Below, piece after piece: positions 1 through 64,000 of a stretch of 64,000 nt of DNA (position 1 is its first letter; the number at the start of each line of letters is the position of its first letter). This stretch comes from Peptococcaceae bacterium BRH_c8a (GTDB taxonomy: Bacteria > Bacillota > Desulfotomaculia > Desulfotomaculales > Desulfallaceae): assembly GCA_000961575.1 (NCBI GenBank), contig LADP01000039.1:1-64000 (forward strand), in the 5' to 3' direction. The translations under genes were made by a program, and so were the position numbers. Under the pieces are notes generated by a model, which saw only the letters and a program-made list of their open reading frames with translations, was not told the origin of the DNA and searched no databases.

Positions 1-1023
1 GTTTACGGCCGCAAAATGGAAGAAGATTTCGAGCCCGTTTTGGAACGCCGCATCCACTACTTCACCAACTATGGCGAAGGTCTGTGGCACGTGGCCCAGC
101 GGGATATCATGTGGGTCAGGATCAGTAAAGATGCCTTTGCCAAGGGCTTCCGCTTAAAGCATATCGGCGAGATCCTGTTTGCCAAGTTCAAGTCCGAGTT
201 TTCGGCCATCGTAGACCGGGTCCAAGTCACCATCTACAGCGACGAAGAAAAAGTCAAAGAGATGCGCGAAACCGCCCGGGGCTACTACCAGAAGCGTGAC
301 GACCGCCTCAAGGAACTGCGGGACGAGAAAGTGGACACCTTCTACTCCTGCACCCTGTGCCAGAGCTTTGCGCCCACCCACGTGTGCGTGATTGCTCCCG
401 AGCGGGTCGGCCTGTGCGGCGCGGTGAGTTGGTTGGACGCCAAGGCGGCCTTCGAGATTAACCCGCACGGTTCCAACCAGCCCATCCCCAAAGAGGGCGA
501 GCTGGACGGCGTGAAGGGTCAGTGGAAGTCTTTCAACGATTTCTGCTTCAACAATTCACAGCGCTCCATCGAGAATGTTAACTTCTATACCATTATGGAA
601 TACCCGATGACTTCCTGCGGCTGCTTCGAATGCATCCTGGCTATGGTGCCCGAGTGCAACGGGTTCATGGTAGTTAACCGTGAACACAGCGGCATGACTC
701 CCTCGGGGATGAGCTTTACCACCCTGGCCGGTACCATCGGCGGCGGCGCGCAGATGCCTGGTTTCATGGGCATCGGTAAATCGTACCTGGGTTCGCCCAA
801 GTTCGTGCCTGCTGACGGCGGTTTGGGACGTCTGGTATGGATACCCAAGGCGCTGAAGGAAAACCTGCGGCCGCTCTTGGAAGAGGCGGCAGAGAATGCC
901 GGCCTGGGCAAGGATTTTGTGGATAAGATTGCTGACGAGACCGTGGGTACCAGCGGCGAAGAGATTATGTCCTTCCTCGAAGAGAAGGGGCACCCGGCGC
1001 TGACCATGGATCCGTTGATGTAA
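1..1023 (+). CDS. acsB: Acetyl-CoA synthase (CODH/ACS alpha subunit), C-terminal part
   Basis: The reading frame is open from base 1, so the gene is cut at its 5' end; about 340 C-terminal residues remain. AcsB forms acetyl-CoA from CO, a methyl group carried by the corrinoid protein, and CoA, at the Ni-Ni-[4Fe-4S] A-cluster. The visible cysteine pattern fits that cluster: CTLC followed by a further Cys (THVC), and the SCGCFEC stretch supplying the Cys-Gly-Cys ligand to nickel. The glycine-rich GTIGGGAQMPGFMGIG segment is also typical. It is followed by acsC, as in acetogen and Desulfotomaculum clusters. The catalytic CODH gene acsA is not in the window. Confidence 0.96.
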   Translation, partial: VYGRKMEEDFEPVLERRIHYFTNYGEGLWHVAQRDIMWVRISKDAFAKGFRLKHIGEILFAKFKSEFSAIVDRVQVTIYSDEEKVKEMRETARGYYQKRDDRLKELRDEKVDTFYSCTLCQSFAPTHVCVIAPERVGLCGAVSWLDAKAAFEINPHGSNQPIPKEGELDGVKGQWKSFNDFCFNNSQRSIENVNFYTIMEYPMTSCGCFECILAMVPECNGFMVVNREHSGMTPSGMSFTTLAGTIGGGAQMPGFMGIGKSYLGSPKFVPADGGLGRLVWIPKALKENLRPLLEEAAENAGLGKDFVDKIADETVGTSGEEIMSFLEEKGHPALTMDPLM

Positions 1024-1080
1024 TTTAGGTAAGTAATTTAGTTTCGAGTTTTAGGAACACTAAAGGCGGAACGGTAAGGT

Positions 1081-1355
1081 AAGGGGACACACCTGCTGAA
1101 GACGGGGTATTCCTTTTGGGGACAGGAATGTCCCCAACGTATGATAGGGGACACCCCTGCTAAAGACGGGGTATTCCTCTGAGGACAGGAATGTCCCCAA
1201 CGTATGGTTCCGCCCCCGGTGTTCCAAAAAGGTCAGGGGACACACCTCTGCTTATAGGTCAAACTTACGGGTCGAGGAATGTCCCCAATGTATGGTCAGG
1301 GGACACACCTCCTCATTAGAAGTTAGAGGTTGGAATGTCTCCAACGTATATAAGG
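1081..1355 (+). repeat. Tandem array of four REP-like GGGGACAC...GTCCCC units
   Basis: Four units of about 55-60 bases start near 1083, 1147, 1236 and 1299. Each opens with GGGGACAC(A)CCT and closes with GGAATGTCCCCAACGTATG (the last has GTCTCC), so each can fold on itself. Single or paired relatives occur at 3561, 12293, 20287 and 54801. The first two units lie between an interrupted inverted repeat (GGAACAC...GGCGGAAC at 1053-1071 and GTTCCGCC...GTGTTCC at 1206-1224), which would otherwise form a hairpin after acsB. No transposase is nearby. Confidence 0.85.
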
Positions 1356-1379
1356 ATTCAGAGAAAGGAGTTTGGAGTA

Positions 1380-2702
1380 ATGGGTTTAACAGGTTTAGCT
1401 ATATTTAAACAGCTCCCGAAAACTAACTGCAAAGATTGCGGTCAACCGACCTGCCTGGCATTTGCCATGCAGTTGGCCAGCGGCAAAGCAGGCCTTGATC
1501 AGTGCCCCCATGTCAGCGATGCTGCCAAAGAAGCCCTGGATTCAGCCTCTGCACCGCCGATAGCCCTGGTTAAAGTAGGCAAAGGCGAAAAAGAAGTGGC
1601 ACTGGGCAGCGAGACTGTGCTGTTCCGTCATGAAAAGCGTTTTGAAAATCCCACAGGTATTGCCGTATCCGTTAAGGATACCGACGGTGATATCGCCTCC
1701 AAGGTAGCAGCCATTAACAAGCTGGTTTTCGACCGCGTAGGTCAAATTCACAGTGTTAACCTGGTAGCCGTTGTAAACGCTTCCGGAGACGGCGCCAAGT
1801 TTGCTGAAGCAGCCAAAACCGTGCAGGATAACACTGAATTTCCGCTGATTCTAGTCAGCGAAGATCCTGCCGCTATGGGCAGCGCTCTGGAAGTGACCGG
1901 CGCCAACAACCCGCTAATCTGCGGCGCCAATGCATCCAACCTGGAAGCAATGGTGGAACTGGCCAAAAAGTATGACGCTCCGCTAGTAGTTAAGGGCAAT
2001 GGTCTTGACGAGCTGGAAGCCCTAGTGGAAAAATCCGGTTACAAGAAACTGTTCCTTGATTCAGGCGCCCGTGAAATAAACAAAGCCCTGGCCGACCAAA
2101 CTCAGATTCGCCGTCAGGCTCTGAAAAAATTCCGTCCTTTCGGCTATCCGACCATTGCCTTTGCCGACAATGCTGATCCTGTCCAGGCAGTTGTGGATGC
2201 CAGCGTTTATATCGCCAAGTATGCCGGAATCGTAGTGGTTGATTCCGCTGATCCCGCTGACCTACTACCACTGGTTACACTGCGTCTGAACGTTTACACC
2301 GACCCGCAAAAACCCATCGCAGTGGAATCCAAATTGTACGAAATAGGCACCCCGGGACCAGATTCACCTGTATTCGTGACCACCAACTTCTCCCTGACCT
2401 ACTTTAACGTGCAGGGCGACGTGGAAAGCGGCCGGATTAATGGTTACATCCTGCCGGTGGACACCGACGGTATTTCTGTAATGACCGGCTGGGCCGCAGG
2501 CAAGTTTACGCCTGAGAAAATCACCGAAATGCTGAACACCTCCGGCGTAGCGGAAAAAGTAACGCACCGCAAGGTGATTATCCCTGGCGGCGTGGCGGTT
2601 CTGAGTGGTAAGCTTAATGAAATAAGCGGCTGGGAAGTGCTGGTTGGACCTAGAGAATCCGGCGGGATTCCGTCCTTTATTAAGCAGCGCTGGGGCGCAT
2701 AA
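1380..2702 (+). CDS. acsC: Corrinoid iron-sulfur protein, large subunit
   Basis: AcsC is the large subunit of the corrinoid iron-sulfur protein, which carries the methyl group from methyl-THF to acetyl-CoA synthase. The N-terminus has the family's [4Fe-4S] motif (NCKDCGQPTC, then QCP about 20 residues on), which reductively activates cobalt. The rest fits a TIM barrel followed by a C-terminal corrinoid-binding region. I chose ATG 1380 (MGLTGLAIFKQLP) because it has AAGGAG nine bases upstream and matches the usual family start. An in-frame upstream start at 1335 would be read through the repeat array. Length is 440 residues, normal for the family. Confidence 0.96.
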   Translation: MGLTGLAIFKQLPKTNCKDCGQPTCLAFAMQLASGKAGLDQCPHVSDAAKEALDSASAPPIALVKVGKGEKEVALGSETVLFRHEKRFENPTGIAVSVKDTDGDIASKVAAINKLVFDRVGQIHSVNLVAVVNASGDGAKFAEAAKTVQDNTEFPLILVSEDPAAMGSALEVTGANNPLICGANASNLEAMVELAKKYDAPLVVKGNGLDELEALVEKSGYKKLFLDSGAREINKALADQTQIRRQALKKFRPFGYPTIAFADNADPVQAVVDASVYIAKYAGIVVVDSADPADLLPLVTLRLNVYTDPQKPIAVESKLYEIGTPGPDSPVFVTTNFSLTYFNVQGDVESGRINGYILPVDTDGISVMTGWAAGKFTPEKITEMLNTSGVAEKVTHRKVIIPGGVAVLSGKLNEISGWEVLVGPRESGGIPSFIKQRWGA

Positions 2703-2799
2703 GCTAGAATTAATTTTAAATTCACTTAAGCGAGTGTGGACCGCAAACCTAGATTAATTATGACAGTTTTATTACCACAGCCAAAGGAGGACAAATCTT

Positions 2800-3558
2800 A
2801 TGGCATTTCATATAGCAGTAGCCGGCAAGGGTGGCACGGGGAAAACCACATTATGCTCGCTGATTGTCAGGCAATTGATCAAAGCTGGGAAAAAACCCAT
2901 TCTGGCGGTAGACGCCGATGCCAATGCCAACCTTAACGAAGCGTTGGGCCTGGAAATTGAAGGGACCATCTCTGAAGTTTTAGCTAGGATATACAATAAC
3001 CTGGATCCCCTGCCGGCAGGCATGACCAAAGACCAGTACGTGGCCTTTAAGGTGCACGAGTCCCTTGCCGAAGGAGATAATGTTGACCTTTTGGTAATGG
3101 GCGGCCCCGAAGGGGCAGGGTGCTATTGCTACGCCAACAATATCCTACGTGGGTTTGTGGCTGAACTGAGCAACAATTACCCTTATCTGATTATGGACAA
3201 TGAAGCCGGTCTGGAGCATCTAAGCAGGCGTACAACCCAGAATGTGGATGTGCTTTTCATTACCAGTGATGCATCAGCAAGGGGCATCCGTTCGGCAGGT
3301 CGTATCCGCGAACTGGTGGAAGCCCTTAAGCTGGACATGAAAAAAATGTACCTGGTGGTCTCCAGAGTAAAAGAAGGTTCCATTGAAGCCCTAATGCCGG
3401 AAATAGAAAAAACCGGTTTGGAGCTGATTGGTGCCATACCCACAGATGACCAGGTGATGGAATATGACCTACTAAGCAAACCACTGATCAGCTTACCTGA
3501 TCATTCACCGGCGGTGGCGGTGGTTGACGAGATCCTAAAAAAAGCCGCCATCGTTTAA
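2800..3558 (+). CDS. cooC: CooC/AcsF-type nickel-insertion ATPase
   Basis: This 252-residue ParA/MinD-like P-loop ATPase matures nickel sites of CODH/ACS. The deviant Walker A motif is GKGGTGKTTLCSL near residue 9. The DADANANLNEALG segment and the CYCYANN motif (CxC, residues about 108-110) match the metal-binding dimer interface described for CooC. The start at 2800 has AAAGGAGG eleven bases upstream. It lies between acsC and acsD, as is common in acs clusters, where the protein is called AcsF. Whether it serves ACS, CODH or both cannot be told from sequence. Confidence 0.93.
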   Translation: MAFHIAVAGKGGTGKTTLCSLIVRQLIKAGKKPILAVDADANANLNEALGLEIEGTISEVLARIYNNLDPLPAGMTKDQYVAFKVHESLAEGDNVDLLVMGGPEGAGCYCYANNILRGFVAELSNNYPYLIMDNEAGLEHLSRRTTQNVDVLFITSDASARGIRSAGRIRELVEALKLDMKKMYLVVSRVKEGSIEALMPEIEKTGLELIGAIPTDDQVMEYDLLSKPLISLPDHSPAVAVVDEILKKAAIV

Positions 3559-3560
3559 GG

Positions 3561-3682
3561 AAAAGGGACACACCTCTGATTATGGGTCGAACTTACGGGT
3601 CGAGGAATGTCCCAACTTATGAAAAGGGACACACCTCTGATTATGGGTTAAACTTACAGGTCGAGGAATGTCCCAACTTATA
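3561..3682 (+). repeat. Two tandem REP-like units between cooC and acsD
   Basis: Two nearly identical 60-base units start with AAAAGGGACACACCTCTGAT and end with GAGGAATGTCCCAACTTAT. Compared with the array at 1081, each arm has lost one G or C, so both arms are shortened together. They sit inside the acs operon. Confidence 0.82.
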
Positions 3683-3714
3683 CCAAGCTTTATAATGTAG
3701 AAAGGAGCGGAACA

Positions 3715-4665
3715 ATGGCTGTTACGATAGCAAAAGAAAAATGGACCAGCAAAGTTGGGGAAATGGAGCTGGGCACCGGCGCCAAGGCTATCAAAGTAGG
3801 CGGGGAAACCTCGCTGCCTTTCCTGCACTTTGAAGGTGAAATTCCCAACCGTCCGGTTATGGCTTTGGAAGTATGGGATATGGAACCCACCGAGTGGCCT
3901 GATATTCTGAAAAAACCCTTTGATGGCGTACTGGCAGATCCCGTAGCCTGGGCCAAGAAAAACGTAGAATACGGTGCTGACCTGATTGCCATACGTTTTA
4001 TGAGCGCACATCCCGACTTTAAAGATGCCTCTCCCGAAGAATGTGCCGCTACAGCCAAAGCAGTGGCCGACGCTGTCGATGTACCTCTGGTACTGATCGG
4101 CTGCGGTATTGAAGAGAAAGACGCCGCTGTTATGGAGAAGGTTGGAGAAGCTTTAAGTGGTAAGCAGTGCCTGATTGGCTGCGCCACCGAGAAAAACTAT
4201 AAGACCATCACCGCCGCTGCCATGGTTAACGGTCACAGCGTGATTGCGTCCAGCCCGCTGGACATTAACCTGGCCAAGCAGCTAAACATCCTGATGACTG
4301 AAATGAACCTGCCCACCAACCGCATCGCCATAGACCCGTTGGTTGGCGCGCTGGGTTACGGCATTGAGTACGCCTACTCTATCATGGAGCGGGCTCGCAT
4401 GGGCGCCCTAATGGGCGACAAAATGCTGGCTATGCCGGTTATCTGCTTTGTGGGCCAGGAAGCCTGGAAAGCCAAGGAAGCCAAGAGCCCGGATGAAGAG
4501 ACTCCCGAATGGGGCGCCCTGGATAAACGGGCCATCCTGTGGGAAGTTGTTACCACTACATCCTTCGCCCTGGCCGGTGGCTCGATCTTCATCCTGCGCC
4601 ACCCCGAGACCATTAAGCACGTTAATGCTCATTTTGCCAAAGTAATGGAGAGCAACGCTTACTAA
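3715..4665 (+). CDS. acsD: Corrinoid iron-sulfur protein, small subunit
   Basis: AcsD pairs with AcsC to form the heterodimeric corrinoid protein of the Wood-Ljungdahl pathway; the corrinoid sits between the two barrels. The 316-residue protein has recognisable family segments: LPFLHFEGEIPNRPVMALEVWD near residue 40 (written here as a region, not for exact match), DPVAWAKKNVEYGADL, and the C-terminal ALAGGSIFILRHPETI. ATG 3715 has AAAGGAG nine bases upstream. The gene follows cooC across a repeat pair and precedes acsE by 39 bases, so all are probably one transcript. Confidence 0.96.
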   Translation: MAVTIAKEKWTSKVGEMELGTGAKAIKVGGETSLPFLHFEGEIPNRPVMALEVWDMEPTEWPDILKKPFDGVLADPVAWAKKNVEYGADLIAIRFMSAHPDFKDASPEECAATAKAVADAVDVPLVLIGCGIEEKDAAVMEKVGEALSGKQCLIGCATEKNYKTITAAAMVNGHSVIASSPLDINLAKQLNILMTEMNLPTNRIAIDPLVGALGYGIEYAYSIMERARMGALMGDKMLAMPVICFVGQEAWKAKEAKSPDEETPEWGALDKRAILWEVVTTTSFALAGGSIFILRHPETIKHVNAHFAKVMESNAY

Positions 4666-4704
4666 GAGAAATATTTTTAATTATAGGTAAGGGAGGCTAA
4701 AAGC

Positions 4705-5499
4705 ATGATCCTAATCGGCGAACGGATTAACGGGATGTTTAAAGATATCCGTGAGGGCATCCTAACCAAAAACCCGGAGCCCATCCAGTATTGGGCCAAG
4801 CGCCAGTATGAAATGTGCGCCGGCTACCTTGATATCAACACCGGCCCCACTGTTGAAGCTGAAGATCAACCCGCTGTTATGGAATGGCTGGTCAAAATAG
4901 CTCAGGAAGCCGCGCCGCTACCTTGCTGCGTTGACTCCACCAACCCGGCAGCCATTGAAGCCGGCTTGAAAGTACACAAAGGCAAAGCCATGATTAACTC
5001 TACCACTGCCGACCAGTGGAAGATGGACATCTATATTCCGATGGCTGCCAAGTACAACGCTGCCATTATCGGTTTGGCCATGAACGAAAAGGGCGTGCCC
5101 AAGAGCGCTGCCGATCGGGTAGCTTTGGCTATGGAAATCGTAGTTAATTGCGACATGCACGGCGTGCCCATGGAAGACCTGTACATCGACCCGCTGATGC
5201 TGCCGGCCAATGTGGCCCAAGAGCATGGTGTTGAAGTGCTGGAAACTCTGCGGCAGATTAAAACTCTGGCGGATCCGCCCCCGCGTACCACTATGGGCCT
5301 GAGCAATACTTCCCAGGGTTGCACCAACAGGCACCTCCTCAACCGGACATTCCTGATTATGTCCATAGCCAATGGTCTGGATTCAGCCATTGCCGATGTT
5401 GATGATGATGCCCTGCTGGATGCGGTAGCCGCTGCCAAAATCCTAATGAACAATGACATTTATTGCGATTCGTTCCTCAAAACTTTCCGTTCCAGGTAA
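4705..5499 (+). CDS. acsE: Methyl-THF:corrinoid iron-sulfur protein methyltransferase
   Basis: AcsE moves the methyl group from methyl-tetrahydrofolate to Co(I) of AcsCD. The 264-residue protein has the pterin-binding TIM-barrel features of the family: MILIGERINGMF at the start, DINTGP near residue 48, CVDSTNP near residue 75, DPLMLP near 164, and the GLSNTSQGCTNR loop containing the pterin-contacting Asn. RBS GGGAGG lies ten bases before ATG 4705. It is the last gene of the acs block and a strong hairpin follows. Together with metVF at 18.6-20.2 kb, the window encodes reduction of methylene-THF and its transfer to ACS. Confidence 0.96.
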   Translation: MILIGERINGMFKDIREGILTKNPEPIQYWAKRQYEMCAGYLDINTGPTVEAEDQPAVMEWLVKIAQEAAPLPCCVDSTNPAAIEAGLKVHKGKAMINSTTADQWKMDIYIPMAAKYNAAIIGLAMNEKGVPKSAADRVALAMEIVVNCDMHGVPMEDLYIDPLMLPANVAQEHGVEVLETLRQIKTLADPPPRTTMGLSNTSQGCTNRHLLNRTFLIMSIANGLDSAIADVDDDALLDAVAAAKILMNNDIYCDSFLKTFRSR

Positions 5500-5530
5500 A
5501 TTAACGGGAAATCTAATGCAATGCCGTACC

Positions 5531-5570
5531 GGTTATGAAAAGGCGGCCCCAAAACCGCCTTTTCATAACC
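5531..5570 (+). terminator. Terminator after acsE
   Basis: A perfect 16-bp inverted repeat (GGTTATGAAAAGGCGG with its complement) surrounds an eight-base loop CCCCAAAA. T residues lie inside the 3' arm rather than after it. It separates the acs block from the promoter of the hdrA1 operon. Confidence 0.8.
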
Positions 5571-5604
5571 TCACCGGGCGGATATTTCATCTTATTCCGG
5601 CTAT

Positions 5605-5633
5605 TTGACAGTAAGTACGGCAGGTATTATACT
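5605..5633 (+). promoter_or_regulatory. Sigma-A-type promoter upstream of the hdrA1 operon
   Basis: TTGACA (5605-5610), a 17-base spacer, then TATACT (5628-5633) match the vegetative consensus closely. Transcription would begin near 5640 and give a leader of about 300 bases before hdrA1. I see no recognised riboswitch in the leader; it holds a short ORF that ends on the hdrA1 start. Confidence 0.7.
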
Positions 5634-5775
5634 GTGGTCAAGGTGTGTATAATCCCGGAATATTGAATAATATTAAGATTTTTCACAAAATAACACGCTT
5701 AGCACTGTTTTTCAGCATTATTGCCTGCCGCTCCCCAGGGTCATCAGGTTCAAGAGAGCTCGGCAGCTCCAATCA

Positions 5776-5946
5776 ATGCTGAACGGCTTTAAACGGCCGG
5801 TCAACGAACTAATTGAACAACAAGGGATAGCACCTTTTTTTATGGCCGGTGGGGCGAAAAATTGCCCGTCACACGCACCTGGCCTGGCGGAAGAAGGCAT
5901 ATTTATGTACGCTGAAACTAGGAGGACGGATGTGATGCTTAGATGA
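5776..5946 (+). CDS. Possible 56-residue upstream ORF coupled to hdrA1
   Basis: The frame is open from 5677 to a TGA at 5944-5946 that overlaps the hdrA1 start as ATGA. The first ATG is at 5776 (MLNGFKRPVNELIEQQ...). It contains the AGGAGG that would serve hdrA1. No good ribosome-binding site is seen before 5776, and I recognise no family. The overlap is what coupled genes usually show, but the ORF may also be chance or a remnant. Confidence 0.3.
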   Translation: MLNGFKRPVNELIEQQGIAPFFMAGGAKNCPSHAPGLAEEGIFMYAETRRTDVMLR

Positions 5947-8900
5947 TTACAAAACCTGATAAGGTTGGAGCCGTTCTGGTGGTTGGCGCAGGTATCGCCG
6001 GTATTCAGGCTTCGCTTGATCTGGCGGAATCAGGATACTATGTATACCTGGTTGAAAAAAGCCCCGCTATTGGCGGCACCATGCCCATGCTGGACAAAAC
6101 ATTCCCCACCAATGACTGCTCCATGTGCATCCTGTCTCCCAAACTGGTTGAGTGTGGGAGACACTTGAATGTCGAGACCATTACTAATTCTGAGGTAGCT
6201 GACATTCAAGGTGAACCTGGTAATTTTAAAGTTACCATTAACACAAAGGCACGTTTGGTTGATCCCGATAAATGTACTGGTTGCGGCTCCTGCGCGGAAG
6301 AATGCCCCGTTAAAGTGGATGACGACTTTAACCAGGGTCTTGACAAGCGTAAGGCCATTTACAAGCAGTACGCCCAGGCTTACCCCAACGCCTACGCCAT
6401 TGATGCTACCAGGTGTTTAAAAGTTAAAAAACCCAAGGCCTGCGGTAAATGTCTGGAAGTGTGCCAGGCAAACGCCATTGACCATCAGATGCAGGACACC
6501 ACTCTGGAAGTGCAAGTTGGTTCCGTCATTCTGTGCCCCGGCTTTGAAAAGTATGACGTCAGCCAGCTGTGGTATTACGGCTACGGTAAGTTGCCCAACG
6601 TTTTAACCAGCCTTGAATTTGAACGTATCCTCAGTGCTTCCGGCCCCTTCGGCGGTCATCTGCAAAGACCGTCCGACGGCAAAGAGCCGAAAAAAATTGC
6701 CTGGCTCCAGTGCGTTGGTTCCAGGAACTGCCGCAATGAACACGGCTATTGTTCTTCGGTTTGCTGCATGTATGCCATTAAGGAAGCCGTTATCGCCAAA
6801 GAGCATACCAAGTACCCCCTGGATACGGCTATTTTCTTCATGGACATGCGCACCTACGGTAAAGATTTTGAAAAATATTATGACCGCGCCCGGGAAGAAA
6901 GTGGCGTGCGGTTCATTCGCTCGCGTGTGTTTGAAGTAACCGATACCTTTGACGGTACCGGCAACTGCCAAATCCGTTATTCCAACGAGGACGGCACTAT
7001 TACCACTGAAGACTTCGACATGGTGGTGCTCTCCCTGGGTCTGGAACCGGCCTCCGGCATGGTAGAACTGGCCGGCAAACTGGGCCTGGAACTGAACAAG
7101 TTTAATTTCTGCGAATCACCCAGCCTTACCGGTGTGGGCACCAGCAAACCCGGTATCTTTGTGGCGGGCGCATTCAGCGGTCCCCGGGATATTCCCGAGA
7201 CTGTCATGCAGGCCAGCGCAGCAGCATCAGATTCGGCAGCAGACCTGGCGGATGTGCGTGGCACCCTGACCAAAGCCAAGGAATACCCGGCTGAAAAAGA
7301 CGTGTCCGGCGAGATTATTCGTACCGGCGTGGTCGTTTGTCACTGCGGCATCAATATCGGCAGTGTAGTCAATGTGCCCGAAGTTGTGGCTTATGCCAAG
7401 ACCCTGCCGGGAGTTGTATTTGCCGATGAAAAACTTTATGCCTGCTCCCAGGACACATCCGCTCAAATCAAGGATGCCATCCAAGAACACGGCTTAAACA
7501 GGGTCGTAGTTGCATCATGCAGCCCGCGGACGCACGAGCCGATGTTCCAGGAAACCCTGAAGGAAGCTGGTTTAAACGCCAACCTGTTTGAAATGACCAA
7601 TATTCGCGACCAGTGTTCTTGGGTACACATGAAGGAACCTGAAAAGGCGACTGCCAAGGCTAAAGACCTGGTTAAAATGGCTGTCTACAAGTCAGCCCTG
7701 TTGGAACCCATTGACGGTGTAACCCTGGATATGAACCATGACGCTTTGGTTATTGGCGGCGGTGTTTCCGGGTTGACTGCAGCCGACAATCTTTCCAAAC
7801 AGGGTTATCAAGTCTACTTGGTGGAAAAATCCGCCGAACTGGGCGGCATTGCCAACCGTTTGCGCTTTGGTATGAAAGGCGAAGACCTGCCTGTTTACAT
7901 CAGTGAGCTGGTGGCCAAGGTTAACGCCGATCCTAACATTAAAGTGTATACCGGCGTAGAGATAACCGACGTGCAAGGCTTTGTGGGTAATTTTGAGACC
8001 ACTCTGTCCAGTGGCGAAGTTATTCCGCACGGTGTGACCATGATCGCCACCGGCGCCCAGGAATACAAGCCTACTGAATACCTGTACGGCCAAAACGAAA
8101 ACGTCATGACGCTGCTGGAACTGGAAAGCCTGCTGGCCGACAAGGACAGCAAAGTAACCGGCGCCAAGAACGTTGTTTTCGTCCAGTGTGTAGGCTCCAG
8201 GGATGCCGAGCGGCCTTATTGCAGTAGAATTTGCTGCACCAAGTCCGTTAAACAAGCGCTTAAAGTTAAAGAACTTAATCCCAATGCCAACGTATTTGTG
8301 CTGTACCGGGATATCAGAACTTACGGTTTCTTCGAAGAGATGTACCGGGAAGCCCGCAACAAGGGCGTTATCTTCATCCGCTACACCGCCGACAACAAAC
8401 CTGTTGTTAAGGCCGGTGCAGACGGCGTGCAAGTGACTGTAACCGACCATGTGCTGGGTATACCTGTTGAAATCAACGCGGATATAGTGGGTCTGGCTGC
8501 CGCCATCGTGGCGGACAAAGATACCAACGGTAAACTTAGCCAGTTCTACAAAGTGCCGCTGAACCAGGAAGGGTTCTTCCTGGAGGCCCACATGAAACTG
8601 CGCCCGGTGGACTTTGGCACCGACGGTGTGTTTATGTGCGGACTAGCCCACGGGCCCAAAAACCTGGAAGAGAACATCTCCCAGGCCAAAGCCGCGGTGG
8701 GACGCGCCTGTACGGTTCTGGCCAAGGAATCGATTTCCGTGGAAGGCAAGAGCGCTTTCGTCAATGAGAGAAAGTGCGCAGGCTGCGGTGATTGCGAAGC
8801 TGTTTGCCCGGCTAAGGCCGTTCAAGTGGATGCAACTAAAAAAGTTGCCGTGGTTAACGAGGCATTATGCAAAGGCTGCGGCGCCTGTGCGTCAACCTGC

Positions 8901-8969
8901 CGCTGCGGAGCAATCAATGTCAAGGGTTGCACGAACCAACAGCTTATAGCCATGATTAAAGCGCTGTAG
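5943..8969 (+). CDS. hdrA: HdrA-type electron-bifurcating flavoprotein, long form (HdrA1)
   Basis: HdrA carries the bifurcating FAD and passes electrons to iron-sulfur centres. This 1008-residue long form has two flavoprotein halves. The first (1-430) has GAGIAGIQASLDLAESG, the TFPTNDCSMC motif and two ferredoxin-like cysteine groups (CTGCGSCAEECP and CGKCLEVC). The second begins with the HdrA N-terminal-type domain (VVCHCGINIGSVVNVPEV, near 463) and a second Rossmann motif (GGGVSGLTAADNL, near 603), and ends with two [4Fe-4S] motifs (CAGCGDCEAVCP, CKGCGACASTC). ATG 5943 follows an in-frame stop; AGGAGG lies 17 bases upstream. It starts the ten-gene cluster ending in metF. Confidence 0.93.
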   Translation: MITKPDKVGAVLVVGAGIAGIQASLDLAESGYYVYLVEKSPAIGGTMPMLDKTFPTNDCSMCILSPKLVECGRHLNVETITNSEVADIQGEPGNFKVTINTKARLVDPDKCTGCGSCAEECPVKVDDDFNQGLDKRKAIYKQYAQAYPNAYAIDATRCLKVKKPKACGKCLEVCQANAIDHQMQDTTLEVQVGSVILCPGFEKYDVSQLWYYGYGKLPNVLTSLEFERILSASGPFGGHLQRPSDGKEPKKIAWLQCVGSRNCRNEHGYCSSVCCMYAIKEAVIAKEHTKYPLDTAIFFMDMRTYGKDFEKYYDRAREESGVRFIRSRVFEVTDTFDGTGNCQIRYSNEDGTITTEDFDMVVLSLGLEPASGMVELAGKLGLELNKFNFCESPSLTGVGTSKPGIFVAGAFSGPRDIPETVMQASAAASDSAADLADVRGTLTKAKEYPAEKDVSGEIIRTGVVVCHCGINIGSVVNVPEVVAYAKTLPGVVFADEKLYACSQDTSAQIKDAIQEHGLNRVVVASCSPRTHEPMFQETLKEAGLNANLFEMTNIRDQCSWVHMKEPEKATAKAKDLVKMAVYKSALLEPIDGVTLDMNHDALVIGGGVSGLTAADNLSKQGYQVYLVEKSAELGGIANRLRFGMKGEDLPVYISELVAKVNADPNIKVYTGVEITDVQGFVGNFETTLSSGEVIPHGVTMIATGAQEYKPTEYLYGQNENVMTLLELESLLADKDSKVTGAKNVVFVQCVGSRDAERPYCSRICCTKSVKQALKVKELNPNANVFVLYRDIRTYGFFEEMYREARNKGVIFIRYTADNKPVVKAGADGVQVTVTDHVLGIPVEINADIVGLAAAIVADKDTNGKLSQFYKVPLNQEGFFLEAHMKLRPVDFGTDGVFMCGLAHGPKNLEENISQAKAAVGRACTVLAKESISVEGKSAFVNERKCAGCGDCEAVCPAKAVQVDATKKVAVVNEALCKGCGACASTCRCGAINVKGCTNQQLIAMIKAL

Positions 8970-8990
8970 ATGGGGGAGGGAAACGGAGAC

Positions 8991-9446
8991 ATGGAACGCG
9001 ATCCCAAAATTGTAGCATTCTTGTGCAACTGGTGCAGTTATGCCGGCGCCGACCTGGCCGGTATCGGACGTATCCAGTACCCGCCCAACATCCGGGTGGT
9101 GCGCATACCTTGTACCGGTAGGATTAACCCGCTGTTCATAATCAGCGCGTTGCGTCACGGAGCTGACGGCGTGCTGACCTCCGGGTGACACCCTGGCGAC
9201 TGCCACTATGTTAGTGGCAACCTGGTGGCCCGTAGGAAATTCGCTCTGCTTAAAGACCTTTTGGAATACATCGGCGTGGACGAAGGCCGGGTAAACTTCT
9301 CTTGGGTATCGGCAGCCGAGGGCGGCCGTTTCGCAGAGTTGGTCAAGGACGTTACGGCCAGAGTTAAGGAAGTTGGGCCTAATAAAGGAATAGCGCAAGA
9401 AGGCCTAAATGAAAGTGAATCGGGGTGTTGCGGATGCAAGCAATAG
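8991..9446 (+). CDS. mvhD: MvhD/FlxD-like [2Fe-2S] subunit, selenocysteine candidate 1
   Basis: MvhD-type proteins carry a [2Fe-2S] cluster and deliver electrons to HdrA. The frame holds one TGA at 9186-9188 and continues without shift to TAG 9446. Read as selenocysteine, it gives SG-U-HPGDCHY, exactly where relatives have a Cys before HxGDCHY; the paralog at 18180 has GCMEGDCHF there. The N-terminal [13 protein letters not shown] motif has both cysteines. A hairpin follows at SECIS distance. ATG 8991 has GGGGGAGGGA about ten bases upstream; ATG 8970 directly after hdrA1 is an alternative. The 3' end overlaps the next gene. Standard gene callers would split or truncate it. Confidence 0.88.
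9201..9219 (+). promoter_or_regulatory. Candidate bacterial SECIS hairpin of mvhD1
   Basis: TGCCACT-ATGTT-AGTGGCA forms a perfect 7-bp stem with a five-base loop. It begins 13 bases after the TGA at 9186-9188, and the loop starts 20 bases after it. A G lies in the apical loop, as expected for bacterial SECIS elements (general model recalled, not computed). It lies inside the coding sequence, as bacterial SECIS elements do. Confidence 0.72.
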
Positions 9447-10390
9447 CAGCTCAAGTAAAAGAGGCCGCGAAGAAACTACTGGAAGACAAAAAAGTTGACC
9501 TGGTGGTTGGTTTCGCCGAAGGCAGCTTGCCGCTGCGCGGTACACCGCTGTTCGCCCGTACACCCGAAGAAGCTGACCAGTTAACCTGGAACAGGGGCTG
9601 TGAAAACAACCTGGCCAACTTCCTGCGCAAGCGGGAAGGTAAAGTAGCCGTTGTGGCCAAAGGTTGTGACGTCCGTTCAATCGTGGCCCTAACCAAGGAA
9701 AACCAGATTGACCGTGACAACCTTTATATCATTGGTGTACCCTGTGACGGCATGATCGACCGTAAAAAAATCGGTAAACTACTGGGTGGTAAGGAAGTTC
9801 TGGCCGTTGAAGACCAGGGCGACACCATTGTGCTAAAAGGCAATGGTTTCTCTGAAACCGCCAAGGTGGCAGACTTGCTGCATAATTCCTGCATTGACTG
9901 CCGTTATGGTAACCCCGTGGTTTACGATGCGTTAATCGGTGAACTGATGCCGGAGAAGGCTGAAGAAGATTTCGCCGAAATTAAGGAATTCGAAGCCAAG
10001 ACTACGGCCGAACGCCGCGCTTTCCTGGCGGAGGAGTTCAGCAAATGTATCAGGTGTTATGCCTGCCGCAATGCCTGCCCGATGTGCTATTGTACGGAGT
10101 GTTTCGTAGACTGCTCCCAACCGGAGTGGATTGGCAAGAGTGCGGCGGACGTCCAAGATAACATTCTATTCCAGGCAGTTAGGGTATTCCACGGCGCCGG
10201 TCGCTGTGCCGATTGCGGCGCTTGCGAAAGGGCTTGCCCAATGGGCATCAACCTGCGTCTGCTGACCCGTAAGCTGGTTAAGGATGTCAAGGTACTATTC
10301 AACGCCGAAGCCGGTGTCAGCATGGACGACAAGGCAGCCCTGGCAACATTTACAGCTGACGACCCAGAACCTTTCTTGGTGAAGGAGTGA
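9434..10390 (+). CDS. Iron-sulfur protein, F420-hydrogenase-beta/FlxB-like
   Basis: The N-terminal 170 residues resemble the FrhB/CoB-type oxidoreductase fold (AVVAKGCDVRSIVAL, IGVPCDGMID, SCIDCRYGNP). The C-terminal third carries HdrC-like [4Fe-4S] ligands: CIRCYACRNACPMCYC near residue 204 and CADCGACERACP near 258. I infer an electron carrier between the NAD(P)H subunit and HdrA1, like FlxB in the FlxABCD-HdrABC complex. Three start codons are possible; ATG 9434 is preferred over GTG 9425. It overlaps mvhD1 by 13 bases, which suggests translational coupling. The FlxB name is by context and domain only. Confidence 0.75.
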   Translation: MQAIAAQVKEAAKKLLEDKKVDLVVGFAEGSLPLRGTPLFARTPEEADQLTWNRGCENNLANFLRKREGKVAVVAKGCDVRSIVALTKENQIDRDNLYIIGVPCDGMIDRKKIGKLLGGKEVLAVEDQGDTIVLKGNGFSETAKVADLLHNSCIDCRYGNPVVYDALIGELMPEKAEEDFAEIKEFEAKTTAERRAFLAEEFSKCIRCYACRNACPMCYCTECFVDCSQPEWIGKSAADVQDNILFQAVRVFHGAGRCADCGACERACPMGINLRLLTRKLVKDVKVLFNAEAGVSMDDKAALATFTADDPEPFLVKE

Positions 10391-10400
10391 GGTGAAACTG

Positions 10401-11420
10401 ATGATCGTAAGCAAAAAAGATATACCCAACCTCCTGGATAAAATGATTGCCGAATACGATGTTTTAGCGCCTGTTAAGAAGGATAATTTTACGGTTTTCA
10501 AGCCCATCGCCTCTGGAGCTGATGCAGTACTGGGCGAGGGAAACACCAAGCTTCCAGCCAAAGAATTGTTCTTCCCGCAGTCGGAAAAACTGTTCAGTTA
10601 CAGTGTCACCGAAGAGGGCGCCAAGCTTGATGCTCCGATGGACGACAAGAAAAAAGTGTTGTTTGGTGTGCGCCCCTGCGACGCCAGGAGTCTCAAACTG
10701 CTGGATAACGTTTTCGACAATGATAAATTCCAGGATCCCTATTACCTGACCAGGCGTGCGAATACAGTTATGGTAGGTATTGGATGCAACATGCCGTCCA
10801 GCACCTGCTTTTGCACCTCGGTCAATAGCGGCCCCTTTGATACTAGCGGGCTGGACATTTTGCTGGTGGATACTGGTGACGCCTACGTAGTCGAATTGGT
10901 TACCGATAAAGGCAAGGCCTTGGCTGACCAGGCCGGTCTGGCTGCGGCGTCAGATGCTGACAAGACAGCCGCTGCGGCAGCCAAGGAAGCCGCCGTGGTA
11001 ACCTGCCAGGTGAACACTGACGGTCTAAAAGCCAAGCTGGATGTTAATTTTTACGACCCCATCTGGGAAAAGATCCATGAAAAATGCTTGGGCTGCGGAG
11101 CCTGCACCTACCTGTGCCCCACCTGCCACTGTTTTGACATCGTGGACGACGCGGTGGATTGCGCTGGTTGCCGGGTACGTAACTGGGATTCCTGTGCCTT
11201 CCCGCTGTTCACCCTGCATGGTTCCGGGCACAACCCGCGGACCAGTAACAAAGAGCGCTACCGTAACCGGATTATGCACAAGTTCAAGTATTTCGTTGAT
11301 AACTTTAACGAAATAGGTTGTGTCGGCTGCGGCCGCTGCATTAAAAACTGCCCCGTTAATATGGATATCCGAGTGGTACTGGAGAACATTCGGGGTTCGG
11401 AAGCGAGGTTGGATAGTTGA
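10401..11420 (+). CDS. 4Fe-4S dicluster protein, AsrA/HydB/FlxC-like
   Basis: This protein resembles sulfhydrogenase beta and anaerobic sulfite reductase A subunits. It has the FGVRPCDARSLKLLD segment near residue 90, IGCNMPSSTCFCTS near 126, and two C-terminal cysteine groups, CLGCGACTYLCPTCHC and CVGCGRCIKNCP. Such proteins relay electrons next to an NAD(P)H:FAD subunit, and that subunit follows here with a TGATG overlap. ATG 10401 has GAGGTGA five bases upstream; GTG 10392 is an alternative. An alanine-rich segment (about residues 170-200) looks like a surface linker. Likely partner set: FlxA-like, FlxB-like, MvhD1, HdrA1. Confidence 0.78.
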   Translation: MIVSKKDIPNLLDKMIAEYDVLAPVKKDNFTVFKPIASGADAVLGEGNTKLPAKELFFPQSEKLFSYSVTEEGAKLDAPMDDKKKVLFGVRPCDARSLKLLDNVFDNDKFQDPYYLTRRANTVMVGIGCNMPSSTCFCTSVNSGPFDTSGLDILLVDTGDAYVVELVTDKGKALADQAGLAAASDADKTAAAAAKEAAVVTCQVNTDGLKAKLDVNFYDPIWEKIHEKCLGCGACTYLCPTCHCFDIVDDAVDCAGCRVRNWDSCAFPLFTLHGSGHNPRTSNKERYRNRIMHKFKYFVDNFNEIGCVGCGRCIKNCPVNMDIRVVLENIRGSEARLDS

Positions 11421-12259
11421 TGAAAAATCCATATCTGCCGCTACCAATGAAGTTGGTTAAAAACTTCACCGAAACAGAAGATAAGCTAATCCATACCTTT
11501 ACCCTGCAGTTCCTCAGCGAGGAAGATGAAAAGAGTTTTCCGTACATGCCGGGGCAATTTGCCGAGCTGTGTGTATTCGGAAAAGGCGAAGCACCTTTTG
11601 GTATCGCCTCATCTCCCACCGAACCAGGGTTCCTGAAGTTCTCAGTGGCCAAGGTGGGTACTGTATCCACCGCCCTGCACATGCTGGAAGAAGGAAGCAT
11701 CGTGGGTGTTCGCGGCCCACTGGGCAATTCCTATCCGGTCGAGCAGTTTAAGGGTAAAGACGTGGTTATTATCGGTGGTGGTTTTGCGTTTACCACGCTG
11801 CGTTCACTGGCCACTTACATGATGCACCCCGACCGCCGCAGCGACTACGGTAAAATTACCGTTATTTACGGCGCCCGCAACCCCGGCCTGCTGCTTTACA
11901 AAGACGAACTGGCAGCCTGGGAAGCCAGCCCGGACATCGACCTGATTACCACCGTGGACAGAGAAGCAGAAGGCTGGAACGGCAGGGTCGGCTTTATCCC
12001 TTCAGTCACAGGGGAAGTGGCACCCAGCGCGTCAAACGCTCACGCCATTATCTGCGGCCCGCCGGTAATGATTAAGTTCACCATGCCGGTGCTTGAAAAG
12101 CTCGGGTTTACACCGGAAACCACCATTATGTCGCTGGAAAACCGGATGAAGTGTGGTATTGGTATGTGCGGCCGGTGCAACGTGGGTGGCAAGTACGTCT
12201 GCAAGGACGGCCCCGTTTTCACCAGAGCGCAACTTAACGAACTGCCTAACGAATACTAA
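11420..12259 (+). CDS. FAD/NAD(P)H-binding oxidoreductase subunit, AsrB/HydG/FlxA-like
   Basis: This is a ferredoxin-NADP reductase-type protein of 279 residues. The N-terminal flavin barrel has PGQFAELCVFG near residue 42. The nucleotide-binding half has VVIIGGGFAFTTLRSL near 115. The C-terminal CGIGMCGRCNVGGKYVC motif binds a [2Fe-2S] cluster, as in PyrK and AsrB. It probably oxidises NAD(P)H and feeds electrons through the neighbouring iron-sulfur proteins to HdrA1. The ATG overlaps the previous stop (TGATG at 11418-11422). It is the last gene before a repeat-bearing gap of 186 bases. Confidence 0.85.
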   Translation: MKNPYLPLPMKLVKNFTETEDKLIHTFTLQFLSEEDEKSFPYMPGQFAELCVFGKGEAPFGIASSPTEPGFLKFSVAKVGTVSTALHMLEEGSIVGVRGPLGNSYPVEQFKGKDVVIIGGGFAFTTLRSLATYMMHPDRRSDYGKITVIYGARNPGLLLYKDELAAWEASPDIDLITTVDREAEGWNGRVGFIPSVTGEVAPSASNAHAIICGPPVMIKFTMPVLEKLGFTPETTIMSLENRMKCGIGMCGRCNVGGKYVCKDGPVFTRAQLNELPNEY

Positions 12260-12272
12260 AAAACAACTAAAA

Positions 12273-12364
12273 ATAGCGCCTCTAAGCAAATTGGGGACAT
12301 TCCTGGACCCCAAATTCTCAACCCATAAACTGAGGTGTGTCCCCTTTAATAAAAGAGGCGCTAT
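12273..12364 (+). repeat. REP-like unit lodged in the loop of a hairpin
   Basis: ATAGCGCCTCT (12273-12283) and its exact complement AGAGGCGCTAT (12354-12364) form an 11-bp stem. Between them lies a REP-like unit (GGGGACATTCC at 12293 to GTGTCCCC ending 12344), inverted relative to the array at 1081. The arrangement suggests insertion of the repeat into a pre-existing terminator loop between the FlxA-like and HdrD-like genes. Confidence 0.75.
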
Positions 12365-12445
12365 AGATGAATGTTCGTTAGAACATCCTTACGAATACTA
12401 GAAATTCTCCGTTTATAACGCCAAGATTCGGAGGGAGGCTAAATC

Positions 12446-13681
12446 ATGGAAGTTATTAAAGCTGCCGATCTTAATCCCCAATTTAGGGACGAAGTGGCCG
12501 GCCTGCTAAAAAACATTGATTTCACCAACTGCCTGGCCTGCGGCATGTGTACCGCCGGGTGCCCGTACTCAGACGTACACGAAAACCAGGATCCGCGCAA
12601 GTTCTTGCGTAAAATCCTGCTGGGCATGAAAGAAGAAGTTTTCAAGGATCCATATATCTGGTACTGCACCATGTGCGAGCGCTGCACCATCGAGTGCCCC
12701 ATGAACATTAACATGGCGGTGCTGGTACGCAACTTGCGCGGTACCTGGGACAAGGACAAAATTCCCGGCTATCTGCAGACCATTGCCCACGAGCACATTG
12801 AGTCCGGCAACCAGATGAACGTTGACCAGGTGGATTATGAAGAGACTCTGGAGTGGATCGAAGAAGAACTGCAGGAAGAACTGGGCGACCCCGATTTCAA
12901 GATCCCGCTGAATAAGAAGGGTGCCAAGTACTTCTACGGTTTCAACGCCCGGGATATCAAGTACTACCCCAACGAACTGCAGGCCACAATAAAGATTTTC
13001 CATGTGGCCGGTATCGATTATACCATCAGCACCAAGCGTTGGGACGCCACCAACATTTCTCTGTTCACCGGCCAGAACGATGACTTTCAGGCTATCTCCA
13101 TGCCAGTATGGCAGGAAATGGTGGATCTGGAGTGCGAAGAAATGATCGTCACCGAGTGTGGTCACGCCTTCCGTTCCATGAAGTGGGGTTACCGGACCTT
13201 CTGGAAAGGTAAGCAGTTTCCCATTCGTCACATCCTGGAACTGCTTAACGAGCTGGTTAAAGAAGGCAAGCTAAAACTTGATCCCGACGCTATCACTGAA
13301 GTAGTCACCTACCATGACCCCTGTAACACTGCCCGTAAAGAAGGCGTTTACGAAGCACCTAGGGAACTGATCAATAGCTTCATCAAAAACTTTGTGGACA
13401 TGAACCCCAACGGTAAAATGAACTACTGCTGCGGCGCCGGCGGTGGCGGTATGGCTATGCCTGAATACAATGATATCCGTAAAGCCAAAGGCAAGCGGAA
13501 AGTTGACCAGGTGCTGGCCACCGAGGCAGAAATTGTCATCGTGCCCTGCCACAACTGCATTGACCAGTTTAACGACCTGAACAAGTGGTACGAAGAGAAA
13601 GCCAAGTCCAAAAACATACACATGTGCTCACTGATGGAAAGAGCGCTGATTATGCCCGAGAAAGAAGAAGCGGCAGAGTAG
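12446..13681 (+). CDS. HdrD/HdrBC-like iron-sulfur protein
   Basis: The 411-residue protein joins an HdrC-like part and an HdrB-like part. The N-terminus has two [4Fe-4S] motifs, CLACGMCTAGCP near residue 30 and CTMCERCTIECP near 72. The C-terminus has one full CCG domain: YHDPC near 292, NYCCGAGGGG near 328, VPCHNC near 370. The region where HdrD or DsrK would have a first CCG domain keeps only VTECGH, so only one non-cubane cluster is likely. RBS GGAGGGAGG lies about ten bases before ATG 12446. It sits between the two HdrA modules and could connect them or receive their electrons. Confidence 0.83.
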   Translation: MEVIKAADLNPQFRDEVAGLLKNIDFTNCLACGMCTAGCPYSDVHENQDPRKFLRKILLGMKEEVFKDPYIWYCTMCERCTIECPMNINMAVLVRNLRGTWDKDKIPGYLQTIAHEHIESGNQMNVDQVDYEETLEWIEEELQEELGDPDFKIPLNKKGAKYFYGFNARDIKYYPNELQATIKIFHVAGIDYTISTKRWDATNISLFTGQNDDFQAISMPVWQEMVDLECEEMIVTECGHAFRSMKWGYRTFWKGKQFPIRHILELLNELVKEGKLKLDPDAITEVVTYHDPCNTARKEGVYEAPRELINSFIKNFVDMNPNGKMNYCCGAGGGGMAMPEYNDIRKAKGKRKVDQVLATEAEIVIVPCHNCIDQFNDLNKWYEEKAKSKNIHMCSLMERALIMPEKEEAAE

Positions 13682-13753
13682 CAATATAGATTATCCAATA
13701 GATGTATTGCTTTGTTTTCATGGACTCAAAACCGAGAGGACGGATGTGATGTC

Positions 13754-16700
13754 ATGGGCAAAGATAAAGTAGGATCGGTGCTGGTAGTAGGTGCTGGTAT
13801 TTCTGGCATCCAGGCATCCCTTGACCTTGCAGAGTCCGGCTATTACGTTTATCTCGTGGAGCAATCACCGGCTATTGGCGGCACTATGCCGCGGCTGGAT
13901 AAGACTTTCCCCACCAATGATTGCTCCATGTGTATCCTTTCTCCCAAACTGGTTGAGTGCGGGAGACACTTGAACGTTGAGAAACACATGCTTACCGATA
14001 TAGTTGACGTTCAGGGCGAGCCGGGTAATTTCAAGGTTAAACTGCGTAAAAAAGCACGTTTCATCGACCTGGAAAAATGCACCGGATGCGGCGAATGTAA
14101 AGACGCCTGTCCGGTGGAGGTACCAAGCCAGTTCGATGCCGACCTGGGCCAAAGGAAAGCCATTTACAAAATGTACGCCCAGGCCATGCCTGCTGCATAT
14201 TCGATCGAAAAAACCGGTACATCACCATGTAAAGCTGCCTGCCCCGCCGGCGTTAACGCCCAGGGCTACGTGCAGCTTATTAAAGACGGTAAATTCATTG
14301 AATCGTGGCAATTAATATACAAAGACAACCCGCTGCCGGCAATTTGCGGCCGGGTTTGCACGCACCCTTGCGAAACCGCCTGTCACCGTAAAAGCGTGGA
14401 CACTCCGGTTGGGATTAGGGAACTAAAACGCGTAGCTGCGGAAGTAGCCTACCGTGATCTGGACGGACTGCCGCTGCCGGAAATTGCTCCTGCAAACGGC
14501 ATCAAAGTAGCTGTAATTGGTTCCGGCCCCGCCGGCCTTTCCACCGCCTACCAGTTGGCCAAGGGCGGTTACTCGGTAACCATTCTTGAGGCCCTGCCGG
14601 TAACCGGTGGGATGCTCCGGGTGGGCATTCCCGAGTACCGCCTGCCCAAGAGCATTGTCGAGATGGAAATTGGTTTGCTGGAAAGAATGGGCGTGGAAAT
14701 TAAGACCAACACCCCGCTGGGCCCACAGCTTACCATTGATGACTTGATGAAACAAGGCTACAACGCTGTGTTCCTGGGCATCGGCGCGCACAAGGGAGTA
14801 TCCCTTAATGTGCCGGGCGAGGACCTGGATGGCGTAATCCCGGGTGTCGATTTCCTGCGCCGGGTTAACATGGGCGAAAAAATCGCGCTGGGTAAAAGGG
14901 TAGCCGTAATCGGCGGTGGTAACACCGCGATGGACGCCGCCCGTACCGCGCTGCGCTGCGGCGCCCAGGAAGTGACTATTGTCTACCGTCGTTCCGAGGC
15001 TGAAATAACAGCCGCCGAAGAAGAAATTCATGAGGCCAAGGAAGAGAATATAGTATTCCAAATGATGACCAGTCCTGTCGCCATGCACGGTGACGGTGGC
15101 AAAGTCGCTAAACTGGAATGCATTCAAAATGAACTGGGCGAACCCGACGAAAGCGGTCGCCGCCGGCCGGTTGCTGTGGCTGGCAGCGAGTTTGCTATTG
15201 ACGTGGACAACATCATTGTTGCCATCGGCCAAGCCGTTGACGTATCTGGTTTGGGCGGAGCTGTGGAACTGAGCAGGCGTAATACCATCGTCGTGGACGG
15301 AGCAACAATGGCTACCAACGTACCCGGTGTATTTGCCGCCGGTGATGTGGTAACCGGTCCGGCCACCGTAGTGGACGCCATCGGTACCGGTAAAAAAGCC
15401 GCCGCCTCCATAGATAAGTATTGCCGGGGTGAGGAAGCAACCATTTGTTTCAACTGGGCCACCAAAGAATCAGTGGTGGACTTTCCTAAAAATTCACCGG
15501 GTAATAGGGTTGAAACCCCACGTTTTGAAGGCAGCTTTGTCGAGCCTGCCAAACGGGTCGCCGACTTTGCCGAAGTAGCACTGGGCATCAGTGAAGAAGC
15601 CGCTCGCCAAGAAGCTCAGCGGTGTCTGAACTGCGCTGTGTGCTCCGAGTGTGGCGAGTGTGTCAAGACCTGCCTGCGTGAAGCAATCAACCACGACATG
15701 CGCGATGAGGAACTGGAGCTGGAAGTGGGCGCCATCATCCTCAGTTCAGGGGCCGAGATATGCGATCCCACCGACCTGTTCTACTATGGCTACCGCAAGA
15801 ACCCCAACGTGGTTACCAGTATTGAGTTCGAGCGTATCTTGAGCGCTTCCGGACCGTATGGCGGTCACCTGGTCAGGCCTTATGACGGCAAAGAGCCGAA
15901 AAAAGTGGCCTGGATCCAGTGCGTGGGTTCCCGCAACAAGCGCATCGAGCATAATTACTGCTCGTCAGTATGTTGTATGTACGCCATCAAAGAAGCGGTT
16001 ATCGCCAAAGAACATAGTGCCCAGCCGCTGGACACCACCATCTTCATGATGGACATGCGTTCCTACGGCAAGGATTTTGAAAAATACTACGAACGGGCCA
16101 AGAACGAACACGGCGTCAATTTTGTCCGCTCCCGGATCTTTGAAGTGATGGATGCACCAGGTGAGGATAAGAATCCCACCATCCGTTACTCCAACGAGGA
16201 CGGTTCCATTACTACCGAAGAATTCGATATGGTGGTTCTTTCGGTAGGCTTCCAGGCCGGTGCCAAAGCCAAGGAACTGGGACAAATTATGGACGTTGAA
16301 CTTAACCGGTACGGATTTGCCGAGCTGGCCCCGATGACGGGCGTTAACACATCTCGCGAAGGTGTTTACGTAGCCGGTACCTTCTCCGGACCCAAGGATA
16401 TTCCGGAAACAGTAATGCAGGCCAGCGCTGCGGCATCAGCAGCTGAAAGTTTACTTGGTGATGTGCGTGGAACCCTGGTCAAAGAGATAGTATTCCCGCC
16501 GGAGCGTGACGTTGCGGGAGAGGAACCAAGGATTGGCGTATTTGTTTGTAACTGCGGTATTAACATCGGTGGCGTGGTTAAAGTGCCCGAAGTGGTAGAA
16601 ACGGCCAAAAAGCTGCCGGGCGTGGTCTATGCCGGAGAGTATCTATATGTTTGCTCCCAGGATAGCCAGGCGACCATGAAGGATATTATTAACGAACATC

Positions 16701-18178
16701 AACTCAACCGGGTGGTAGTGGCCTCCTGCAGTCCCCGGACGCACAAGCCGCTATTCCAGGAAACGCTGAAGGAAGCCGGTCTGAACCGGTACCTGTTTGA
16801 GATGGCCAATATTCGCGACCAGTGCTCCTGGGTCCACATGCACGAACCGGATAAGGCCACCGCCAAAGCCAAAGACCTGGTCACCATGACCACGGCCAAG
16901 TCAAGACTGTTGCAGCAGATTAAGCAGGGTTCGGTCGGTGTGACCAAGTCCGCCCTGGTTATCGGCGGCGGCATCACCGGCATGACCAATGCCGTAAGTC
17001 TGGCTGAGCAGGGTTACGCAGTACATCTGGTAGAAAAGTCAGCCGAACTGGGTGGACTGGCCAGGCGATTGCAAAAAGGCTTCAAGGGTGAGGATATCCA
17101 GGCCCTGGTTGCCGATTTAGCAGCCAAGGTTAACGCCAACCCGTTAATCAGCGTCTACACCGGCGTGGAAATCAAGGACGTTACCGGCTATGTGGGCAAT
17201 TTTAACACCGAGCTGGCCGACGGCCGGGAAATCAAACACGGCGTAACGATCATTGCCATCGGCGGCCGTGAATACAAACCTAACGAGTACCTGTACGGTG
17301 AAAGCGATCGGGTGATGACGCACCTGGAACTGGACGAGGCCATCGCCGCGGGGCGGATTAAGGACGCCAAGAACATCGTATTAATTAACTGCGTTGGTTC
17401 CCGCGAACCTGAAAGGCCTTACTGCAGCAGGGTGTGCTGCACCAAATCCATCACCCTGGCTCTGAAGATGAAGGAAAAGAACCCCAATACCAATATATTT
17501 ATCCTGTACCGGGACATCCGCACCTACGGCTTCCTGGAAGAGCTTTACGAGGAAGCCCGGGCCAAGGGAATCATTTTCGTCCGTTACGCCCCCGATAGTA
17601 AACCAGTGGTTGAAAAGGACGGCGACACGGTCAAGGTAACGGTTACAGATCATGTACTGGGGCAGCCCATTGTCATTGAGGCTGATGTGGTCGGTTTAGC
17701 TGCGGCCATCATGGCGCCGGAAGACAACGTCAAGCTGAACCGGCTGTTCAAGGTACCTTTGAATGCCGACGGGTTCTTCCTGGAAGCACACATGAAACTT
17801 CGTCCGGTGGACTCTGCCGCCGAAGGTGTATTCATGGCCGGCATCGCCCACGGACCTAAAAACATGGAAGAGAACATCGCCCAGGCCAAAGCTGCCGCCG
17901 GGCGCGCGGCCACCTTCCTCAGTAAGGACCGCCTGGAATCACACGGTGTGGTCGCGGTTGTACAGCCCGACAAGTGCGCGGCATGTCTTACCTGCGTCCG
18001 CTTGTGTCCATTTGGCGCACCACGCGTGAATAATTACGCGGCTGAAATTGAGTCGGTTCTCTGCCAGGGCTGCGGCACCTGTGCCGGTGAATGCCCCAAC
18101 AAGGCCATTACCCTGCAGGGATACAATGACGATATGTATATGAACATGATGGATGACTTATTCAAGGAGGTGCGTTAG
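13754..18178 (+). CDS. hdrA: Giant HdrA with inserted GltD/NfnB-like NAD(P)H module (HdrA2)
   Basis: The 1474-residue protein has the two-halved layout of HdrA1 (GAGISGIQASLDLAESG, TFPTNDCSMC, CTGCGECKDACP; second half from VFVCNCGINIGGVVKVPEV; C-terminal CAACLTCVRLCP and CQGCGTCAGECP). From about residue 152 to 620 it carries an insert absent from HdrA1 and HdrA3. The insert has the GltD signature: CKAACPAGVN and CGRVCTHPCETAC, then KVAVIGSGPAGLSTAYQLA, RVAVIGGGNTAMDAARTA and GVFAAGDVVTGP. This would add its own FAD and NAD(P)H site. ATG 13754 matches the HdrA1 start; ATG 13712 would add 14 residues. RBS-like GAGAGGA lies upstream. Confidence 0.92.
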   Translation: MGKDKVGSVLVVGAGISGIQASLDLAESGYYVYLVEQSPAIGGTMPRLDKTFPTNDCSMCILSPKLVECGRHLNVEKHMLTDIVDVQGEPGNFKVKLRKKARFIDLEKCTGCGECKDACPVEVPSQFDADLGQRKAIYKMYAQAMPAAYSIEKTGTSPCKAACPAGVNAQGYVQLIKDGKFIESWQLIYKDNPLPAICGRVCTHPCETACHRKSVDTPVGIRELKRVAAEVAYRDLDGLPLPEIAPANGIKVAVIGSGPAGLSTAYQLAKGGYSVTILEALPVTGGMLRVGIPEYRLPKSIVEMEIGLLERMGVEIKTNTPLGPQLTIDDLMKQGYNAVFLGIGAHKGVSLNVPGEDLDGVIPGVDFLRRVNMGEKIALGKRVAVIGGGNTAMDAARTALRCGAQEVTIVYRRSEAEITAAEEEIHEAKEENIVFQMMTSPVAMHGDGGKVAKLECIQNELGEPDESGRRRPVAVAGSEFAIDVDNIIVAIGQAVDVSGLGGAVELSRRNTIVVDGATMATNVPGVFAAGDVVTGPATVVDAIGTGKKAAASIDKYCRGEEATICFNWATKESVVDFPKNSPGNRVETPRFEGSFVEPAKRVADFAEVALGISEEAARQEAQRCLNCAVCSECGECVKTCLREAINHDMRDEELELEVGAIILSSGAEICDPTDLFYYGYRKNPNVVTSIEFERILSASGPYGGHLVRPYDGKEPKKVAWIQCVGSRNKRIEHNYCSSVCCMYAIKEAVIAKEHSAQPLDTTIFMMDMRSYGKDFEKYYERAKNEHGVNFVRSRIFEVMDAPGEDKNPTIRYSNEDGSITTEEFDMVVLSVGFQAGAKAKELGQIMDVELNRYGFAELAPMTGVNTSREGVYVAGTFSGPKDIPETVMQASAAASAAESLLGDVRGTLVKEIVFPPERDVAGEEPRIGVFVCNCGINIGGVVKVPEVVETAKKLPGVVYAGEYLYVCSQDSQATMKDIINEHQLNRVVVASCSPRTHKPLFQETLKEAGLNRYLFEMANIRDQCSWVHMHEPDKATAKAKDLVTMTTAKSRLLQQIKQGSVGVTKSALVIGGGITGMTNAVSLAEQGYAVHLVEKSAELGGLARRLQKGFKGEDIQALVADLAAKVNANPLISVYTGVEIKDVTGYVGNFNTELADGREIKHGVTIIAIGGREYKPNEYLYGESDRVMTHLELDEAIAAGRIKDAKNIVLINCVGSREPERPYCSRVCCTKSITLALKMKEKNPNTNIFILYRDIRTYGFLEELYEEARAKGIIFVRYAPDSKPVVEKDGDTVKVTVTDHVLGQPIVIEADVVGLAAAIMAPEDNVKLNRLFKVPLNADGFFLEAHMKLRPVDSAAEGVFMAGIAHGPKNMEENIAQAKAAAGRAATFLSKDRLESHGVVAVVQPDKCAACLTCVRLCPFGAPRVNNYAAEIESVLCQGCGTCAGECPNKAITLQGYNDDMYMNMMDDLFKEVR

Positions 18179-18179
18179 A

Positions 18180-18620
18180 GTGGCCGAATTTCAACCTAAA
18201 ATAGTGGCCTTTTGCTGCCACTACTGAGCATACTCGGCTGCGGACCTGGCAGGTTCGATGCGCTTACAGTATGCCTCTAACGTGAGAATAGTTGAAATGC
18301 CTTGCTCGGGCACCATTGATCACCGGGTTATCCTACACGCTTTCGAAGACGGAGCTGACGGCGTATTTGTGGCCGGGTGCATGGAAGGCGACTGTCACTT
18401 CCTAAAGGGTAACATTCGGGGCAAAAAACGTGTCCAGTACGTCAAACAAATTCTTGATGAAATAGGTTTTGGCAGCGAACGGGTTGAATTTTTCAACCTT
18501 TCCGCGGCCCAAGGCCAGCGCTTTGCCGAAATCGTCAAGGAGATGACCGAACGGATTATGCAACTGGGCCCCAATCCATTAACTTCTAATCCTGATGGGA
18601 AAGAAGGTGGGATAGCATGA
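18180..18620 (+). CDS. mvhD: MvhD-like [2Fe-2S] subunit, selenocysteine candidate 2
   Basis: GTG 18180 lies one base after the hdrA2 stop and has AAGGAGG at 18164-18170. The frame meets TGA at 18225-18227 and then runs open to 18620. Read through, it gives FCCHY-U-AYSAADLAG, where mvhD1 has [14 protein letters not shown], so the TGA replaces the second Cys of the CxxC motif. The other cluster cysteines (MPCSG, AGCMEGDCHF) are present. A hairpin follows at SECIS distance. It probably hands electrons between HdrA2 and MetVF; it overlaps metV by four bases. A start at ATG 18258, as gene callers would pick, would delete the CxxC motif. Confidence 0.88.
18241..18257 (+). promoter_or_regulatory. 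Candidate bacterial SECIS hairpin of mvhD2
   Basis: CGGACCT-GGC-AGGTTCG forms a 7-bp stem (one G-U pair) with a GGC loop. It begins 14 bases after TGA 18225-18227 and the loop starts 21 bases after it, nearly the same spacing as in mvhD1. The loop starts with G, as the bacterial SECIS model asks. Confidence 0.65.
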
Positions 18621-19288
18621 TTATCGCCCAACAAAAGCCTGTCAAGGATATCGCTGCCATGATCAGTGACTGCAACAAGGTACTGTTCGTGGGCTGTGCC
18701 GGGTGTGTTACCGTATGTCTGGCCGGCGGCGAAAAGGAAACTGAAATATTGGCCTCCAGCTTGCGCATCATGCGCAAACTGGAGCATAAGCCCATTGAAA
18801 CAGTCACCTTTACTGCCACCAGACAGTGCGATCCCGAATATATTGTCGCTCTGGATAACATGGTGCAAGAAGTTGACGCCATTGTGTCCCTGGCCTGCGG
18901 CGTAGGGGTTCAATACCTGGCCGAACGGTTCAAGGACAAGTGGGTGGTACCCGCCCTGGACACCAAGTTTATCGGCGGTGCTACTGAACACGGTGTCTGG
19001 GAGGAAAAATGCGGGCTGTGCGGTGACTGTGTACTGCATCTCACCGGTGGTATTTGCCCCATTATCCGCTGTTCCAAGAGCATTCTAAACGGCCCCTGCG
19101 GCGGTTCCCAGTATGGCAAATGCGAAATATCCAAGGACGTGGACTGTGCCTGGCAACTTATCTATGACCGTATGACCGCCCTTGGCAAACTTGACAAATT
19201 GATGGAAATACAGCCGCCCAAAGACTGGACCAAGTCCCGCGATGGCGGCCCCCGCAGGGCAGTCCGGGAGGATGTGATGATCGGTTGA
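18617..19288 (+). CDS. metV: MetV, zinc/iron-sulfur partner of methylene-THF reductase
   Basis: MetV is the accessory subunit of acetogen-type methylene-THF reductase, where it links MetF to an electron-donating complex. The 223-residue protein has GCAGCVTVCLAGGEKE near residue 24 and a C-terminal cysteine-rich part: CGLCGDCVLHLTGGICPI, CSKSILNGPCGGSQYGKC and DVDCAW. The ATG overlaps the mvhD2 stop by four bases and its stop overlaps the metF start by four bases. This tight packing supports a MvhD2-MetV-MetF complex. Confidence 0.92.
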   Translation: MIIAQQKPVKDIAAMISDCNKVLFVGCAGCVTVCLAGGEKETEILASSLRIMRKLEHKPIETVTFTATRQCDPEYIVALDNMVQEVDAIVSLACGVGVQYLAERFKDKWVVPALDTKFIGGATEHGVWEEKCGLCGDCVLHLTGGICPIIRCSKSILNGPCGGSQYGKCEISKDVDCAWQLIYDRMTALGKLDKLMEIQPPKDWTKSRDGGPRRAVREDVMIG

Positions 19289-20211
19289 AAACTGAGAGCA
19301 AATTACAACAAATTCTTGATAACGGCCAATTTGGTGTAACTGCCGAAATAGGCCCGCCCAAGCACTCATCGTCCGAGGGTATGCGCCACCACGCTCACAT
19401 GCTGAAAGAGCACGTGGATGCCACCAATATTACCGACAACCAGACTGCCATTGTCCGTCTGTCCAGTATCGCCGCCGGCGTACACATTCTGGATAGCGGC
19501 ATTGAACCCATTGTGCAAATGACCTGCCGCGACCGTAACCGAATCGCCATGCAGTCAGATTTAATGGGCGCTTACAGTCTGGGCATGCGCAACGTCCTTT
19601 GCCTGTCGGGTGACCACCAGCAGTTTGGTAACCACCCTACGTCAAAGAACGTTTACGATGTTGACTCCATGCAGCTTATTCAATTGCTGCGCCGGATGCG
19701 TGACGAGAAGAAGTTTTTCTCGGGTGAAGAAATTAAAGAGCACGAACCCCGGTTCTTCATCGGAGCGGTGGCCAACCCCTTCGCGGATCCCTTCGAATAC
19801 AGGGTAGCCCGGTTGGAAAAGAAGGTCGAGGCAGGCGCAGAATTTATTCAGACCCAGTGCATTTTCGATATGGAACGCTTCGAGCGCTTCATGGAGATGG
19901 TCCGGGCGCGCGGTATTGATGAGCGGGTCCACATTCTAGCCGGCGTCACGCCCCTAAAAGGCTGGCGGGCAGCTAAATATATCCAGAACAACGTCAGTGG
20001 CATGATTGTACCGGAAGAATTGGTTCAACGCCTGAAGAGCGCCGAAGACCCCAAAAAAGAAGGCGTCAATATTTGTGTTGAACAAATTAAGTACATCAAG
20101 GAAAACATCAAAGGTGTACACGGCGTGCACATCATGGCCATCGCCTGGGAAGAAGTAGTACCTGAAATAGTAGAAAGATGTGGTCTGTACCCCAGACCCA
20201 AAATAAACTAA
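19285..20211 (+). CDS. metF: Methylenetetrahydrofolate reductase
   Basis: MetF reduces 5,10-methylene-THF to 5-methyl-THF, the substrate of AcsE. The 308-residue flavin TIM barrel shows TAEIGPPKHSS near residue 19 with the catalytic Glu, ATNITDNQTA near 47, LCLSGDHQQFG near 110 and GVTPLKG near 218. The start is TTG 19285, overlapping the metV stop (TTGA), with GGGAGG about 13 bases upstream. There is no C-terminal regulatory domain, as usual in bacteria. In the reverse direction the enzyme would serve methyl oxidation during acetate breakdown. A terminator follows. Confidence 0.93.
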   Translation: MKTESKLQQILDNGQFGVTAEIGPPKHSSSEGMRHHAHMLKEHVDATNITDNQTAIVRLSSIAAGVHILDSGIEPIVQMTCRDRNRIAMQSDLMGAYSLGMRNVLCLSGDHQQFGNHPTSKNVYDVDSMQLIQLLRRMRDEKKFFSGEEIKEHEPRFFIGAVANPFADPFEYRVARLEKKVEAGAEFIQTQCIFDMERFERFMEMVRARGIDERVHILAGVTPLKGWRAAKYIQNNVSGMIVPEELVQRLKSAEDPKKEGVNICVEQIKYIKENIKGVHGVHIMAIAWEEVVPEIVERCGLYPRPKIN

Positions 20212-20241
20212 TACCATAACCAAATAAACTCAGCATAATTT

Positions 20242-20275
20242 AAGGGCTATGCCTCCTGCCGGAGGGATAGCCCTT
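20242..20275 (+). terminator. Terminator after metF
   Basis: AAGGGCTATGCCTCC, loop TGCC, then GGAGGGATAGCCCTT, followed by TCTTTATT. It ends the hdrA1-metF transcript. Confidence 0.85.
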
Positions 20276-20286
20276 CTTTATTAGTT

Positions 20287-20348
20287 GGGGACATTCCTCT
20301 ACCCATTATTCTGACCCATAAGCAACCCATAAGCAGAGGTGTGTCCCC
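20287..20348 (+). repeat. REP-like unit after metF
   Basis: GGGGACATTCCTC ... GAGGTGTGTCCCC forms the arms; the centre has two CCCATAAGCA copies. Orientation is opposite to the array at 1081. It lies directly behind the metF terminator. Confidence 0.8.
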
Positions 20349-20518
20349 TTTCCTTTTACGCAAAGCCTTTATTTATTTTACGCTGTGCATTTATAAGCAA
20401 TAATGAACCTGAGTTCTTAACTTGTCGTAATTTAATCGTAAATGGCTCTTATGACCCGTCATTGACATATGCTCATAAGTCACAAGCTGGTATAATATTG
20501 GAAAAGGGGGTGCATTTA

Positions 20519-20914
20519 ATGTTTTCCTTTGACAAAAAACAAGTCTCCATATCCCTAAAATACCTGGGCGGGCACCCGGAACTGCCGAAACAAAGAACAC
20601 TAACCGCTTTTAGAAATGACAACTTTATTCAATTTAAGGAAGTAATCCGGCCTGTATTAGCGGTTCAATCCATAAAAAAAATAATCTTAAGTAACTTTGG
20701 TCCGGGCACCCCTATGGCAACTTCCCGTACAGGTTTTACTCCTGATAATGAAAGAAGGTCAAAAAAAGTTCTTGTTATAACGGTAGATTATAATGGCCTT
20801 GATGTGCACATGCTGTTTACCGGCGACAACATGACCGCAAAATACGCACAATTTATGGGTTTACTTAAAGGAAATTATAAAGAGTATGTGCATAGCGAAA
20901 CATCTTCCTCTTAA
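20519..20914 (+). CDS. Hypothetical protein, 131 residues
   Basis: I do not recognise the family. ATG 20519 follows AAAGGGGG; a longer in-frame start at 20339 would lie in the repeat and upstream of a TATAAT at 20491, so it is unlikely. The protein is soluble, with mixed beta-strand character (QVSISLKYLGG, KKVLVITVDYNGLDVHMLFTGDN), and could be a small PH-like or similar beta-barrel domain, which is a guess. It stands alone between two repeats. The codon use is more AT-rich than in the hdr genes around it. Confidence 0.7.
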   Translation: MFSFDKKQVSISLKYLGGHPELPKQRTLTAFRNDNFIQFKEVIRPVLAVQSIKKIILSNFGPGTPMATSRTGFTPDNERRSKKVLVITVDYNGLDVHMLFTGDNMTAKYAQFMGLLKGNYKEYVHSETSSS

Positions 20915-20917
20915 CAA

Positions 20918-20982
20918 GGTGCCAGGTGTTGCAAGTTGAAAGTTGCGTATTTTGCAGCTTTCAACTTGCAACACCTGGCACC
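20918..20982 (+). repeat. Perfect 25-bp inverted repeat
   Basis: Arms 20918-20942 and 20958-20982 are exact complements (GGTGCCAGGTGTTGC...), with a 15-base loop. The GGTGCCAGGTGTTGCA arm resembles stand-alone REP palindromes. It differs from the GGGGACAC family. Confidence 0.85.
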
Positions 20983-21025
20983 AAAGCCCAACCATAAAGT
21001 TGTATTCGCTTTAGCTTGTTTTTTA

Positions 21026-21054
21026 CGAGGTAGGTTTAACCTACCTCGTTTTTT
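21026..21054 (+). terminator. Terminator downstream of the 131-residue gene
   Basis: CGAGGTAGGT TT AACCTACCTCG followed by TTTTTT. It lies about 110 bases after the gene at 20519 and before the AT-rich hdrC1 promoter region. Confidence 0.85.
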
Positions 21055-21167
21055 AATTTCCCCCCCCCAAAGCTATAAAAGTCACTATCTGTTAAATATA
21101 TACAATAAAAATTGTATAGTTTATCGCCTATCTGCTTTATTTTTATACGCAAGTAATATATAATATT

Positions 21168-21207
21168 TACGCTATACGTAAATAAACTAAAATTATTATT
21201 AGCGTAA
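21168..21207 (+). promoter_or_regulatory. Inverted repeat TTACGCT-N26-AGCGTAA upstream of hdrC1
   Basis: TTACGCT (21168-21174) and its complement AGCGTAA (21201-21207) are separated by 26 bases in an AT-rich, gene-free stretch 77 bases before hdrC1. The same pair, 27 bases apart, lies upstream of hdrC2 (61761-61801). A further local palindrome TATTTACG-CTATA-CGTAAATA overlaps the left half. A shared operator is likely; the regulator is unknown. Confidence 0.55.
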
Positions 21208-21283
21208 TGTTCATAAAGTCTAGGTGAAACTTAGGCATATTAGATTCAATTAAATGGCAAAGGTTTCACGGAGAGGATGAAGT

Positions 21284-21829
21284 ATGATGAGCATTATTAA
21301 CCAAGAGGGATTAGAATTTTATCGCGAAATAAGGGAAAAGAGCGGCCAGCCTATTGAACTTTGTTACCAGTGCCAGAAGTGTGCTTCAGGCTGTATTGCC
21401 ACAGAGTACGCAGATTTTTACCCCAATGAAATACTTCGACTAGTTCAATTAGGGCAGAAGCAAAAAGCACTGAACTGTTCAAGCATCTGGATCTGCTCTA
21501 GTTGCGAAACATGCGGTGCCCGGTGTCCGAACGGGATTAATACCCGGGCGGTAATTGATGCATTAAAAGAGAAGGCCATTGCTGAAGGCTTGGTTAAAGA
21601 AAAGAAAATTCACCTTTTTCATACCGTATTCTTGAACTCGGTTCGGGCAAACGGCAGAGTGCACGAACCGGTGATGATGGCCATGTACAAATTAAAAAGT
21701 AAGGATCTGTGGTCGGACCTTGATCATGGATTTAACATGTTTATTAAGGGCAAGATGCCTTTACTGCCCAGCCGGGTGAAAAACAGGCAGACTTTAAAAC
21801 AAATATTTAAGCAAAGCTACAGTAGTTAG
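21284..21829 (+). CDS. hdrC: HdrC-like iron-sulfur subunit (HdrC1)
   Basis: HdrC binds two [4Fe-4S] clusters and connects HdrA to HdrB. The 181-residue protein has CYQCQKCASGC near residue 27 and CSSCETCGARCP near 69, the usual two groups; the first ends CIATE in place of the common CP. RBS GGAGAGGATGAAG precedes ATG 21284; the second ATG (21287) is an alternative. About 28% of its residues match the pattern of HdrC2 at 61850, including the FLNSVRANGRVHE / FLNSIRRYGRLHE stretch. It heads hdrC1-hdrB1-hdrA3, but a repeat separates it from hdrB1. Confidence 0.9.
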   Translation: MMSIINQEGLEFYREIREKSGQPIELCYQCQKCASGCIATEYADFYPNEILRLVQLGQKQKALNCSSIWICSSCETCGARCPNGINTRAVIDALKEKAIAEGLVKEKKIHLFHTVFLNSVRANGRVHEPVMMAMYKLKSKDLWSDLDHGFNMFIKGKMPLLPSRVKNRQTLKQIFKQSYSS

Positions 21830-21858
21830 ATACCTTCCCAGAAAAAAGATTTAAGAAT

Positions 21859-21919
21859 GTCATCCTGAGCGCAGCGAAGGATCTAATCTTTAAGATTCTT
21901 CGCTACGCTCAGAATGACA
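21859..21919 (+). repeat. CATCCTGAGCG-type inverted repeat between hdrC1 and hdrB1
   Basis: TGTCATCCTGAGCGCAGCGA and the matching TTCTTCGCTACGCTCAGAAT arm form a long imperfect hairpin around AAGGATCTAATCTTTAAGA. Relatives lie at 28287, 28808, 40040 and 63291. This motif is widespread in bacterial intergenic DNA. Confidence 0.8.
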
Positions 21920-22113
21920 GATTTGCTGCAATCATAGCAATGACATGAAAAACAAAGCGATACATAACAGGTGTATTGAATTTTCCCTGAAGTACTACCA
22001 GACGGGGTATGTTGTTTAATCATATTGCCAATAAGCCAATATCCTTTTATACCCGCTACATACAGCCGGGCTGGATTTTTGTTAAACCTAATAGGGAAAG
22101 GGGTCACGGCCAA

Positions 22114-22968
22114 TTGAAATTATCATATTTTCCGGGCTGTTCTCTTGAATCCACTGCCAAGGAATACGACTTGTCCACTCGTTCAGTTTGTCATGCTCTG
22201 GGTATCGAGCTTGTAGAGTTAAAAGACTGGGTTTGCTGCGGCGCTACTTCCGCGCACAGCACCAATCACACCCTTTCGTTAGCCCTGCCCGCCAGAAATA
22301 TTGCCCTGGCCCAGGAGCAGGGGGCAGACTTGGCTATCCCGTGTTCGGCCTGCTTTAACGTACTCAAGAAGACCGATTACACCATGCGTAATGACGAAAC
22401 CATGCGACTTAAAACTGAAAAGATTACCGACTTCAAGTACAACGGATTGGTTAACGTTCTTTCATTACTGGAAGCCTTTACCACTAGCATAGGAGTTAAC
22501 TCCATTGCCAAAAGCGTAAAAAAACCACTGCAAGGACTGAACGTTGTTTGCTATTACGGTTGTTTACTGGTACGTCCTCCGGAGGTCACCCAGTTTGACA
22601 GCCGTGAAAATCCCGAATCACTGGACAACATTATCAACTCACTGGGCGCCCAAACCATTCCCTGGTCCTATAAAACAGATTGTTGTGGAGCCAGTTTAAG
22701 CTTGACATCAGCCAACATTGTGCACAAAATGGTGGGGCGTCTCCTGGATGCGGCCAGGGAGGCCGGCGCCGAAGCTATCGTTACAGCCTGCCCCCTTTGC
22801 CAATCCAACCTGGAAATGCGCCGCGCCAAAGGGGACATCAGTATGCCGGCATTTTACTTTACCGAATTAATTGGCCTAGCCATGGATTTACCGGATACTG
22901 AGCAATGGTTTAAACTACATCTTGTTGATCCTAGACCGCTCCTTAAATCACTTTCGCTAGTGCGGTAA
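22114..22968 (+). CDS. hdrB: HdrB-like subunit (HdrB1)
   Basis: HdrB holds the non-cubane [4Fe-4S] clusters that reduce a disulfide or similar acceptor. Two CCG motifs are present: the first has YFPGC...CCGATSAHST and SACFN-type cysteines, the second CYYGCLL...DCCGASLS...CPLCQSN. I chose TTG 22114, which gives LKLSYFPGC, because the paralog at 62425 starts MKFSYYPGC and the lengths then agree (284 and 285 residues). A longer frame from ATG 22009 lacks similarity. The first CCG motif keeps all key cysteines. The gene is 31 bases before hdrA3. Confidence 0.9.
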   Translation: MKLSYFPGCSLESTAKEYDLSTRSVCHALGIELVELKDWVCCGATSAHSTNHTLSLALPARNIALAQEQGADLAIPCSACFNVLKKTDYTMRNDETMRLKTEKITDFKYNGLVNVLSLLEAFTTSIGVNSIAKSVKKPLQGLNVVCYYGCLLVRPPEVTQFDSRENPESLDNIINSLGAQTIPWSYKTDCCGASLSLTSANIVHKMVGRLLDAAREAGAEAIVTACPLCQSNLEMRRAKGDISMPAFYFTELIGLAMDLPDTEQWFKLHLVDPRPLLKSLSLVR

Positions 22969-22999
22969 ACAACCAATGTAATTGGGGGTCTGATTTATA

Positions 23000-25900
23000 T
23001 TGAAAAAGGATAATAACAGTGACCAGATAGTGGGCTCCGTACTGATTATCGGTGCCGGCATCAGCGGTATGCAGTCAGCTCTTGACCTGGCGGAATCCGG
23101 TTATAAAGTATATATAGTTGAAAAATCGCCGGCCATCGGCGGGCATATGCCCATGTTGGATAAAACCTTCCCCACCAACGATTGTGCCATGTGTATTCTA
23201 TCACCCAAACTGGTTGAATGCGGCCGACACCGCAATATTGAGATTTTTACCAGTTCCGACGTGATTGGATTGACAGGGGAGGCCGGCAATTTCAGCGTTA
23301 AAATAAATAAACGGCCCCGATATGTAGATCCGGACAAGTGCCTGGGCTGCGGCGCCTGTGCCGAGGAATGCCCCATTGGTGTGGCCAATGAATTCAACCA
23401 GTATTTAAGTGAACGCAAAGCGATATACAAGTTATACCCGCAGGCTTACCCGAATTCTTTCGCTATAGACGCCACCAGGTGTCTGCGCATAAAAAAACCA
23501 CGGGCCTGTGGTAAATGCCTGGAAGTTTGCCCGGTAGACGCCATTAACCATGAAATGCAGGCCGAAGCAGTTCAGGTTCAGGTCGGGTCAATTATTCTTG
23601 GCACGGGTTATGAACTATTTGATTCTGAACTGCGCGGCGAGTTCGGTTTTGGAGTTTATGATAACGTATTAACCAGCTTACAGTTTGAAAGAATGCTTAG
23701 CGCCTCCGGGCCGTATGAAGGACACCTGCAAAAGGCGGACGGTGCCGAGCCCAAAAAGATTGCTTTTATCCAGTGTGTTGGTTCTCGGGACGTATCGCTT
23801 AACCGGGGTTACTGCTCATCGGTATGCTGCATGTATGCCACCAAGGAAGCCGTTATTGCCAAGGAACATCAGCCCGATCTTGATGTAACTATTTTTTGCA
23901 TTGACGTACGGGCTTATGGCAAAGATTACGAAAAATATTATAACCGGGCCCGCTATGATTACGGAGTCAAATACGTAAAGTGTATGGTCAGCTCGGTGAA
24001 AGAGCAACAACAATCCAAGGAACTGCGTATTAGATACCGTACCGCAGACGCTATGGTGGAAGAAGATTTCGACCTGGTGGTATTATCGGTGGGACTTAAA
24101 CCATCAAAGGAATCAACCGAATTGGCCGGGATTCTGGGTATTGACCTAAACCAGTATGATTACTGCCGCACCAGTGCCCTGACCGGCGTGTCATCTTCAC
24201 GGAAAGGCATCTATGTGGCCGGGGTATTTAGCGGGCCCAAAGATATTCCCGAAACAGTGATGCAGGCTAGCGCTGCAGCGGGTGACTGCGCCGCTTTTCT
24301 GTCACCCGCCCGCAATTCACTGGTGACGGAAAGGGAATTTCCTCAAGAAATTGACGTTAGCGGTCAGGAACCGCGCATCGGGGTGTTTATTTGTCATTGC
24401 GGCAAAAATATCGCCGGAGTGGTGGACGTCCCCGCGGTGGTGGAACATGTTAAAAAATTACCCCATGTGGTTTACGCTACCAATAACATTTATGCCTGCT
24501 CCCAGGACAGCCAGGCCGCCATGCGGGAACTGATTGAAGAATATAAGTTAAATAGAATCGTTGTCTCATCCTGCAGTCCCAGGACACATAAACCGCTTTT
24601 CCAGGAGACATTACGGGAAGCAGGTTTAAATCCGTACCTATTTGAAATGGCCAACATCAGAGATCAGTGTTCCTGGGTGCATATGCACGAACCCGCCAAA
24701 GCCACGGAGAAGGCCAAGGATCTCAGCAGCGCTGCAATATCCAAAGCAGCCCTGTTGGCCCCCATTAAAAATATTAAAGTAAACGTGACCCAAGCCGCCC
24801 TGATTATCGGCGGCGGGGTGGCCGGCATGACCAGCGCCCTGAACTTGGCTGAGCAAGGTTACCGGGTACATTTACTGGAACAAAATGAAAACCTGGGCGG
24901 CAACGCCAGATTGATTAACCGCGGGTTTAACAACGAAGATATCAGCGCACTGGTTGCCGACCTATCAGCCCGAGTGATTAATAGCCCATGCATAGATATC
25001 TATAACGACTGCAGCATCCGTGAGGTATCTGGCTACAAGGGTAATTTCACCACTTTATTGTCGGACGGCCGGCAGGTCAAGCACGGAGTCACCATTGTTG
25101 CCACCGGTGCCAAGGAGTCAAAGCCGGTTGAATATCTTTACGGCCAGGATCCCCGGGTAATGACGCAACTGGAATTGGATCAGGCCATCGCCGCCGGCGA
25201 ACCGCGGGCCAAAAACGCGCGCAGTATTGTCATGATCCAGTGCGTCGGTTCGCGCGAGGAGCAGCGTCCTTATTGCAGCCGGATCTGCTGTAGTAAAACA
25301 ATGCAGTTGGCCCTGCAGCTAAAAGAAATTAACCCTGATTGTGCAATTATTGTGTTGTACCGCGATATCAGGACTTATGGCTTTTTAGAGGATCATTACC
25401 GGGCAGCCCGAGAAAAGGGAGTACTCTTTTTCCGCTACGAGCAAGATAATAAGCCGGTGGTGGAAGCAGTTTCCCGGCCGGGGGAGGAGGATGTACTGCA
25501 GGTAACAGCTACTGACCACGTATTCGATACACCTTTCCAGGTCAACCCGGATCTGGTGATTCTGGCGGCGCCGGTGACACCACCGGAATCCAACCGGCAG
25601 CTATCTCAATTGCTAAAGGTTCCTTTGAATCAGGACGGCTTTTTCCAGGAAGCACACATGAAGCTGCGGCCGGTAGATTTTGCCTCGGAAGGCGTGTTTA
25701 TGTGCGGACTGGCCCACGGGCCTAAAAATATTGAGGAGACGATTACCCAGGCCAAAGCTGCAGCGGGTCGCGCGTCGGTTATACTCAGCCGGGATACCCT
25801 GGAGTCGGGCGGTGTGGTAGCAGTTGTACAGACGGATAAATGCGCTGCCTGCCTGACCTGCGTACGCCTGTGCCCATTTAAAGCGCCAACCATAAAAAAT

Positions 25901-26035
25901 CACAAAGCAGAAATCGAGTCGGTGATTTGTCAGGGCTGCGGTACCTGCGCCGCCGAATGTCCCAACAAGGCCATCACACTACAGTATTACAGTGACAATC
26001 AAATAAACCGGTACGTGGACGGTTTTTTCAGATAA
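23000..26035 (+). CDS. hdrA: HdrA-type flavoprotein, long form (HdrA3)
   Basis: The 1011-residue protein has the same two-halved layout as HdrA1, without the GltD insert of HdrA2. Motifs: GAGISGMQSALDLAESG, TFPTNDCAMC, CLGCGACAEECP, CGKCLEVCP; then [19 protein letters not shown] near residue 467, GGGVAGMTSALNLAEQG, and C-terminal CAACLTCVRLCP and CQGCGTCAAECP. The C-terminal ferredoxin part is closer to HdrA2 than to HdrA1. The start is TTG 23000, with GGGGG 12 bases upstream. With HdrC1 and HdrB1 it makes an HdrABC set; no hydrogenase or formate dehydrogenase gene adjoins it. Confidence 0.92.
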   Translation: MKKDNNSDQIVGSVLIIGAGISGMQSALDLAESGYKVYIVEKSPAIGGHMPMLDKTFPTNDCAMCILSPKLVECGRHRNIEIFTSSDVIGLTGEAGNFSVKINKRPRYVDPDKCLGCGACAEECPIGVANEFNQYLSERKAIYKLYPQAYPNSFAIDATRCLRIKKPRACGKCLEVCPVDAINHEMQAEAVQVQVGSIILGTGYELFDSELRGEFGFGVYDNVLTSLQFERMLSASGPYEGHLQKADGAEPKKIAFIQCVGSRDVSLNRGYCSSVCCMYATKEAVIAKEHQPDLDVTIFCIDVRAYGKDYEKYYNRARYDYGVKYVKCMVSSVKEQQQSKELRIRYRTADAMVEEDFDLVVLSVGLKPSKESTELAGILGIDLNQYDYCRTSALTGVSSSRKGIYVAGVFSGPKDIPETVMQASAAAGDCAAFLSPARNSLVTEREFPQEIDVSGQEPRIGVFICHCGKNIAGVVDVPAVVEHVKKLPHVVYATNNIYACSQDSQAAMRELIEEYKLNRIVVSSCSPRTHKPLFQETLREAGLNPYLFEMANIRDQCSWVHMHEPAKATEKAKDLSSAAISKAALLAPIKNIKVNVTQAALIIGGGVAGMTSALNLAEQGYRVHLLEQNENLGGNARLINRGFNNEDISALVADLSARVINSPCIDIYNDCSIREVSGYKGNFTTLLSDGRQVKHGVTIVATGAKESKPVEYLYGQDPRVMTQLELDQAIAAGEPRAKNARSIVMIQCVGSREEQRPYCSRICCSKTMQLALQLKEINPDCAIIVLYRDIRTYGFLEDHYRAAREKGVLFFRYEQDNKPVVEAVSRPGEEDVLQVTATDHVFDTPFQVNPDLVILAAPVTPPESNRQLSQLLKVPLNQDGFFQEAHMKLRPVDFASEGVFMCGLAHGPKNIEETITQAKAAAGRASVILSRDTLESGGVVAVVQTDKCAACLTCVRLCPFKAPTIKNHKAEIESVICQGCGTCAAECPNKAITLQYYSDNQINRYVDGFFR

Positions 26036-26053
26036 TTGTGCAGATAGAACGCC

Positions 26054-26088
26054 AACTGGGGTCAGACTATAAAAGCCTGGCCCCAGTT
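26054..26088 (+). terminator. Terminator between hdrA3 and gap
   Basis: AACTGGGGTCAG ... CTGGCCCCAGTT forms a 12-bp stem with one G-U pair, followed by TTTT and a run of nine T after GC. It probably serves the + strand; a run of A upstream is missing, so use by gap is less likely. Confidence 0.82.
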
Positions 26089-26118
26089 AATTTTGCTTTT
26101 TTTTTACTTTACTATAAT

Positions 26119-27111
26119 TTACATAAAAAGAATTGTATCCACCATCCGGCAGGAATAACCCCACTCGTTATCATACCAGGCTATTAACTTGACCAGTGAT
26201 CCGTCGGTAACCATAGTGCAGGAAGCATCTACAATTGCTGAATACGACGAACCGTTAAAATCTTTAGATACCAGCGGCTCGGCACAATAATCCATAATCC
26301 CCTGCAGTTCCCCGGCCGCTGCCTCCCGGAAGACTCTGTTGACATCCTCTACATTGACAGGCCGCTCCATCTGAGCTACCAGATCCACCACCGAAACGTT
26401 GGGGGTTGGCACACGCAGCGACATGCCGTTAAGTTTGCCGGCCATTTCGGGCAGCACCAGAGACACGGCCCTGGCTGCACCGGTGGTAGTCGGGATAATG
26501 GAAAGAGCCGCAGCTCTGGCCCGCCGGAGGTCCTTATGGGGCAAGTCAAGCAGGCGCTGGTCATTGGTATATGAATGTACTGTGGTAATCATACCCCGGG
26601 CAATGCCAAACTCCCGGTTAAGCACCTTTACCAAGGGCGCCAGGCAGTTGGTGGTGCATGATGCTCCTGAAATGACATGGTGTTCATCTGGTTTGTATTG
26701 GTGCTCGTTAACGCCTATGACAATGGTTATATCCGGCTCTTTGGCCGGTGCCGAAATCAGCACTTTTTTTGCTCCGGCTGACAAGTGTTTCGCCGCTTCA
26801 GTTTTATTATTAAACTTGCCCGTGGATTCGGTTACATAATCCACGCCCATTTCGCTCCAAGGAATGAGTTCAGGCTTGTTCATAGCCGTAATAATAGTTT
26901 TTTTGCCATTGTACAGGATGCCATCCTCCACAACCTGAATATCCCCGGGATCCTGCCCGTGCACAGAGTCATATTTAAGCAGGTGGGCAATGGTTTGGGC
27001 ATCAGCAAGGTCGTTAATTGCCACTACTTCAATAGTTGGCACCTGCTGGGCAATCCGAAAAATATTTCTCCCGATGCGGCCAAAGCCGTTAATTCCAATG
27101 CGCTTAATCAT
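26119..27111 (-). CDS. gap: Glyceraldehyde-3-phosphate dehydrogenase
   Basis: The enzyme interconverts glyceraldehyde-3-phosphate and 1,3-bisphosphoglycerate with NAD. The 330-residue protein has the N-terminal Rossmann motif INGFGRIGRNIFRI, the catalytic SGASCTTNCLAP near residue 148, and the C-terminal WYDNEWGYSCRMVD. AAGGAGTG lies ten bases before the ATG. It stands alone on the minus strand, converging on hdrA3, without pgk or tpi, so it may serve gluconeogenesis. Confidence 0.95.
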   Translation of the reverse strand: MIKRIGINGFGRIGRNIFRIAQQVPTIEVVAINDLADAQTIAHLLKYDSVHGQDPGDIQVVEDGILYNGKKTIITAMNKPELIPWSEMGVDYVTESTGKFNNKTEAAKHLSAGAKKVLISAPAKEPDITIVIGVNEHQYKPDEHHVISGASCTTNCLAPLVKVLNREFGIARGMITTVHSYTNDQRLLDLPHKDLRRARAAALSIIPTTTGAARAVSLVLPEMAGKLNGMSLRVPTPNVSVVDLVAQMERPVNVEDVNRVFREAAAGELQGIMDYCAEPLVSKDFNGSSYSAIVDASCTMVTDGSLVKLIAWYDNEWGYSCRMVDTILFM

Positions 27112-27493
27112 GAATTATTTCACTCCTTGTCTTAAAATACGTTAACGAGATAACTAATCACTGATTTTATAAGAAGTTTTAGGAGTTAGTGAAAATAATA
27201 ACACATAAAGTACTGCTTTGACAATAAATGCTAACAATAATTTATTGATTCCAAATTGAGAGTCAAGCAGGATTGTAATGCTCATTGACGTAAGTATATA
27301 GACGTTGACTTTGGAGGTATGTTCCATGGTATTAACCACCACGCCCTTTGTAGAATACTTGAAAGAATGACCGGACAATGGGGGTGGACAAACCTACCAG
27401 GGTACCATAAAATATGTTAAGGAAATAGGAAATATGGTCAGAGGAATCTCCCCAACTTATTATGAACGTCCTCAATTAAAGGAGAGGTTAGGA
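27112..27493. other. Spacer between gap and dnaD
   Basis: AT-rich, 382 bases. I see no supported gene. A good ribosome-binding site (GGAGG at 27314) precedes a 14-codon ORF starting ATG 27325 (MVLTTTPFVEYLKE), which may be a leader or chance. A 74-codon hydrophobic ORF on the minus strand (27154-27378) lacks a convincing start. The divergent promoters of gap and dnaD must lie here. Confidence 0.4.
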
Positions 27494-28264
27494 ATGGAAA
27501 ACACCGGGCAGGCAAGGACAGTTAAGAAGTACAAAAAAGGTAACATTACCGCCGCCTTTGGAACGGACCTTTTTATTCAGGGTTTTACATCCATTCCAAA
27601 TTTGTTACTTAAGCTATACAAACATATGGGTATTTCGGATACCGAAATGATATTGGTTATCCAATTATTAAGGCTGCGTACCGAAGAAAAAAAGTTTTTA
27701 CCATCACTTAAAGAGCTGTGTATGGTAATGCCAAAAAACGAAGAACAAATTACTAATGATCTGGAAAGTTTGTTGCAAAAAGAAATGCTTAGAATTACCG
27801 ATTATTACGACGACGAGAGTGATCTGGTGATTAAGGGCTATGACTTTGAACCGTTATTTGAAAAACTATCCGAAATTTGGGCCTGTGTGAGGGTCAGGGA
27901 AAACGAACGGATTAGGAAGATGCTCGAAAAGGAACACGGCACTGCTGTGAATCTATATAGTATTTTTGAAAATGAATTTGGGCGGCCTTTATCGCCCATG
28001 GAAGTAGAACAAATTAACCTTTGGTCTACCAAACTTAGTTCCAATATGGTTCTTGAGGCGCTGCGCAAAGCGGTGATGATGGGGAAACACAATTTTAAGT
28101 ACATTGATAGCATCTTGCTGGAATGGGAAAAAAATAATTTGCGCAACCCGGGCGATGTGGAAGAATACGACAAGCGGTTCAAAAACCGGCACAGCAACGT
28201 AAAGCAGGGAGGCCGGGGTAAAGATAATAAGAAGAGTATGATCCAGTCGCTGTATATGAGTTAG
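27494..28264 (+). CDS. dnaD: DnaD-like replication initiation protein
   Basis: DnaD-type proteins help remodel the origin and load helicase in low-GC Gram-positives. The 256-residue protein has an N-terminal winged-helix-like part (MGISDTEMILVIQLLRLR, then a two-helix segment) and a C-terminal DnaB/DnaD tail with FGRPLSPMEVEQINLW and FKYIDSILLEWEKNN, corresponding to the YxxxIxxxW motif. ATG 27494 has AAGGAGAGG seven bases upstream; ATG 27434 would add 20 residues. It is followed, across about 670 bases of repeats, by a DnaC-like loader. This pairing occurs in Peptococcaceae chromosomes. Confidence 0.88.
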   Translation: MENTGQARTVKKYKKGNITAAFGTDLFIQGFTSIPNLLLKLYKHMGISDTEMILVIQLLRLRTEEKKFLPSLKELCMVMPKNEEQITNDLESLLQKEMLRITDYYDDESDLVIKGYDFEPLFEKLSEIWACVRVRENERIRKMLEKEHGTAVNLYSIFENEFGRPLSPMEVEQINLWSTKLSSNMVLEALRKAVMMGKHNFKYIDSILLEWEKNNLRNPGDVEEYDKRFKNRHSNVKQGGRGKDNKKSMIQSLYMS

Positions 28265-28286
28265 GTCTACCGGGAAAATAATTAGA

Positions 28287-28420
28287 CTTTAGGGATTGTC
28301 ATCCTGAGCTTTAGGGATTGTCACATCCTAAGCTTTAGGGATTGTCATCCTGAGCTTTAGAGATTGTCACATCCTAAGCTTTAGGGATTGTCATCCTGAG
28401 CGTTAGCGAAGGATCTTATC
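28287..28420 (+). repeat. Tandem array of CATCCTGAGC units
   Basis: Five consecutive units alternate between TTTAGGGATTGTCATCCTGAG C and TTTAGGGATTGTCACATCCTAAG C (22 and 24 bases), so the true period is 46 bases. The last unit runs into CGTTAGCGAAGGATCT, the standard form of this repeat. Spacer-like unique sequence is absent, so it is not a CRISPR array. Confidence 0.8.
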
Positions 28421-28547
28421 TTTTTTAATCACTTTGTTAAGAACGACATAATTATGCCTAAAATATATTTTTTCCTACTGATAGTGTCGCGACAGCGGCT
28501 GGGGGTCTACCCTTAAAACACTTTAAAAGTTGGTTGTAGTGGGCGCG

Positions 28548-28728
28548 GCGCTCCGGTGATATCGCTCCGCTCTCTCTTGCAATTCTTATTGTTGTGATCG
28601 GAGCGGGTTATTGCTACCGCATGGCACAAACTGCTTAACCGTTTGGCTACGCCCTTAATAGCCATGAATTCGGGGCTATGACGGGCTAATCAACGCTCCC
28701 AGGTGCACCGTTCGCTCCGGATATCACC
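28548..28728 (-). repeat. MITE-like element, copy A
   Basis: About 181 bases with inverted ends (CCGGTGATATCGCTCCGC and GCTCCGGATATCACC). Copies B (32114) and C (39820) lie in the opposite orientation. Inside are the shared strings GCCCGTCATAGCCCCGAATT and GCAAGAGAGAGCGGAGCGAT (given in copy B/C orientation). Similarity to copy B continues outward to a GTAGACGCCCA motif about 65 bases beyond one end. No transposase ORF. Confidence 0.85.
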
Positions 28729-28807
28729 AGATCACCGCGAAGGCTGGTTTTGCACTATGATGCCGCATTGCAGCGTGGGCGTCTAACCAGAAAAATAGCT
28801 TTGGTGA

Positions 28808-28870
28808 TTGTCATCCTGAGCGTAGTGAAGGATCTTATATTGCAAAATTCTTCACTTCGTTCAGAATTAC
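28808..28870 (+). repeat. CATCCTGAGCG-type inverted repeat upstream of dnaC
   Basis: TGTCATCCTGAGCGTAGTGA and TTCTTCACTTCGTTCAGAAT form the arms, separated by AGGATCTTATATTGCAAAA. Same family as at 21859 and 63291. Confidence 0.8.
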
Positions 28871-28932
28871 ATAATAGTGTCATGAATATAGATTTTTATC
28901 CTACTTAAACACTAAATACAAGGGGTTGTCCG

Positions 28933-29661
28933 GTGTTGTCCGAACAGTGTAATCTTTGCGCAGGCCGCGGGTTGATCATCCGTGACAACGAAGCGGAACA
29001 ATGCCCATGCGTTAAACAACGCTTGGTTGACAATAGATTTAAAGCTTCGCAAATTCCACCGAAGATGAGCAAGCATACTTTTGAGGGCTTCCAGCTTACG
29101 TATTATTCCGATCATAAAATTGACCCGGTTAAAAAAACTTCTTATCGGGGCTCGGCATCCACTACGTTGCAGGCGGCCAAGAATTTTGTTCGTAGCTACC
29201 TGGACGATCCGCACACCCCGGGGTTACTGTTTACCGGCCCGGTGGGCAGCGGTAAAACTTTTCTGGCCTGTTGCATTGCCAACACCCTGCTGGCCAAAAA
29301 CAAAAACCTGCTTTTTGCCGTGGTACCCGATCTGTTAGACCAAATTAAGGCTACTTATGATACCAATCGATTAAATACAGTCACCGAAACCCAATTGCTT
29401 GATACCGCCCGGGAAGTCCCGCTGTTAATACTGGATGACCTGGGGGCACATAACTACACCGATTGGACTAGAAATAAGATCTATTCCATCATTAATCACC
29501 GCTTAAACTATCTGCTGCCCACGATCATTACCAGCAACATTAACCTGGAGGATCTGGATGAATACCTGGGGGAAAGGACAACGTCCCGCATTTTCCAAAT
29601 GTGCCGTCCTTACCGCCTGCTGGTGGATGTAGATATCCGCATGCAGGAAGCCAGGCGGTAG
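28933..29661 (+). CDS. DnaC-like AAA+ helicase loader
   Basis: The 242-residue ATPase resembles DnaC/DnaI/IstB-type loaders. An N-terminal zinc-ribbon-like part (CNLCAGRG and CPC near residues 6-27) precedes Walker A GPVGSGKTFLACCIAN near residue 100, Walker B LLILDDLGAHN near 160, and ITSNINLEDLDEYLGERTTSRI (sensor-1 Asn and Arg finger region). The start is GTG 28933 or TTG 28936, with AAGGGG upstream. IstB of insertion sequences is excluded by the lack of a transposase partner and by the neighbouring dnaD. A terminator follows. Confidence 0.85.
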   Translation: MLSEQCNLCAGRGLIIRDNEAEQCPCVKQRLVDNRFKASQIPPKMSKHTFEGFQLTYYSDHKIDPVKKTSYRGSASTTLQAAKNFVRSYLDDPHTPGLLFTGPVGSGKTFLACCIANTLLAKNKNLLFAVVPDLLDQIKATYDTNRLNTVTETQLLDTAREVPLLILDDLGAHNYTDWTRNKIYSIINHRLNYLLPTIITSNINLEDLDEYLGERTTSRIFQMCRPYRLLVDVDIRMQEARR

Positions 29662-29680
29662 GCAGGTCTAAATATAACGG

Positions 29681-29708
29681 CCCGTTCTGTCCCCGGAGCG
29701 GGTTTTTT
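29681..29708 (+). terminator. Terminator after dnaC-like gene
   Basis: CCCGTTCT-GTCCCC-GGAGCGGG forms an 8-bp stem with G-U pairs, followed by six T. cbiD begins 16 bases later, and no cobalamin riboswitch fits in this gap. Confidence 0.8.
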
Positions 29709-29723
29709 GTCAAGGAGCCAACT

Positions 29724-30827
29724 ATGCCCGATAAGAAAAAACTACGCACCGGCATCACCACCGGGGCTTCGGCGGCAGCTGCCGCCAAAGCAGCAGCCAG
29801 CGCCCTTTTTACAGGCGTGTATCCCGACAACCTGACGGTTAGCAATCCCGCCGGTGACCAAATAGAAATACCGATTGACCATTATTATGATTTACCCGAC
29901 GGTAAAGGGGCAGTGGTGCTTAAAGACGGCGGCGATGACCCTGACGTTACACATGGCCTGGCCATAACTGTATCTGTCTGCACGGCAGCACATGGTTCGG
30001 TAACCATCCGGGGCGGGGAAGGAGTGGGCACGGTGACCCGCCCGGGTTTGCAGGTGCCGGTGGGAAGCCCCGCCATTAACCCGGTGCCCGAAAAGATGAT
30101 TAGGACCGCGCTGGCCGAAGTACTGCCGGAAAACTACGGCTGTACCGTAACCATCAGCGTGCCGGGTGGGGCCAAGGCGGCCGAGCGTACTTTGAACCCC
30201 CGGATGGGCATCGTGGGGGGTATATCCATTTTGGGCACCACCGGCATCGTTAGGCCCATGTCCGAGGAAGCTTTCAAAGATTCGCTGGCCCCCCAGGTCG
30301 ACCTGGCTATGGCGGCCGGTTACGAAACTGTGTTGCTTACGCCTGGCCGTATGGGTTACCGCAACGCGTTGGATTACGGTTTGCCTGAAAAAGCAGTGGT
30401 GGAAATGAGTAATTTTGTAGGTTTTATGCTGCATGCATGTGTGGATAAAGGCATTAAAAAAGTATTGTTATGGGGCCACCACGGTAAGCTGATTAAAGTA
30501 GCGGCGGGTATATTCCACACCCACAGCCGCATCGCCGACGCCCGGGGAGAAACGATGGCCGCTTTGGCCGCTTACCTGGGTGCCGGGCGTGAAACGGTGC
30601 GTTCCATTATGAGTTGCAACACCACCGAGGCGATGACCCAGATATTAGCGGAACATAACCTGCTGGAAGTTCTTGAACTGGCTGCCCAGCGGGCCAGCGC
30701 CAGGGCTGCCGAACATGTAAGAGGCCAACTGGTGGTGGGTACCGCCCTGCTTTCCATGGACGGCAGGTTGGTGGCTTATGACCGGCAGGCCGGCGAGATA
30801 GGACGTGAGTTGGGATGGCGGGTTTAA
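29724..30827 (+). CDS. cbiD: Cobalt-precorrin-5B C1-methyltransferase
   Basis: CbiD methylates C1 during ring contraction in anaerobic corrin synthesis. The 367-residue protein has LRTGITTGASAAAAAKAA at the start, GGDDPDVTHG near residue 70, GRMGYRNALDYGLP near 210 and LLWGHHGKLIKVAAGIFHTH near 245. ATG 29724 has AAGGAG seven bases upstream; a frame reaching back to 29601 overlaps dnaC and the terminator and is not used. It heads cbiD-E-T-L-F-G-H-J-X-C. Confidence 0.95.
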   Translation: MPDKKKLRTGITTGASAAAAAKAAASALFTGVYPDNLTVSNPAGDQIEIPIDHYYDLPDGKGAVVLKDGGDDPDVTHGLAITVSVCTAAHGSVTIRGGEGVGTVTRPGLQVPVGSPAINPVPEKMIRTALAEVLPENYGCTVTISVPGGAKAAERTLNPRMGIVGGISILGTTGIVRPMSEEAFKDSLAPQVDLAMAAGYETVLLTPGRMGYRNALDYGLPEKAVVEMSNFVGFMLHACVDKGIKKVLLWGHHGKLIKVAAGIFHTHSRIADARGETMAALAAYLGAGRETVRSIMSCNTTEAMTQILAEHNLLEVLELAAQRASARAAEHVRGQLVVGTALLSMDGRLVAYDRQAGEIGRELGWRV

Positions 30828-31450
30828 CTGTAGTTGGACTGGGCCCGGGCAGCAGGGCATATGTGACCGAAGCAGCAGAGCGGGCTATCAATCAGGCCGA
30901 CGTTCTGGTAGGCGGTCGCAGGCACCTGGACATGTATAAGCATCTGGCGGTGGACAAATATCCTGTCACCGCGGATATGGCACCGCTAATAGACATTATC
31001 AAAGCCCATGTGGCGGCTGGGAAACACGTGGTGGTGTTGGCTTCCGGTGACCCGGGTTTTTACGGTATCCTGGCCACCTTGAAGCGCCGTCTTCCGGGTC
31101 TGCGCCCCGAGGTCGTGCCCGGTGTTTCATCATTCCAATTGGGCTGCGCCAGGCTTGGCATAGCCTGGGAAGACGCCTGCCTAACCAGTTGTCACGGACG
31201 TGACCCGGCGGTTTTGGTGGCAGCAGTAAAAAAACACGCCAAGGTGATTACCCTCACCGATCCGCACAACACCCCCCCGGCACTGGCCCGGGTGCTGCTG
31301 GACGGGGCGATTGGTGACTTGACGGTACATGTGGCCTGCAACCTATCCTACCCGGACGAAACTTTAACCACCACCACTTTAAAACAACTGGCAGCAGAAG
31401 AAAAATGGATCTCAAGTAACTGTATAATGGTGATTATAAATGAAAACTAA
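30815..31450 (+). CDS. cbiE: Cobalt-precorrin-7 C5-methyltransferase
   Basis: CbiE uses SAM to methylate C5 of the corrin ring. The 211-residue protein is a typical precorrin methyltransferase: VVGLGPGSRAYVT at the N-terminus, GGRRHLDMY, VLASGDPGFYGILATL near residue 75, and PGVSSFQLGCARLG near 102. It overlaps cbiD by 13 bases and cbiT by 11, so the three are coupled. CbiE and CbiT are fused as CobL in aerobic organisms; here they are separate. Confidence 0.94.
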   Translation: MAGLTVVGLGPGSRAYVTEAAERAINQADVLVGGRRHLDMYKHLAVDKYPVTADMAPLIDIIKAHVAAGKHVVVLASGDPGFYGILATLKRRLPGLRPEVVPGVSSFQLGCARLGIAWEDACLTSCHGRDPAVLVAAVKKHAKVITLTDPHNTPPALARVLLDGAIGDLTVHVACNLSYPDETLTTTTLKQLAAEEKWISSNCIMVIINEN

Positions 31451-32027
31451 GCTATGGCCTTATCTGACCCCGGGCATACCGGATGAAATGTTTATCAGGG
31501 GTAAAATCCCCATGACCAAAGAAGAAATACGAGTGGTCACCCTGGCTAAAGCCAGGCCCGCACCGGGGCAGATTATTTGGGACGTCGGTGCGGGTACGGG
31601 ATCGTTATCAATTGAAGCCGCCCGGCTGGTACCAGGCGGCACCGTGTACGCCGTGGAGAAAAACCCCGCGGGCATCGACCTGATTGTGCAGAACACCCGC
31701 CGGTTCGGACTTGACAACGTAATTCCCGTAGCGGGCGAAGCCCCGGCGGTGTTAAAAGAACTGCCCTCGCCACACCGCGTGCTAATCGGCGGCAGCGGTG
31801 GCCGGCTGGCGGAAATATTGGCGTATGTCATCAAAAGAATGATGCCGGACGGGCGCATCGTCATCAATGCCGTAACCCTGGAAACCGTGGCCCGCTTAAT
31901 CGTCCCACCTGAAGGTTGGCAGAGCGAAATAGTTCAGCTGCAGGTTTCCCGCTCCGTTCCAGCCGGCCAAGTACACATGTGGCGAGCCCTAAACCCAGTG
32001 TGCATCATCACCCTGGACAAGCTTTGA
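31440..32027 (+). CDS. cbiT: Cobalt-precorrin-6B C15-methyltransferase (decarboxylating)
   Basis: CbiT decarboxylates the acetate side chain at C12 and methylates C15. The 195-residue class I SAM methyltransferase has MTKEEIRVVTLAKARP near residue 22, then motif I WDVGAGTGSLSIEAA near 43, YAVEKNPAGIDLI near 70 and VLIGGSGGRLAEIL near 114. It overlaps cbiE. A 396-base spacer with a MITE-like element separates it from cbiL, so the operon may be split there. Confidence 0.93.
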   Translation: MKTKLWPYLTPGIPDEMFIRGKIPMTKEEIRVVTLAKARPAPGQIIWDVGAGTGSLSIEAARLVPGGTVYAVEKNPAGIDLIVQNTRRFGLDNVIPVAGEAPAVLKELPSPHRVLIGGSGGRLAEILAYVIKRMMPDGRIVINAVTLETVARLIVPPEGWQSEIVQLQVSRSVPAGQVHMWRALNPVCIITLDKL

Positions 32028-32113
32028 AGAATTATGCAAGCAATAAAGTTTATTTACTGGGTAGACGCCCATGCCGCTGCGAGTAGGATAAAAACCAAGC
32101 TTCCGCGGCGATT

Positions 32114-32295
32114 CGGTGATATCCGGAGCGAACGGTGCACCTGACTGCGTTGTTTAGCCCGTCATAGCCCCGAATTCATGGCTATTAAGGGCGTACAGTA
32201 CGGGTAAGCAGTTTGCCGAACGCGGGCACCAAAAACATCGCCAACCACAACAAGTAGAATTGCAAGAGAGAGCGGAGCGATATCACCGGAGCGCC
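32114..32295 (+). repeat. MITE-like element, copy B
   Basis: About 182 bases between CGGTGATATCCGGAGCGAA and GGAGCGATATCACCGGAGCG, the same arms as copies A and C. The centre is more diverged than in copy C (CCGAACGCGGGCACC in place of the shared segment). GGGTAGAC occurs on both flanks (about 32060 and 32378). The rest of the cbiT-cbiL spacer holds a decayed CATCCTGAGCG half-repeat near 32330 and no gene. Confidence 0.82.
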
Positions 32296-32423
32296 AGATC
32301 CGACCAACTCTAATAAGTAACCTTAAAATCCTTCGCTAACACTCAAGACGACACTACCCGAAGTCAATTTTCAAGGGTAGACTTTTTTACCAGTGAACCA
32401 TCATTAATAAGCTTGATGGAGGA

Positions 32424-33137
32424 ATGAAATTGACAGGTATATTTTACGGCATTGGGGTGGGCCCCGGCGACCCGGAACTGGTCACCCTGAAAGCCCAAAA
32501 AATACTTTCCCGGGTCGATATACTTTGCGTGCCCAAATCACGCATGGAAAAAGAAAGCCTGGCCATGTCGGTAGTCAGGGCGGTGGCCGATCGGGAACAC
32601 AACCTTCTGGAACTGGAGTTTCCCATGTCCATGGATCGTGAGATCCTGGAACAAAGCTGGCAAAACGCAGGCCGCCAGGTAGCAGAAAAATTAATGGCCG
32701 GCCAGGATGTAGCCTTCATTACCATCGGTGACCCCACCCTATACAGCACATTTGGCTATTTGCTCAGGTTTATCAAACTCAATTACCCCCAGGTGCCCGT
32801 AGAAATCGTCCCCGGGGTATCTTCCATAACAGCCTGCCCCGCCGCCCTTTTAGAGCCGCTGGTAGAAGGCGACGAGAAACTGGCGGTCGTACCGGCAGCG
32901 TACAACCTGGACGACCTGAAAAACATCATTGATCTGTTTGACACGGTGGTATTGATGAAAGTAAACCGGCGGTTGCCTGAAATAATGCAGTTCCTGCAGC
33001 AGTATGATAATTTGCAAACATTCTTTGTCAGCCGTTGCGGTTACCCTGATCAGTTAACCACCGCTAAACCGGAAACAGTGCTGGCGCAAAATTTGCATTA
33101 CATGTCATTGCTAGTAGTTAAAAAAAGTAAGCCCTAA
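32424..33137 (+). CDS. cbiL: Cobalt-precorrin-2 C20-methyltransferase
   Basis: CbiL adds the C20 methyl group early in corrin synthesis. The 237-residue protein has GIGVGPGDPELVTLKA near residue 9, ITIGDPTLYSTFGYLL near 98 and EIVPGVSSITACPA near 127, all typical of this member of the family. ATG 32424 has GGAGG-like GATGGAGGA immediately upstream with short spacing. It begins the second block, cbiLFGHJXC, after the MITE-like element. Confidence 0.94.
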   Translation: MKLTGIFYGIGVGPGDPELVTLKAQKILSRVDILCVPKSRMEKESLAMSVVRAVADREHNLLELEFPMSMDREILEQSWQNAGRQVAEKLMAGQDVAFITIGDPTLYSTFGYLLRFIKLNYPQVPVEIVPGVSSITACPAALLEPLVEGDEKLAVVPAAYNLDDLKNIIDLFDTVVLMKVNRRLPEIMQFLQQYDNLQTFFVSRCGYPDQLTTAKPETVLAQNLHYMSLLVVKKSKP

Positions 33138-33157
33138 TAAGGAAAGGGGACACCTAA

Positions 33158-33913
33158 ATGATTTATTTCGTGGGCGCCGGGCCCGGTGACCCGGAACTGA
33201 TTACGGTTAAGGGAGCTAAAGCCCTGAGCCAGGCTCAGGTTGTCATATACGCCGGGTCCCTCGTAAACCCGGCACTACTGGACATGTGTGCTAAGGGTAC
33301 CGAAATACACAACAGCGCAGGCATGAACCTAGATGAAATAACCGGGGTGATGGTAGAGGCTTACCGGGCCGCTAAAGAGGTGGTGCGACTGCACACCGGC
33401 GACCCGTCCCTATACGGCGCCATCCAGGAACAGATGGATATCCTGGACCAGGAGGCGGTTCCCTACAAGGTAATTCCCGGCGTCAGTTCCTTTTTAGCTG
33501 CCGCGGCAGCGATACCCCATGAACTTACCCTGCCCGGGTTTACCCAAACCGTTATTTTAACCAGAATGGAAGGCCGTACCCCGGTGCCGGAAAGGGAATC
33601 CATCCGCTCCCTGGCGACTCACCGGGCGACCATGTGCATTTTCCTGAGCGTACATATGCTGGACAAGCTAGCTGCGGAACTTATCGCCGGCGGCTACCCT
33701 GATCAAACTCCGGCGGCAGTGGTGGAAAAGGCCTCCTGGCCCGGCGAACGTGCGCTGGTTGGGACCCTGGCGAATATTGCAGTTAAAGCGCATGAAGCAG
33801 GCATAACCCGCACCGCCATGATTATCGTTGGCGAAGCCCTCAGTGCCGGTTACCGTCCCTCGTACCTTTACGACGCTAATTTTGCCCATATGTATCGCGG
33901 TGATGGCGATTGA
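33158..33913 (+). CDS. cbiF: Cobalt-precorrin-4 C11-methyltransferase
   Basis: CbiF methylates C11 after ring contraction. The 251-residue protein has VGAGPGDPELITVKG at the start, VRLHTGDPSLYGAIQEQM near residue 78, IPGVSSFLAAAA near 107 and LTRMEGRTP near 140. The ribosome-binding site AAAGGGG lies within AAAGGGGACACC, which is identical to one end of the REP-like family, so a repeat remnant may supply the site. It overlaps cbiG by four bases. Confidence 0.95.
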   Translation: MIYFVGAGPGDPELITVKGAKALSQAQVVIYAGSLVNPALLDMCAKGTEIHNSAGMNLDEITGVMVEAYRAAKEVVRLHTGDPSLYGAIQEQMDILDQEAVPYKVIPGVSSFLAAAAAIPHELTLPGFTQTVILTRMEGRTPVPERESIRSLATHRATMCIFLSVHMLDKLAAELIAGGYPDQTPAAVVEKASWPGERALVGTLANIAVKAHEAGITRTAMIIVGEALSAGYRPSYLYDANFAHMYRGDGD

Positions 33914-34971
33914 AAACCGCTCTTTTTTGTCTCACCGCCAGTGGTTATAAGCTGGCCCTGCAAATCAAACAATCTCTGGCAGCCCGGGGCGAGCAGGCGG
34001 ATTTGTACGCCCCGAGCAAAGAATTTGCTATGCACCAAACCTATACTTTTAGTTCCCTGGCTACCGCGGTGGAAGAAGCTTTTTCCCGCTACCGCCGCAT
34101 TATTATGATCATGGCCCTGGGGATAGTGGTCAGGGTGATTGCGCCGCAGATCAAGGATAAAAACACCGACCCGGCAGTGGTGGTATTGGACGAAGCGGGG
34201 GAACATGTAATCAGTGTCTTGTCGGGCCACCTGGGGGGAGCCAATGAACTGGCCAGGCTGGTCGCCACCCTGACCGGGGCCCGCCCGGTAATTACCACAG
34301 CTACCGATGTACACGGTCTGCCGGCGGTTGATGAGCTGGCCCGGGTTCATAACCTCGCCATGGATCCGCCATCCGCTGCCCGGGTCATTAACACCGCTCT
34401 GGTCAATGGCAGTACTGTTTGTTTCTATGTCCCCAACTTAATAGTACAATCCAACCCAAAATCCGGTATAGAGTATCGATCCCCGGCGGACTACCCAAAC
34501 CGGTGCGCAGATGCCTGGTACCACGTTGTGGTCACCAACCGCATCCCGGAACGGGAAGTACCCAACACAGTTTTCCTGCGCCCGCGCAACCTGGTGGCGG
34601 GGGTGGGGTGCCGGTCAGGCATTTCTGAAGACCATATACTGGCGGCCTTAAACACCGCCCTGAGTATGTGTCGGTGTTCCCTGCTCAGCTTGCGAGCCCT
34701 GGCTACTATCGACGTTAAGGAAAAGGAACCGGGGCTGCGCCAGGCTGCCAAACGTCTTAATTTACCTCTGCTGGTATATTCCCCGGCCCAGCTAAACCAT
34801 GTACTGCAGCACGCCGGGCCTAACATGGCGCATTCAGCATTCGTACAACAAAAGGTTGGAACCCCTGCGGTGTGTGAACCAGCAGCGCTTCTGGCCTCCA
34901 GAAAGGGTGAACTGTTATTACCGAAACACAAATTTCAGGGCATCACCATCGCGGTAGCGGAGGATCGATAG
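33910..34971 (+). CDS. cbiG: Cobalt-precorrin-5A hydrolase
   Basis: CbiG opens the delta-lactone of cobalt-precorrin-5A and releases acetaldehyde. The 353-residue protein has the N-terminal domain (ALGIVVRVIAPQIKDKNTDPAVV region, with LSGHLGGANELA near residue 100), a middle part, and the CbiG C-terminal domain (VAGVGCRSGISEDHIL near 236, ATIDVKEKEPGL near 266). The start is TTG 33910 overlapping the cbiF stop as TTGA. Its stop overlaps the probable ATA start of cbiH. Confidence 0.94.
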   Translation: MKTALFCLTASGYKLALQIKQSLAARGEQADLYAPSKEFAMHQTYTFSSLATAVEEAFSRYRRIIMIMALGIVVRVIAPQIKDKNTDPAVVVLDEAGEHVISVLSGHLGGANELARLVATLTGARPVITTATDVHGLPAVDELARVHNLAMDPPSAARVINTALVNGSTVCFYVPNLIVQSNPKSGIEYRSPADYPNRCADAWYHVVVTNRIPEREVPNTVFLRPRNLVAGVGCRSGISEDHILAALNTALSMCRCSLLSLRALATIDVKEKEPGLRQAAKRLNLPLLVYSPAQLNHVLQHAGPNMAHSAFVQQKVGTPAVCEPAALLASRKGELLLPKHKFQGITIAVAEDR

Positions 34972-35696
34972 CTGTCATCGGTACCGGTCCCGGTGCTGTT
35001 GAATACTTGAGTATCAGGGCCCGGGAAGCGCTGGCCGACGCTGAAGTAATTGTGGGCTACATAACTTATATCGACTTAATCAGGGACTTCATTGGTGAAC
35101 GTGAAGTTATCAGCACCGGCATGACCAGGGAAATAGAACGCTGCCGCAAGGCGGTAGAGGTGGCTTCTGCCGGCCGGCGGGTAGCCGTAGTTAGCAGCGG
35201 CGACCCCGGTGTTTACGGAATGGCGGGGCTGGTGCTTGAAATAATGGAAGCCCAAGGGTTGCTGGGCGTAATCCCGGTGGAAATAATACCGGGCATTACT
35301 TCGGCTACCGCCTCCGCCGCCAAATTGGGCGCGCCCTTGATGCATGATTTTGCAGTCATCAGCCTCAGTGACCTGCTCACGCCCTGGGAAACCATCGCCA
35401 AGAGACTGGAAGCTGCTGCCCGGGCTGATTTTGTAATTGTTCTTTATAACCCGGCCAGTAAAAAGAGAACCTGGCAAATTGAGAAAGCGCAAGAAATATT
35501 TTTGCGCCACAAGCCGCCGACCACGCCGGTTGGCATTGTTAAAAATGCAGCCCGGGCAGAGGAAACTGTAGTGATCACCGATCTGCAGGGCCTGTTGGCC
35601 CACCCCGTGGACATGCTGAGCACAGTTATCGTGGGCAACCGCTCCACCCGCCAGGCAGGCAATTTTATGATTACCCCGCGGGGTTACCAGGTATGA
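34968..35696 (+). CDS. cbiH: Cobalt-precorrin-3B C17-methyltransferase, probable AUA start
   Basis: CbiH methylates C17 and drives ring contraction. From TTG 35007 the frame gives 229 residues but lacks the N-terminal glycine-rich SAM motif. The frame is open upstream and encodes IAVIGTGPGAVEYLSIRA, which is that motif. No ATG, GTG or TTG exists between the upstream in-frame stop and this point. ATA 34968 has GGAGG five bases upstream and overlaps the cbiG stop (ATAG), where coupled genes usually have ATGA, so I take ATA as the start. Other motifs: VSSGDPGVYGMAGLV, IPGITSATASAAKLGAPL. A sequence error is the alternative. Confidence 0.85.
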   Translation: MAVIGTGPGAVEYLSIRAREALADAEVIVGYITYIDLIRDFIGEREVISTGMTREIERCRKAVEVASAGRRVAVVSSGDPGVYGMAGLVLEIMEAQGLLGVIPVEIIPGITSATASAAKLGAPLMHDFAVISLSDLLTPWETIAKRLEAAARADFVIVLYNPASKKRTWQIEKAQEIFLRHKPPTTPVGIVKNAARAEETVVITDLQGLLAHPVDMLSTVIVGNRSTRQAGNFMITPRGYQV

Positions 35697-36472
35697 TCCT
35701 ATTACTGGCCGGCACGGCTGAAGGCCGGAAGATTGCTGCCCGCCTCAGTAGTGCCGGGCACCGGTTTATCACCTGCACGGCCACCGCATATGGAGGCCGC
35801 CTCCTGGAAAACTCAAGCGCCGCAGAAATTATCTCGGGTCGCCTTGACGCCGAAGAACTGGCCGAACTAATCCGTAACCGCAAAGTAGAGTTGGTCGTAG
35901 ATGCCACCCACCCGTACGCGGAAGTGGCCACCGCCAACGCAAGCCGGGCTTGTGCCGTTACCGCAACCAAATACATCAGGTACCAAAGGCCGGGTTTGGT
36001 CATACCTAAAAGCCCGCTTATTTACCCGGTACAGGGATACCAGGAAGCGGCTGACCAAGCAGTAGCACTGGCTGCTCAAAACATTTTCCTGGCCTCTGGT
36101 GTTAAAACCATTTCCACATTTGTGACTGCCGCCCGCGCCGCTGGGAAAAAGTTGACGGTCAGGCTGATACCGGATCTGGAAGGCCTGCGCCGGTGTCTGG
36201 AAATGGGTATCGAGCCCGGGGATATCGTGGCCATGCAGGGGCCCTTTTCCACAGACCTCAACAAACAGCTATTAATTCATTACCGGGCCGATGTACTGGT
36301 AACCAAGGAAAGCGGCACCACCGGCGGTACTGACGCCAAACTTGCGGCTGCTCTTGACCTGGCCATACCGGTGGTTATTATTAAAAGGCCTCCGGTGCCG
36401 GAAGGGGCATTGGATAATATAGAGGAATTGCTGGCAATTATTGCATTGTACGAAAGGACGGAAATAAAATGA
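35693..36472 (+). CDS. cbiJ: Cobalt-precorrin-6A reductase
   Basis: CbiJ (CobK family) reduces the C18-C19 double bond with NAD(P)H. The 259-residue protein has LLLAGTAEGRKIAARL at the start, VDATHPYAEVATANA near residue 70, FLASGVKTISTF near 128 and TKESGTTGGTDAKLAAA near 203, the family's conserved blocks. It overlaps cbiH and cbiX by four bases each. Confidence 0.94.
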   Translation: MILLLAGTAEGRKIAARLSSAGHRFITCTATAYGGRLLENSSAAEIISGRLDAEELAELIRNRKVELVVDATHPYAEVATANASRACAVTATKYIRYQRPGLVIPKSPLIYPVQGYQEAADQAVALAAQNIFLASGVKTISTFVTAARAAGKKLTVRLIPDLEGLRRCLEMGIEPGDIVAMQGPFSTDLNKQLLIHYRADVLVTKESGTTGGTDAKLAAALDLAIPVVIIKRPPVPEGALDNIEELLAIIALYERTEIK

Positions 36473-36849
36473 AAACTGCAATCATTATCCTGAGTCATGG
36501 CAGCAGGCTGCCCGAGGCCCAAGCAACACTGCAAAGAATTACCGCTCTGGTTTCATCCGGAGTAGATGAGAAATTTATCGTCGAAGGGGCGGCATTGCAG
36601 TTTAACCAGCCCGATCTGCCCGCAGCTATCGCCCGGGCAACGGATCAGGGCGCCCAACAGGTAGTGGTGGTCCCGATGTTCCTATACCTGGGACTGCACA
36701 TGCAGCGGGACATCCCGGACATTCTGGCCGAACAAAAGAGCCGTTACCCCGGGGTTAAAATATCGATGGCTGAACACATCGGGGCTGATCCCCGTCTTTT
36801 GGACATTATCTTGGACCGGGTCAGGGAGGCGTCCAAAGGTGAACTATAA
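36469..36849 (+). CDS. cbiX: Sirohydrochlorin cobaltochelatase, short CbiX
   Basis: The short CbiX form inserts Co(II) into sirohydrochlorin. At 126 residues it is the single-domain (CbiX-S) version that works as a homodimer. The metal-binding His is in ILSHGSRLPEAQ near residue 10, and the second His in FLYLGLHMQRDIP near 76. The gene overlaps cbiJ by four bases and cbiC by eleven. No cbiK is present, so this is the cobalt-insertion step of the cluster. Confidence 0.92.
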   Translation: MKTAIIILSHGSRLPEAQATLQRITALVSSGVDEKFIVEGAALQFNQPDLPAAIARATDQGAQQVVVVPMFLYLGLHMQRDIPDILAEQKSRYPGVKISMAEHIGADPRLLDIILDRVREASKGEL

Positions 36850-37459
36850 TATTAACCCGTCGGCAATAGAACGCGAAAGCATGGCCATTATTGAACGCAA
36901 CGTCCCTGCCCTTTCTGAACTCCCGGTGGGGGAGAGGGCCATTGTAAAAAGGATTATACATACAACCGGAGATTTTAATATCGCGCCGCTGGTGCAAATA
37001 CACCCCCGGGCCGTCGAGGCCGGGCTGGCCGCGCTGAGGAACTCCTGTACCATATTAACCGATGTGAACATGGTACTGGCCGGGCTGAACAGAAATAAGC
37101 TGGCCGAGCTAAACGTTAATGCCGGCTGCCGCATCGGTGACCCTGATATAGTGGCCCAAGCAAAGCAGACGGGAGAAACCAGGGCCAGGGCGGCAATGCG
37201 CTCGGCCGGGCCGCTGGCTGGCGCTATAGTGGTCATCGGCAATGCGCCCACCGCGCTATTTGCCCTATGCGAGATGATCGAGGCCGGCACCGCCGCCCCG
37301 GCGCTGGTAATCGGGACGCCGGTAGGATTTGTGGGTGCTCTGGAATCCAAGGAACTACTGGTAACCATGAACAAGGTACCCTACGTGAGCGTGCTGGGCA
37401 CCAGAGGGGGCAGCACCATTGCCGCCTCAGTAGTAAACGCTCTGCTTTATATGCTCTAA
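36839..37459 (+). CDS. cbiC: Cobalt-precorrin-8 methylmutase
   Basis: CbiC moves the methyl group from C11 to C12, giving cobyrinate. The 206-residue protein shows IERESMAIIE near residue 9, RIIHTTGDFN near 35 with the catalytic His, and the C-terminal VGFVGALESKELL and TRGGSTIAASVVNALL. The start is GTG 36839 inside cbiX. It ends the ring-building block; the amidation genes cbiA and cbiP and the nucleotide-loop genes are not in the window. Confidence 0.95.
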   Translation: MNYNINPSAIERESMAIIERNVPALSELPVGERAIVKRIIHTTGDFNIAPLVQIHPRAVEAGLAALRNSCTILTDVNMVLAGLNRNKLAELNVNAGCRIGDPDIVAQAKQTGETRARAAMRSAGPLAGAIVVIGNAPTALFALCEMIEAGTAAPALVIGTPVGFVGALESKELLVTMNKVPYVSVLGTRGGSTIAASVVNALLYML

Positions 37460-37462
37460 AGA

Positions 37463-37534
37463 GGGGGTTAGGCCTCAAATAATTAACTAACTTTTATTTT
37501 TTAAAGTTAGTTAATTATTTGAGGCCTAACCCCC
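37463..37534 (+). terminator. Terminator-like 32-bp perfect hairpin after cbiC
   Basis: Arms 37463-37494 and 37503-37534 are exact complements (GGGGGTTAGGCCTC...), with an eight-base T-rich loop. No T-run follows, so it may act as a processing or stability element or be a repeat instead of a simple terminator. Confidence 0.7.
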
Positions 37535-37606
37535 TTATGGTTAATTTTGCCAGTATTTTTGTTATATTTTCGGCAATAATACTGTTTGCGCGGAAAGGAG
37601 GAGAAA

Positions 37607-38284
37607 ATGAGCGCTTATTTTTCCAGATTGGCCGGCTTTTTACTGCTGGTGCTGTGCTTTTTGTTTGTTAGTGTAACCAGTGCCCAGGCCGGAACGGAAA
37701 AAAAAGTGGTCAGTGATACTACCGCGGAAACAGTAATCTATACCATACAGACGGGGGATACCTTATCGGGGATAGCAAGGAAATTTAATGTCAACTTAAA
37801 ACAGTTAATTCGCGTCAACAACTTAGAATCAACAGTGATCCATCCCCGCCAAGACCTGGTTATCCCACCGGAAGGGCAGTTGGAAACGACCACCCTGTCC
37901 CGGGGGAATATATCCAGGGAGGAATTGATGCTTTTAGCCAGGGCTATTCACGCTGAGGCGCGCGGGGAAGGCTTTATAGGCCAAGTGGCTGTGGGAGCGG
38001 TAATTGTTAACCGCGTGCACAGCAAGCTTTTTCCCAACACGGTAAGAGAAGTAATTATGCAAAGTAACAAGCACGTTTTTCAGTTTACGCCGGTTTCCAA
38101 CGGCACTATTAACCTGGAACCGGATCAATCCGCCATCGAAGCTGCGCTGGAGGCCCTGGAAGGAAACGACCCCACTGATGGGGCGCTGTTCTTCTATAAT
38201 CCGACCATCAGCACAGACACATGGATCACTACACTGCCCGTCGTAACGCGCATCGGCAGGCACGTTTTTGCCACTAAAGCATAA
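37607..38284 (+). CDS. LysM plus SleB-type cell-wall hydrolase
   Basis: The 225-residue protein has a signal peptide (ARLAGFLL-type hydrophobic core FLLLVLCFLFVSV, probable cleavage after AQA near residue 29), a LysM domain (YTIQTGDTLSGIARKFNV to VIPPEG, about residues 45-90), and a C-terminal SleB/CwlJ domain (LLARAIHAEARGEGFIGQ near 109 with the catalytic Glu, VAVGAVIVNRV, DGALFFYNP). Such enzymes cut spore cortex or vegetative peptidoglycan. ATG 37607 has AAAGGAGGAG just upstream; a frame from 37586 is less likely. It supports a spore-forming host. Confidence 0.9.
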   Translation: MSAYFSRLAGFLLLVLCFLFVSVTSAQAGTEKKVVSDTTAETVIYTIQTGDTLSGIARKFNVNLKQLIRVNNLESTVIHPRQDLVIPPEGQLETTTLSRGNISREELMLLARAIHAEARGEGFIGQVAVGAVIVNRVHSKLFPNTVREVIMQSNKHVFQFTPVSNGTINLEPDQSAIEAALEALEGNDPTDGALFFYNPTISTDTWITTLPVVTRIGRHVFATKA

Positions 38285-38306
38285 GCAGGGGGCTAGCCCC
38301 CTGCTT
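38283..38306. terminator. Bidirectional terminator, sleB-like / Asp23 gene
   Basis: The 24-base perfect palindrome AAGCAGGGGGCTAGCCCCCT GCTT lies at the meeting point of two convergent genes and overlaps the last bases of both frames. Confidence 0.75.
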
Positions 38307-39132
38307 ACACTATTTCTCTAACTTTGATGCCGGCCACGGTTACATTAACATGCTTCACCGTTAACCCGGTCATGTGTTCCACCTGTTCTTTTACATACAC
38401 CTGCACTTCACGGCTGGTATTATTGATATGTGTTTTCATTCCGGCCAGGATTTCTATTTCTATATTGACCTCATTTTCATTCCTGTCAATGCTCACCTTT
38501 TTTACTTCCGCCACTCCCGAAATAGTAGTAGAAGCCCAGCTGACAATAGATTTAAGCGCCCCCTGGTTAATAGTAAGTTTACCGTACATAGTGAAAGTGG
38601 GCCTAATCACTGACTGCTCCAGCCAGCCTTTGTTGCCCCGGTGTCCTTTACGGCGCATAAAAACCTGCAGCGGGTTAATTATGGATTCGGGAAAGGTTTT
38701 TCTTACTTCCACCGTAGGAGCCGGGATTACATGTTTGCTGTGCTGGCTGCGCATGGTGCGGGCTTTTCTAATTTCCTTGGGTGAAGCAATTTCGTCGATA
38801 TTAATGTATTTGGTTATGCCGGGCAAACCAAGTCTATTGGCAATTTTGTCGATCATCCGATCTGAAGTGCCCAGGATTAGCAGCCTGCCCGGCGCCAATT
38901 CGCCAATGGCTTTTCTGGCTGCTTCCATTTGTTCCGGTTCGTTAAATAAAGCCGTTTTGATAGCCCCAATGCGGGTGGGCTGTCTTTTGGCCGAAATTCC
39001 GGCTACAATTTGGTTCCCCTTAATAATTAATCCATCGTCAATGATAACTTCGGCACCCGTTTGGTAAGCCAACAGAACAGCCCGGTGACTTTTCCCCGTT
39101 CCACTGGATCCTACCAATGCGTATACTTCCAA
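38305..39132 (-). CDS. P-loop NTPase fused to Asp23/Gls24-like domain
   Basis: The N-terminus has Walker A ALVGSSGTGKSHRAVLLA near residue 5 and an IIDDGLIIKG segment near 30; the middle (GRLLILGTSDRMIDKIANRLGLP) continues the P-loop domain. From about residue 175 the sequence resembles the Asp23/Gls24 (DUF322) family: INQGALKSIVSWASTTISGV, VNIEIEILAGM, and YVKEQVEHMTGLTVKHVNVTVAGIKV. Asp23 proteins sit at the cell envelope. I cannot name a role. It stands alone on the minus strand. The fusion is unusual to my knowledge, though similar long forms may exist in relatives. Confidence 0.82.
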   Translation of the reverse strand: MEVYALVGSSGTGKSHRAVLLAYQTGAEVIIDDGLIIKGNQIVAGISAKRQPTRIGAIKTALFNEPEQMEAARKAIGELAPGRLLILGTSDRMIDKIANRLGLPGITKYINIDEIASPKEIRKARTMRSQHSKHVIPAPTVEVRKTFPESIINPLQVFMRRKGHRGNKGWLEQSVIRPTFTMYGKLTINQGALKSIVSWASTTISGVAEVKKVSIDRNENEVNIEIEILAGMKTHINNTSREVQVYVKEQVEHMTGLTVKHVNVTVAGIKVREIV

Positions 39133-39358
39133 GTAAGAACCCCCATTTCCGGCACTTGTTTGCCATTGTAAAAAAATGTACGGCCCTTGGGTCGGACCTG
39201 CTGATCAAAGATGGTAAACTGATAATAATATATTTGTTTGTTGAAGATAAAGCTACCTTATAATATTATATATAATCATTGCTTGTTGTCATTATATACT
39301 ATAACCTTTGCCAATATATTACAGCCCAATTAGGAATAATTTAACAGGGGGAACCATT

Positions 39359-39790
39359 GTGGCCGTAGTTTTTATTGAATTACTCCAGCAAGAATTTAAC
39401 CTGAACGAAGACGAGATTAGCCTGCTCGGCAAAACAACCCGTCAATTAAAAAAAGCTGACCGGCGGGCTTATTTTGGTCAACTAAAGCATAAAGAAAAAG
39501 ACTTTAAGTCGTTCATGAAACAACAATACGACACCATGTCACCGGAAGCCCAAAAATTATGGTTGGAAGCTGTAGTGCAAAGTTTGTTGGACCAAGGTGG
39601 CGAACCGGATTTAGCGGACAATTTGGCCATGAACATCATCGGACGGATCACGGTATATAACCACATGCGCGAGCGGGCTGAAAAGGAAGGCATAAAATTA
39701 AAGCCTCTGGCCAATTTCGGCGGCATGAGCACGGTGATTATGTTGGTAGGAGTAATTACCGCTATTGTGCTATATCTGACCGCCAAATAA
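39359..39790 (+). CDS. Hypothetical protein with C-terminal membrane helix
   Basis: I do not recognise the family. GTG 39359 has AGGGGGA about nine bases upstream; the in-frame ATG-like start at 39308 has none. The 143-residue protein is highly charged and helical (EDEISLLGKTTRQLKKADRR, HKEKDFKSFMKQQYD) and ends in one hydrophobic helix (MSTVIMLVGVITAIVLYLT), so it is a likely tail-anchored membrane protein. A MITE-like element follows it. Confidence 0.72.
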   Translation: MAVVFIELLQQEFNLNEDEISLLGKTTRQLKKADRRAYFGQLKHKEKDFKSFMKQQYDTMSPEAQKLWLEAVVQSLLDQGGEPDLADNLAMNIIGRITVYNHMRERAEKEGIKLKPLANFGGMSTVIMLVGVITAIVLYLTAK

Positions 39791-39819
39791 CATTATTTAA
39801 AACAGGCTAACGCGGCGGT

Positions 39820-40003
39820 CCGGTGATATCCGGAGCGAACGGTGCACCTGGATGCGTTGATTAGCCCGTCATAGCCCCGAATTCATGACTGCTAAGGGCG
39901 TAGCCAAACGGTTAAGCAATTTGTGCCATGCGATAACAATAACCCGCTCCAATCACAACAATAAGAATTGCAAGAGAGAGCGGAGCGATATCACCGGAGC
40001 GCC
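39820..40003 (+). repeat. MITE-like element, copy C
   Basis: About 184 bases, CCGGTGATATCCGGAGCGAA to GAGCGATATCACCGGAGCGC C. It is nearly identical in its inner parts to copy A read on the opposite strand (GGCGTAGCCAAACGGTTAAG, TTGTGCCATGCG). It is followed at 40040-40065 by a CATCCTGAGCG half-repeat, as copy B is. Confidence 0.85.
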
Positions 40004-40119
40004 AGATCCGACCAACTTTAATCAGTAATCCCCTTAAGATCCTTCGCTAACGCTCAGGATGACACTACCCAGATTTTTTATTTTAGAGTAGGGATTAACA
40101 TTTTAAGGAGCGATTCTTT

Positions 40120-40728
40120 ATGTGTCATGAATTAACCGCCCATACTGCAGCATTAAAAGATTTTCTCTCCGCAGCACCGGAGGAAATGGTACTTAAATGC
40201 GGGGCATCATTCTCAAGCGACCGCCGGCATATTTTAATTGACTATTTCGGTAAAAAACACCTGGTCTCCCTACAGGACGGTGAAGTTAAAACAGCCCTGG
40301 ATGAAACAGTTTCATTCAACGATGCCACACTGATATTGCAATACCTAAAGCAGTGCAGCGGCTTGCCGCCCCGGGGAAAATGGCTGTCATTCCTGGAGCT
40401 GCCCGAGGGGATACTGCATCACGTACCTTTCCTGAATGACGCTTGCAATCCCCTGGCTGAAACATTTGGCCACCGCCTGGAATTGTTTAAACAGCTGACT
40501 GGTAAATTGGGAGCCACTCGTATTCAGATGGGCGACACAGCGGTTTGTGTGCCGGTTTTTACGAAGCTGCCGCTGGCCGCCGCGATTTGGGAAGGGGACG
40601 ACGAATTCCCGGCCCGGGCAGTAATTTTGTTCGACAGCATCGCCCAACATCAGCTTACCACAGCGGCATTGTGGGTGCTGGGCTGTGAACTGACCAGCAA
40701 ATTACAAGTTATGGCGGAACAAAAATAA
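40120..40728 (+). CDS. DUF3786-type protein
   Basis: The 202-residue protein fits the DUF3786 family of unknown function, found mostly in anaerobes. Conserved-looking parts are ILIDYFGKKHLVSLQDGEV near residue 48, LILQYLKQCSGLPPRGKWLSF near 82, FPARAVILFDSIAQHQLTTAALWVLG near 165. ATG 40120 has AAGGAGCG about ten bases upstream. No membrane segment is seen. Its neighbours give no hint of role; relatives sometimes occur near corrinoid proteins, but that is recalled, not shown here. Confidence 0.75.
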   Translation: MCHELTAHTAALKDFLSAAPEEMVLKCGASFSSDRRHILIDYFGKKHLVSLQDGEVKTALDETVSFNDATLILQYLKQCSGLPPRGKWLSFLELPEGILHHVPFLNDACNPLAETFGHRLELFKQLTGKLGATRIQMGDTAVCVPVFTKLPLAAAIWEGDDEFPARAVILFDSIAQHQLTTAALWVLGCELTSKLQVMAEQK

Positions 40729-40782
40729 TAAGGCTGTACACCACCACAGCGGTATACAGCCAGTGCGAACTTGAACCGCGTC

Positions 40783-41106
40783 TTAAGTAATCCTGTAAAT
40801 CCAGTTTACGCCACTATTATTGTCCCAGTTTTGCGCGTCATCTCGAAAACAAAAATTAAGTTGGCTGTCTTTTATATCAACAGTTTGTTCCCAACCTTCT
40901 TCGGTCCTCTCCATTAGGTAATCTTTAACTTCCTGCCAACTTTCACCTTCCCCAAAGCCTCCATGCAGCCACACTTGCCTGGCGCCTTGCTGGTTGAGCA
41001 TGCCGTTATAACGAACCGCGATTTCTTTACCGTCCTGTTTCAACGGCTTTACTTGAACTCCCTGGATGGGGGCGGAAAAGGTAAATGCATTGAGGGATTT
41101 GGTCAT
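40783..41106 (-). CDS. Small carbohydrate-binding-module-like protein
   Basis: The 107-residue protein resembles starch-binding CBM25/CBM53 modules: VKPLKQDGKEIAVRYNGML, VWLHGGFGEGESWQEVKDYLM, and LNFCFRDDAQNWDNNSGVNW, with the Trp and Asn-Asn-Gly features of these folds. ATG 41106 follows CGGAGGTGC. It has no signal peptide and no catalytic domain, so it may be cytoplasmic. Stand-alone proteins of this kind are common in Desulfotomaculum-type genomes, as far as I recall. Binding to sugar is inferred only. Confidence 0.72.
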   Translation of the reverse strand: MTKSLNAFTFSAPIQGVQVKPLKQDGKEIAVRYNGMLNQQGARQVWLHGGFGEGESWQEVKDYLMERTEEGWEQTVDIKDSQLNFCFRDDAQNWDNNSGVNWIYRIT

Positions 41107-41268
41107 AGTGCACCTCCGTTTTTCCTTGGACTTTAAATTGGAAACAACATCATCATTAATAATCCTTAGTTTATACAAAAACGGACCAATTATTAGCCCG
41201 CTCATTAAAGACCTAATCCTTTCCGAACCGATATTTACAAGTTGTTAAAAAACACCTGCCTCTGCCAA

Positions 41269-41297
41269 TTGACAACCATCGAGATATACGGTATTAT
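41269..41297 (+). promoter_or_regulatory. Promoter of tRNA-Pro
   Basis: TTGACA (41269-41274), a 17-base spacer, TATTAT (41292-41297). Transcription would begin about 25 bases before the tRNA. Confidence 0.75.
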
Positions 41298-41328
41298 ATT
41301 TTTTGCCTTGTTTTTTAAAAAGGAATAT

Positions 41329-41405
41329 CGGGATGTAGCTCAGTTTGGTAGAGCGCACGGTTCGGGACCGTGAGGTCGCACGTTCAAGTCGTGTCATCCC
41401 GACCA
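41329..41405 (+). tRNA. tRNA-Pro (anticodon CGG)
   Basis: The cloverleaf is complete. Acceptor stem CGGGATG pairs with CATCCCG. The D arm is GCTC-AGTTTGGTA-GAGC, the anticodon arm CACGG-TTCGGGA-CCGTG, and the T arm GCACG-TTCAAGT-CGTGT (G-T end pair). CCA is encoded (41403-41405). The anticodon CGG reads CCG. A strong promoter and a terminator show it is a single transcription unit. It lies beside putA, a proline gene, but that is probably chance. Confidence 0.97.
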
Positions 41406-41410
41406 TAAAA

Positions 41411-41437
41411 CCCCTCTGCAGTAGCAGAGGGGTTTTT
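41411..41437 (+). terminator. Terminator after tRNA-Pro
   Basis: CCCCTCTGC-AGTA-GCAGAGGGG followed by TTTTT, six bases after the tRNA 3' end. Confidence 0.92.
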
Positions 41438-41483
41438 ATTACTTTCTCACGATGTATAAAATTGGCAAGCTTAGCTATATATA

Positions 41484-44480
41484 TTATTCGTCGCCTTCCT
41501 CTGGCGGGGCAAAGCCTCGGCGTAGAGTATTTTCCACTACCACGCGGGGTACGGTGAACTGGAGCAAATAATCAGGCCCGCCGGCCTTGGAACCGATCCC
41601 GGATAACTTGAAACCGCCAAAGGGATGCCTTTCCACGATGGCTCCGGTGCAGCCGCGGTTGATATACAGGTTGCCCACCCGGAATTCCCGCCTGGCTCGT
41701 TCAATATTTTCGGGGCTGCGGGAGAAAATGCCGCCGGTAAGGGCAAACCGGGTCCCGTTGGCCACCTGTAACGCCTCATCAAAGTCTTTGACCTTAAGCA
41801 CACTCAGCACCGGACCGAAGATTTCCTCCTGGGCCAGCCGGCTGTCGGGTTGGATCTGGTCAACAATGGTCAACGGTACATAGTGACCTTCCATTTCCGG
41901 CATCTCCCGGGAAAGTAGGATCCGGCCTTCTTTTTTACCCAGCTCAATATAGGACATCATTTTTTCCCGGGCTGCCGAGTCGATGACCGCTCCCATGTAG
42001 CTCTCCGGTTGTTCGGAGGGGCAGATGTTTATGCTCCTGGCCGCTTCCACCAGGCGGCTGGCAAATTTGTCGTAGTTTTCTTCCAGCACAATCACCCTGG
42101 AGCAGGCCGAACATTTTTGCCCCTGGAAACCAAAGGCGGAATAGACGGTGTGTACCACAGCCTCGTCAATGTCGGCGTCGGAGTCAACGATAATGGCGTT
42201 TTTACCGCCCATTTCCGCGACCACATTCTTAACCCCCAGCGCTCCTTCGGGAGTGCTGGCGGCCAGCCTGATAATTCGCAAGCCTACATCCATGGAGCCG
42301 GTGAAAGCCACAAAAGCTGTATCCGGGTGAGTAACCAAAAAGTCGCCGATTTCACCGCCTGGTCCGGGCAGGAAGTTTAAAACGCCCGCGGGCAGCCCGG
42401 CCTCGGCAAAAATCTGGTACATGGCGGCCCCCACCATCGGAGACTGGGATGCCGGTTTATAGACCACGGTGTTGCCCGTTACGATAGCAGCTGCCGTCAT
42501 CCCCACCGAGATGGCGAAGGGGAAGTTCCAGGGAGCAATTACCGCACCCACCCCGCGGGGCTCGTAAAACATCTGGCTCAGTTCACCGGGTGCTCTGCCC
42601 ATCCGCCGGCGCGGCGCCAAACGGATCATTTCCCGTCCGTAGTATTCCATAAAATCAATAGCTTCGGCAACGTCAGCGTCGGCTTCACTCCAATTTTTGC
42701 CCACTTCCAGCACCTGCAGGGCGGCCAGTTCGGCACGGCGCTTCCTGGCCGCCTCAGCAGCCCGGAAAAGGTACTCGGCCCGTTGCCGGGGTTCTATGTC
42801 ACGCCAGGCCGGAAAAGCGATTCGAGCGGCAGTTATGGCCTGCTCAGCCTCTGCCTGTCCGGCAGAGGAAACCGAGCCGATTACCTCAGTTGGTTTATTG
42901 GGGTTGGTCGATACAATTGACCGGCCGGTTTTTACTTCCTGGCCACCAATATACAGGGGCACCTGAGCGCCCAGTTTAGCTCGCAGACCCTGTAGCGCCC
43001 CGGTGAATTCCCGCCGGGTTTGCTCAATGGTCCAGTCGTAAATGGAGAGGTTGCGAAATACGTCCTTGTCCCCGTATTCAGGCGCGGTAGCAGCAGGAGA
43101 CTCCGGCGTGGGGTTCTCGGCCAGCAGTTCCAGCGGATTACGCAGCAGATATTCCTTGGACGTGCCCTCGGCAAAGCTTTGCCGCAGGAAGGACTCGTTG
43201 GCGGTATTCTCCAACAGCCGGCGTACCAGGTAAGCCATGCCCGGAATCATTTCGCCGACGGGCGCGTACAGGCGCAGTTTCAGCCCGGCCTTACGCAGGG
43301 CGGTGCGCACCGGTTCCGCCATCCCGTATAACACCTGGTATTCCAGGTATTCTTCCGGAACACCCAGTTCCTTGGCCCTTTCCATGACATAGGCGATGGA
43401 CCGGATATTATGAGAAGCGCAGGCGTAGGAAACATACTGGTGGTTCTCCAACAGTATGCTGGATAGCTTTTCGAAATTAGCATCGGTTTCATACTTGTTG
43501 GTAAAAACGGGGATATCCCAGTTTTTCTGCTTGGCCAGGATTACCTCGGCATCCCAATAAGCGCCTTTAACCAGTCGAATAGTGATGCGCTGACCCTTTT
43601 CTTTGGCCCACTGGATCAGGTCCTGCAGATCATGTTCACTATCCTTTAGGTAGGCCTGGATGACGATGCCGGTATAAGGATAGGATTTGAACTCCTCTTC
43701 ATCCAATAAGCTTTTATAAAGAGCCAGGGTTAAATTTTTCAGGGTGGTATGCTCCATATCCAATAGCACGAATGAGCCCGTGCTGATAGCGGCACGAAAA
43801 ACCGGGCGCAGCCGTTCCTTGGCCTTGGCTATCGATGAATCAATGCTTTTGGGATCCATTTGGGAGTACAAAGCCGATGGCTTAATAGAAATATTGATCT
43901 TTGGCGCATGCCCCCAGTCCAGATCGCCTTTGCCATTACCTAAAGCTTTCCATTTGCGCTGATCGGCAGACATAATTTTAAATAAATCCATGTAGCGTTC
44001 AAAATACTCGCCGGCTTCCTGCTCGGAAACAACTGCCTCACCCAGCAAATCAACAGTAAAGGCGACACCGTCTTTACGCACTTTTTTCAAGGCGGACAGG
44101 GCATCTTTGGCGTCAACGCCGACAATAAACTGGCGGGCCATGCCGGAAATGTTGGCGGAAATAGTTTTAGCCACTAACTTGGCGGCAATTGAGGTGGGGG
44201 CAAGCTTATTTAGACCCCACTGCAGACTGGCGGGAAAATCTTCGTCTGTATGACAAAAATATTCCTGGAGGTGTCTGGCCACTGATTCAGAGCGGGACAG
44301 GTAGGGGAAAACATCTACAAACCTGAACATCTGCAGTTTGAATGCCTCGTTGCTCATACACCAGTCCATCACTTTACCGGCCCAGAAATCCTTTTTAAAA
44401 ACGGAGGGTGATTCACCTTCAATCATGTTGTACAAATTGAGTCCTGCTTGCATTACCTTATCGTCAAATTCCTTGGTCAC
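41484..44480 (-). CDS. putA: Proline dehydrogenase / glutamate semialdehyde dehydrogenase
   Basis: This 998-residue bifunctional enzyme oxidises proline to glutamate. The N-terminal part (about 90-430) is the FAD-dependent proline dehydrogenase barrel, with IRLVKGAYWDAEV near 301 and YASHNIRSIAYVMERA-like catalytic strands after it. The C-terminal part (about 490-975) is the NAD-dependent aldehyde dehydrogenase, with APWNFPFAISVGMTAAA, the FTGSMDVG loop and the catalytic Cys in GQKCSACSR, then EEIFGPVLSVLKV. It lacks the DNA-binding domain of enterobacterial PutA, so control must come from outside. The start is GTG with AAAGGGGTGG upstream. A sigma-54 promoter and activator gene lie next door. 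Confidence 0.95.
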   Translation of the reverse strand: MTKEFDDKVMQAGLNLYNMIEGESPSVFKKDFWAGKVMDWCMSNEAFKLQMFRFVDVFPYLSRSESVARHLQEYFCHTDEDFPASLQWGLNKLAPTSIAAKLVAKTISANISGMARQFIVGVDAKDALSALKKVRKDGVAFTVDLLGEAVVSEQEAGEYFERYMDLFKIMSADQRKWKALGNGKGDLDWGHAPKINISIKPSALYSQMDPKSIDSSIAKAKERLRPVFRAAISTGSFVLLDMEHTTLKNLTLALYKSLLDEEEFKSYPYTGIVIQAYLKDSEHDLQDLIQWAKEKGQRITIRLVKGAYWDAEVILAKQKNWDIPVFTNKYETDANFEKLSSILLENHQYVSYACASHNIRSIAYVMERAKELGVPEEYLEYQVLYGMAEPVRTALRKAGLKLRLYAPVGEMIPGMAYLVRRLLENTANESFLRQSFAEGTSKEYLLRNPLELLAENPTPESPAATAPEYGDKDVFRNLSIYDWTIEQTRREFTGALQGLRAKLGAQVPLYIGGQEVKTGRSIVSTNPNKPTEVIGSVSSAGQAEAEQAITAARIAFPAWRDIEPRQRAEYLFRAAEAARKRRAELAALQVLEVGKNWSEADADVAEAIDFMEYYGREMIRLAPRRRMGRAPGELSQMFYEPRGVGAVIAPWNFPFAISVGMTAAAIVTGNTVVYKPASQSPMVGAAMYQIFAEAGLPAGVLNFLPGPGGEIGDFLVTHPDTAFVAFTGSMDVGLRIIRLAASTPEGALGVKNVVAEMGGKNAIIVDSDADIDEAVVHTVYSAFGFQGQKCSACSRVIVLEENYDKFASRLVEAARSINICPSEQPESYMGAVIDSAAREKMMSYIELGKKEGRILLSREMPEMEGHYVPLTIVDQIQPDSRLAQEEIFGPVLSVLKVKDFDEALQVANGTRFALTGGIFSRSPENIERARREFRVGNLYINRGCTGAIVERHPFGGFKLSGIGSKAGGPDYLLQFTVPRVVVENTLRRGFAPPEEGDE

Positions 44481-44589
44481 TTAAAACGCCACCCCTTTCA
44501 TGTTGTCAAATTAGATTCACGGTTTTATCCTGAAAATAAACTATATGGTGTCATGCTGGCGTAAGTTTCAGAATTAATAATTAACTAAC

Positions 44590-44603
44590 GCAAAAACCAT
44601 GCC
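44590..44603 (-). promoter_or_regulatory. Sigma-54 (-24/-12) promoter of putA
   Basis: On the minus strand the sequence reads GGCATGGTTTTTGC: GG and GC are exactly ten bases apart and the TTTGC element is present, as sigma-54 promoters require. It lies about 110 bases before the putA start and faces it. The neighbouring gene encodes a sigma-54 activator. Confidence 0.6.
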
Positions 44604-44675
44604 GAGGTGGAATTGTGGAAAAAGTCAGTATTCACGCCATTGCCTGGCTTACCACGGCGTCAATTATTTGACACC

Positions 44676-44693
44676 GTGTCAGTTTTTTGCCAC
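44676..44693 (-). promoter_or_regulatory. Candidate activator site GTGTCA-N6-TGCCAC
   Basis: The inverted repeat lies about 75 bases upstream of the putA sigma-54 promoter, a usual place for an enhancer. It overlaps a second palindrome TGACAC-C-GTGTCA (44669-44681). A near-identical site, GTGTCA-GATTTT-TGACAC, follows the activator gene at 46525-46542. Confidence 0.5.
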
Positions 44694-44774
44694 AATTTCG
44701 AACCTCGAACCTCGAGAAGACAGGACATTACCCTGTCCGCCACGAATAGATAACGCGGAAGGAGTGAGCGTTGG

Positions 44775-46523
44775 GTGGTGGGGAAACTGCGTTTGATTAC
44801 CGCTGGCGACATTATGCTGCACCCGGTTGTACCGGCCATGCCGGAGGGCCTAACGGTGAACCGGGCCCGGGCCATGTTGGGCGAAGGAGAATACCGTGGC
44901 CTTGTGTTGATGGAAGGGTCCAAGGTGACGGGGGCCTGCCCCCGCGGTTATCTCGCTGATTGCGCCGATGGCGAGGTACTCCTTGATACAATTGATTACT
45001 GCCGGCATGTCCGGGTTATCCCTCCAGACGCCACGCTGGAGGATATTGTGCGTACCCGGCAACCGGGGCTTACGCCCATCCATGTGATCACCGATGCGAC
45101 TGGGCAACCTGCCGGTATTATTGACCCCGACCACCTAATCCGGTGGCTGGCGAAAGAGCTTTACCTGACCGACAACCGGCTGGCCGCCGTGGTTGACACA
45201 GTTAACGAGGCCATTACCATTATTGACTGTAATGAAGATGTAGTCTGCTGGAACAGCCAGGCAGAGAAACTATACGACATTCCGGCCGCCCAGATTATTG
45301 GTCAACCGATCAAGTCTTTTTTTACCGATCTGGTGGCTACTCAAGTACTGCATGAAAACCGGGAGGTCAGAAACTCCTACCACCAGCCCTGCGAAGGAAC
45401 CCACGTACTGATTAACGCCGGGCCCATCCGGTTGAAAGACACCCTGATCGGCAGCATTTCGGCCGAACGGGATATTACTGAACTAGTGCAACTGCACCAG
45501 GATCTTTCCCGGGCCAACTCCCAGGTGCGACTCCTGGAAAAGGAAATTAAGAATATGAACGGCCGGCACGATCCCTTTAAGGATATTATGGGGCATAGCC
45601 GGCGTTTGGCAGAGGCCGTGGCCGTAGCCCGCCGGGTGGCGGGTACCAATGCCTCGGTGCTCATCCGGGGTGAGAGCGGTACCGGCAAAGATCTGTTTGC
45701 CGAAGCAATGCACAAGGAAAGCGGACGAAGCGGTAAACCATTTATCACCATTAATTGCGGGGCCATACCGCCCACCTTGTTTGAAAGCGAGCTATTTGGC
45801 TATCAGGGCGGTGCCTTTACCGGGGCGGATCGCAAGGGCAAACCAGGCAAGTTTGAAATGGCCGATGGCGGGACCGTCTTTCTGGACGAAATTGGCGAAC
45901 TACCACCGGAAATGCAGGTTAAACTGCTGCGGGTGATTCAACAAAATGTTTTTTATCGGGTCGGCGGAAGCCAGCCGATTAAAGTTGACGTGCGCATTAT
46001 CGCCGCCACCCACCGCAACCTGGAGGATATGCTCGCTAAGCGGCAGTTCAGGGAAGACCTTTATTACCGGCTAAACGTGGTCGCACTGGAAATGCCGCCT
46101 TTGCGGGAACGCAAGGAAGACATCCCGGAACTGGTTTACACGTTTATCAATGAATTTTCTCACCAGCACCAAAGGAACATTAGCCGGGTGGCCCCCGAAG
46201 TAATGTCCATACTGCTTGGTTACTCCTGGCCGGGTAACGTTAGGGAACTGCGCAACATATTGGAACGGATGGTCATCCTGGTGGAAGGAGATACCATTAA
46301 TGTGGAACACCTGCCTAAAACGGTTAAAAAACAGACCCCCAAGGGCAGGGAGCAGGAAACTTCCTCTACCCTGGCGGATTTGACCAGGCGCAACGAGCGG
46401 GACATTATCGCCCGGGCCCTGAGACAGGCCAAAGGGAACAAAGCCAAAGCTGCCAAGGCGCTGGGCATTCCACGCAGCACTCTGTACTATCGGATGAAAA
46501 CATTAAAATTGGACATTGAATAA
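44775..46523 (+). CDS. Sigma-54-dependent activator with CBS-like and PAS domains
   Basis: The 582-residue protein has an N-terminal pair of CBS-like segments (ITAGDIMLHPVVPAMPEG, and VIPPDATLEDIVRTRQPGLT near residue 90), a PAS domain (about 135-255, AVVDTVNEAITIIDCNEDVV), a sigma-54 AAA+ domain (Walker A GESGTGKDLFAEAMH near 297, GAFTGA, Walker B GGTVFLDEIGEL) and a C-terminal Fis-type helix-turn-helix (KAKAAKALGIPRSTLYYRMK). The GAFTGA loop that contacts sigma-54 is intact. It is divergent from putA, whose promoter has sigma-54 form, so I infer control of proline use. The start is GTG 44775 after GGAAGGAG. Confidence 0.92.
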   Translation: MVGKLRLITAGDIMLHPVVPAMPEGLTVNRARAMLGEGEYRGLVLMEGSKVTGACPRGYLADCADGEVLLDTIDYCRHVRVIPPDATLEDIVRTRQPGLTPIHVITDATGQPAGIIDPDHLIRWLAKELYLTDNRLAAVVDTVNEAITIIDCNEDVVCWNSQAEKLYDIPAAQIIGQPIKSFFTDLVATQVLHENREVRNSYHQPCEGTHVLINAGPIRLKDTLIGSISAERDITELVQLHQDLSRANSQVRLLEKEIKNMNGRHDPFKDIMGHSRRLAEAVAVARRVAGTNASVLIRGESGTGKDLFAEAMHKESGRSGKPFITINCGAIPPTLFESELFGYQGGAFTGADRKGKPGKFEMADGGTVFLDEIGELPPEMQVKLLRVIQQNVFYRVGGSQPIKVDVRIIAATHRNLEDMLAKRQFREDLYYRLNVVALEMPPLRERKEDIPELVYTFINEFSHQHQRNISRVAPEVMSILLGYSWPGNVRELRNILERMVILVEGDTINVEHLPKTVKKQTPKGREQETSSTLADLTRRNERDIIARALRQAKGNKAKAAKALGIPRSTLYYRMKTLKLDIE

Positions 46524-46524
46524 A

Positions 46525-46542
46525 GTGTCAGATTTTTGACAC
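46525..46542 (+). promoter_or_regulatory. Second GTGTCA-N6-TGACAC site
   Basis: A perfect inverted repeat two bases after the activator stop. It matches the site at 44676 in all but two bases. It could bind the activator or be a weak terminator stem; there is no T-run after it. Confidence 0.4.
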
Positions 46543-46577
46543 TGGAAATTTATATTTCCTACAGTCTACATATTTGC

Positions 46578-46583
46578 TATAAT
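46578..46583 (+). promoter_or_regulatory. Extended -10 promoter of adk
   Basis: TGCTATAAT (TATAAT at 46578-46583) is an extended -10 element 50 bases before adk. I see no clear -35 box. Confidence 0.5.
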
Positions 46584-46632
46584 GTGTACAAGCTAAATAG
46601 CCAGTATTAAAAGAGAGGGAGGGGGATTTTTT

Positions 46633-47274
46633 TTGAAGCTTTTAATCATGGGACCTCCTGGGGCCGGTAAGGGTACCCAGGCTGAAGTGATGGTGAAGGA
46701 ACTCAACCTTACGCACATTTCAACCGGTGACATGTTCCGCGCAGCCATCAAAGAGGGCACTGAAATGGGCAGAAAAGCCAAAGAATACATGGACCAGGGC
46801 GCTCTTGTGCCGGATGAAGTCGTGGTTGGCATGGTCAAAGAAAGGCTCTCCAAGCCGGACTGCGACAGCTTCTTATTGGATGGTTTTCCGCGCACTCTGG
46901 ATCAGGCGCAAGCCTTAGACGCTACCCTGACCGAAATGGGCATCAAGTTGGACGGCGTGGTCAACATAGCGGTACCCAGAGAGAAATTAATGGCTCGTCT
47001 GACCGGGCGCAGGGTCTGTAAAGGCTGCGGCGCCAGCTACCACGTTATATTTAATCTGCCGCAGGTGGAAGGCAAGTGTAACAGTTGCGACGGCGAACTG
47101 TACCAGCGCAGTGACGACAACGAAGTGGCCGTAGGCAACCGCCTGGATGTTTACGAAGCCCAAACTCAGCCTTTAATAGATTACTATAATGAGCAGGGGT
47201 TGCTGTTTAACATCAACGGCGACCAGGAAATAAAGAACGTGCTGGTGGACATTCTGGCCGCGCTAAAAAAATAA
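46633..47274 (+). CDS. adk: Adenylate kinase
   Basis: Adk interconverts ATP plus AMP and two ADP. The 213-residue long form has the P-loop [14 protein letters not shown] near residue 7, the [10 protein letters not shown] motif near 84, and a zinc-binding lid with CKGCGASYH and CNSCDGEL (four cysteines), as in Gram-positive enzymes. The start is TTG 46633 after GGGAGGGGG. Here adk is not in its usual place beside secY and the ribosomal genes; it stands alone, so a second copy elsewhere is possible. Confidence 0.95.
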
Positions 47275-47287
47275 GCATACTTTTTAG

Positions 47288-47320
47288 AGCCCCTGGTGGT
47301 CTAACAGATCACCGGGGGCT
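47288..47320 (+). terminator. Terminator after adk
   Basis: AGCCCCTGGTG pairs with CACCGGGGGCT (one G-U pair), followed by TATCTT. Confidence 0.75.
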
Positions 47321-47357
47321 TATCTTCGCATAAATTCATTGCAGGTGTGATATAAAA

Positions 47358-48101
47358 ATGACCAAAGAGTACAGCGGGCTGGCCCGGATATATGATTACC
47401 TGGTAAGCGGCGTTGACTTCGACGGCTGGATTGATTATGTCGAGGCGTTACTGAGCCGCTTTGACCTCCAAGCAGCAAGCATCGCCGACATTGCCTGCGG
47501 TACAGGCAATACTGTGTTTCCGTTTGCCCGCCGTGGTTATAAAACCGTGGGCGTAGACATATCCGGGGCCATGCTGGATCTGGCCCGGGCCAAGGCGCAA
47601 GCCCTGAATCTGGATGTTTCTTTTATTAAGCAAGACATGCGCAAGCTGATGTTGCCTGAACAAGTGGATCTGATTACCTGTTTTCACGATGGACTAAACT
47701 ATCTGCTGGATATTACAGATATCAAGCAAACCTTCCGGCAGGTTAATGACAACCTGCGCCCGGGGGGTACCTTTATTTTTGACCTGAACCGGGTCACCTG
47801 GTTAGCCGGGTCTGACAACAGCCCGGTGCTGGTTGACGACGATGATATGACCCTGTTTTGGGAGTCCGAGTATGTTCAGGCCAGTGAAATTTGGACGATA
47901 AAACTGACTGCTTTCGTTCGTGAAGGTAATATCTATCATAAATGCACCGAAATACACCAGGAAAAAGGTTATCACCCAATAGAAATAGTTGCCAGTCTTG
48001 CAGATACCGGTTTCAACATCCTGGGTAGTTTTAACGCTTTTAGTTTTGCACCCGCTGACAACAGCAGCGTGCGTCACTTTTACGTAGCTCAAAAAATGTA
48101 A
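47358..48101 (+). CDS. Class I SAM-dependent methyltransferase
   Basis: The 247-residue protein has SAM motif I (IADIACGTGNTVFPFARRG near residue 40), GVDISGAMLDLARAKA near 63, the acidic DLITCFHDGLNYLLD motif near 108 and the NLRPGGTFIFDLNRV strand near 133. The N-terminal YSGLARIYDYLVSGVDFDGW is common in this broad family of small-molecule methyltransferases. The substrate is unknown. It begins 37 bases after the adk terminator. Confidence 0.88.
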   Translation: MTKEYSGLARIYDYLVSGVDFDGWIDYVEALLSRFDLQAASIADIACGTGNTVFPFARRGYKTVGVDISGAMLDLARAKAQALNLDVSFIKQDMRKLMLPEQVDLITCFHDGLNYLLDITDIKQTFRQVNDNLRPGGTFIFDLNRVTWLAGSDNSPVLVDDDDMTLFWESEYVQASEIWTIKLTAFVREGNIYHKCTEIHQEKGYHPIEIVASLADTGFNILGSFNAFSFAPADNSSVRHFYVAQKM

Positions 48102-48658
48102 TTAACGCTTCACCGGCGCACTATTGTTTTTTATCTCTAATTAATTTATAATTACGCAAACAATTATTCACGGCAATTTTCGACTTTTTATTTCTATTCA
48201 GGTAATTTACGGCAATGAAGCCGGCTTGCAGCCATGTATATATGCTATACATTATGCAAACCGGCTTAATTTAACTATAATCCAGAATTATTATTAACCT
48301 TAAACCATTAAATAAATTTACCTCCAGCAAGGAACAACCTGCAGGAATATTCATTTTTTTTGCGAATTTATATATTTGTCTGTAGAAGATTTCATTCTGT
48401 AGAACAAAGAGTTTTCTGTATTTAGATTACAAAACATGGATAATAGTAAATTAACTAAACAGAAAACTCTAAAAACATTTTTTAAATTTATACTTTGATA
48501 AAGCGAAGGGGGTGAAACAGCCGGAACGAGTAAATGCATCGGTATTACATAAAGACGATTTAGCTGATTAGCGCCTGAATTTTAGCTGTACGCCAAGCAG
48601 TGAACCAATTTATGCCGGTGCAGGCATTACAGTTTAAATTAAAAGTAGGAGGTAGAAT
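48102..48658. other. 557-base spacer before livJ
   Basis: AT-rich, no supported gene. It holds an inverted repeat AGAGTTTTCTGT (48408-48419) / ACAGAAAACTCT (48459-48470) around a 39-base loop. Near 48509 a ribosome-binding-like AAGGGGGTG begins a 19-codon ORF (KQPERVNASVLHKDDLAD), which could be a leader peptide of the liv operon or chance. The livJ ribosome-binding site AGGAGGT is at 48647-48653. Confidence 0.4.
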
Positions 48659-49846
48659 ATGTTTAAAACTAAAAATTTGTTTCTGCTTGTAACCTTTATC
48701 CTCATTGCCGCACTTGTTGCTGGTTGTGGCGGCGGACAAACCGCAGATAAAGAAGAAGGCGGCGGTGCCGCCGATGCCGATGTGGTTAAGATCGGCTTCT
48801 TGGGCGACCTGACCGGTGATACCGCTGTATACGGCCAGAATACCCTGGACGGCATGAAGATGGCTGCCGATGAGCTTAACGCAGCCGGCGGCGTGCTGGG
48901 CAAACAAGTGGAAATCGTGGTTGCAGACCACCGCTACGACAAGGCTGAAGCAGCCAACATCGTACAAAAGTTTATCAACCAGGATAAAGTATCCGCCATC
49001 GTTGGCGACCCCACTACCGGCGTAACCAAGGCCACTGCTCCCATATCTAACGGCGCTGAAGTAGTACAGATGTCCGCAGGCGCCACCGGCTTGGGCGTAG
49101 TTGAAATTGGTCCTTACGTCTTCCGCAATACGCTGCTTGACACCGTAGGCGGTCCCGCTACTATTGATTATATGATTAACGAATTGGGCTTCACTAAAGT
49201 GGCCCTGATTACTGCCGTTAACAGTGACTTCAGCGTTGGCCTGAGCAAAATTTTTAAAGATGCCATCACTGAAATGGGCGGCGAAATTGTAATTGAAGAA
49301 AGCCTGCAAGAGGGCGACACCGACTTCAGCGGCCAGATTAGCAATATCAAGAACAAAAGTCCCGAGGTTATTGTTTACTCCGGTTACTATACCGAGGGCG
49401 GTCTGCTGATGAAAGAAGCCCGTAAACAAGGCATGGCCGACATCATCATGATCGGCGGCGATGGCCTGCAAGCTCCTACCTTCTGGGAACTGGGCGGCGA
49501 CGCCGTTGAAGGCAGCATTTCCTACTGCGGGTTCTCCCCTGAGCAGCCCACCGAAGAAACTGCCAAGTTTATTGCCGATATGCAAGCAAAATTCAACAAG
49601 GAAGCCGACCTGTTTAACGCCCAAGGTTACGACGCTTTGAAAATTATCTGTGCCGCCATGGAAACAGCCGGCAGCGCCGATCCCAAAGTGTTTGTCGAAG
49701 CGTTGGCTAAAACCAAGGAATACCCTGGTGTTTCGGGTGTAACCACCTTCTTGGAAAACCAAGAACCAGTTAAAAGCCCTGTGTACCTCTTACAAGTTAA
49801 AGACCAGCAGTGGACCCTGCTGAAAAAAGTGCCGGTAGAAATGTAA
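48659..49846 (+). CDS. livJ: Branched-chain amino acid ABC transporter, binding lipoprotein
   Basis: The 395-residue protein is an extracytoplasmic binding protein of the Leu/Ile/Val type. It begins with a lipoprotein signal (FLLVTFILIAALVAGC; lipobox LVAGC with Cys 23), then KIGFLGDLTGDTAVYG near residue 45 and GGVLGKQVEIVVADHRYD near 80, and the closed fold with GDPTTGVTKATAPISN. The substrate may be any aliphatic amino acid or amide. It heads the five-gene livJHMGF operon; a terminator-like hairpin lies between it and livH, which would give livJ excess. Confidence 0.92.
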   Translation: MFKTKNLFLLVTFILIAALVAGCGGGQTADKEEGGGAADADVVKIGFLGDLTGDTAVYGQNTLDGMKMAADELNAAGGVLGKQVEIVVADHRYDKAEAANIVQKFINQDKVSAIVGDPTTGVTKATAPISNGAEVVQMSAGATGLGVVEIGPYVFRNTLLDTVGGPATIDYMINELGFTKVALITAVNSDFSVGLSKIFKDAITEMGGEIVIEESLQEGDTDFSGQISNIKNKSPEVIVYSGYYTEGGLLMKEARKQGMADIIMIGGDGLQAPTFWELGGDAVEGSISYCGFSPEQPTEETAKFIADMQAKFNKEADLFNAQGYDALKIICAAMETAGSADPKVFVEALAKTKEYPGVSGVTTFLENQEPVKSPVYLLQVKDQQWTLLKKVPVEM

Positions 49847-49862
49847 TCAATGTCTTAAACAA

Positions 49863-49902
49863 TATACAGGGGCCCGCCGCGGGGCGGCAGGCCCCTTGTA
49901 TA
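49863..49902 (+). terminator. Hairpin between livJ and livH
   Basis: TATACAGGGGCC pairs with GGCCCCTTGTATA across a GC-rich inner stem-loop. It is probably an attenuator or mRNA-protecting stem, because the operon continues. Confidence 0.7.
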
Positions 49903-49921
49903 TGATTTAAAGGAGGACACT

Positions 49922-50818
49922 ATGCTCAGCAACCTGCTAGTGCAGCTAATTAACGGAATAGCTCTCGGGTCCACTTACGCACTAATAGCCCTGGGTTATA
50001 CCATGGTTTACGGCATTATTTTATTGATTAACTTTGCCCACGGCGAAATCTTCATGGCCGGCGCCTTTGTGGGGTTGATGCTGGTAACGGTGTTCAAGGT
50101 GCATATAATATTTGCTTTTTTAGGCGCCATGCTGTTTTGCATGATTATGGGCGTAATTATTGAAAAAATTGCTTATAAGCCTTTACGCCGCTCCACCCGT
50201 CTGGCTGCTTTGATTAGCGCCATCGGCGTATCCATTTTTCTGTCCAACCTGGCCAACCTGGTTTTTGGGGCCAAGCCCACCACATTTCCGCCTACCGAGG
50301 AAATTTTATTCAAGATTCAAACTTACGAATTAATTGCTGGGGCCCAAATTACCAACTTGCAAATTTTGACTATCGTGACTTCGGCCGTGCTAATGGTCTG
50401 CCTGCAGTATTTCATTAAAAAAAGCCGCATCGGCAAAGCCATGCGGGCCACTTCCCAGGACTACGATACCGCAGCCTTGATGGGCGTAAACGTAAACCGT
50501 ATTATTTCCTACACCTTTGCCATCGGTTCTTCGCTGGCTGCCGCCGGTGGGGTGCTGGTAGGGATTTATTTTGGCGTGGTCAAGTACAACATGGGATTCA
50601 TGGTTGGTCTTAAGGCCTTTACAGCCGCGGTGCTGGGCGGAATCGGCAGCATCCCCGGCGCCATGTTCGGAGGCCTTTTGCTGGGTATAGGTGAAATGCT
50701 GGCTGTTGCTTTAGGGCTGTCCTCATATCGGGACGCCATCGCTTTCGGTATTCTAATCCTGGTGCTGTTAATTAAACCCACGGGTTTATTCGGCACGCAA
50801 ATCCAAAAGAAAGTGTAG
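49922..50818 (+). CDS. livH: Branched-chain amino acid permease LivH
   Basis: This 298-residue inner-membrane protein forms the transport channel with LivM. It has about eight hydrophobic segments, the INGIALGSTYALIALGYTMV start, LLINFAHGEIFMAG near residue 36 and the cytoplasmic EAA-like loop near GKAMRATSQDYDTAALMGVNV. AAAGGAGGAC lies six bases before the ATG. The stop is directly followed by livM. Confidence 0.94.
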   Translation: MLSNLLVQLINGIALGSTYALIALGYTMVYGIILLINFAHGEIFMAGAFVGLMLVTVFKVHIIFAFLGAMLFCMIMGVIIEKIAYKPLRRSTRLAALISAIGVSIFLSNLANLVFGAKPTTFPPTEEILFKIQTYELIAGAQITNLQILTIVTSAVLMVCLQYFIKKSRIGKAMRATSQDYDTAALMGVNVNRIISYTFAIGSSLAAAGGVLVGIYFGVVKYNMGFMVGLKAFTAAVLGGIGSIPGAMFGGLLLGIGEMLAVALGLSSYRDAIAFGILILVLLIKPTGLFGTQIQKKV

Positions 50819-51748
50819 GTGGCTGACAAATTGGGCTTACTTGACGGGTTACTCCCAGCTTATTATGAATCAATCCTGATTACTGTCGGCATTTACATCA
50901 TCCTGGCACTGGGATTGAACCTGATTACCGGCGTAACGGGACAGCTAAATCTGGGCCATGCCGCCTATATGTGCATCGGCGCTTATACATCAGCTATCAT
51001 GTCAATGCATTATGGCATGCCTTTTATTGTCGCTATACTGGCCGGTGGCCTTTTGGCAGCAGCTTTCGGGGTGGTCATCGGTTACCCAACGCTGCGACTA
51101 ACCGGCGACTACCTGGCTATTTGTACATTGGGCTTCGGAGAAATACTAAAATCGGTATTATATAATGTACCGGCTGTGGGCGGCGCTATGGGATTGGCAG
51201 GTATACCGCCCAAAACAACTTTAACAATTGTTTTTATAGTGATGATTATAGTTATAATTTCGATGGTCAGAGTGGAAAGTTCCCGATTCGGTCGGGCCCT
51301 GGTAGCCATCAGGGAAGACGAAATAGCTGCTGAATGTAACGGCATCAATGCCACCAAATACAAGCTCCAGATGTTCAGCCTTGGTTGTTTTATTGCGGGC
51401 ATTGGCGGAGCCTTATGGGCACATAAAATCATGGTCTTGCAACCCCGTGATTTTGGTTTTCTTAAATCAATTGAGATTTTAAACATGGTCGTACTGGGCG
51501 GTCTGGGCAGCATTCCGGGAACTATACTGGGCGCTACCGTTTTAACATCCATTCCGGAAATCTTGCGGTTCTCGTCTGAATACCGCATGCTGCTGTACGG
51601 GGCCCTGCTGGTAGCCATGATGATATTCCGACCCCACGGGCTAATGGGCGGTGTAAGTTTTAATTCAATAGCCAAACGCGGTATGCGCTGGCTCAAGCCG
51701 GGCGACAAACCGGATGACAAGCCCGGGCAAAAGGGAATGGGGGGTTAA
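50819..51748 (+). CDS. livM: Branched-chain amino acid permease LivM
   Basis: The 309-residue permease pairs with LivH. It has NLITGVTGQLNLGHAAYM near residue 34, GYPTLRLTGDYLAICTLGFGEI near 87 and the EAA-like loop FGRALVAIREDEIAAECNGIN near 160. The start is GTG 50819 immediately after the livH stop. The C-terminus is a polar, proline/lysine-rich tail of about 20 residues. livG starts a few bases after its stop. Confidence 0.94.
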   Translation: MADKLGLLDGLLPAYYESILITVGIYIILALGLNLITGVTGQLNLGHAAYMCIGAYTSAIMSMHYGMPFIVAILAGGLLAAAFGVVIGYPTLRLTGDYLAICTLGFGEILKSVLYNVPAVGGAMGLAGIPPKTTLTIVFIVMIIVIISMVRVESSRFGRALVAIREDEIAAECNGINATKYKLQMFSLGCFIAGIGGALWAHKIMVLQPRDFGFLKSIEILNMVVLGGLGSIPGTILGATVLTSIPEILRFSSEYRMLLYGALLVAMMIFRPHGLMGGVSFNSIAKRGMRWLKPGDKPDDKPGQKGMGG

Positions 51749-51752
51749 GCCG

Positions 51753-52517
51753 TTGCCATTACTAGAACTCAACGAAGTCACCATCAGGTTTGGTGGATTA
51801 ATCGCGGTAGACAGTGTAGACCTGGTCATTGAAAAGGGCGAAATATTGTCCCTCATCGGCCCCAACGGCGCAGGAAAAAGCACGGTCTTTAACCTGGTGA
51901 CCGGAATTTACCCGCCCACCGCCGGCACCATCACCTATAAAGAACAAAGATTAAACGGTAAAAAGTCCTACCATATCAACCGTCTGGGCATTGCCCGTAC
52001 TTTCCAGAACATTAGACTGTTCCCCGAACTACCGGTACTGGATAACGTCAAGGTGGGGAGACACTGCCGGAGTAAAGCCAGCGTATTTGGCGCGCTGCTG
52101 CGGACACCCGCGGTGAAGGCTGAGGAAAAAGCCATCGAGCAAAAGGCCCTTGAATGCCTGGAGCTAATGGGTTTGGATCATAAAAAAGATGAAGCCGCCA
52201 AAAACTTGCCGTACGGTGAACAGCGGCGCCTGGAAATTGCCCGGGCGATGGCCTCCGACCCGGAACTGCTACTACTGGATGAACCGGCTGCGGGAATGAA
52301 CTCCACGGAAAAAAAAGTTTTGGTTGAAAAAATAACCAGCATTAGAGACATGGGGCTGACCGTCTTCCTGGTAGAACACGACATGAAATTTGTCATGGGC
52401 ATTTCCGACCGGGTGGCCGTTTTGGATTATGGCCGTAAAATTGCTGATGGATCTCCCACCGAGGTACAGAAAAACCCCGACGTCATTGCCGCCTACCTGG
52501 GAAAGGAAGTGGTGTAA
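51753..52517 (+). CDS. livG: Branched-chain amino acid ABC ATPase LivG
   Basis: The 254-residue ATPase has Walker A GPNGAGKSTVFNLVTG near residue 36, the signature LPYGEQRRLEIARAMA near 156 and Walker B LLLDEPAAGMN near 176, with the LivG-typical ARTFQNIRLFPELPVLDNVKVG. TTG 51753 has TGGGGGG about eight bases upstream and matches family length; a frame reaching 51714 overlaps livM. Confidence 0.94.
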   Translation: MPLLELNEVTIRFGGLIAVDSVDLVIEKGEILSLIGPNGAGKSTVFNLVTGIYPPTAGTITYKEQRLNGKKSYHINRLGIARTFQNIRLFPELPVLDNVKVGRHCRSKASVFGALLRTPAVKAEEKAIEQKALECLELMGLDHKKDEAAKNLPYGEQRRLEIARAMASDPELLLLDEPAAGMNSTEKKVLVEKITSIRDMGLTVFLVEHDMKFVMGISDRVAVLDYGRKIADGSPTEVQKNPDVIAAYLGKEVV

Positions 52518-52519
52518 AT

Positions 52520-53224
52520 ATGCTGGTTGTAGAAAATGTTGATGTCAATTACGGAGCCATCCGGGCCCTAGTCGATGTCTCCCTGGAAGTGCACGAAGGG
52601 GAAATAGTTGCGCTTATCGGGGCCAACGGCGCCGGCAAAAGCACCACCTTGCGCAGCATCTCCGGACTGGTTAAACCCAATAAGGGCCGGATTTTATTTG
52701 AAGGTAGTGAGCTGCAAAAATGTCCGCCGCACAAAGTTGTGGAAATGGGCATCTCCCAGGTTCCTGAAGGGCGCCGGGTTTTTCCGCTGATGACAGTGCT
52801 GGAAAACCTGGAAATGGGTGCTTTTACCCGCAAAGACAGAGCCAATATTAAAGACGATATTGATAAAGTTTTTGCCAAGTTCCCTCGTTTGGAGGAACGC
52901 AAAAAGCAGCCGGCCGGCACCCTAAGCGGCGGCGAACAACAAATGCTGGCCATCGGGCGGGCGCTGATGTCCAAGCCCAAGATTATGCTTATGGACGAGC
53001 CCTCCATGGGTTTGGCCCCCATGCTGGTGCAAGAGATATTTAATATCGTCAAAGAGATTAATCAAAGCGGTACCACCATCCTATTGGTGGAACAAAACGC
53101 CAGAATGGCTCTGGCGGTGGCTAATCGAGGCTACGTTCTGGAAACCGGTCAAGTCGTAATTTCCGGTGCTGCCGCTGATTTGGCAAAAAACGAAGCCGTA
53201 CAAAAAGCATACCTTGGCGTTTAA
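52520..53224 (+). CDS. livF: Branched-chain amino acid ABC ATPase LivF
   Basis: The 234-residue ATPase is the second motor subunit. Walker A GANGAGKSTTLRSISG lies near residue 35, the signature LSGGEQQMLAIGRALM near 136 and Walker B IMLMDEPSMGLAPMLV near 156. GISQVPEGRRVFPLMTVLENL is typical for LivF. It begins two bases after livG and ends the operon; a REP-like hairpin follows at 53284. Confidence 0.95.
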   Translation: MLVVENVDVNYGAIRALVDVSLEVHEGEIVALIGANGAGKSTTLRSISGLVKPNKGRILFEGSELQKCPPHKVVEMGISQVPEGRRVFPLMTVLENLEMGAFTRKDRANIKDDIDKVFAKFPRLEERKKQPAGTLSGGEQQMLAIGRALMSKPKIMLMDEPSMGLAPMLVQEIFNIVKEINQSGTTILLVEQNARMALAVANRGYVLETGQVVISGAAADLAKNEAVQKAYLGV

Positions 53225-53283
53225 ACTTAAAAATCAAACGCGGGCCGCAAGCAGTAACGGTGATGCGGGGTACCGGTTAAAAG

Positions 53284-53350
53284 TAAACCTAAAAGGGGAC
53301 AGGCAACTTTTCCAAAAAACGAAAAAAGTAGCCTGTCCCCTTTTAAGTTT
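53284..53350 (+). repeat. REP-like hairpin after livF
   Basis: AAACCTAAAAGGGGACAGGC and GCCTGTCCCCTTTTAAGTTT are complementary but for one pair, around a loop of 27 bases. It shares the GGGGAC core with the other units but has GGGGACAGGC in place of GGGGACACACCT. It may also terminate livF and the convergent regulator gene. Confidence 0.75.
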
Positions 53351-53359
53351 ACCCGGCGG

Positions 53360-53731
53360 TTAATTGCCGGGTTTGTCAGTTGTAAAAGACTCGTTGAGAT
53401 ACCGTTTTAACTGCCTTACAATGTTCAAGATCAGTTTTAATTCCCCGGGCGGGCAATCCCGAACCACGTTCACCAACTCGCGTACCAGAATATCCTCGTC
53501 ACCGCTTCTTCGGCCGATATCCTGATATAACAATGACTCCACCTGAATATTCAATGCCGAGGCAATCCTTTTCAGCGTCCTAATAGATGGTACCTTGTTG
53601 CCACGTTCTACCTGACCGATATAGCTGTAGTGCAGTTTGGCTCGTTTGCCCAGACCTTCCTGGGTCAAACCCAGTTTCAGACGTGTCTCCTTGATTTTTT
53701 TGCCCAGGACTACTCCGCCTTCGCTATCCAC
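53360..53731 (-). CDS. XRE-family regulator
   Basis: The 123-residue protein has a helix-turn-helix of the Cro/CI type (LGKKIKETRLKLGLTQEGLGKRAKLHYSYIGQVERG, about residues 8-45 in shortened form; key turn GLTQEGLGKRA) and a helical C-terminus for dimer contacts. GTG 53731 follows TAGGAGG; an upstream ATG at 53764 is out of reach of a good site. It is divergent from the thioredoxin reductase gene, which it may control, together with itself. The ligand or signal is unknown. Confidence 0.85.
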   Translation of the reverse strand: MDSEGGVVLGKKIKETRLKLGLTQEGLGKRAKLHYSYIGQVERGNKVPSIRTLKRIASALNIQVESLLYQDIGRRSGDEDILVRELVNVVRDCPPGELKLILNIVRQLKRYLNESFTTDKPGN

Positions 53732-53771
53732 AAGAATATTCCTCCTAACCAACAACGTTAGCATATCGACA

Positions 53772-53800
53772 TTGACAATATTACATAACTACGATAATAT
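53772..53800 (+). promoter_or_regulatory. Promoter of trxB-like gene
   Basis: TTGACA (53772-53777), a 17-base spacer, TAATAT (53795-53800). It lies between the divergent regulator and reductase genes. Confidence 0.75.
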
Positions 53801-53845
53801 ACCCAAAGTAATTCTCTGAATTTTCAGGAGGTGACCGACAGTAAA

Positions 53846-54766
53846 ATGTCAATTTATGATGTAACAATCATCGGCGGCGGTCCGGCTGGAATTGCCGCAG
53901 GTATATACGCATCCAGAGCGGCACTAAAGACAGTACTTGTTGAAAAAGGCATGCCCGGCGGCCTTGCCGCCAGTACCGAAATGATTGAAAATTATCCTGG
54001 TTTTGCCAAAGGCATAGGCGGCCCGGAATTGATGATGGAGATGGATGCCCAGGCCCGCGGTTTTGGGTTGGAGGTACAGAGCGCCAATGCCGAATCAATA
54101 ATCGAAAGTGAAGATTATTTTACCGTTATTACCGACGATGGAGAAATTAAAACCAAAACCATAATCCTGACCACGGGAGCACAGTCCCAAAAGCTGGGTA
54201 TCCCCGGGGAAGCGAAATTCCACGGTCGCGGTGTATCCTACTGCGCCACCTGTGACGGTGCTTTTTTTAAAGGTAAGGAAGTGGCCGTGGTGGGCGGTGG
54301 TGATGCCGCAGTGGAGGAAGCACTTTACCTTACCAAATTCGCCAGCCGGGTGCACCTAATTCACCGCCGGGATGAACTCAGGGCGACCAAGATTCTGCAA
54401 CAACGAGCCAAAAATAACAAACAGATTGTTTTTCACTGGTCAAATATTGTCGAAAAAATTAGCGGCGAACAAACAGTGCAAGAAATTCTATTAAAAAATG
54501 TTATTACCGGCCAAACCAATTCCCTTAAGGTGGACGGTGTTTTCGTTTACGTAGGCGCACGACCGGTATCTGAAATTGTCAGCGGCTTAATTCAGCTAAA
54601 CCCCAAGGGTTATATTGTTACCGACGATGAAATGCACACGTCCAAACCAGGCCTATTTGCCGCCGGAGATATCAGGCAGAAACTGCTGCGTCAGGTAGTC
54701 ACCGCCGTTGCCGATGGAGCCATTGCCGCTGTGGCAGCGGAAAAGTATATTGAAAACAAACGTTAA
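53846..54766 (+). CDS. trxB: Thioredoxin reductase
   Basis: The 306-residue flavoprotein has FAD motif IIGGGPAGIAAGIYA near residue 8, ASTEMIENYPGF near 42, the redox-active pair CATCDGAFF near 135, the nucleotide-binding GGGDAAVEEALYL near 154 and the C-terminal GLFAAGDIRQKLLRQVVTAVADGAIAA. This is the classical low-molecular-weight TrxR layout; whether it uses NADPH or ferredoxin is not decided by sequence, but the HRRDELRATK motif (two Arg after the second glycine motif) fits NADPH. AGGAGGTGA lies 14 bases before ATG 53846. No thioredoxin gene adjoins. Confidence 0.92.
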   Translation: MSIYDVTIIGGGPAGIAAGIYASRAALKTVLVEKGMPGGLAASTEMIENYPGFAKGIGGPELMMEMDAQARGFGLEVQSANAESIIESEDYFTVITDDGEIKTKTIILTTGAQSQKLGIPGEAKFHGRGVSYCATCDGAFFKGKEVAVVGGGDAAVEEALYLTKFASRVHLIHRRDELRATKILQQRAKNNKQIVFHWSNIVEKISGEQTVQEILLKNVITGQTNSLKVDGVFVYVGARPVSEIVSGLIQLNPKGYIVTDDEMHTSKPGLFAAGDIRQKLLRQVVTAVADGAIAAVAAEKYIENKR

Positions 54767-54800
54767 ATAAAAGATGCACTTTACTCGACCCATTCCAAAC

Positions 54801-54851
54801 GGGGACATTCCTTGACTTCAAAGAAATACTTGAAATCTAAGGTGTGTCCCC
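54801..54851 (+). repeat. REP-like unit after trxB
   Basis: GGGGACATTCCTTGA ... TAAGGTGTGTCCCC, the same orientation as at 12293 and 20287. The flanks (AGATGCACTTT at 54774 and AAAGGCGCATTT at 54864) are imperfectly complementary, again suggesting a repeat inside a hairpin. Confidence 0.78.
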
Positions 54852-54955
54852 TTTCTATAACCAAAGGCGCATTTGTTAGCTTAAACATATTCTCAGAGCA
54901 TTCTGAATTCTTACTCCCGACCCCTAGCTAGTTTCCCTGCAAAACAAGCTTTCGG

Positions 54956-55135
54956 AGGGGTTTGGTGTTATCGGAAGGATGCATAGGAGCTTAGTTCAAA
55001 GAGCGAGAGAGCCTGAGGAAAAGCGCCGGTGCATGTCTGAGTGCCCGAAGGGCGCGAGTTCTCCGGCGCCCGAAGGCGAATGAGCTCGTTCAATTATAAA
55101 AGCGAGTAGCATCCTGTAGATAACGCCAAACCCCT
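54956..55135 (+). ncRNA. Unidentified structured RNA or MITE-like element
   Basis: The 180-base element has nested complementary parts. P1: AGGGGTTTGGTGTTATC (54956-54972) with GATAACGCCAAACCCCT (55119-55135). P2: GGATGC (54977-54982) with GCATCC (55109-55114). P3: GCGCCGG with CCGGCGC near 55023 and 55065. P4: GCCC-GAA-GGGC inside P3. There is no ORF. The nesting and GAA-type tight loops look like a folded RNA; the long terminal inverted repeat also fits a miniature transposable element. I cannot assign it to a known RNA family. I see no promoter upstream. Confidence 0.5.
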
Positions 55136-55275
55136 AACCAAGACTTTTTCAAAAGAAACCAGCTACTAACTCCCCAAGTCATAAAAAAAAGATAGCTGTA
55201 TCCAAAAGATACAGCGGAGAAAGGGAGAGGAGATTAGGTTATTAACACTTTGGTTATTCTTATTTTATATACAGA

Positions 55276-55384
55276 ACCTAGTTAAGGGAATGAATAATTC
55301 TTAAACGGTAATAATTCAGGTGTTAACGGAGAAATACCCTGTAATTTGGTCTTTTTGTCCCCCTGCCTGGCAAGGGGGTTTTTT
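55276..55384 (+). ncRNA. Possible short transcript with its own promoter and terminator
   Basis: A promoter-like TTAACA-N17-TTATAT (55241-55269) and a terminator (CCCCCTGCC ... GGCAAGGGGG then TTTTTT, 55359-55384) enclose about 110 bases without an ORF. An 8-bp hairpin GCTGTATC-CAAAA-GATACAGC lies upstream at 55195-55215. The terminator is clear; the promoter is weaker. It could be a small RNA or a leader with attenuation ahead of meaB, which starts 105 bases later. Confidence 0.35.
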
Positions 55385-55488
55385 ATTAGCTCAATTATAT
55401 CATTTAAACAGGATTTCAACCTTTAAGCGGCGAAAACTAAAGCTTTAACCGAAGATTCAAACATTCACATGCACAGGAGGGTCACGGC

Positions 55489-56448
55489 ATGGAAAATATA
55501 ATTGACAAATTTAAAGCCGGGGAAACAAGGGCACTGGCTCGTCTAATATCCCTATTGGAAAATCAAGACCCCAGCCACGAAGATATACTTAAAGAGTTGT
55601 TCTACCTGACCGGCAAAGCATACGTGCTTGGTTTTACGGGTTCTCCAGGCGCCGGCAAAAGTTCACTGGTAGACCAGGTGGTAAAAGCACTGCGTGCGGC
55701 AGGGCAAACTGTAGGCATTATTGCTGTAGACCCATCCAGCCCATTTACCGGCGGCGCACTGCTGGGCGACCGCATCAGAATGCAGGAACATGCCCTGGAC
55801 AAAGGCGTTTTTATACGAAGTATGGGCACCAGGGGTAGTCTGGGCGGGCTGGCCAAAACCACCAAAGAGGTGGTTAAAGCGATGGACGCATTCGGCTTTG
55901 ATTGGGTGATTATCGAAACGGTGGGCGTGGGCCAGGCCGAACTGGATATTATGCATGTCGCGGATAGCACCGTGGTGGTCTTAACTCCCGGCGCCGGAGA
56001 CGCTATTCAGACCATTAAAGCCGGAATTATGGAAATAGCTGATGTATTTGCCGTTAACAAGTGCGACCTGCCCGGTTCCCACAAGGTTGTTGCCGAGGTA
56101 CAAATTATGTTGGATCAGCAATGTTCGCACGACGGTTGGAGACCTCCGGTAGTGCCGGTTTCGTGTTTAAATGGCCAAGGCATCAACGACTTGGTGGCAG
56201 ATATACAAAAGCACCGCACATATCTTCTGGACAACAATATTTTAAATTCACGGCGCAGTGAAAGAACCCGGGCTGAAACACTAGATATTGCCATCCATAA
56301 ATGGAAAGAGAAAATATTCACCCAGTTAAAACTGCCCGGTCGGGTTAATGAACTTCTGGACAAAGTGGGCGCCCGGGAAATTGATCCCTACACAGCGGCT
56401 TATGAGATTTTGGAACATGTCAGTTCGGAAGAACAGGAAAATAATTGA
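55489..56448 (+). CDS. meaB: MeaB/ArgK-type GTPase (methylmalonyl-CoA mutase chaperone)
   Basis: MeaB protects and loads adenosylcobalamin into B12-dependent acyl-CoA mutases. The 319-residue G3E GTPase has Walker A GFTGSPGAGKSSLVDQV near residue 46, AVDPSSPFTGGALLGDRIRM near 79, METVGVGQAE-type switch (IIETVGVGQAELDI near 142) and the NKCD guanine-specificity motif near 188. ATG 55489 has GGAGGG upstream. No mutase gene adjoins, so the partner must be elsewhere. Together with AcsCD and the cbi genes it underlines the corrinoid-rich metabolism of the host. Confidence 0.93.
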   Translation: MENIIDKFKAGETRALARLISLLENQDPSHEDILKELFYLTGKAYVLGFTGSPGAGKSSLVDQVVKALRAAGQTVGIIAVDPSSPFTGGALLGDRIRMQEHALDKGVFIRSMGTRGSLGGLAKTTKEVVKAMDAFGFDWVIIETVGVGQAELDIMHVADSTVVVLTPGAGDAIQTIKAGIMEIADVFAVNKCDLPGSHKVVAEVQIMLDQQCSHDGWRPPVVPVSCLNGQGINDLVADIQKHRTYLLDNNILNSRRSERTRAETLDIAIHKWKEKIFTQLKLPGRVNELLDKVGAREIDPYTAAYEILEHVSSEEQENN

Positions 56449-56478
56449 TTAAAATCAACTCGAAAGGGGATTGGGTTT

Positions 56479-57165
56479 ATGAAAGTTACCTTTTTGGGTC
56501 ACGCCTGTTTTTTGCTGGAAGGCGAAACTACGATTTTGATTGACCCCTTTATCACCGGCAACCCGGTGGCAAAAATCAAACCGGAAGCAATCAACGTGGA
56601 TTTGATTTTTGTTACGCATGGACACGCCGACCACCTGGGAGACGCCGTGGCGATCGCCAAAAACTGCGGAGCCACCATTGTTTCAGTGTTTGAGGTAGCT
56701 ACCTATTGCGGCAAGTTCGGGGTTCAGACTCACGCCATGCACATCGGCGGCAGCAACCGTTTTGGCCCGGTACAGGTTAAACTAACACCGGCGCTGCACG
56801 GCAGCGGCCTGGTAGACGAAGACGGGACAATTCAATACCTGGGTAACCCCTGCGGTTTTGTTTTCAACCTGGAGGGCAAAACAATTTATCATTCCGGCGA
56901 TACCGGGCTTTTTAGCGACCTGAGCTTGATTGGCAAACGACACCCCATAGATCTGGCCATGCTGCCCATCGGCGACAACTTTACTATGGGACCCGATGAC
57001 GCACTGGAAGCAGTAAAACTGGTTAAACCGCACGTTGTTATACCCATGCATTACAATACCTGGCCGCTGATTGCTCAAAACCCTGCAGAATTCAAGCAAG
57101 ATGTGGAAACAGACACGCCGGCCCGGGTGGTTATACTACAGCCCGGTGATAGCTATGAGCTGTGA
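56479..57165 (+). CDS. UPF0173-type metal-dependent hydrolase
   Basis: The 228-residue protein is of the metallo-beta-lactamase fold. Metal ligands are visible in the THGHADHLGD motif near residue 53, HSGDTGLFSD near 139 and the C-terminal PMHYNTWPL near 193. MKVTFLGHACFLLEG at the start is the family signature. Substrate unknown. It begins 30 bases after meaB and may be co-transcribed. Confidence 0.92.
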   Translation: MKVTFLGHACFLLEGETTILIDPFITGNPVAKIKPEAINVDLIFVTHGHADHLGDAVAIAKNCGATIVSVFEVATYCGKFGVQTHAMHIGGSNRFGPVQVKLTPALHGSGLVDEDGTIQYLGNPCGFVFNLEGKTIYHSGDTGLFSDLSLIGKRHPIDLAMLPIGDNFTMGPDDALEAVKLVKPHVVIPMHYNTWPLIAQNPAEFKQDVETDTPARVVILQPGDSYEL

Positions 57166-57403
57166 ACCCCTGCCGGGTAATACTGAACAAGTATTAGCCT
57201 ACCTGTCCCAACTGACCAAGGACCTCAAAAAAGCCCGCTCAGTGGAGGACGGCGAAAACTATCAAGCCTACCTGCACGGCCAGCTTTATGGTGCCGCCTT
57301 GGTGCTGCGTCTCCTGTACCCGGGCCCCGGCAAGCTGGGTGAAAAAGCGGCCCTGCTGGTCAGGCCGGTAATTACTGAACATGAATGCCAGTGCGATGAC
57401 TAG
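57155..57403 (+). CDS. Small hypothetical protein, 82 residues
   Basis: ATG 57155 overlaps the stop of the hydrolase gene by 11 bases and gives MSCEPLPGNTEQVLAYLSQL. The protein is helical and soluble (LTKDLKKARSVEDGENYQAYLHGQLYGAALVLRLL in parts) and ends in a CQCDD tail. The overlap suggests coupling. A longer frame from 57071 lies within the hydrolase gene and is not supported. I recognise no family. Confidence 0.65.
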   Translation: MSCEPLPGNTEQVLAYLSQLTKDLKKARSVEDGENYQAYLHGQLYGAALVLRLLYPGPGKLGEKAALLVRPVITEHECQCDD

Positions 57404-57412
57404 TGCCACGCA

Positions 57413-58168
57413 TTAGTCCCGCACCGGCATTATAATTTCGCTAGGGATATAAATGTCCGGAGAGGGTTGGTGGCCTGCGGCGAACCGGCCGGTTCGCACT
57501 ATTTCCGGCCCCCGGGGGCCTTGCCGGGCAATAAAACGGCAATGCACAACCAGGGCACCGTTTTCGGCGCCTGCCATTCCCTTGGGTTCGGCGTGAGCAT
57601 GGTCGCAGTCTGCATTTAAACTGGGTTGGTTCTGACAGCGGTAGACCACCGCAATAGCAGTACCCTGTTGATTTGCTCCGGTATGCCCATCCCCCGACCT
57701 GTTCCAGGGCTCTACAAAGACATGTATTTGAGGCCCCAAGACACCAAAGGCCCCAATTTGATTTTTAAAAACCACTTGGCGCCCGCTTCGGGCATAGCCG
57801 GCGGCAATAACCAGTTCGGCAATCACCTGCGCGGCATCCGCCGGTCGTTTAAGCCCGGCAACCCTGTCTGTCAGCCCCTGACTACCCCGCAGGACCTCTA
57901 AATCATCGCCAAGCGCGGCAGCCTGCAGTGAGTAAAGGCCGGGCCCCTGGCCGCTAATCACGTCCAGTGCCAGCTCTTCCCTGGCTCTGTACCAGTAATA
58001 CGCCGCTGCTGAAACAGCACAGGATGAGAAATCAATATGCCGTCCAAAACTACCTCCACCGCCGGCATAACCCTTGAGCGTCTTCAAACTTTCCTTCAAC
58101 CAAACCGAACCTATTACTTCATCCAGGTAATCAACAGCGCCATATACATTAAGGTAACGCTCGTCCAA
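57413..58168 (-). CDS. Hypothetical protein, about 251 residues
   Basis: No plus-strand gene competes for this interval, and the frame is open over 800 bases. TTG 58168 has GGGGGG seven bases upstream; GTG 58210 would add 14 residues but has poor spacing. The middle part looks protein-like (GGGGSFGRHIDFSSCAVSAAAYYWYRAREELALD; key string SFGRHIDFSSCAVSAA), followed by LYSLQAAALGDDLEVLRG. I do not recognise a family and see no membrane segment. It converges on the 82-residue gene. Confidence 0.6.
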   Translation of the reverse strand: MDERYLNVYGAVDYLDEVIGSVWLKESLKTLKGYAGGGGSFGRHIDFSSCAVSAAAYYWYRAREELALDVISGQGPGLYSLQAAALGDDLEVLRGSQGLTDRVAGLKRPADAAQVIAELVIAAGYARSGRQVVFKNQIGAFGVLGPQIHVFVEPWNRSGDGHTGANQQGTAIAVVYRCQNQPSLNADCDHAHAEPKGMAGAENGALVVHCRFIARQGPRGPEIVRTGRFAAGHQPSPDIYIPSEIIMPVRD

Positions 58169-58335
58169 TACAACACCCCCCAATAAAAAACCTGCGGCGG
58201 TAACCGCCACATCCCTTTAACAACCTGAACCAGTGTAAGCAGGATTAACATTGTCCTTTACAGAATATTATGGTGAAAATGGGCATTAGAATAGTCATAT
58301 AGATGATACTCTAAAACAAACAATTTGCCTATTCC

Positions 58336-58363
58336 TTGAATGAGCCAAGTAACCAAGTATAAT
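58336..58363 (+). promoter_or_regulatory. Promoter of lapA-dinG
   Basis: TTGAAT (58336-58341), a 16-base spacer, TATAAT (58358-58363). It implies a start of transcription near 58370 and so rules out an in-frame ATG at 58362 as the start of the next gene. Confidence 0.7.
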
Positions 58364-58379
58364 GTCGGGAGGGTCGTCC

Positions 58380-58703
58380 ATGCAAATCATTACGGTGTTA
58401 ATTCTCTTCTTCGCACTGGCTGTATCTGTTTTCGCGGTGCAAAACTCCGCGCCAGTGGATATTCAATTGCTGGTGTGGTCTTTTGCTGATATCTCCTTGG
58501 TGGTGATTATCTTAGGCACCTTTATTTCAGGGGTGGTGCTGACAATATTACTAAATGTGGTTAAAAACTTTAAGCAAATGATGCAAGTTAACGACCTGAA
58601 AAATAAAAACCGTCAGTTGGCCGAAGAAAACAAGCGTCAACTGGAAGAAATCAACAAGCTGAAAGCCGGCCAGCACCCGCCGGAAAACCAAACCGGGAAG
58701 TGA
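58380..58703 (+). CDS. LapA-domain membrane protein
   Basis: The 107-residue protein has two membrane helices (ITVLILFFALAVSVFAV and ISLVVIILGTFISGVVLTILL) joined by QNSAPVDIQLLVWSFAD, the pattern of the LapA/DUF1049 family, and a charged coiled-coil tail (LKNKNRQLAEENKRQLEEIN). Family members take part in envelope lipopolysaccharide assembly in Gram-negatives; in Firmicutes the role is unclear. ATG 58380 has GGGAGGG upstream. It overlaps the dinG-like gene by four bases. Confidence 0.85.
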   Translation: MQIITVLILFFALAVSVFAVQNSAPVDIQLLVWSFADISLVVIILGTFISGVVLTILLNVVKNFKQMMQVNDLKNKNRQLAEENKRQLEEINKLKAGQHPPENQTGK

Positions 58704-61495
58704 ACCAGTTGGAGTTTATCGTCTGCGATCTGGAAACCACAGGTTTCCAGCCGGATAAGGACAAAATTATTGAAATTGCGATGGCCAGGATCGTTAATGG
58801 AAAACTAGTTGACTCTTTTACCTCCCTGGTTAACCCGCAATGCAGCATTCCCTTAAAAATAAAGAGGCTCACCGGGATCGATGACCAGCAACTGGCCTGC
58901 AGTCCCACTTGGCAGCAGGTTATTGGAGATATGCAAGGTTTTTTAACCGCTGTGCCGCTGGTGGGACATAACATTGAATTTGACCGCGCTTTCCTGGAGG
59001 TCAATTTGGGTTGGCTGCCGTTTACCACCAGCCTGGACACCCTGGAACTGGCCCGGATCATCATCCCCGGCGCCCCGGGGCATAGTCTGGCCGCCCTAGC
59101 CCAATACCTGAGGCTGGAAAGCCGTGAGCTGCACCGGGCTATGGATGATGTTCTTACCACCACCGACTTGTATCTGGCCCTGGCCAAAAGGCTGGAACTC
59201 CTTAGCATGGAGGTACTGCTCCAGCTGCTGCCGCTCCTTCGGCAAGGGCAATCTACCTGGTTGCAAGTAATTGAGACCTTAACCAAAGATAAAATTGCTC
59301 GTTTCAGCGATGCCAAAATTACCGCCCGGGCACCGGTTAAAGAACCGGCACCAACCGCCAAACTGCCCCGTAACCGTCCCCTGAACCCGGAGCATGAAGG
59401 TTACTTAACCATTGAACACCTGCTGGGCCCCCAAAGCCCCCTGGCAGAACTGCTGCCTAATTACGAGCAACGCCGGGAGCAAATCAATATGGCTTCGGCT
59501 GTGGACACGACTCTGGCCGAGGGCAAAATATTGCTGGTGGAAGCAGGAACCGGAACCGGGAAATCTCTGGCTTACATGGTACCGGCCTTACTTTGGTCAC
59601 TGCGCCGGGATCAGCGGGCGGTTATAGCCACTAACACCATCAATTTGCAGGAACAGCTCTGGCATAAAGACATCCCGCTGCTGCAAAAATTAATAGACGC
59701 ACCATTTCAAGTGGCCTTGCTCAAGGGCCGGGCCAATTATCTCTGCCTGCGCCGCTTCTTTCACCTGGCCGGTAGTGTTGCCACATTAACACCGGCCGAA
59801 GCAAAACTAGCCGCCCGCATCTTGGTTTGGCTGCAGCATACCGACAGCGGTGACCGGGCCGAGCTTAACTTATTTGGCCCGGATAACGAAACCTGGTTGC
59901 AGTTGTGTTCGGAAAGCGAATCCTGCCTTGGCAGTGCCTGCCGCTGGCATAACCGGTACTGTTTCGTGACCCGGGCCAGGCGTAACGCGGAAAATTCGCA
60001 TTTATTGATTATCAACCATGCTTTAATGTTCACCGATATGATTTCGGAAGTGAAAATTCTGCCTCCCCACGATACGCTAATTATTGATGAAGCCCACCAC
60101 ATCGATGATACTGCTACTATGCATCTTGGTAAAAAGGTTTCCCGCTCCGCCATTGGGCAATGGTTATCTTTAGCAGGCCGCACCTTTAAAAAACTTAAAG
60201 GTGCGGTGCCTCCCCAGGACAGTAAGCAATGGTTTGGCGCGTTAAACGAGGCCGAACAAGATCGATACGCGCTAAAGGAAAGCGCCGACACTTTCTTTAA
60301 CTGCCTGGCATCGGCTTGTGCTGAACAAACAACCCCGGGCTTTAACACCACCAGGCTGCGTTTGCACCGGGAACCCGATTTACTGGCTTTGGTAGAAGCA
60401 GAGTGGCAAAACTTTTTATACCGGTTGCGCAGTATGCTTACCGGGGGGCTCAATATCGTCAATAAACTGCTGGAAGGATGGACTGCCAGCGGTGAACCGT
60501 GGGAAGAAAAACTGCAGGACGTGACCTTTGTATCCACCCTTGGTAACGGACACTTGGCTGACCTGCTTTTTATTATGGGGGAACCTGCCGACAACTATGT
60601 GTACTGGTTGGATATATATACCCATCCCAACCAGCAGGACTACGTAAATTGTACCTTGCACGCCACTCCAGTGGATATAAGTAAAATGCTTTACGAACAG
60701 CTTTTCAACACCTCCCGTGCCATTGTGCTCACTTCGGCCACCATGACGGTTAACGACAGTTTTAGCCACTTTATGGGCCGGTGCGGACTAGATCTTTTGC
60801 CCACCAAACGTGTGCATACCGGGATTATGGAATCACCCTTTGATTACGATCAACAATGTCTGCTTTATACAGCAGATCACATTCCGCCGCCGTACGAGGT
60901 CAGTGCCGAAGATTATGTAGCTGCCCTGGCCGACACGATTTACAATCTGGTTTTGGATACCGGGGGCCGAACCTTGGTGTTGTTCACCTCACACAAACTT
61001 TTACGTGACGTATATTACCGCACCAGACCCCGGTTGGAAGAAGCGGGGATCTGCTTGTTGGGCCACAGTTTAGACGGCGGGCGTGGCCGGTTGGTTGATC
61101 AGTTTATCAGGGATGGCCGTAGTGTACTATTTGGCGCGTCCAGCTTTTGGGAGGGCGTGGACATCCCGGGGGAGGCCCTGGTCAGTGTGATTATTGTCAA
61201 ACTCCCCTTCGCGCCGCCGTACGATCCAATCCAGGAAGCCCGGCAGGAGTTAATCGTCGCCCGGGGGCAAAATGCCTTTTATGGGTTAAGTCTGCCCCAG
61301 GCGGTTATCCGGTTCAAACAGGGTTTTGGCCGGCTAATCAGAAGTAAACGTGACCGGGGCACCGTGGTGGTGCTGGACAGGCGGATTATCGAAAAGCGCT
61401 ACGGCCGGGTTTTTTTTAGCTCTCTGCCGGTTAAGACGCACCTGCGGGGGGAACTGGCTGCCTTCAGGAAAAAATTGGCCGACTGGATCCGGTAA
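58700..61495 (+). CDS. dinG: DinG-family helicase with N-terminal DnaQ-like exonuclease
   Basis: The 931-residue protein joins a DEDD exonuclease domain (VCDLETTGFQPDKDKIIEI near residue 8; VGHNIEFDRAFLE near 92; HRAMDDVLTT near 148) with an XPD/DinG-type helicase (Walker A VEAGTGTGKSLAYMVPA near 280; DEAH LIIDEAHHID near 456; motif VI region VIRFKQGFGRLIRSKRDRG near 870). This exonuclease-helicase layout is usual in Firmicutes. The cysteines of the iron-sulfur-type region (LKGRANYLCLRRFF, then SESCLGSACRWHNRYCF) are partly present, so a cluster is possible but not certain. The start is GTG 58700, coupled to lapA. Confidence 0.93.
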   Translation: MNQLEFIVCDLETTGFQPDKDKIIEIAMARIVNGKLVDSFTSLVNPQCSIPLKIKRLTGIDDQQLACSPTWQQVIGDMQGFLTAVPLVGHNIEFDRAFLEVNLGWLPFTTSLDTLELARIIIPGAPGHSLAALAQYLRLESRELHRAMDDVLTTTDLYLALAKRLELLSMEVLLQLLPLLRQGQSTWLQVIETLTKDKIARFSDAKITARAPVKEPAPTAKLPRNRPLNPEHEGYLTIEHLLGPQSPLAELLPNYEQRREQINMASAVDTTLAEGKILLVEAGTGTGKSLAYMVPALLWSLRRDQRAVIATNTINLQEQLWHKDIPLLQKLIDAPFQVALLKGRANYLCLRRFFHLAGSVATLTPAEAKLAARILVWLQHTDSGDRAELNLFGPDNETWLQLCSESESCLGSACRWHNRYCFVTRARRNAENSHLLIINHALMFTDMISEVKILPPHDTLIIDEAHHIDDTATMHLGKKVSRSAIGQWLSLAGRTFKKLKGAVPPQDSKQWFGALNEAEQDRYALKESADTFFNCLASACAEQTTPGFNTTRLRLHREPDLLALVEAEWQNFLYRLRSMLTGGLNIVNKLLEGWTASGEPWEEKLQDVTFVSTLGNGHLADLLFIMGEPADNYVYWLDIYTHPNQQDYVNCTLHATPVDISKMLYEQLFNTSRAIVLTSATMTVNDSFSHFMGRCGLDLLPTKRVHTGIMESPFDYDQQCLLYTADHIPPPYEVSAEDYVAALADTIYNLVLDTGGRTLVLFTSHKLLRDVYYRTRPRLEEAGICLLGHSLDGGRGRLVDQFIRDGRSVLFGASSFWEGVDIPGEALVSVIIVKLPFAPPYDPIQEARQELIVARGQNAFYGLSLPQAVIRFKQGFGRLIRSKRDRGTVVVLDRRIIEKRYGRVFFSSLPVKTHLRGELAAFRKKLADWIR

Positions 61496-61589
61496 TAATA
61501 AAGCCTTTGTAGTTATATAATGGCACATTAGCAGTACCGGTCCAATAATATACTAATATAAACAAACCAGCGAAGGAGCGTGAAAGCGT

Positions 61590-61655
61590 TGCGGGTATAC
61601 TTTGTACGACTTCCTTCTTTTTTACGTAATTGGTTAGCGAAAGTAATAAAGTAAA
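61590..61655 (+). CDS. spoVM: SpoVM-like spore-coat anchoring peptide
   Basis: TTG 61590 with AAGGAG ten bases upstream opens a 21-residue frame, MRVYFVRLPSFLRNWLAKVIK. It aligns without gaps with SpoVM of Bacillus subtilis (MKFYTIKLPKFLGGIVRAML...), including the Pro at position 9 that lets SpoVM sense forespore membrane curvature, and the amphipathic helix after it. SpoVM anchors the spore coat basement layer and is usually 26 residues, so this is slightly short. GTG 61581 is an upstream alternative with poor spacing. It is far below normal gene-calling size. Confidence 0.75.
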
Positions 61656-61760
61656 CGCAGGGGAGCGGGCCAACAGGTTCGCTCCTTCGGCTTTTAGTTG
61701 TCTGAATAGTTTTACTTTATTTTAGTGACAGGATTTTAGATTTTTACTGTCGAATACGAG

Positions 61761-61801
61761 TTACGCTTACATCTCTTACAGTATTCATATTTATAGCGTA
61801 A
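61761..61801 (+). promoter_or_regulatory. Inverted repeat TTACGCT-N27-AGCGTAA upstream of hdrC2
   Basis: TTACGCT (61761-61767) and AGCGTAA (61795-61801), with a TATAAT at 61813-61818 just downstream, lie 50-90 bases before hdrC2. The same pair with a 26-base gap precedes hdrC1 (21168-21207). The bases after the right half also agree in part (TAGCGTAAT in both). Confidence 0.55.
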
Positions 61802-61849
61802 TCGTTAATTAGTATAATGATACTGACAGTAAAGAAGGTCGTTTAAAAA

Positions 61850-62422
61850 ATGTCCGCAATCAATTTAACCACCACTTTAAAACACGAACAGTTTATTGAG
61901 CAGGTAAGCCGGGAAAGTGGCCAGCCGGTACAGCAGTGTTACCAGTGCGGCAAGTGCACCGCCGGGTGTCCCATCGCATTTAGTATGGACGTACCACCTA
62001 ACCGGGTCATGCGCATGGTGCAGTTGGGATTACGGGAGACGGCGCTGAGCTGCAACAGCATTTGGCTGTGCGCCTATTGCTCTACCTGCAGCGTGCGCTG
62101 TCCCAAAAACGTTAACTTGGCCCAGGTAATGGATGCCCTGCGCATTATTGCTGGTAAAGAAAAACGCGCCAAGACCGCCCGGGCCAGGCACGTCGAATTA
62201 TTTAACCGTAATTTTCTCAATTCCATCAGGCGATACGGCCGGCTGCACGAGTTTGAAACAATGACCATGTACAATTTAAAAAGCGGCCAGCCGTTCAAAA
62301 ACGCCGACACCGGCCTATATATGCTGTCCCGGGGTAAGTTAAAATTTTTAATTCAAAAAACCAGCCAAATGGACCAGGTGAAACAAATATTTGCCCGGGT
62401 TAAAGAATTGGAGGAAAAATAA
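61850..62422 (+). CDS. hdrC: HdrC-like iron-sulfur subunit (HdrC2)
   Basis: The 190-residue protein has two [4Fe-4S] motifs, CYQCGKCTAGCP near residue 31 and CAYCSTCSVRCP near 73, as in canonical HdrC. The C-terminal half is helical (KNADTGLYMLSRGKLKFL). It starts hdrC2-hdrB2-hdrA4. The ribosome-binding site is weak (GAAGGTCG at 61836). The first motif keeps the CP end that HdrC1 has lost. Confidence 0.93.
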   Translation: MSAINLTTTLKHEQFIEQVSRESGQPVQQCYQCGKCTAGCPIAFSMDVPPNRVMRMVQLGLRETALSCNSIWLCAYCSTCSVRCPKNVNLAQVMDALRIIAGKEKRAKTARARHVELFNRNFLNSIRRYGRLHEFETMTMYNLKSGQPFKNADTGLYMLSRGKLKFLIQKTSQMDQVKQIFARVKELEEK

Positions 62423-62424
62423 CG

Positions 62425-63282
62425 ATGAAATTTTCCTACTACCCGGGCTGCTGTTACGAAACCAGTGCCCGGGAATACGATATGTCCAGTCAAGCGGTAT
62501 GTAAAAAGCTGGGCATTGAACTGGAGGAAATTGAAGACTGGAACTGCTGCGGTTCCACTGCCGCGCACAGCACCAACCACCTGTTGGCACTTTCCCTTTC
62601 CGCCCGGAACCTGGCTCTGGCCGAACAAAAGGGATTAGATGTAGTGGCGGCTTGCGCCGCCTGTTACCAGCGCTTGGCCGTTGCCAGGCATGAACTAAAC
62701 GGTGACCCCGATTTACTGGCCCGAGTGAACTCGGTAACCGGCCTGCCTTACACGGCCTCACAACGGGTATTGTCCATGCCCGAGGTAATCGCCTCCTATG
62801 GGGTGGACAACCTGCGGGCCCGGGTAAACAAGCCGCTGACCGGATTAAAAATAGCCGCTTACTACGGGTGCCTGCTGGTACGGCCCCGTTCGATCCAAAT
62901 TGACGATGAGGAAAACCCGCACATCTTGGAGCAGATTATGGAATGTTGTGGGGCCCAGCCGGTGGATTGGCATTATCAAACCGAATGCTGTGGCGCAGGA
63001 CTTGGTATATCCAATGAGGACATCGTGTTTAAACTGGTAGCCGATATTTTAGAGGACGCCGCCGCCAACGGGGCCGACTGTATTATATGTGCCTGCCCGC
63101 TATGTCACTTCAACCTGGACCTGCGGCAGGCCAAAATTAACAAAAAGTTAAAACAAAAGTTTAACCTGCCGGTGTTTTACTTTACCCAACTGGTGGGCCT
63201 GGCCACGGGAGTAAATCCCGCGGTCCTGAGCCTGCACACCCATTTCATAAACACCAAGACCATCAAAAGAAAATACGCTTGA
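62425..63282 (+). CDS. hdrB: HdrB-like subunit (HdrB2)
   Basis: The 285-residue protein has two CCG motifs: YYPGCCYETS...NCCGSTAAHST...CAACYQ and YYGCLLVRP...ECCGAGLG...CPLCHFN, so both non-cubane [4Fe-4S] sites are complete. It starts two bases after hdrC2, with GGAGG-like GAATTGGAGGAA inside the end of that gene. Lengths and motifs match HdrB1 closely. The substrate of the active site in a bacterium without CoM-S-S-CoB is unknown. Confidence 0.94.
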   Translation: MKFSYYPGCCYETSAREYDMSSQAVCKKLGIELEEIEDWNCCGSTAAHSTNHLLALSLSARNLALAEQKGLDVVAACAACYQRLAVARHELNGDPDLLARVNSVTGLPYTASQRVLSMPEVIASYGVDNLRARVNKPLTGLKIAAYYGCLLVRPRSIQIDDEENPHILEQIMECCGAQPVDWHYQTECCGAGLGISNEDIVFKLVADILEDAAANGADCIICACPLCHFNLDLRQAKINKKLKQKFNLPVFYFTQLVGLATGVNPAVLSLHTHFINTKTIKRKYA

Positions 63283-63290
63283 TTTTAGTA

Positions 63291-63344
63291 TTGTCATCCT
63301 GAGCGTAGCGAAGGATCTAGATTCTTCACTGCGTTCAGAATGAC
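63291..63344 (+). repeat. CATCCTGAGCG-type inverted repeat between hdrB2 and hdrA4
   Basis: TGTCATCCTGAGCGTAGCGA and GATTCTTCACTGCGTTCAGAA form the arms. It occupies the 132-base gap between hdrB2 and hdrA4, just as another copy occupies the hdrC1-hdrB1 gap. Confidence 0.8.
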
Positions 63345-63414
63345 GGAAACTATGTTCGAGCGAAATGCTGGATAGTTAAGAACAACCTAACTTGCATACA
63401 GGGGAGTCGGAATA

Positions 63415-64000
63415 ATGAAAAGAATAGGAGTATTCGTTTGCTGGTGTGGTTCAAATATCGCCGGGGTGGTAGATGTACCCGGGGTGGCGCAGCTAGCCGC
63501 CAATTTTCCCAACGTGCGCTTCAGCACTGATTACAAATACATGTGCTCCGAACCGGGGCAAGAAACTATCGTGCAGGCAATTAAGGAACATAACCTGGAC
63601 GCCGTAGTAGTGGCCTCTTGCTCACCGCGCCTGCATGAGCCCACTTTCCGTAAAACTCTGGCCAGGGCGGGGCTCAACCCGTACATGCTGGAAATGGCCA
63701 ACATCAGGGAACATTGCTCCTGGGTGCACGCCAAAGAAAAAGCCAAGGCCACCCAAAAAGCAATTGAACTGGTGCGCCGGGCGGTGGCCAAAGCTGCCAA
63801 GCTGGTGCCGCTGTACGAATCCACTATCCCGGTAACCAAGCGGGCGCTGGTTATTGGCGGGGGTATTGCCGGCATCCAGGCCGCCCTGGATATAGCCGAC
63901 TCCGGCCGGGAGGTTTGGCTGGTCGAGCGGGAATCAACCATCGGCGGCCGGATGGCCATGCTGGATAAAACGTTTCCCACCCTGGATTGCTCGGCTTGAA
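63415..64000 (+). CDS. hdrA: Canonical HdrA, 5' part, with in-frame TGA at Cys site (HdrA4)
   Basis: The first 194 residues show the canonical HdrA order of methanogens: [19 protein letters not shown] at the N-terminus, YMCSEPGQE near 42, [12 protein letters not shown] near 70, [11 protein letters not shown] near 104, then FAD motif [17 protein letters not shown] near 148 and [11 protein letters not shown]. The next codon, 63997-63999, is TGA, where HdrA1-3 have Cys (DCSMC, DCAMC). I read it as selenocysteine, as known for HdrA of Methanococcales. The window ends one base later, so no SECIS or continuation can be seen. RBS GGGGAGT precedes the ATG. Confidence 0.85.

Follow-up and report, generated by a model that had tools for sequence, protein, structure and literature searches.

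The window we analyzed, a stretch of 64,000 nucleotides from Peptococcaceae bacterium BRH_c8a (contig LADP01000039.1), contains a single cluster of co-directional genes on the forward strand, which runs from hdrA1 (5943) to metF (20211) and has two mvhD genes inside it. The first of these, mvhD1 (8970..9446; 158 amino acids), follows the HdrA-like gene of its presumed partner, hdrA1 (5943..8969; NCBIfam HdrA2-type match). Downstream are genes for a 321-amino-acid 4Fe-4S protein whose domain match is weakly FrhB/FdhB-like (9425..10390), for an Fe-S protein and an FAD/NAD(P)H module that by domain and family matches resemble the sulfhydrogenase beta subunit (ShyB/HydB/AsrA; 10392..11420) and gamma subunit (HydG/ShyC/AsrB; 11417..12259), and for an HdrC-HdrB-like fused protein with Fer4 and CCG domains (12446..13681). 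The second gene, mvhD2 (18180..18620; 146 amino acids), lies directly behind hdrA2 (13712..18178), whose product is its presumed partner and, according to domain and family matches, is an HdrL-like HdrA into which a GltD-like NAD(P)H/FAD module of about 500 amino acids is inserted within the N-terminal region (amino acids ~162-675). It is followed by metV (18617..19288; PF12225, methylene-THF reductase C-terminal) and metF (19285..20211; PF02219, MTHFR), and a consensus scan places a terminator-like hairpin 3' of metF (20261..20276).

Translated with TGA as selenocysteine (Sec, U), the reading frame of mvhD2 extends from GTG 18180 to a TGA stop at 18618-18620 and has an in-frame TGA at 18225-18227. 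The TGA-encoded residue of the product (...VAFCCHYUAYSAADLAG...AGCMEGDCH) is residue 16 and replaces the second Cys of the N-terminal CxxC, a codon that is TGC or TGT in the Cys orthologs; the motif in the second half of the protein, GCMEGDC, has Cys throughout. Both points agree with the earlier note on this DNA. That note also ascribed the opposite arrangement to MvhD1, and this holds in so far as the CNWC of MvhD1 is intact and its Sec (TGA at 9186..9188, giving ...SGUHPGDCH) is in the second half. However, the replaced residue is the Cys before HPGDC, at the position equivalent to C67 of MvhD2; the Cys within GDC is retained in both proteins.

MvhD2 belongs to the FlpD family (PF02662), which it matches with E=1.8e-50 and 170.5 bits against a gathering score of 22.3, over positions 1-123, that is, all 123. 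It also matches in sequence the MvhD/ElpC subunits of solved Hdr complexes. An AlphaFold2 model, for which the orthologs found in this analysis were the input, has a pLDDT of 90, and Foldseek aligns this model to the MvhD of the Methanothermococcus Hdr-hydrogenase complex (5odc_D) with E 1.5e-18 and 1.5 A.

The genome (4.17 Mb in 48 contigs) encodes SelA and, adjacent to it, a full-length SelB. It also has two equally scoring genes for tRNA-Sec (anticodon tca; G000:C16:16166 and C36:133206) and two selD genes with one in-frame TGA each (C46:21690 and C6:49874). A genome without sel genes would have spoken against selenocysteine, as the earlier note pointed out; selA, selB, selC, and selD are all present, and the in-frame UGA codons of mvhD1 and mvhD2 are therefore most likely decoded as Sec. 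Our main reading, to which we give a probability of about 0.93, is that MvhD2 is an MvhD-type electron carrier with Sec as residue 16. The occurrence of two tRNA-Sec and two selD genes in one assembly is an observation in its own right; the contamination estimate for the assembly is 3.67%.

An alternative explanation is that the UGA in mvhD2 is a stop codon or a sequencing error, and that the gene is broken or is translated from ATG 18258, which opens a reading frame of 120 amino acids. However, this ATG has no ribosome-binding site comparable to the Shine-Dalgarno sequence AAGGAGG (18164..18170) found at the usual distance upstream of GTG 18180, and a protein that begins there would lose the CxxC region, which all orthologs, including every Cys ortholog, have kept. 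Furthermore, about 20 distinct mvhD2 genes of related genomes have the TGA at exactly this codon, and the protein sequence before and after it is strictly conserved. It thus does not appear that translation starts at ATG 18258, an objection that the earlier note had raised as possible, and we regard the whole explanation as highly improbable. The same ATG is a hazard for annotation: a gene caller without UGA read-through yields the 120-amino-acid protein with the CxxC missing.

ATG 18258 is located immediately 3' of a hairpin (CGGACCU-GGC-AGGUUCG, 7 bp, with GG in the apical loop; 18241..18257) that starts 15-16 nt downstream of the UGA. All seven pairs can form in 13 of 17 distinct Sec genes and six pairs in the remaining four, whereas none of 70 Cys orthologs has all seven. 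In the Sec genes, no six-codon window of 103 shows stronger synonymous conservation than that of the hairpin (identity 0.94, against a mean of 0.48 elsewhere), whereas its codons vary freely in the Cys orthologs. Most of these Sec genes are related to one another, and the codons that flank the hairpin provide the control for relatedness. The corresponding hairpin of mvhD1 (UGCCACUA-UGU-UAGUGGCA, 8 bp; 9201..9219) has all eight pairs in 33 of 37 Sec genes and in 2 of 113 Cys genes. The earlier note had suggested folding the region behind the mvhD2 UGA. A hairpin conserved in Sec genes is indeed present, but single-sequence folds have energies only modestly better than those of shuffled sequences (z -1.66 and -2.01), and the case for a SECIS therefore rests on the comparison between genes and not on energy. 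Scanning the window with Rfam at gathering thresholds returned one tRNA only and no SECIS family. Judged by its conservation, the mvhD2 hairpin is likely a SECIS, and it would aid SelB and tRNA-Sec in decoding UGA 18225.

Among the domains collected, Sec is restricted to the two sites seen in the window. When TGA is read through, 171 distinct FlpD domains divide into 92 with five Cys, 41 with Sec at GUxxGDC only, 34 with Sec at CxxU only, and 4 that are divergent; part of the CxxU set was collected by a TGA pattern search, before which there were 154 domains, 38 of them GUxxGDC and 22 CxxU. The CxxU pattern matched 13 times in 398 Bacillota genomes, and the reversed control pattern did not match at all. 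An in-frame TGA is present in 75 of the 171 domains and is confined to two columns of 131, with none at any other column. The alignment and codon table that the earlier note called for thus place TGA in MvhD homologs at these sites exclusively, a placement that is well beyond chance. No bacterial domain with Sec at both sites was found among the 171. Five columns are invariantly Cys or Sec (13, 16, 42, 67, and 72 in MvhD2 numbering).

In many relatives the two genes occur in one cluster in the order hdrA-mvhD ... hdrA-mvhD-metV-metF. As in the window, a GUxxGDC gene and a CxxU gene are found about 7-9 kb apart in eight further loci: L096, L099 (Desulfallas sp. Bu1-1), L100 (Desulfoscipio geothermicus DSM 3669), L101 (Desulfotruncus arcticus), L103 (Desulfotruncus alcoholivorax), L104, L109, and L116. 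The claim of the earlier note that two paralogs in one operon carry Sec at two different conserved Cys positions of the same fold is supported by the sel genes, the conserved hairpins, the Cys orthologs, and the conservation of the pair. The split between MvhD1 and MvhD2 is real and common to related species; both sites were known earlier in the family.

Other members of the family occur elsewhere in the genome, in which 4 of 7 FlpD domains have an in-frame TGA. A third Sec-MvhD, of the GUHPGDC type, lies just to the right of the window (G000:C15:65430-65798, L002). A longer, fused type of 260-290 amino acids has Sec at the CxxU site in the form CHWU (G000:C20:127204-127575, L005 and L071; also L176 and L181-L188). 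The mvhD2 hairpin is absent from this fused type (C20:127204, L176, and L181-L188), which has a different hairpin downstream.

An ortholog of mvhD2 is located between hdrA and metV-metF in the window and in most of 80 loci. Loci with the order hdrA-mvhD2-metV-metF span Moorella, Thermincola, Thermodesulfobacteriota, Nitrospirota, and others, and the majority encode Cys. In the phylogeny of 89 MvhD2 proteins, which was calculated from a short alignment of 130 columns and does not polarize gain versus loss, the Sec state needs four changes, and the CxxU sequences are consistent with a single gain, in Desulfotomaculia, plus one reversion to Cys within a single genus (G009-G014). Sec at GUxxGDC appears twice among the MvhD2 orthologs (L149, 2986, and L152, 10001), in distant lineages and within the hdrA-mvhD-metVF order. 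With CxxU in Desulfotomaculia and GUxxGDC in these two loci, a single orthologous group thus includes proteins with Sec at one site and proteins with Sec at the other. In the genus with the return to Cys, MvhD2 has the motif CCRYC and MvhD1 still has Sec. One of its genomes (G013; L055 and L056) encodes two MvhD2 proteins at a distance of about 7 kb, one with Sec and the other with Cys.

This history bears on whether the choice of site matters. Sec might have the same effect at either site, and the split in the operon would then be an accident of history. The pattern on the MvhD2 tree, with a single gain and a single return for CxxU and with Sec at GUxxGDC in two lineages far from each other, fits such neutrality, as do some clusters of the same type in which only MvhD1 has Sec (L105 and L106). 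However, Sec at both sites occurs in 0 of 171 domains, and each paralog holds its own site across the family. We consider neutrality a serious contender, at slightly less than even odds. A more speculative idea, which we judge unlikely, is that Sec affects the MvhD cluster differently at each of the two sites and thereby provides the HdrA partner on the NAD(P)H module side and the one on the MetFV side with separate potentials. If true, the choice of the Sec site would be nature's way of adjusting the [2Fe-2S] potentials of a single electron-transfer system.

Selenoproteins of the FrhD/MvhD type have been catalogued since 2005-2006 (PMC1794560; PMC1242214). Sec-FrhD proteins of Clostridia and Deltaproteobacteria were described with several copies per genome, two in Desulfotomaculum reducens and eight in Syntrophobacter fumaroxidans, beside Sec-HdrA (Zhang et al. 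2006, PMC1794560). The multiple Sec copies resemble the situation in the window; the passages on these proteins leave the site of the replaced Cys in the individual copies unstated. In a 2026 review, MvhD/VhuD (PF02662) is entered with the motif CxxU and a count of 2 Sec per protein, and multiple Sec are noted for archaeal FrhD/VhuD (PMC13188914). The archaeal PDB chain 9sfi_K (CYQXGYGAADLAG...AGXKPNEC) has a non-standard residue X at both sites found here, which, in view of this review and of the motif, we infer to be Sec. In view of the listing and the chain, the lack of a precedent, which the earlier note claimed for two paralogs of one operon, is not supported as far as the occurrence of Sec at two positions of the fold is concerned. 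The archaeal VhuD/FrhD/MvhD selenoproteins (PF02662; NCBIfam NF045873, VhuD) share the fold, the family, and the two sites with the proteins discussed here; however, they have both Sec sites in one polypeptide, whereas here there is one per paralog, and their partner is a NiFeSe hydrogenase instead of MetFV or an NAD(P)H module. In the literature searched, mostly without subscription journals, we found neither a description of the one-site-per-paralog split in bacteria nor a paper on a change of Sec site within one orthologous group such as MvhD2. These two points are what remains new in the observation.

The HdrABC-MvhD-MetVF complex is a type described for Moorella thermoacetica (PMC5736913; PMC6085437). 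The Moorella locus has the same hdrA-mvhD-metV-metF order and an ortholog of MvhD2 (PMC6085437), but that ortholog (L129) has only Cys where the window has Sec. We propose that the window encodes a methylene-THF reductase complex made up of HdrA, MvhD, MetV, and MetF, in which MvhD2, as a selenoprotein, takes the role of the [2Fe-2S] electron-transfer subunit MvhD. Electrons would pass via MvhD2 between HdrA2, with its NAD(P)H module, and MetFV. The partners and the direction are inferred, and we consider the assignment of the partners probable. MvhD1 would similarly serve HdrA1 and the sulfhydrogenase-like NAD(P)H-oxidizing module encoded at 9425-12259.

The Sec most likely replaces a ligand or near-ligand of the cluster and alters its redox behavior or stability; residues 16 and 67 of MvhD2 are likely ligands of iron. 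A [2Fe-2S] cluster needs four ligands. The family has five invariant Cys, so one Cys may be a non-ligand. If residue 16 is not a ligand, the inserted Sec could instead be a redox-active selenol that reacts with a partner such as HdrA or MetV. CxxU has a function of this kind in thiol:disulfide proteins and is a thiol-redox motif of many selenoproteins (PMC1794560; PMC13188914). However, the solved MvhD/ElpC homologs are electron carriers whose single [2Fe-2S] cluster lies close to the bifurcating FAD of HdrA (PMC12350162), and we give the selenol explanation about one chance in four. The hdrA-mvhD-metVF locus offers a natural series of MvhD2 proteins with Sec at either site or with Cys only, in which the effect of selenium on the [2Fe-2S] carrier of bifurcating complexes would be measurable.

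The arrangement of hdrA2 and mvhD2 also resembles that of HdrL in Desulfobacterium autotrophicum, an HdrA to which an NAD(P)H domain of the glutamate-synthase type is fused and which is encoded next to mvhD (PMC2702500). That genome has four Sec-mvhD genes (PMC2702500); in contrast to HdrL, the partner HdrA in the window is without Sec. In three of the related loci (L104, L116, and L117), the gene in the place of hdrA2 is a better match to the shorter hdrA1, as if the inserted module were absent.
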